Shown one piece after another: positions 1-10,238 of a DNA stretch of 10,238 bases. A program made the position numbers and the translations under genes. Under the pieces are notes generated by a model, which was not told the DNA's origin, searched no databases, and worked only from the letters and a program-made list of their open reading frames with translations. Source of the DNA: Burkholderiales bacterium (GTDB lineage: Bacteria > Pseudomonadota > Gammaproteobacteria > Burkholderiales > Burkholderiaceae_C); NCBI GenBank assembly GCA_005789685.1, contig SXXD01000205.1:1-10238 (forward strand), given 5' to 3'. The number at the start of each line of letters is the position of its first letter. The stretch's first letter is position 1.

Positions 1-398
1 CCTTGAAAACCAACTTCGGCCAATGTCATACCAGGTTTTTCAATCGCAAAATTCAAGTCTCGCCAATTTGCGTTTTCAATCAATGCTGCCAATTGCTTTT
101 GGTCTTGTGAAGGACCGCCCGCCATCCACACTTGTAACTCGTTCGGTTTTAAATCGGAAAACGATTTTCCCAAGTTGTATTGAACGATTTGAACTTGCGA
201 AGCCACATCGATCTTGTTCTGAGGCGATTGCTTCAATTCCTCAATTTCGTTGTCAATGTGCTTGCCCAAATTTTCATGTAGGTACAGCAAGATAGGGCCT
301 TCCGAAACTTGCCGAACCATGATGCGAGTGGCAACCGCAAATATCAGCATGCAAGCAAGCACGCCCAAAAAAACGTTCAGTCGGAAAGATTGAATCAT
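1..398 (-). CDS. Sensor histidine kinase, N-terminal part (cut by window edge)
   Basis: This open frame starts at an ATG five bases after the stop of the response regulator gene and runs without a stop through the left edge, giving about 132 residues. Residues 7-24 form a hydrophobic segment after a short basic start, as in an inner-membrane anchor. The rest (glutamate- and glutamine-rich, with no cysteine after residue 16) would be the periplasmic sensing region. No HAMP, DHp or ATP-binding motif lies inside the window, so kinase identity rests on position directly behind an OmpR-type regulator and on the usual regulator-kinase order. It is probably the cognate kinase of the regulator and part of the same transcript as the SPOR-domain gene. 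The signal sensed cannot be read from this part. A different membrane protein is possible but less likely. Confidence 0.75.
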   Translation of the reverse strand, partial: MIQSFRLNVFLGVLACMLIFAVATRIMVRQVSEGPILLYLHENLGKHIDNEIEELKQSPQNKIDVASQVQIVQYNLGKSFSDLKPNELQVWMAGGPSQDQKQLAALIENANWRDLNFAIEKPGMTLAEVGFQ

Positions 399-403
399 TT
401 GAA

Positions 404-1087
404 TCAGTAGTTGTTAAACCGATACCCAACGCCGCGAATGGTCTCAATGGGAAACTGTTCGCCCTCTGGCATTTTGTCGTCGGTTAGTTTTTTTCGAAGC
501 CTTTGCACACACACATCCACCACATTGGTACCCGGATCAAAATCGATTTGCCAGACTTGCTTCAGAATTTGTTGCCTTGAAAAAATTTGCCCCGGCGAAA
601 GCATCAAGCATTCCAACAGCAAGTACTCACGTTGCGTTAAATTAACTTTAATGGTTTTCCAATGGGCCACTCGGGTAAAACGATCTAGCGTGAGGCCACT
701 TTGAACCATGGTTTTTTCGACGCTGCCCTGCTTGCGACTCACCACTGTTTTAATTCGAATGATGAGTTCTTCAATAAAAAATGGTTTGGCCAAATAGTCG
801 TCGGCGCCTTTTTCAAAGCCTTGCAGTCGATCGGTCAAATCTGTGCGGGCCGACAAAATAATGATGGGGGTGGCTAAGTTTTTTCGGCGAATTTCAGCCA
901 ACACCGTCAGGCCATCCATCATGGGCAATGTGAGGTCTAAAACAATGGCGTCAAAGTTTTTGATCAAGGCCGTGTTAAGGCCGCGAAAACCATCTTGTTC
1001 CCAGTGTGTTGTAAATCCCACATCGGTAAAACCTGCAACAATGAAATCTGCAATTCGCTGTTCGTCTTCAATGAGCAAAATGTTCAT
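404..1087 (-). CDS. OmpR/PhoB-family response regulator
   Basis: A 227-residue two-domain transcription regulator of normal length. The receiver domain (about residues 1-115) has the acidic pair E7-D8, the phosphoacceptor D51 in the run VLDLTLPMMDG, S79 as the conserved Ser/Thr, and K101 in the KPF motif. The winged-helix DNA-binding domain (about 125-225) ends in the hallmark RGVGYRF. All residues needed for phosphotransfer are present, so it should be active. Its ATG overlaps the stop of the upstream SPOR-domain gene in an ATGA, which suggests translational coupling, and a likely sensor kinase follows five bases later. Subfamily (such as PhoP, QseB or CpxR type) cannot be settled from motifs alone. 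Target genes are unknown; the co-transcribed SPOR protein suggests an envelope or division signal, which is inference. Confidence 0.95.
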   Translation of the reverse strand: MNILLIEDEQRIADFIVAGFTDVGFTTHWEQDGFRGLNTALIKNFDAIVLDLTLPMMDGLTVLAEIRRKNLATPIIILSARTDLTDRLQGFEKGADDYLAKPFFIEELIIRIKTVVSRKQGSVEKTMVQSGLTLDRFTRVAHWKTIKVNLTQREYLLLECLMLSPGQIFSRQQILKQVWQIDFDPGTNVVDVCVQRLRKKLTDDKMPEGEQFPIETIRGVGYRFNNY

Positions 1088-2511
1088 TGCGGTGGTTTGG
1101 ACTGCGAAAGCAATGTGCCCTGGGGTTTGATGGTGACATCAGATGGCAAATTTAGCCGCACCATGGTGTTTTTAGCGCGGTCTCTGGATCTGAAGGGCCC
1201 GGTCACAACGGCAAACTTAGAGTCGTCTTTGCCCTGCTGGTAAACGGGAACAATGCGGGCGTTGGCCAACCAAGCCTTTGTCTTGATTGTGCTTTGAGCC
1301 TGCTTCACTGTTTCATAAACACCATGCTCTAACAAAAATGTGTCTTCTGGCAAGCCCCTCAGCCACAAGCGCCCCTTTACTGCCACATCAGGTAGCTCTG
1401 TAATGACCTTGGCCGGCTTAGCAGGCGTAGCTGCTGCCACTGGCGGAGTAGCTGGACCAACTGGCGGAGTGGCAACAGGCGCTTCTGGTTTAGCGGTGTA
1501 GGGCTTCAAGTCGGCAGGAGGGCCCGGTGGTGGGTTGTTGGCATCGTCCTTGGGCTGTCCGGGTGCTGCCACTTTTTCAGGCGCTGTGTCAGGGTTTGTT
1601 TCTAATTTGTTGTCTGCAGCGCTTTCTGCTTTCATTGCATTGTTTTGTGCCGTTTTTTTCTTTTCGGGGGAACCCAGTGCCAGCACATCGTCATAAAAAC
1701 CAGAGACCTGCGAAATCACTTTCTCGCTTAATTCTGGGTGCAAGATGGCTGCCACGCCCATAGAGCTGAGAAGCAAGGCAGACACGGCCAAGATCCATGT
1801 CCATTTTTTTGATTTCTTCGGATTCTTGGATTTGTCTTTCTGGGGTGCGGCTGCTTTGGAGGCACCGCCGCTTGCCACTGCTGCATTCAGTAAGGGGGTG
1901 GTTTTTTTAGTGCTTGCTTTGGCCAGTTTGTTGAAAAACTCAACCGCCATTTCTTCGTTGCCATTTTTCCTGGCTTGCTGAATGGCGCTGAGTTTTTGCT
2001 CGGGTGTCGGCAACTCCAACGCCCAAGAAACAAACTGTTTGTTTTGTGTAGCCAGTTTATCCGCTTGTGGGCTCTCAGAAGCAAACATCAAGACCGCACC
2101 AATGCCTGCACCAGGAAATTGCAAAATGAGCCGTGTGAACAAATCAAGCTCATGCGTGGCCAAAGCATTGGCATCATGAACCACCCAAATTTTTTCAGGC
2201 AACTGACCGCCCCTGGGCTTGGTGGCTTCATCCAGTTTGATGGTGGTGAGCAATTTGTTGAAGCGTTCTAGCATGGCCTCGGTGTCAGGCGGCATGAAAA
2301 CTTCAATGGGTGTATCTGGCAGTGCTCTTTTAAGGCGACGAATAAAGGCAGCGCCGAAATGATCAATCAGCTCGGTGGTTTTGCTGGAAATAACCACGCT
2401 CTTACCATCTTTGACCATGGCCATGGCACAGCTTTCCATCTGCAAGCGGTCCGTCATTCTGAAGAAGATTTCAGATTCAGACGAGTTGCTGCTGGCGCCA
2501 AAGTCGGTCAT
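1084..2511 (-). CDS. DamX-like SPOR-domain membrane protein with degenerate AAA-like N-terminus
   Basis: A 475-residue protein with the DamX layout: a cytoplasmic domain (about 1-200), a lysine-rich stretch before one membrane segment (about 237-257), a long Pro/Ala/Lys periplasmic linker (about 280-375) and a C-terminal SPOR domain (about 380-462, including VVTGPFRSRDRAKNTM). SPOR domains bind denuded glycan strands at the division septum, so the protein probably acts at the septum. The N-terminal domain resembles a GspA/DamX AAA fold with a Walker-B-like IWVVHDAN near 108-114. The P-loop region reads VKDGKS without the first glycine, so ATP binding is doubtful. The ATG at 2511 lacks a clear ribosome-binding site; methionines 19 and 25 are alternative starts. 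The gene leads an operon with a two-component system. Exact orthology to E. coli DamX is not proven. Confidence 0.8.
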   Translation of the reverse strand: MTDFGASSNSSESEIFFRMTDRLQMESCAMAMVKDGKSVVISSKTTELIDHFGAAFIRRLKRALPDTPIEVFMPPDTEAMLERFNKLLTTIKLDEATKPRGGQLPEKIWVVHDANALATHELDLFTRLILQFPGAGIGAVLMFASESPQADKLATQNKQFVSWALELPTPEQKLSAIQQARKNGNEEMAVEFFNKLAKASTKKTTPLLNAAVASGGASKAAAPQKDKSKNPKKSKKWTWILAVSALLLSSMGVAAILHPELSEKVISQVSGFYDDVLALGSPEKKKTAQNNAMKAESAADNKLETNPDTAPEKVAAPGQPKDDANNPPPGPPADLKPYTAKPEAPVATPPVGPATPPVAAATPAKPAKVITELPDVAVKGRLWLRGLPEDTFLLEHGVYETVKQAQSTIKTKAWLANARIVPVYQQGKDDSKFAVVTGPFRSRDRAKNTMVRLNLPSDVTIKPQGTLLSQSKPPQ

Positions 2512-2542
2512 GGATTTCTGTCAGTGGAGTGGCGAATGTGCC

Positions 2543-2583
2543 AATGATACGCACAATGTGGCCGAAAATGACGGGTATCATTG
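2543..2583. promoter_or_regulatory. Inverted repeat in divergent SPOR-gene/zapD control region
   Basis: The arms CAATGATAC (2542-2550) and GTATCATTG (2575-2583) are perfect 9-base inverted copies separated by 24 bases, so arm centres lie about 33 bases apart, close to three helical turns. Each arm contains TATCAT, a five-of-six match to a sigma-70 -10 box, pointing outward: one towards zapD and one towards the SPOR-domain gene. No good -35 box sits at the right spacing for either. The repeat may be an operator, a symmetric pair of promoters, or both. The whole intergenic space is only about 90 bases, so both genes must be controlled from here. Confidence 0.4.
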
Positions 2584-2603
2584 CCAGATTCAGGCAATGA
2601 ACA

Positions 2604-3383
2604 TTGACCCCAAGCAAAGTGGCCGCGATACTTTTTGAACACCCCCTTGACGAACTCACCAGCAATTTCTTGCGGGTTGAGACCTTGTTTTCTAGGGTCG
2701 ATGTGCTGATCAATCGGTTTTTCGCCATAGACCACCACTTTTGCCTTTTGTGCCTTTTTGAAATTGCCGATTTAGACGATCAATTCGACTTAAGCGCCCA
2801 AATCTTGGCGCAACTGAATGCCCAAAAAGCCAAATTGAATGGCTACCGAGGTAACCCCAAGGTTTCTGTCACGGTTCTGACTGAACTGCTAGCGCAGGTT
2901 GAACAACATATCGTGGCACTGCACTCGCAAAAAAAGAAGTTGGCTCACATGATTGCCGACGATGAATGGCTGTACAAACTTCGCGAAGGCATGGGACTGC
3001 CTGGCGGAACCAGCCCGTTTGATGCACCTCGATATTTTGCTTGGCAACACCGCAGCGGCGAAGATCGGAGGGAAGACCTGTTGAATTGGCTAGATTTCTT
3101 CAAACCCCTCAGAGAAAGCGTTGCCTTTTTAATGGGGCTCACTCGGGGCAATGCATCACACTCTCGTTTATTGGCCAAGGGTGGCGAGTATAGACAAAGC
3201 ATTCCGCAAGGAAAATGCAAGCTGGTTCAAATTTGGGTAGACCCTAAACTCAAGGCGACGCCCGAAGTACACGGCAACAAACTCATGGTGACCATTCGGT
3301 TTATTGACCGCGGGCCCAAAGGACAAACCAGCGCTTGTTTGGACGATATTCCCTTTGAGCTTGGCATGGTGATGGATCAATAA
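2604..3383 (+). CDS. zapD: Cell division protein ZapD
   Basis: A 259-residue protein matching the ZapD (formerly YacF/DUF1342) family along its length. Recognisable landmarks are LFEHPLDE near the start, FRVE-like FLRVE, the LPGGTSPFDAPRYFAW block near the middle, the LNWLDFFKPLRES helix, and the C-terminal beta-rich part with KLVQIWVDP and KLMVTIRFI. E. coli ZapD has 247 residues. ZapD is a cytoplasmic protein that binds the FtsZ C-terminus and bundles FtsZ filaments, stabilising the Z-ring. The start is uncertain: TTG at 2604 has AGG nine bases upstream, while GTG at 2619 gives MAAILFEHP, closer to relatives that begin a few residues before LFEHP. It stands apart from coaE, its partner in many proteobacteria, and is divergent from a septal SPOR protein instead. 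Confidence 0.92.
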   Translation: MTPSKVAAILFEHPLDELTSNFLRVETLFSRVDVLINRFFAIDHHFCLLCLFEIADLDDQFDLSAQILAQLNAQKAKLNGYRGNPKVSVTVLTELLAQVEQHIVALHSQKKKLAHMIADDEWLYKLREGMGLPGGTSPFDAPRYFAWQHRSGEDRREDLLNWLDFFKPLRESVAFLMGLTRGNASHSRLLAKGGEYRQSIPQGKCKLVQIWVDPKLKATPEVHGNKLMVTIRFIDRGPKGQTSACLDDIPFELGMVMDQ

Positions 3384-3436
3384 TTCAAAAGTACTCTTTT
3401 GCCTGAAAAGTTTTCCAAGCTCAAGCGCTAGTAATT

Positions 3437-3445
3437 TGCTAAAAT
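3437..3445 (+). promoter_or_regulatory. Possible extended -10 promoter for the bactofilin operon
   Basis: TGCTAAAAT matches the extended -10 form TGnTATAAT with one mismatch in the hexamer, and it sits about 20 bases before the GTG start of the first bactofilin. No good -35 hexamer is seen at 16-18 bases upstream, which extended -10 promoters can tolerate. The leader would be about 14 bases, long enough to hold the ribosome-binding site at 3455-3460. The zapD stop lies 56 bases upstream with no terminator between, so read-through from zapD is equally possible. Confidence 0.35.
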
Positions 3446-3454
3446 TCCCCAATT

Positions 3455-3460
3455 AGGGAG
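3455..3460 (+). promoter_or_regulatory. Ribosome-binding site fixing the GTG start of bactofilin 1
   Basis: AGGGAG lies five bases before the GTG at 3466. An overlapping ATG at 3464 is in a different frame that does not encode the bactofilin, so this site and the frame together settle GTG as the start. Confidence 0.6.
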
Positions 3461-3465
3461 CAAAT

Positions 3466-3849
3466 GTGGCAAATCCAGCAGATTCACTTGAAAGCGTCGT
3501 TATTGGCGATGGCGTTACCGTCAAGGGGGTGTTTTTTATACCCTCTAAAGCCGTGGTCAATGGCATCATTGAGGGCGACTTAACAGCTGAAGAAGTTTTG
3601 ATTGGCCCCACTGGCAAAATCACGGGCCGCATTTCAGCCAAAGTCATTGATGTTCGCGGTCAACTGCACAACACGGTGGTGAGCGAGAAGAGTTTGATCA
3701 TTCGCTCTACTGGCAAGATCACCGGCAAGATTCATTACGTCGAAATTGAAATTGAAAAGGGCGGCGAGATCGAAGGGACTTTGACTCAAGCCATTGAAGG
3801 TACGTTGAACGCGGCCTCAATTTTAAACAACGGCCCAGCGCCTGTTTAA
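3466..3849 (+). CDS. Bactofilin 1
   Basis: A 127-residue bactofilin (polymer-forming cytoskeletal protein, DUF583). The core, about residues 9-113, is a run of short beta strands with glycine turns typical of the bactofilin right-handed beta-helix: VIGDGVTVKG, GIIEGDLTAE, LIGPTGKITG, IIRSTGKITG, then the signature IEIEKGGEIEG. Bactofilins self-assemble without nucleotide into filaments, often membrane-associated, that position wall enzymes and other partners. The N-terminus (MANPADS) is short and lacks the MFxK membrane-targeting type of start. The gene begins with GTG behind a good AGGGAG site and heads an operon with an M23 peptidase 12 bases downstream and two more bactofilins. It is about half identical by eye to bactofilin 3, suggesting duplication within the operon. 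Confidence 0.93.
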   Translation: MANPADSLESVVIGDGVTVKGVFFIPSKAVVNGIIEGDLTAEEVLIGPTGKITGRISAKVIDVRGQLHNTVVSEKSLIIRSTGKITGKIHYVEIEIEKGGEIEGTLTQAIEGTLNAASILNNGPAPV

Positions 3850-3861
3850 CCGGCACCTGAC

Positions 3862-4905
3862 ATGCAATTAGCAAGATTGCTCTGGCTAAGCGTGTTGTCG
3901 CTTCCCTCAACATTGCTTCATTGGTGGCGCAAAGATTACCAAGATTCAAGAATTATTTTTGAACAAAACGGTGACCTTCAATATTTTGCGATCTCTGCCA
4001 AACTCCAGCGCATGTTGGTTCGTGGCAGCATCGTCACACTCACCTCTTTGTCCACGGCGCTGATTGTTCTTTCAATCATCACCATCAGCCTGCAAATCAG
4101 TAGAGCTCGGCTAGAGAAATCACATCAAGAAGTTTTCAAGGCCCTCGTCAGTGGCACCGCCGACGCTCAATCTGGTGACGTCATCGAAATGAGCGAAGAT
4201 CAGATGGTTGCTTTGGCTCAGTCTATTCGCGACAGAGACATGAGCATTCGCCGTTATGTTGACACCTCCACGGCTGCGGTGTCCCAAGAAAATGTGTCCT
4301 TCAAATCTCAGCTAGATTCATCTGGTTTGACCGAAAAAATTGTCAAAATTATTCAACAAAACAATCCCAAGGGCGGATTCAACTTAACCGACGACATTAA
4401 CAACAACCCATTACTTCGGGGTAAAGTGGCCGATGAATTGGCCACAAATCGTGCACTGCGCGATGTCTTGTTTGCACTTCCAAACAAAATGCCTGTCAGC
4501 AATTACGCTCTGACCTCAGACTTTGGCATCCGCAAACACCCCATCACTGGTCAATCTCACTTTCACACGGGCTTGGACCTGCTTAGCGAAAATGGGAACG
4601 ACAAGGTACACCCAGTTAAGGAAGGCGTGGTCGTTCTTTCACAAAATCACCCACAGTACGGCAATACGGTTGTAGTGCGCCACACCAATGGCATTGAATC
4701 GCTGTATGCCCACATGTCGCAGTTGTTGGTTAAAGTTGGTGACAAAGTTAACCACGATTCTGTCTTGGGTTACATTGGCAACACGGGCGTTTCCACTGGG
4801 AAGCACTTACACCTAGAAATATTGGTGGGTGGCTATCCTGTCAACCCACAAAAAGTCATCCGGACGGCTCAGCATGTTCAACAAATTCAAATCAGCTCCA
4901 AATAA
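3862..4905 (+). CDS. Membrane-anchored M23 (LytM) peptidoglycan endopeptidase A
   Basis: A 347-residue protein: a cytoplasmic N-terminal stretch (1-54), one membrane segment (about 55-77), a helical, probably coiled-coil region (about 80-205) and a C-terminal M23 domain (about 213-332). The zinc and catalytic residues are all visible: H235 and D239 in HTGLD, H284 in YAHMS, and H315 and H317 in KHLHLE. It should therefore be an active zinc endopeptidase cutting peptide crosslinks in peptidoglycan, with its domain in the periplasm. The architecture matches bactofilin-linked peptidases such as LmdC of stalked bacteria and Csd1-type enzymes of Helicobacter. It lies 12 bases after bactofilin 1, and its last 32 bases overlap the start of bactofilin 2, a tight coupling that supports joint function. 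The ribosome-binding site is weak. Confidence 0.93.
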   Translation: MQLARLLWLSVLSLPSTLLHWWRKDYQDSRIIFEQNGDLQYFAISAKLQRMLVRGSIVTLTSLSTALIVLSIITISLQISRARLEKSHQEVFKALVSGTADAQSGDVIEMSEDQMVALAQSIRDRDMSIRRYVDTSTAAVSQENVSFKSQLDSSGLTEKIVKIIQQNNPKGGFNLTDDINNNPLLRGKVADELATNRALRDVLFALPNKMPVSNYALTSDFGIRKHPITGQSHFHTGLDLLSENGNDKVHPVKEGVVVLSQNHPQYGNTVVVRHTNGIESLYAHMSQLLVKVGDKVNHDSVLGYIGNTGVSTGKHLHLEILVGGYPVNPQKVIRTAQHVQQIQISSK

Positions 4906-5398
4906 CGCCAACAAAGAACCTGAAGAAGCGGCTGAACCAGTCGCGCCTGAAGAAATTGTGCTTGTTAAAGAAGAAGAGCCTGCCATGCCAGTTGCGCCGG
5001 CCACCACACCCAATGTCACACCCAATGTCACGCCAAGTGCACCCCAGCAGCGCGGCAACGGGGTGATGGGCATGCTTCAGGCCAACGTTTCTAAGCCTTC
5101 TATTCTGAGCGAAGGCTTTTACTTCAAGGGTGAGTTGTCTGCCAAAGGCACCATCCACGTTGAAGGCTCTTTGAATGGTCAGGTTAATGTAGATGAGCTG
5201 ACCATCGGCTCGCGCGGTCAAGTTGACGGCATTGTGAACTGCAAAAACTTTCACATCAAGGGCCGATTTTCAGGCACGGCCACATGCGAAGAGCTCACAG
5301 TCACATCCTCCGCAACTGTCGATGGCCATGTGGTTTACAAAACACTTTCTGTTCAAAAAGGCGCGTCTATCAAGGGTGAGTTGCTTTTAGCAAAGTAA
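4874..5398 (+). CDS. Bactofilin 2, with N-terminal MFNK and long linker
   Basis: A 174-residue bactofilin. The beta-helix core occupies about residues 76-171 (GFYFKGELSAKGTIHVEGSL onward, ending in LSVQKGASIKGELL). In front is an unusually long, acidic and Pro/Val-rich tail (about 10-70) holding a small NVTP-NVTP repeat. I chose the ATG at 4874, which lies inside the last codons of the M23 gene. A GTG at 4829 would add 15 residues but would bury the MFNKFKSA start. That start resembles the MFSKQAKS membrane-targeting peptide of Caulobacter BacA, so this bactofilin probably binds the membrane directly. The 32-base overlap with the peptidase gene suggests translational coupling and a working pair. 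GGACGG upstream could serve as a weak ribosome-binding site. Confidence 0.9.
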   Translation: MFNKFKSAPNNANKEPEEAAEPVAPEEIVLVKEEEPAMPVAPATTPNVTPNVTPSAPQQRGNGVMGMLQANVSKPSILSEGFYFKGELSAKGTIHVEGSLNGQVNVDELTIGSRGQVDGIVNCKNFHIKGRFSGTATCEELTVTSSATVDGHVVYKTLSVQKGASIKGELLLAK

Positions 5399-5449
5399 TC
5401 ACCATCGCACCATTCCATGTACCCTATTCAACTCTAAGTCGCTTTCAAA

Positions 5450-5776
5450 ATGAACCCTACCACCAAACAAAACAGTGTTTTCATCGGCGAAGGCGTTTCC
5501 TTCAAAGGCAGCATCAACGCACCTGACGAAGCCGTGATTGAAGGTCAATTTGATGGCGACCTGACTGTGAGCAATTTACTCATTGGCCAAACAGGCCGTG
5601 TAACAGGCACCATCAAGGCAGACCGCGTGGACGTGAAGGGCGAGCTGAACAAAGACATCAGCAGCCGTCAGCTGCTGATCGTTCGAAGCACTGGCAAAGT
5701 GAACGGCACATTAGAGTACGGTGAAATTGAAATTGAACGCGGCGGCCAAGTCCGCGGCAACATGAGCCAAGTTTAA
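5450..5776 (+). CDS. Bactofilin 3
   Basis: A compact 108-residue bactofilin that is almost all core (about residues 9-106): VFIGEGVSFKG, GQFDGDLTVS, LIGQTGRVTG, IVRSTGKVNG and the signature EIEIERGGQVRG. It has only a short N-terminal tail (MNPTTKQN) and almost no C-terminal tail, and it lacks an MFxK start. By hand alignment roughly half its core residues match bactofilin 1 without gaps, so the two look like products of a duplication, while bactofilin 2 between them is more distant. It could co-polymerise with bactofilin 1 or 2, which is inference. It is the last gene of the plus-strand operon: it starts 51 bases after bactofilin 2 with a weak ribosome-binding site and is followed by a strong terminator. 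Confidence 0.93.
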   Translation: MNPTTKQNSVFIGEGVSFKGSINAPDEAVIEGQFDGDLTVSNLLIGQTGRVTGTIKADRVDVKGELNKDISSRQLLIVRSTGKVNGTLEYGEIEIERGGQVRGNMSQV

Positions 5777-5809
5777 GACACTTTATTGCGTGTTCAATCA
5801 CCCATGTGC

Positions 5810-5834
5810 AAAGGGCCTCATCAGAGGCCCTTTT
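5810..5834 (+). terminator. Rho-independent terminator after bactofilin 3
   Basis: A perfect 10-base-pair stem (AAAGGGCCTC at 5810-5819 with GAGGCCCTTT at 5824-5833), loop ATCA, then a T-rich tail that is broken by G and A (TTTTGATTTGTTT from 5831). It ends the bac-M23-bac-bac operon 34 bases after its last stop. On the minus strand the same hairpin has only TTTGC after it, so it may act weakly on transcripts of the convergent ParA-like gene. Confidence 0.85.
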
Positions 5835-5852
5835 GATTTGTTTGAACAGACT

Positions 5853-6725
5853 TTATTTGTAATTTCTGACCTGCAGGAAGGCGGGCAAGGCGGGCAATAC
5901 GGCCTTCACTTTGTCTTTGAAACTGGTCTTTGCGTAATCATTGGCTGCATTAACGGGCCTGATGCTGGCCTTTTCATTCATGCCGGCACGAAACCTGTCT
6001 AAGATTGATCCGCTCATTTTGGGCTGATACAAGCTGGTTATGCTTTTCTTATCACTCAATTGGCTTCGGCCCAGTTGGACAATGGCATTGCCAAAGTCAA
6101 TGAAGTTTTCACGAATTTCTTCGCTTTGCGCTGTGACAAAAAACTCTGTTCCAAAAAACTCACTGGCTGTTTCATTGAACATCACAGGGGGTGACATGAA
6201 AAAACTCGTATTGAATGACTGCATGAACACGTTGGAATAGGTTTCCAAATTGGCCACCCGGCTAGGCACAATGACCAACTTGGGCGGCGTTCGCATCGTT
6301 GAGTTGAAAACAAATCCGAAACGGTTGACAAACTCGAGTGTGCTGTCCAGTTCGACACGCGACAATGAGGTTGGGACCAGCACCAAATCGAAATCAAACA
6401 AAAATTCGGCTGGCAAAATATCTGTCCATGTGAGATCGGCTATGACCGCTTCGGTTTGGCTTGAAACACTTCTGAGTGCTTGCTTGGCCTGCAACAAAGC
6501 CAGGCCAGAGCCTTTGTTATTGGGTGATTGAACAGAAATACACTGTATGCCTAAAGGCGCGGCATTTCTGACCCACTTGCCAGCCGTGGCTTGGTGGTCT
6601 AGATCTACCAGGCTCGTGGTTTTTTGAGCCACATGGGCAAAAAAAGCAGCCAAATTGGCAGAAACAGTGCTTTTCCCTACGCCACCCTTTTGACTGGTGA
6701 TGAGGATTTTCAGTTTAGCTGTCAT
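5853..6725 (-). CDS. Orphan ParA/MinD-family ATPase
   Basis: A 290-residue cytoplasmic P-loop ATPase. The deviant Walker A motif KGGVGKST (13-20) with signature lysine K13 marks the ParA/MinD class. Walker A' is SLVDLDHQAT (38-47), Walker B is AVIADL (93-98), and VLVPTSLSRVELDST (115-129) matches the usual strand and contact region. Such ATPases dimerise on ATP, bind DNA or membrane, and are released by a partner that triggers hydrolysis, thereby positioning cargo. There is no ParB gene, and no parS-like palindrome was noticed, so chromosome partition is unlikely to be its sole role. The tail (266-290, with LPALPAFLQ) is hydrophobic and basic. The frame is open to 6824, but the ATG at 6725 is preferred because it lies just before the P-loop strand and has GTGAG six bases upstream. 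It diverges from two unknown genes. Confidence 0.88.
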   Translation of the reverse strand: MTAKLKILITSQKGGVGKSTVSANLAAFFAHVAQKTTSLVDLDHQATAGKWVRNAAPLGIQCISVQSPNNKGSGLALLQAKQALRSVSSQTEAVIADLTWTDILPAEFLFDFDLVLVPTSLSRVELDSTLEFVNRFGFVFNSTMRTPPKLVIVPSRVANLETYSNVFMQSFNTSFFMSPPVMFNETASEFFGTEFFVTAQSEEIRENFIDFGNAIVQLGRSQLSDKKSITSLYQPKMSGSILDRFRAGMNEKASIRPVNAANDYAKTSFKDKVKAVLPALPAFLQVRNYK

Positions 6726-6764
6726 CTGTAACTCACTGTATTCAAAGAAAAAAGAACTTAACAA

Positions 6765-6793
6765 TTGCGTGGGGGGAAAATTTGCCCTATTAT
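6765..6793 (+). promoter_or_regulatory. Sigma-70 promoter for the two-gene unknown operon
   Basis: TTGCGT (6765-6770), a 17-base spacer containing six consecutive G, then TATTAT (6788-6793). The hexamers match consensus at four and five positions with ideal spacing. Transcription would start near 6800, giving a leader of about 47 bases with an AAAGGA ribosome-binding site at 6836-6841. Confidence 0.6.
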
Positions 6794-6795
6794 CG

Positions 6796-6824
6796 AATTT
6801 ACATAAAAAAACGATTCTTGGCAA
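6796..6824 (-). promoter_or_regulatory. Possible divergent promoter for the ParA-like gene
   Basis: Read on the minus strand, TTGCCA (6824-6819, five of six), a 17-base spacer, then TAAATT (6801-6796, four of six). Its -10 box is two bases from the -10 box of the opposing promoter, so the two polymerase sites overlap and should compete. The leader to the ParA-like ATG would be about 65 bases. Confidence 0.4.
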
Positions 6825-6846
6825 CTTATTTTTCTAAAGGACCCCC

Positions 6847-7362
6847 ATGAGCCAGCAAAACCCTAAGCTCGTGATGATGCGTTTTGACCCCAGAGCCGGT
6901 TGGGTTCAGCCATCTGAGGAGCGCATTGAAGTAGATGAAGATGAGGCGCAAGTGCGTCAACCACAAGCGTCATCGCTGGCCCCATCTGCCAATCCGGCGC
7001 CTCTTTTAAGAGAAGCCCCGCCCCCCTCAGCGACTAAAGCACCTGCACCAGAGTCACTGACCGAGTTGGGCGCCTCCATTGTTGAGGTTTTTAACTCACT
7101 CAAACTTGACGACCCTCGGCTTGAAATTTGGACGCAAGTCAATGCCAGCATTGAAAAGATCTCTGAAAAAATAAACGAGCAACAACTTCTTGAACAGAAG
7201 CTTCATGAAGTCGCCATTGACATCGAAAATTTGCGCAATTTGACCGCTGAGTTTGTCAATCACGCCTATCATAACGAAGTCGAGATTCATGCAACATCCA
7301 AAGTTCGCGTCCAAATTGCCGAGTCTTTGAATCAACGAATTAAGAATGCACTGAAGACATGA
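6847..7362 (+). CDS. Unrecognised coiled-coil protein
   Basis: A 171-residue soluble protein that I do not recognise. Three zones can be seen: a short N-terminal segment with spaced basic residues (PKLVMMRFDPRAGW, about 6-19) followed by an acidic run (about 24-34); a low-complexity Ala/Pro linker (about 41-68); and a long helical region (about 71-170) with heptad-like spacing of hydrophobics from about residue 92, a probable coiled coil. There is no signal peptide or membrane segment. A strong AAAGGA ribosome-binding site sits five bases before the ATG and a good sigma-70 promoter lies upstream. Its stop overlaps the next ATG. Divergence from a ParA-like ATPase suggests it could be the partner that positions or activates that ATPase; this is inference from gene order and the basic N-terminal tail. 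Confidence 0.8.
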   Translation: MSQQNPKLVMMRFDPRAGWVQPSEERIEVDEDEAQVRQPQASSLAPSANPAPLLREAPPPSATKAPAPESLTELGASIVEVFNSLKLDDPRLEIWTQVNASIEKISEKINEQQLLEQKLHEVAIDIENLRNLTAEFVNHAYHNEVEIHATSKVRVQIAESLNQRIKNALKT

Positions 7363-7751
7363 AGTTGTGGCGTATGTTTTCCAGTTTTTTGGCCAATTCG
7401 TTTTTCGTTTTAAATTGGATGGGCTTTGTTTGGGTCAGCTTTGTCATGGCCTCTGGCAAAGATGGCTTGAGCGTCTTCTTAAGCTTGCCATGGGGTTCAT
7501 TTCTCACCGAGCTTTCAAACATAAGCCCTCAGGGAAATGTTGACTCTGGCAGCGTATGGATTGCTTGGCTCATTCTTAGCTTGGCCTATTCATGGGCCAT
7601 GCTGGCACGCCAACACTCGCTTCACAAAGAAAGCAGCCCAACCCACCTGGATGTTGCCAGTTTGGTCAAAAACAAAAAGCGGGAAATTGAGTCAGATCCT
7701 GAATTGAAACAAAGCCTGAACAAACTGAATCAGCTGCTCAAAAACTCCTGA
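7359..7751 (+). CDS. Unrecognised two-helix membrane protein
   Basis: A 130-residue protein of unknown family. Hydrophobic segments at about 10-31 and 66-83 are likely membrane helices, separated by a loop of about 35 residues. The C-terminal part (about 90-130) is charged and helical, with KNKKREIE followed by a leucine-rich LNKLNQLLKN end that could form a short coiled coil. Charge balance (basic residues at the start, an arginine and lysines after the second helix) suggests both ends face the cytoplasm and the loop faces the periplasm. The ATG overlaps the stop of the preceding gene in an ATGA, so the two are very likely translated together and may form a complex, with this one as the membrane anchor. 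It is the last gene before a convergent bactofilin. Confidence 0.8.
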   Translation: MKLWRMFSSFLANSFFVLNWMGFVWVSFVMASGKDGLSVFLSLPWGSFLTELSNISPQGNVDSGSVWIAWLILSLAYSWAMLARQHSLHKESSPTHLDVASLVKNKKREIESDPELKQSLNKLNQLLKNS

Positions 7752-7790
7752 TGCAGGTGCATTTGCCTCTTCAAGTCGCTGCTGCTTGCT

Positions 7791-8231
7791 TTAACGTTTT
7801 TCTTTAGCAACTTGCGCGTTTTGAATAGCGGCCTTGGCGCCTGAGGCCGAGTCTGATGCGGTTTTATTTTGAATCACCAAGCCCAACAACCTTGCGCCAT
7901 GCTCTACAGCAATGGAGCCATAAGAAATATCGCCATTCACAATAGAGTCTTTGTGAAACTCTACCCGCTCAGCCGCATAAATATTGCCATCCACCTTGCC
8001 AGCCACCATGATGCGGTGTGCGGTAATGTCGCCAGTGACTTCACCTGAAGAGCCAATGGCGACTGTAATTTTATTGCCCGAAGCAGATTCAATGTTGCCA
8101 AGCACTTTGCCATCAATTCGAACGCTGTCTAGCAAAACCAAGCGGCCATGAATGGTGGTCGTTTGGCCAATCAGTGTGTCAAATCTTTCTTGGCTGGAAG
8201 CGAAAGATTTTTCTTTGAGTTTTTCAAACAT
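7791..8231 (-). CDS. Bactofilin 4, with N-terminal MFEK
   Basis: A 146-residue bactofilin. The beta-helix core spans about residues 18-120 (TLIGQTTTIHGRL, VRIDGKVLGNI, AIGSSGEVTGDI, MVAGKVDGNI, IVNGDISYGSIAVEHGARLLG). The start MFEKLKEKS resembles the membrane-targeting peptide of Caulobacter BacA, as in bactofilin 2. The C-terminal tail (121-146) is Ala/Lys/Ser rich and probably disordered. It follows M23 peptidase B by 36 bases on the same strand, which makes a second peptidase-bactofilin module. Sequence similarity to bactofilins 1 and 3 is lower than theirs to each other. No Shine-Dalgarno-like sequence is seen before the ATG, but the start fits the family well. It converges on the unknown membrane protein gene with 39 bases between them and no clear terminator. 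Confidence 0.92.
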   Translation of the reverse strand: MFEKLKEKSFASSQERFDTLIGQTTTIHGRLVLLDSVRIDGKVLGNIESASGNKITVAIGSSGEVTGDITAHRIMVAGKVDGNIYAAERVEFHKDSIVNGDISYGSIAVEHGARLLGLVIQNKTASDSASGAKAAIQNAQVAKEKR

Positions 8232-8267
8232 AGAGGATGTGTTTCAGATGGCCACGCTTGAAGGACA

Positions 8268-9203
8268 TCAATTGTTCAGAGATTTAACAGGCAGCACCTG
8301 CATAGGATTGAGAACCCGCCCATTTTGAAAAATTTCGTAATGCAAATGCGGGCCCGTCGATCGACCCGTACTTCCTACATTGCCGATAAGCGCGCCCCTG
8401 GTCAGGTGGGTGTTTTCTTTCACAAGTCGCTTGCTTAAATGCGCGTACCTTGTCACGTAGTTTTCTGCATGCTTGATTTCAATCACGTTGCCATAGCCAT
8501 TGTCCCATTCTGAACGAACGACAACACCTGGCGCGGTGGCCAGCACAGGCGTGCCCACTTCGGCAGAAAAATCAAGTCCCTCGTGCATGGCCAATGCACC
8601 TGTAAAGGGGTCGTTCCGAATACCAAAGCCGCTGGTCAATCGAAAATCTGCCTCAATGGGAAACCCGATGGGCAAGGCTTCTAACCAACTCAAGTGGCCC
8701 TGCCATTGCTTTTCATAATGTCCTAACTTTGCAACAACATCATCTAAATCGTTGGCTGTTTGTTGCAATTCGGTGTGCAGAGGCAAACGGAAAAAACCAT
8801 TTTTAAACACAGGCGAAACAAAGGGGCCGCCCTTTGCATCATCTTTCGATGGGAGTTTGACCTTGGCACCTACAGGCGTGGCCAGGTCCATGAACTTGTT
8901 TTTCAAAGACTCAAGCCGCTTGACTTCAGCAACGGTTTGCTCCATGGAGTTTCGCACTTGCTCAAGCCGCTGGCGATAAATGGCCTCCATGCGCTGTTGT
9001 TCAGCTTCCGTGGTGACACCGCCCATGGTGCGCGCCAAGTCGGGGTTGTATTCCACTGCAAAGCGCAACCCTATCCAATTCAACAAGAAACCCACAAGCA
9101 TGAGGCCTAAGCCAAGCGAGAACGCACCACGCACGACCGTGCGAGCGGTAATAGAAATAGATTTAACCTGGCCGGTAGGGCCAGAGAGCCACATGAGTTG
9201 CAT
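8268..9203 (-). CDS. Membrane-anchored M23 (LytM) peptidoglycan endopeptidase B
   Basis: A 311-residue protein: a short cytoplasmic start, one membrane segment (about 26-46), a long helical region with probable coiled coil (about 64-106 and 143-172), and an M23 domain (about 183-302). Catalytic and zinc residues are intact: H207 and D211 in HEGLD, H255 in YAHLS, and H286 and H288 in PHLHYE. The opening of the domain (LTSGFGIRNDPFTG) is typical of wall endopeptidases of the MepM/NlpD group. It should cut crosslinks in periplasmic peptidoglycan. Bactofilin 4 follows by 36 bases, probably on the same transcript, so this looks like a second copy of the peptidase-bactofilin arrangement. The ATG at 9203 has no clear ribosome-binding site; a second ATG three codons later is an alternative. 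Confidence 0.93.
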   Translation of the reverse strand: MQLMWLSGPTGQVKSISITARTVVRGAFSLGLGLMLVGFLLNWIGLRFAVEYNPDLARTMGGVTTEAEQQRMEAIYRQRLEQVRNSMEQTVAEVKRLESLKNKFMDLATPVGAKVKLPSKDDAKGGPFVSPVFKNGFFRLPLHTELQQTANDLDDVVAKLGHYEKQWQGHLSWLEALPIGFPIEADFRLTSGFGIRNDPFTGALAMHEGLDFSAEVGTPVLATAPGVVVRSEWDNGYGNVIEIKHAENYVTRYAHLSKRLVKENTHLTRGALIGNVGSTGRSTGPHLHYEIFQNGRVLNPMQVLPVKSLNN

Positions 9204-9227
9204 GGAAGTTTTAGGGTTGGGAGGTGT

Positions 9228-9256
9228 ATTTTAGGGATTCACCTGTCTAACGTCTA
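9228..9256 (-). promoter_or_regulatory. Possible promoter for M23 peptidase B and bactofilin 4
   Basis: Read on the minus strand, TAGACG (9256-9251, four of six), a 17-base spacer, then TAAAAT (9233-9228, five of six). Transcription would begin near 9221, leaving a leader of about 18 bases before the ATG at 9203. Confidence 0.4.
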
Positions 9257-9295
9257 CTAAAAAAACGAGCAGTTTGGTCAATCCACTGATTTTGA

Positions 9296-9324
9296 TTGCT
9301 ATGTTCATGAAGTCTGAATATGAT
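9296..9324 (+). promoter_or_regulatory. Sigma-70 promoter for the RodZ-like gene
   Basis: TTGCTA (9296-9301, four of six), a 17-base spacer, then TATGAT (9319-9324, five of six). Transcription would begin near 9331. This argues against the in-frame ATGs at 9320 and 9323, which lie inside the -10 box, and for the ATG at 9371 as the true start. Confidence 0.5.
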
Positions 9325-9370
9325 GCCTAATGTTAGCGTATTCAGCCAACTTAAAAACCAATTATTTAGT

Positions 9371-10238
9371 ATGCAAAAACAGCAGCCTATCTGGTCCCAA
9401 GAGCATGGGGCGCTACTTAAAAAATTGCGGGAAAACGCAAACTTGGACGTTTCCTCAGTGGCGCACCGCAATACGGTCTCTAAATCTCAAGTGGTTCAAC
9501 TCGAAGACGGCGGAGACAGCTCCTTCTACAACCCAGACATCAAGTACAGCACCGGCAAGAAGTTACTGAAATTCTTGGGACATGACTTGTTAGAGCCAAC
9601 AGCCGCGAAGCCCACGACGTTGGAGCCTTCCAAGGCCATTTCGCCTGATCCCATTGAACCCTTAGATTCAGTCTTTATATTGCCAAAAGCAGAGCCCTTG
9701 GCATCGGAGCCAATTCAGCCAACACCTGTTCCACTTGCAGCGACCCAACACTCATTTGAGTCCAGCCCAGCAGTGGCACCTCCTACTGTCTTTTCGAAAA
9801 ATATGACTTGGGGGCTGTTGTTAGTGGGTATGGTATGCTTCGCAATTTTTGGTCTGCTTGAATTGGACAAGCCTCAGCCCAGTGCACCTTCAGCCAAAAG
9901 CGCTGTGACGGACAACTTACCCACCGCTGAAGTTAAGCCAACGGCAGACGAGACCAAATTACAAGGTCAAGAACAAACCATTCAGCCCACACCTGCGCTA
10001 GCAGACAGTGCATCCAGTGCTGCTAACTCGGCATCAGCTCAAAAGGCACAAGAAGTCGCTACAGCCATGTCTGAGAATGCTAAGAAGTGCTTATGGGAAG
10101 ATGCAGAAACTGAGTTGGTTCCGGCCGCACCCAAGAAGGCGCCAGAATATGTTTACATGGTTGCCACGAAGGACATGTTTGTTTGCGTGATGGATGGCAA
10201 TGAACGTGTAGCAGGTCTTAATTTAAAAAACGGCGATC
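9371..10238 (+). CDS. RodZ-like protein: helix-turn-helix, membrane segment, start of C-terminal domain (cut by window edge)
   Basis: At least 289 residues, open at the right edge. Residues about 12-72 resemble the helix-turn-helix of RodZ (GALLKKLRENANLDVSSVAH, SKSQVVQLEDG, LLKFLGHDL). A Pro-rich linker follows (about 73-142), then one membrane segment (about 145-164), a second low-complexity Ala/Pro/Thr region (165-255), and the opening of a beta domain, MFVCVMDGNERVAGLNLKNGD, which fits the RodZ DUF4115 pattern. RodZ links MreB to the wall-building complex and sets rod shape; its helix-turn-helix binds MreB. The usual neighbours of rodZ (rlmN, pilF, ispG) are absent here, so this may be a second, specialised RodZ-like protein. 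The start at 9371 has no clear ribosome-binding site but agrees with the promoter at 9296-9324; in-frame ATGs at 9320 and 9323 would add 16-17 residues. Confidence 0.8.
   Translation, partial: MQKQQPIWSQEHGALLKKLRENANLDVSSVAHRNTVSKSQVVQLEDGGDSSFYNPDIKYSTGKKLLKFLGHDLLEPTAAKPTTLEPSKAISPDPIEPLDSVFILPKAEPLASEPIQPTPVPLAATQHSFESSPAVAPPTVFSKNMTWGLLLVGMVCFAIFGLLELDKPQPSAPSAKSAVTDNLPTAEVKPTADETKLQGQEQTIQPTPALADSASSAANSASAQKAQEVATAMSENAKKCLWEDAETELVPAAPKKAPEYVYMVATKDMFVCVMDGNERVAGLNLKNGD

Follow-up and report, generated by a model that had tools for sequence, protein, structure and literature searches.

Gene content of the locus

The window, meaning the whole 10,238-nucleotide stretch of DNA analysed here, is one whole contig (C145). 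Profile matches bear out the inventory of an earlier note on this DNA: four bactofilins, two membrane-anchored M23 peptidases, a ZapD, a RodZ-like protein and a ParA-like ATPase are all present within positions 2604-10238. The features are as follows.

1084..2511, minus strand: SPOR-like membrane protein (weak SPOR match); adjoins Bac4 in the array-free genomes G001 and G008
2604..3383 (start probably near 2619 by homology), plus strand: ZapD2, a divergent second ZapD (PF07072, 178.5 bits)
3466..3849, plus strand: Bac1, bactofilin without the MFxK motif, by tree and N-terminus (PF04519, 69.8 bits)
3862..4905, plus strand: M23a, membrane-anchored M23 peptidase with conserved cytoplasmic tail and LmdC-like layout (PF01551, 93.9 bits; TM-like segment 51-70)
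4874..5398 (ORF from 4829), plus strand: Bac2, bactofilin with an MFNK membrane-targeting-like motif, overlapping the end of M23a (PF04519, 79.8 bits)
5450..5776, plus strand: Bac3, bactofilin without the MFxK motif (PF04519, 83.8 bits)
5810..5833, no strand: weak terminator-like hairpin between the convergent bac3 and parA (hairpin scan)
5853..6725 (ORF to 6824; 6725 is the conserved, probable start), minus strand: ParA/MinD-type ATPase (Walker A KGGVGKST; CbiA and AAA_31 above cut-off; alignment A1)
6847..7362, plus strand: orfX, putative ParA partner with a conserved N-terminal motif and C-terminal part; adjoins ParA in other genomes
7359..7751, plus strand: orfY, small membrane protein overlapping orfX (one TM-like segment); adjoins ParA-orfX elsewhere
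7791..8231, minus strand: Bac4, bactofilin with an MFEK membrane-targeting-like motif, of a type present in array-free genus members (PF04519, 82.5 bits)
8268..9203, minus strand: M23b, membrane-anchored M23 peptidase paired with Bac4 (PF01551, 119.6 bits; TM-like segment 22-41)
9320..10238, plus strand: RodZ-like protein of HTH-TM layout, truncated where the contig ends (HTH_19 match under the cut-off, E 0.00065; TM-like segment 161-184)

The earlier note had missed that the ZapD is a paralogue and that orfX and orfY go with ParA. The region has 13 terminator-like hairpins, whereas shuffled sequence gives 10.0 (sd 3.4), and the set is thus not above chance.

Distribution and conservation of the block

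Of the 90 genomes of the genus, 4 have the block, here called the array; the 56 best genomes all lack it. Gene order is identical in the three other holders: G018 (split over two contigs), G078 (broken off within zapD by the end of its contig) and G073, where the block is complete except that bac3 is destroyed and orfY is diverged and short. A chimeric-MAG artefact is rejected, since the same order appears in MAGs from different accession series. The array-free relatives G001 (complete) and G008 keep the RodZ-like gene, M23b, Bac4 and the SPOR-like gene. Conservation of the order in close relatives, on which the earlier note had staked its interpretation, therefore holds for the three other genomes but not for the genus at large, the block being missing from G001 and G008.

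The four window proteins are the sole bactofilin matches in this 1.81-Mb, 73%-complete genome, and their clustering is not a matter of chance. A PF04519 search of 35 same-genus genomes gave a match in 24 and one above cut-off in 23; four bactofilins were found in G018 only (five matches, one gene lying on two contig ends). Across the array genes dN/dS is mostly 0.03-0.19, which indicates purifying selection; wherever dS to G073 can be estimated, it comes to about 0.9 or more, values above 2 being unreliable.

Bactofilins, M23 peptidases and the RodZ-like protein

All four bactofilins exceed the PF04519 gathering score (69.8-83.8 bits against a cut-off of 27.9). Judged by their N-termini, they comprise two classes: Bac2 and Bac4 carry a predicted membrane-targeting motif, MFxK (14 of 14 Bac2 and 6 of 6 Bac4 sequences, in some rows downstream of an ORF start set too early), and Bac1 and Bac3 are without it (0 of 18). 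The published bactofilin targeting peptide is MFSKQAKS, with consensus MFSKKKK, in the accessible part of PMC12448750. The bactofilin tree has long branches, weak unity of Bac1 (59/86) and an order inside Bac4 that it does not settle. Bac4 adjoins M23b in 12 of 12 genus loci viewed as DNA (from the 35-genome search). The trio Bac1-M23a-Bac2 recurs in other genera, and its closest relatives are in g105, the genus that very probably includes Limnohabitans sp. INBF002.

M23a lies between Bac1 and Bac2, overlapping the latter, and M23b adjoins Bac4; in each protein a short N-terminal tail precedes a single TM-like segment (by hydropathy) and an M23 domain. Invariant positions of M23a make up 11 of 30 in the tail and 51 of 130 in the domain (alignment A3, 11 rows), and those of M23b 6 of 21 and 38 of 125, respectively (A4, 12 rows). 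With 20 closer rows (A5), M23a has 10 of 30 and 66 of 130, a weaker picture of tail conservation. Among the invariant residues are H235, D239, H315 and H317 of M23a (A3 and A5) and H207, D211, H286 and H288 of M23b (A4), which we take to be the M23 zinc ligands of the H..D and HxH motifs. The sole usable structure model is that of M23a (mean pLDDT 59; M23b, at pLDDT 38, is unusable), with a tail helix at 2-36 (pLDDT about 70) and helices 46-100 and 112-153 ahead of the M23 strands, the linker being of low confidence; an LmdC-type beta-hairpin is not predicted in this tail. A search of the order from four close rows returned no full-length M23a relatives but the window's own (5 of 399 with any match); the wider M23a alignment did find full-length relatives in the family. 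M23b is 64% identical to its counterpart in G870 and 66% to those in G001 and G008, and is thus no closer to G870.

The HTH matches of the RodZ-like window gene are below cut-off, as are both HTH and RodZ_C (E 0.0013) in its uncut G018 homologue, and the label "RodZ-like" is therefore fair but weak. The window protein and the full-length homologue, taken together, show the RodZ order HTH, TM helix, RodZ_C through these matches below cut-off. An HTH gene follows Bac2 in four g105 genomes, G917 and G953; RodZ_C comes near cut-off in the G917 protein and was not found in any of the four g105 proteins. A Bac3-type gene stands directly upstream of mreB in G870 and G908, and no second MreB was found in the array genomes, all of them incomplete. 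The SPOR match is likewise below cut-off (E 0.049 in the window protein, 0.004 in its G073 homologue), and the SPOR-like gene follows Bac4 in G001 and G008. The earlier note had read the region as one locus joining Z-ring, MreB-linked and bactofilin scaffolds. Of this, the bactofilin-MreB link recurs (G870, G908) and the bactofilin-RodZ-like link recurs less firmly, while the Z-ring tie is one that we infer, because ZapD2 is a second, divergent copy and not the cell's usual zapD.

We propose, with a probability of roughly 0.55, that the island is an LmdC-like bactofilin/M23 machine for local wall remodelling, probably curvature, and that its other parts may tie it to division and to ParA positioning. 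Membrane-targeted Bac2 and Bac4 would mix with untargeted Bac1 and Bac3 in membrane-attached polymers, to which M23a and M23b, as LmdC-like endopeptidases, would be recruited through their cytoplasmic tails; LmdC itself binds bactofilin via its cytoplasmic tail in the available text of PMC10945521. Cross-links cut at the polymers would locally change wall insertion, and the envelope would bend. A link to MreB-guided synthesis could come from the RodZ-like protein and one to FtsZ or the division site from ZapD2, and ParA-orfX-orfY could determine where in the cell the structure sits.

As far as the accessible part of PMC10945521 goes, BacA-LmdC of Hyphomonas neptunium and Rhodospirillum rubrum resembles the island in having a bitopic M23 gene that adjoins or overlaps a bactofilin gene, and a cytoplasmic tail before the TM segment. 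The island differs in that it has this pairing twice, with four bactofilins in two classes, ZapD2, ParA-orfX-orfY and the RodZ-like protein, and in the tail hairpin that its M23a model does not display. In CcmA-Csd1 of Helicobacter pylori (same source) a bactofilin likewise goes with an M23 peptidase acting on curvature, whereas the other partners differ and the accessible text mentions neither ParA nor ZapD. As the earlier note had held, the locus has more parts than either model describes: it is a bactofilin/M23 locus with added genes, in fixed order where present.

A bolder form of this proposal is tentative, and possible rather than probable. It would make the block a cassette for curvature that freshwater Comamonadaceae exchange horizontally. 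ZapD2 would have become a bridge, joining division or FtsZ to a bactofilin polymer of two classes that bears two M23 enzymes and is placed by ParA, orfX and orfY. If true, one locus would couple cell division, cell positioning and bending.

The ParA unit, ZapD2 and alternative readings

ParA, orfX and orfY are adjacent also in G870, G943 and G944, a diverged orfX adjoins ParA in two g105 loci (L067 and L068), and ParA-orfX is found elsewhere without neighboring bactofilins. Of four loci with ParA relatives in genus g148, the three that were examined have neither orfX nor bactofilins nearby, and these relatives do not enter the argument. Neither orfX nor orfY matches a Pfam family above cut-off, and the best 120 of 633 orfX relatives are named "hypothetical protein" or carry assorted loose names, save for the strain name INBF002. 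Of the 87 genomes in the genus of G870, 12 have M23a and 3 have ParA; those 3 all belong to the M23a group, though ParA is unlinked to M23a there (hypergeometric 0.002, relatedness ignored), and the other 9 of the 12 are without ParA. In the family sample, G490 has ParA and no M23a, and G371 has M23a and no ParA.

Judged by nearest relatives, the block is a mosaic: the trio is closest to g105 and ParA-orfX to another genus, and the island seems to have been assembled from parts present in related freshwater bacteria. Array holders do not form one group in the housekeeping tree (one 3.6-kb stretch), the G870 ParA unit stands alone beside thiamine genes, the island's genes lie on mixed strands, and window GC, at 48%, is below the 52.5 and 53.7% of two further loci in this genome. 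All of this would suit independent neighbors, that is, a bactofilin/M23 shape locus into which recombination brought ZapD2 and ParA-orfX-orfY, a positioning system for other cargo, without the parts working together. We regard such independence as unlikely, given that the order is retained under purifying selection despite the dS to G073, and that ParA is confined to M23a genomes in the genus of G870.

Scanning the window with what we take to be the parS consensus gave 0 matches with up to 3 mismatches, so a canonical ParABS at the locus is not supported; no ParB or ParBC domain matched among the window proteins scanned. These results weigh against a further alternative, in which bactofilin scaffolds hold ParA via an orfX adapter and serve nucleoid segregation, not shape. 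Its precedent is BacNOP-PadC-ParA of Myxococcus xanthus, where, in the accessible part of PMC5703909, BacNOP binds ParA via PadC. The island shares with it several bactofilin genes and a ParA connection, ParA adjoins bac3, and orfX stands beside ParA in several genera. The Myxococcus system, however, has an adapter with a ParBC domain and a chromosomal ParABS, whereas the island has an orfX without ParBC match and two M23 enzymes, which indicate the wall; with ParA-orfX also unlinked to bactofilins elsewhere, a chromosome organizer is quite improbable.

ZapD2 resembles the canonical FtsZ cross-linker in exceeding curated cut-offs (PF07072, 178.5 bits against 27; NCBIfam NF003656, 225.5 against 213) and in matching solved ZapD structures at the sequence level. 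It differs as a second copy at another locus, 35% identical to its own genome's canonical ZapD and forming one clade on a long branch (support 100/100). In the ZapD protein tree, G001 falls inside the array holders, as in the housekeeping tree, and G008 outside. Two ZapDs are present in 4 of 4 array genomes and one in 7 of 7 others tested. Mere relocation of zapD is rejected by the two copies: the usual place next to coaE holds the other zapD of the same genome (G000:C152, L142; gene names from translations). FtsZ binding by ZapD2 may be gone, because basic residues conserved in the other aligned ZapDs are lost at positions 10, 12, 52 and 56; they are kept at 16, 23, 30, 119, 147, 173 and 224, and mixed elsewhere. 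Our literature search, with most subscription papers outside it, found no text on bactofilin and ZapD together and, by titles and the abstract beginnings available, no paper on a ZapD paralogue.

A division-site version, in which ZapD2 ties bactofilin/M23 polymers to FtsZ so that the enzymes act in septal or zonal midcell growth and not on one flank, is very unlikely. In its favor, ZapD2 is first in the gene row with the trio and, among 11 genomes tested, is found only in the 4 array genomes, a weak SPOR-like gene lies at the locus, and Borrelia FtsA precedes bactofilin at growth zones (accessible part of PMC13393453). Against it, some conserved basic residues are gone and the g105 genomes G193 and G296 have the trio with a single ZapD.

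Local wall remodelling by an LmdC-like machine is the reading we retain. Bactofilin/M23 pairs are already known as shape modules. This block brings together two classes of bactofilin, a ZapD paralogue of its own, a RodZ-like protein and a ParA unit, and may bear on how such a pair is positioned and tied to division. The recurring trio (bactofilin without targeting motif, M23, bactofilin with motif) is a clear, testable unit. The phenotype hint for curvature is indirect: tribe Lhab-A3 includes INBF002, whose cell shape is not stated in the strain's paper, and the named species L. curvus and L. australis, which are curved rods, unlike L. parvus and L. planktonicus (PMC10019246, PMC3031073). The cultured INBF002 (JCM 16620) very probably carries the trio together with an HTH gene of RodZ-like type, which would open the curvature of Limnohabitans species to genetic tests.

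Gene content and the second ZapD

We regard the locus as genuine, and as a variant of the bactofilin/M23 shape module that is conserved, rare and mosaic. ORF and profile scans recovered every gene class named in the earlier note: four bactofilins, two M23 peptidases, ZapD, a RodZ-like protein and a ParA-like ATPase. The metagenome-assembled genome is 1.81 Mb and 73% complete; the window is its entire contig C145, in which all four bactofilin matches of the whole genome fall (profile search). The window features are as follows:

3-1087: two-component pair (sensor kinase and response regulator), adjoining the SPOR-like gene
Left of the ZapD-to-RodZ-like row: SPOR-like gene (weak match)
Plus strand: ZapD (array copy, ZapD2), Bac1, M23a, Bac2, Bac3
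Minus strand: ParA
Plus strand: orfX and orfY, two small genes
Minus strand: Bac4, M23b
Plus strand: HTH-TM RodZ-like gene

The two-component pair beside the SPOR-like gene is shared with G018 (L036), a second array holder; a different ORF occupies this place in G073 (L047), a third.

The most surprising part of the locus is its new ZapD paralogue. Two ZapD genes (PF07072) were present in all four array genomes, counting the array copy of G078 that is truncated by a contig end, and one in each of the seven other genomes tested. The usual zapD follows a coaE-like gene, so labelled from its translation, in the three loci displayed: the window genome (G000), array-free G001 of the same genus, and G193 of genus g105. 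ZapD2 is 35% identical to the usual ZapD, forms an eight-row clade on a long branch of the protein tree (support 100/100), and no longer carries several basic residues that the other aligned ZapDs retain. In a protein search, with 59 matches among the candidates reached, ZapD2-like proteins matched at 59-96% and the next, ordinary ZapDs at no more than 39%.

Distribution and mosaic ancestry in the genus

The earlier note named conserved gene order in relatives as one check on a single locus. This held among the four array genomes (G000, G018, G078 and G073), which have one common order, interrupted by contig breaks in G018 and G078; it did not extend across the genus, where the block occurs in 4 of 90 genomes, ParA and M23a occupying the identical set. 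None of the 56 genus genomes with completeness of 90% or more and contamination of 5% or less is an array holder. Of 35 same-genus genomes searched for bactofilins, 24 gave matches, 23 of them above cut-off, and G018 alone carried four; Bac4 adjoins M23b in 12/12 genus loci viewed as DNA. Array-free G001 (complete) and G008 carry RodZ-like, M23b, Bac4 and SPOR-like genes in that order, with no gene found between the last two. Because Bac4 directly adjoins the SPOR-like gene there, the block at 2512-7790 looks to be present or absent as one unit.

In G073, bac3 has been destroyed by a deletion that joins the bac3 start and the parA 3' end (L047:3889-4269), and orfY is diverged and short. Most gene comparisons among array genomes gave dN/dS of 0.03-0.19, and orfY 0.17-0.30; two values were not computable, and dS to G073 was often >2 and hence unreliable. 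Bac3 showed zero changes between the window and G078. Separately, genome G013 contains a 281-aa frame with two tandem bactofilin matches (L039:7872-8708).

Window Bac1, M23a and Bac2 are 79, 66 and 55% identical to their g105 counterparts versus 48, 51 and 41% to those of G870, from another genus; ParA and orfX are 71 and 54% identical to G870 versus 39 and 20% to g105. Bac4, whose tree position is poorly supported, is 82% identical to G870 versus 68% to G001 and 73% to G008, and M23b is 64% identical to G870 and 66% to both G001 and G008. The M23b tree groups the four array holders (support 95/98), and G870 adjoins them in the tree (92/99) despite the M23b identities. In a housekeeping-stretch tree, array-free G001 and G008 are nested among array holders. 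On these thin data, the simplest reading of the array's history would be loss together with horizontal exchange.

The trio and the ParA unit in other genera

Within the genus of G870, 12 of 87 genomes carry M23a, with the trio Bac1-M23a-Bac2 complete at 11 of the 12 loci; the remaining locus (L111) ends before Bac1. A family sample yielded M23a in 8 of 399 genomes, the window genome counted; each of the remaining seven carries the row bactofilin-M23a-bactofilin, that of G423 only distantly related (30%). An HTH gene follows the trio in four g105 genomes, where RodZ_C was not detectable in its product by profile scan, and likewise in G917 (RodZ_C slightly below cut-off) and G953. In the genus of G870, a small gene with weak winged-helix matches lies after Bac2 (L091:2235-2603; similar in L105-L109, L112 and L113) and may regulate the trio.

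A Bac3-type gene lies directly upstream of mreB in G870 (L091:4869-6250, overlapping) and its congener G908 (L112:6916-8297), with no mreC or mreD recognised beside this mreB at either locus. This mreB encodes the second full-length MreB of both genomes; no second MreB was seen in the array genomes, all incomplete. The g105 genomes G193 and G296 also carry a second full-length MreB gene (L163, L164), with no bactofilin within 1.5 kb on either side.

ParA, orfX and orfY are kept together in G870, G943 and G944 with no adjoining bactofilins. These three ParA genomes all fall among the 12 with M23a (hypergeometric 0.002, relatedness ignored), and ParA is absent from the other 9 of 12. Each gene also occurs without the other in the family sample: ParA but not M23a in G490, M23a but not ParA in G371. 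The two g105 ParA loci opened (L067, L068) pair ParA with a distant orfX and no adjoining bactofilin. A parS search of the window gave no site. Both g105 loci contain, about 4 kb from ParA, a SPOR-like relative (L067:2444-3976; L068:13286-14866; 25-27% identity to the window protein), one more possible tie of ParA to the locus.

Bactofilin classes, peptidases and cell shape

A tree of 46 bactofilins, with several long branches, separates Bac1 and Bac3 from Bac2, Bac4 and single bactofilins (split support 97/94). The membrane-targeting-like motif MFxK is present in the N-terminal part of 14/14 Bac2 and 6/6 Bac4 proteins and 0/18 Bac1/Bac3; its exact form occurs in 3/8 single bactofilins. It stands at residue 1 in 9 of 20 Bac2/Bac4 proteins, a count in which the window Bac2 start is our own choice, and 2-42 residues further in the other 11, behind a longer ORF start.

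As described in PMC10945521, a bactofilin polymer recruits the M23 enzyme LmdC through its cytoplasmic tail, altering local growth and curvature. M23a and M23b each share its layout of tail, one TM-like segment and M23 domain, and their tails are about as conserved as the catalytic domain in two alignments, less so in a third. The M23a tail, however, was modelled with moderate confidence as a helix with no hairpin, whereas LmdC leads one to expect a hairpin; the M23b model was unusable. On this evidence both peptidases likely work in an LmdC-like manner, and they may or may not be LmdC proteins proper.

Finally, G193 is very probably Limnohabitans sp. INBF002; their orfX proteins are identical over the 150 residues displayed. 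PMC10019246 places INBF002 in tribe Lhab-A3, together with the tribe's two named species, L. australis and L. curvus. The INBF002 paper contains no terms for curved shape or morphology. According to PMC3031073, L. australis and L. curvus are curved rods, L. parvus short rods and L. planktonicus rods; the curved rods of these two Lhab-A3 species are a hint at a phenotype for trio-bearing g105.
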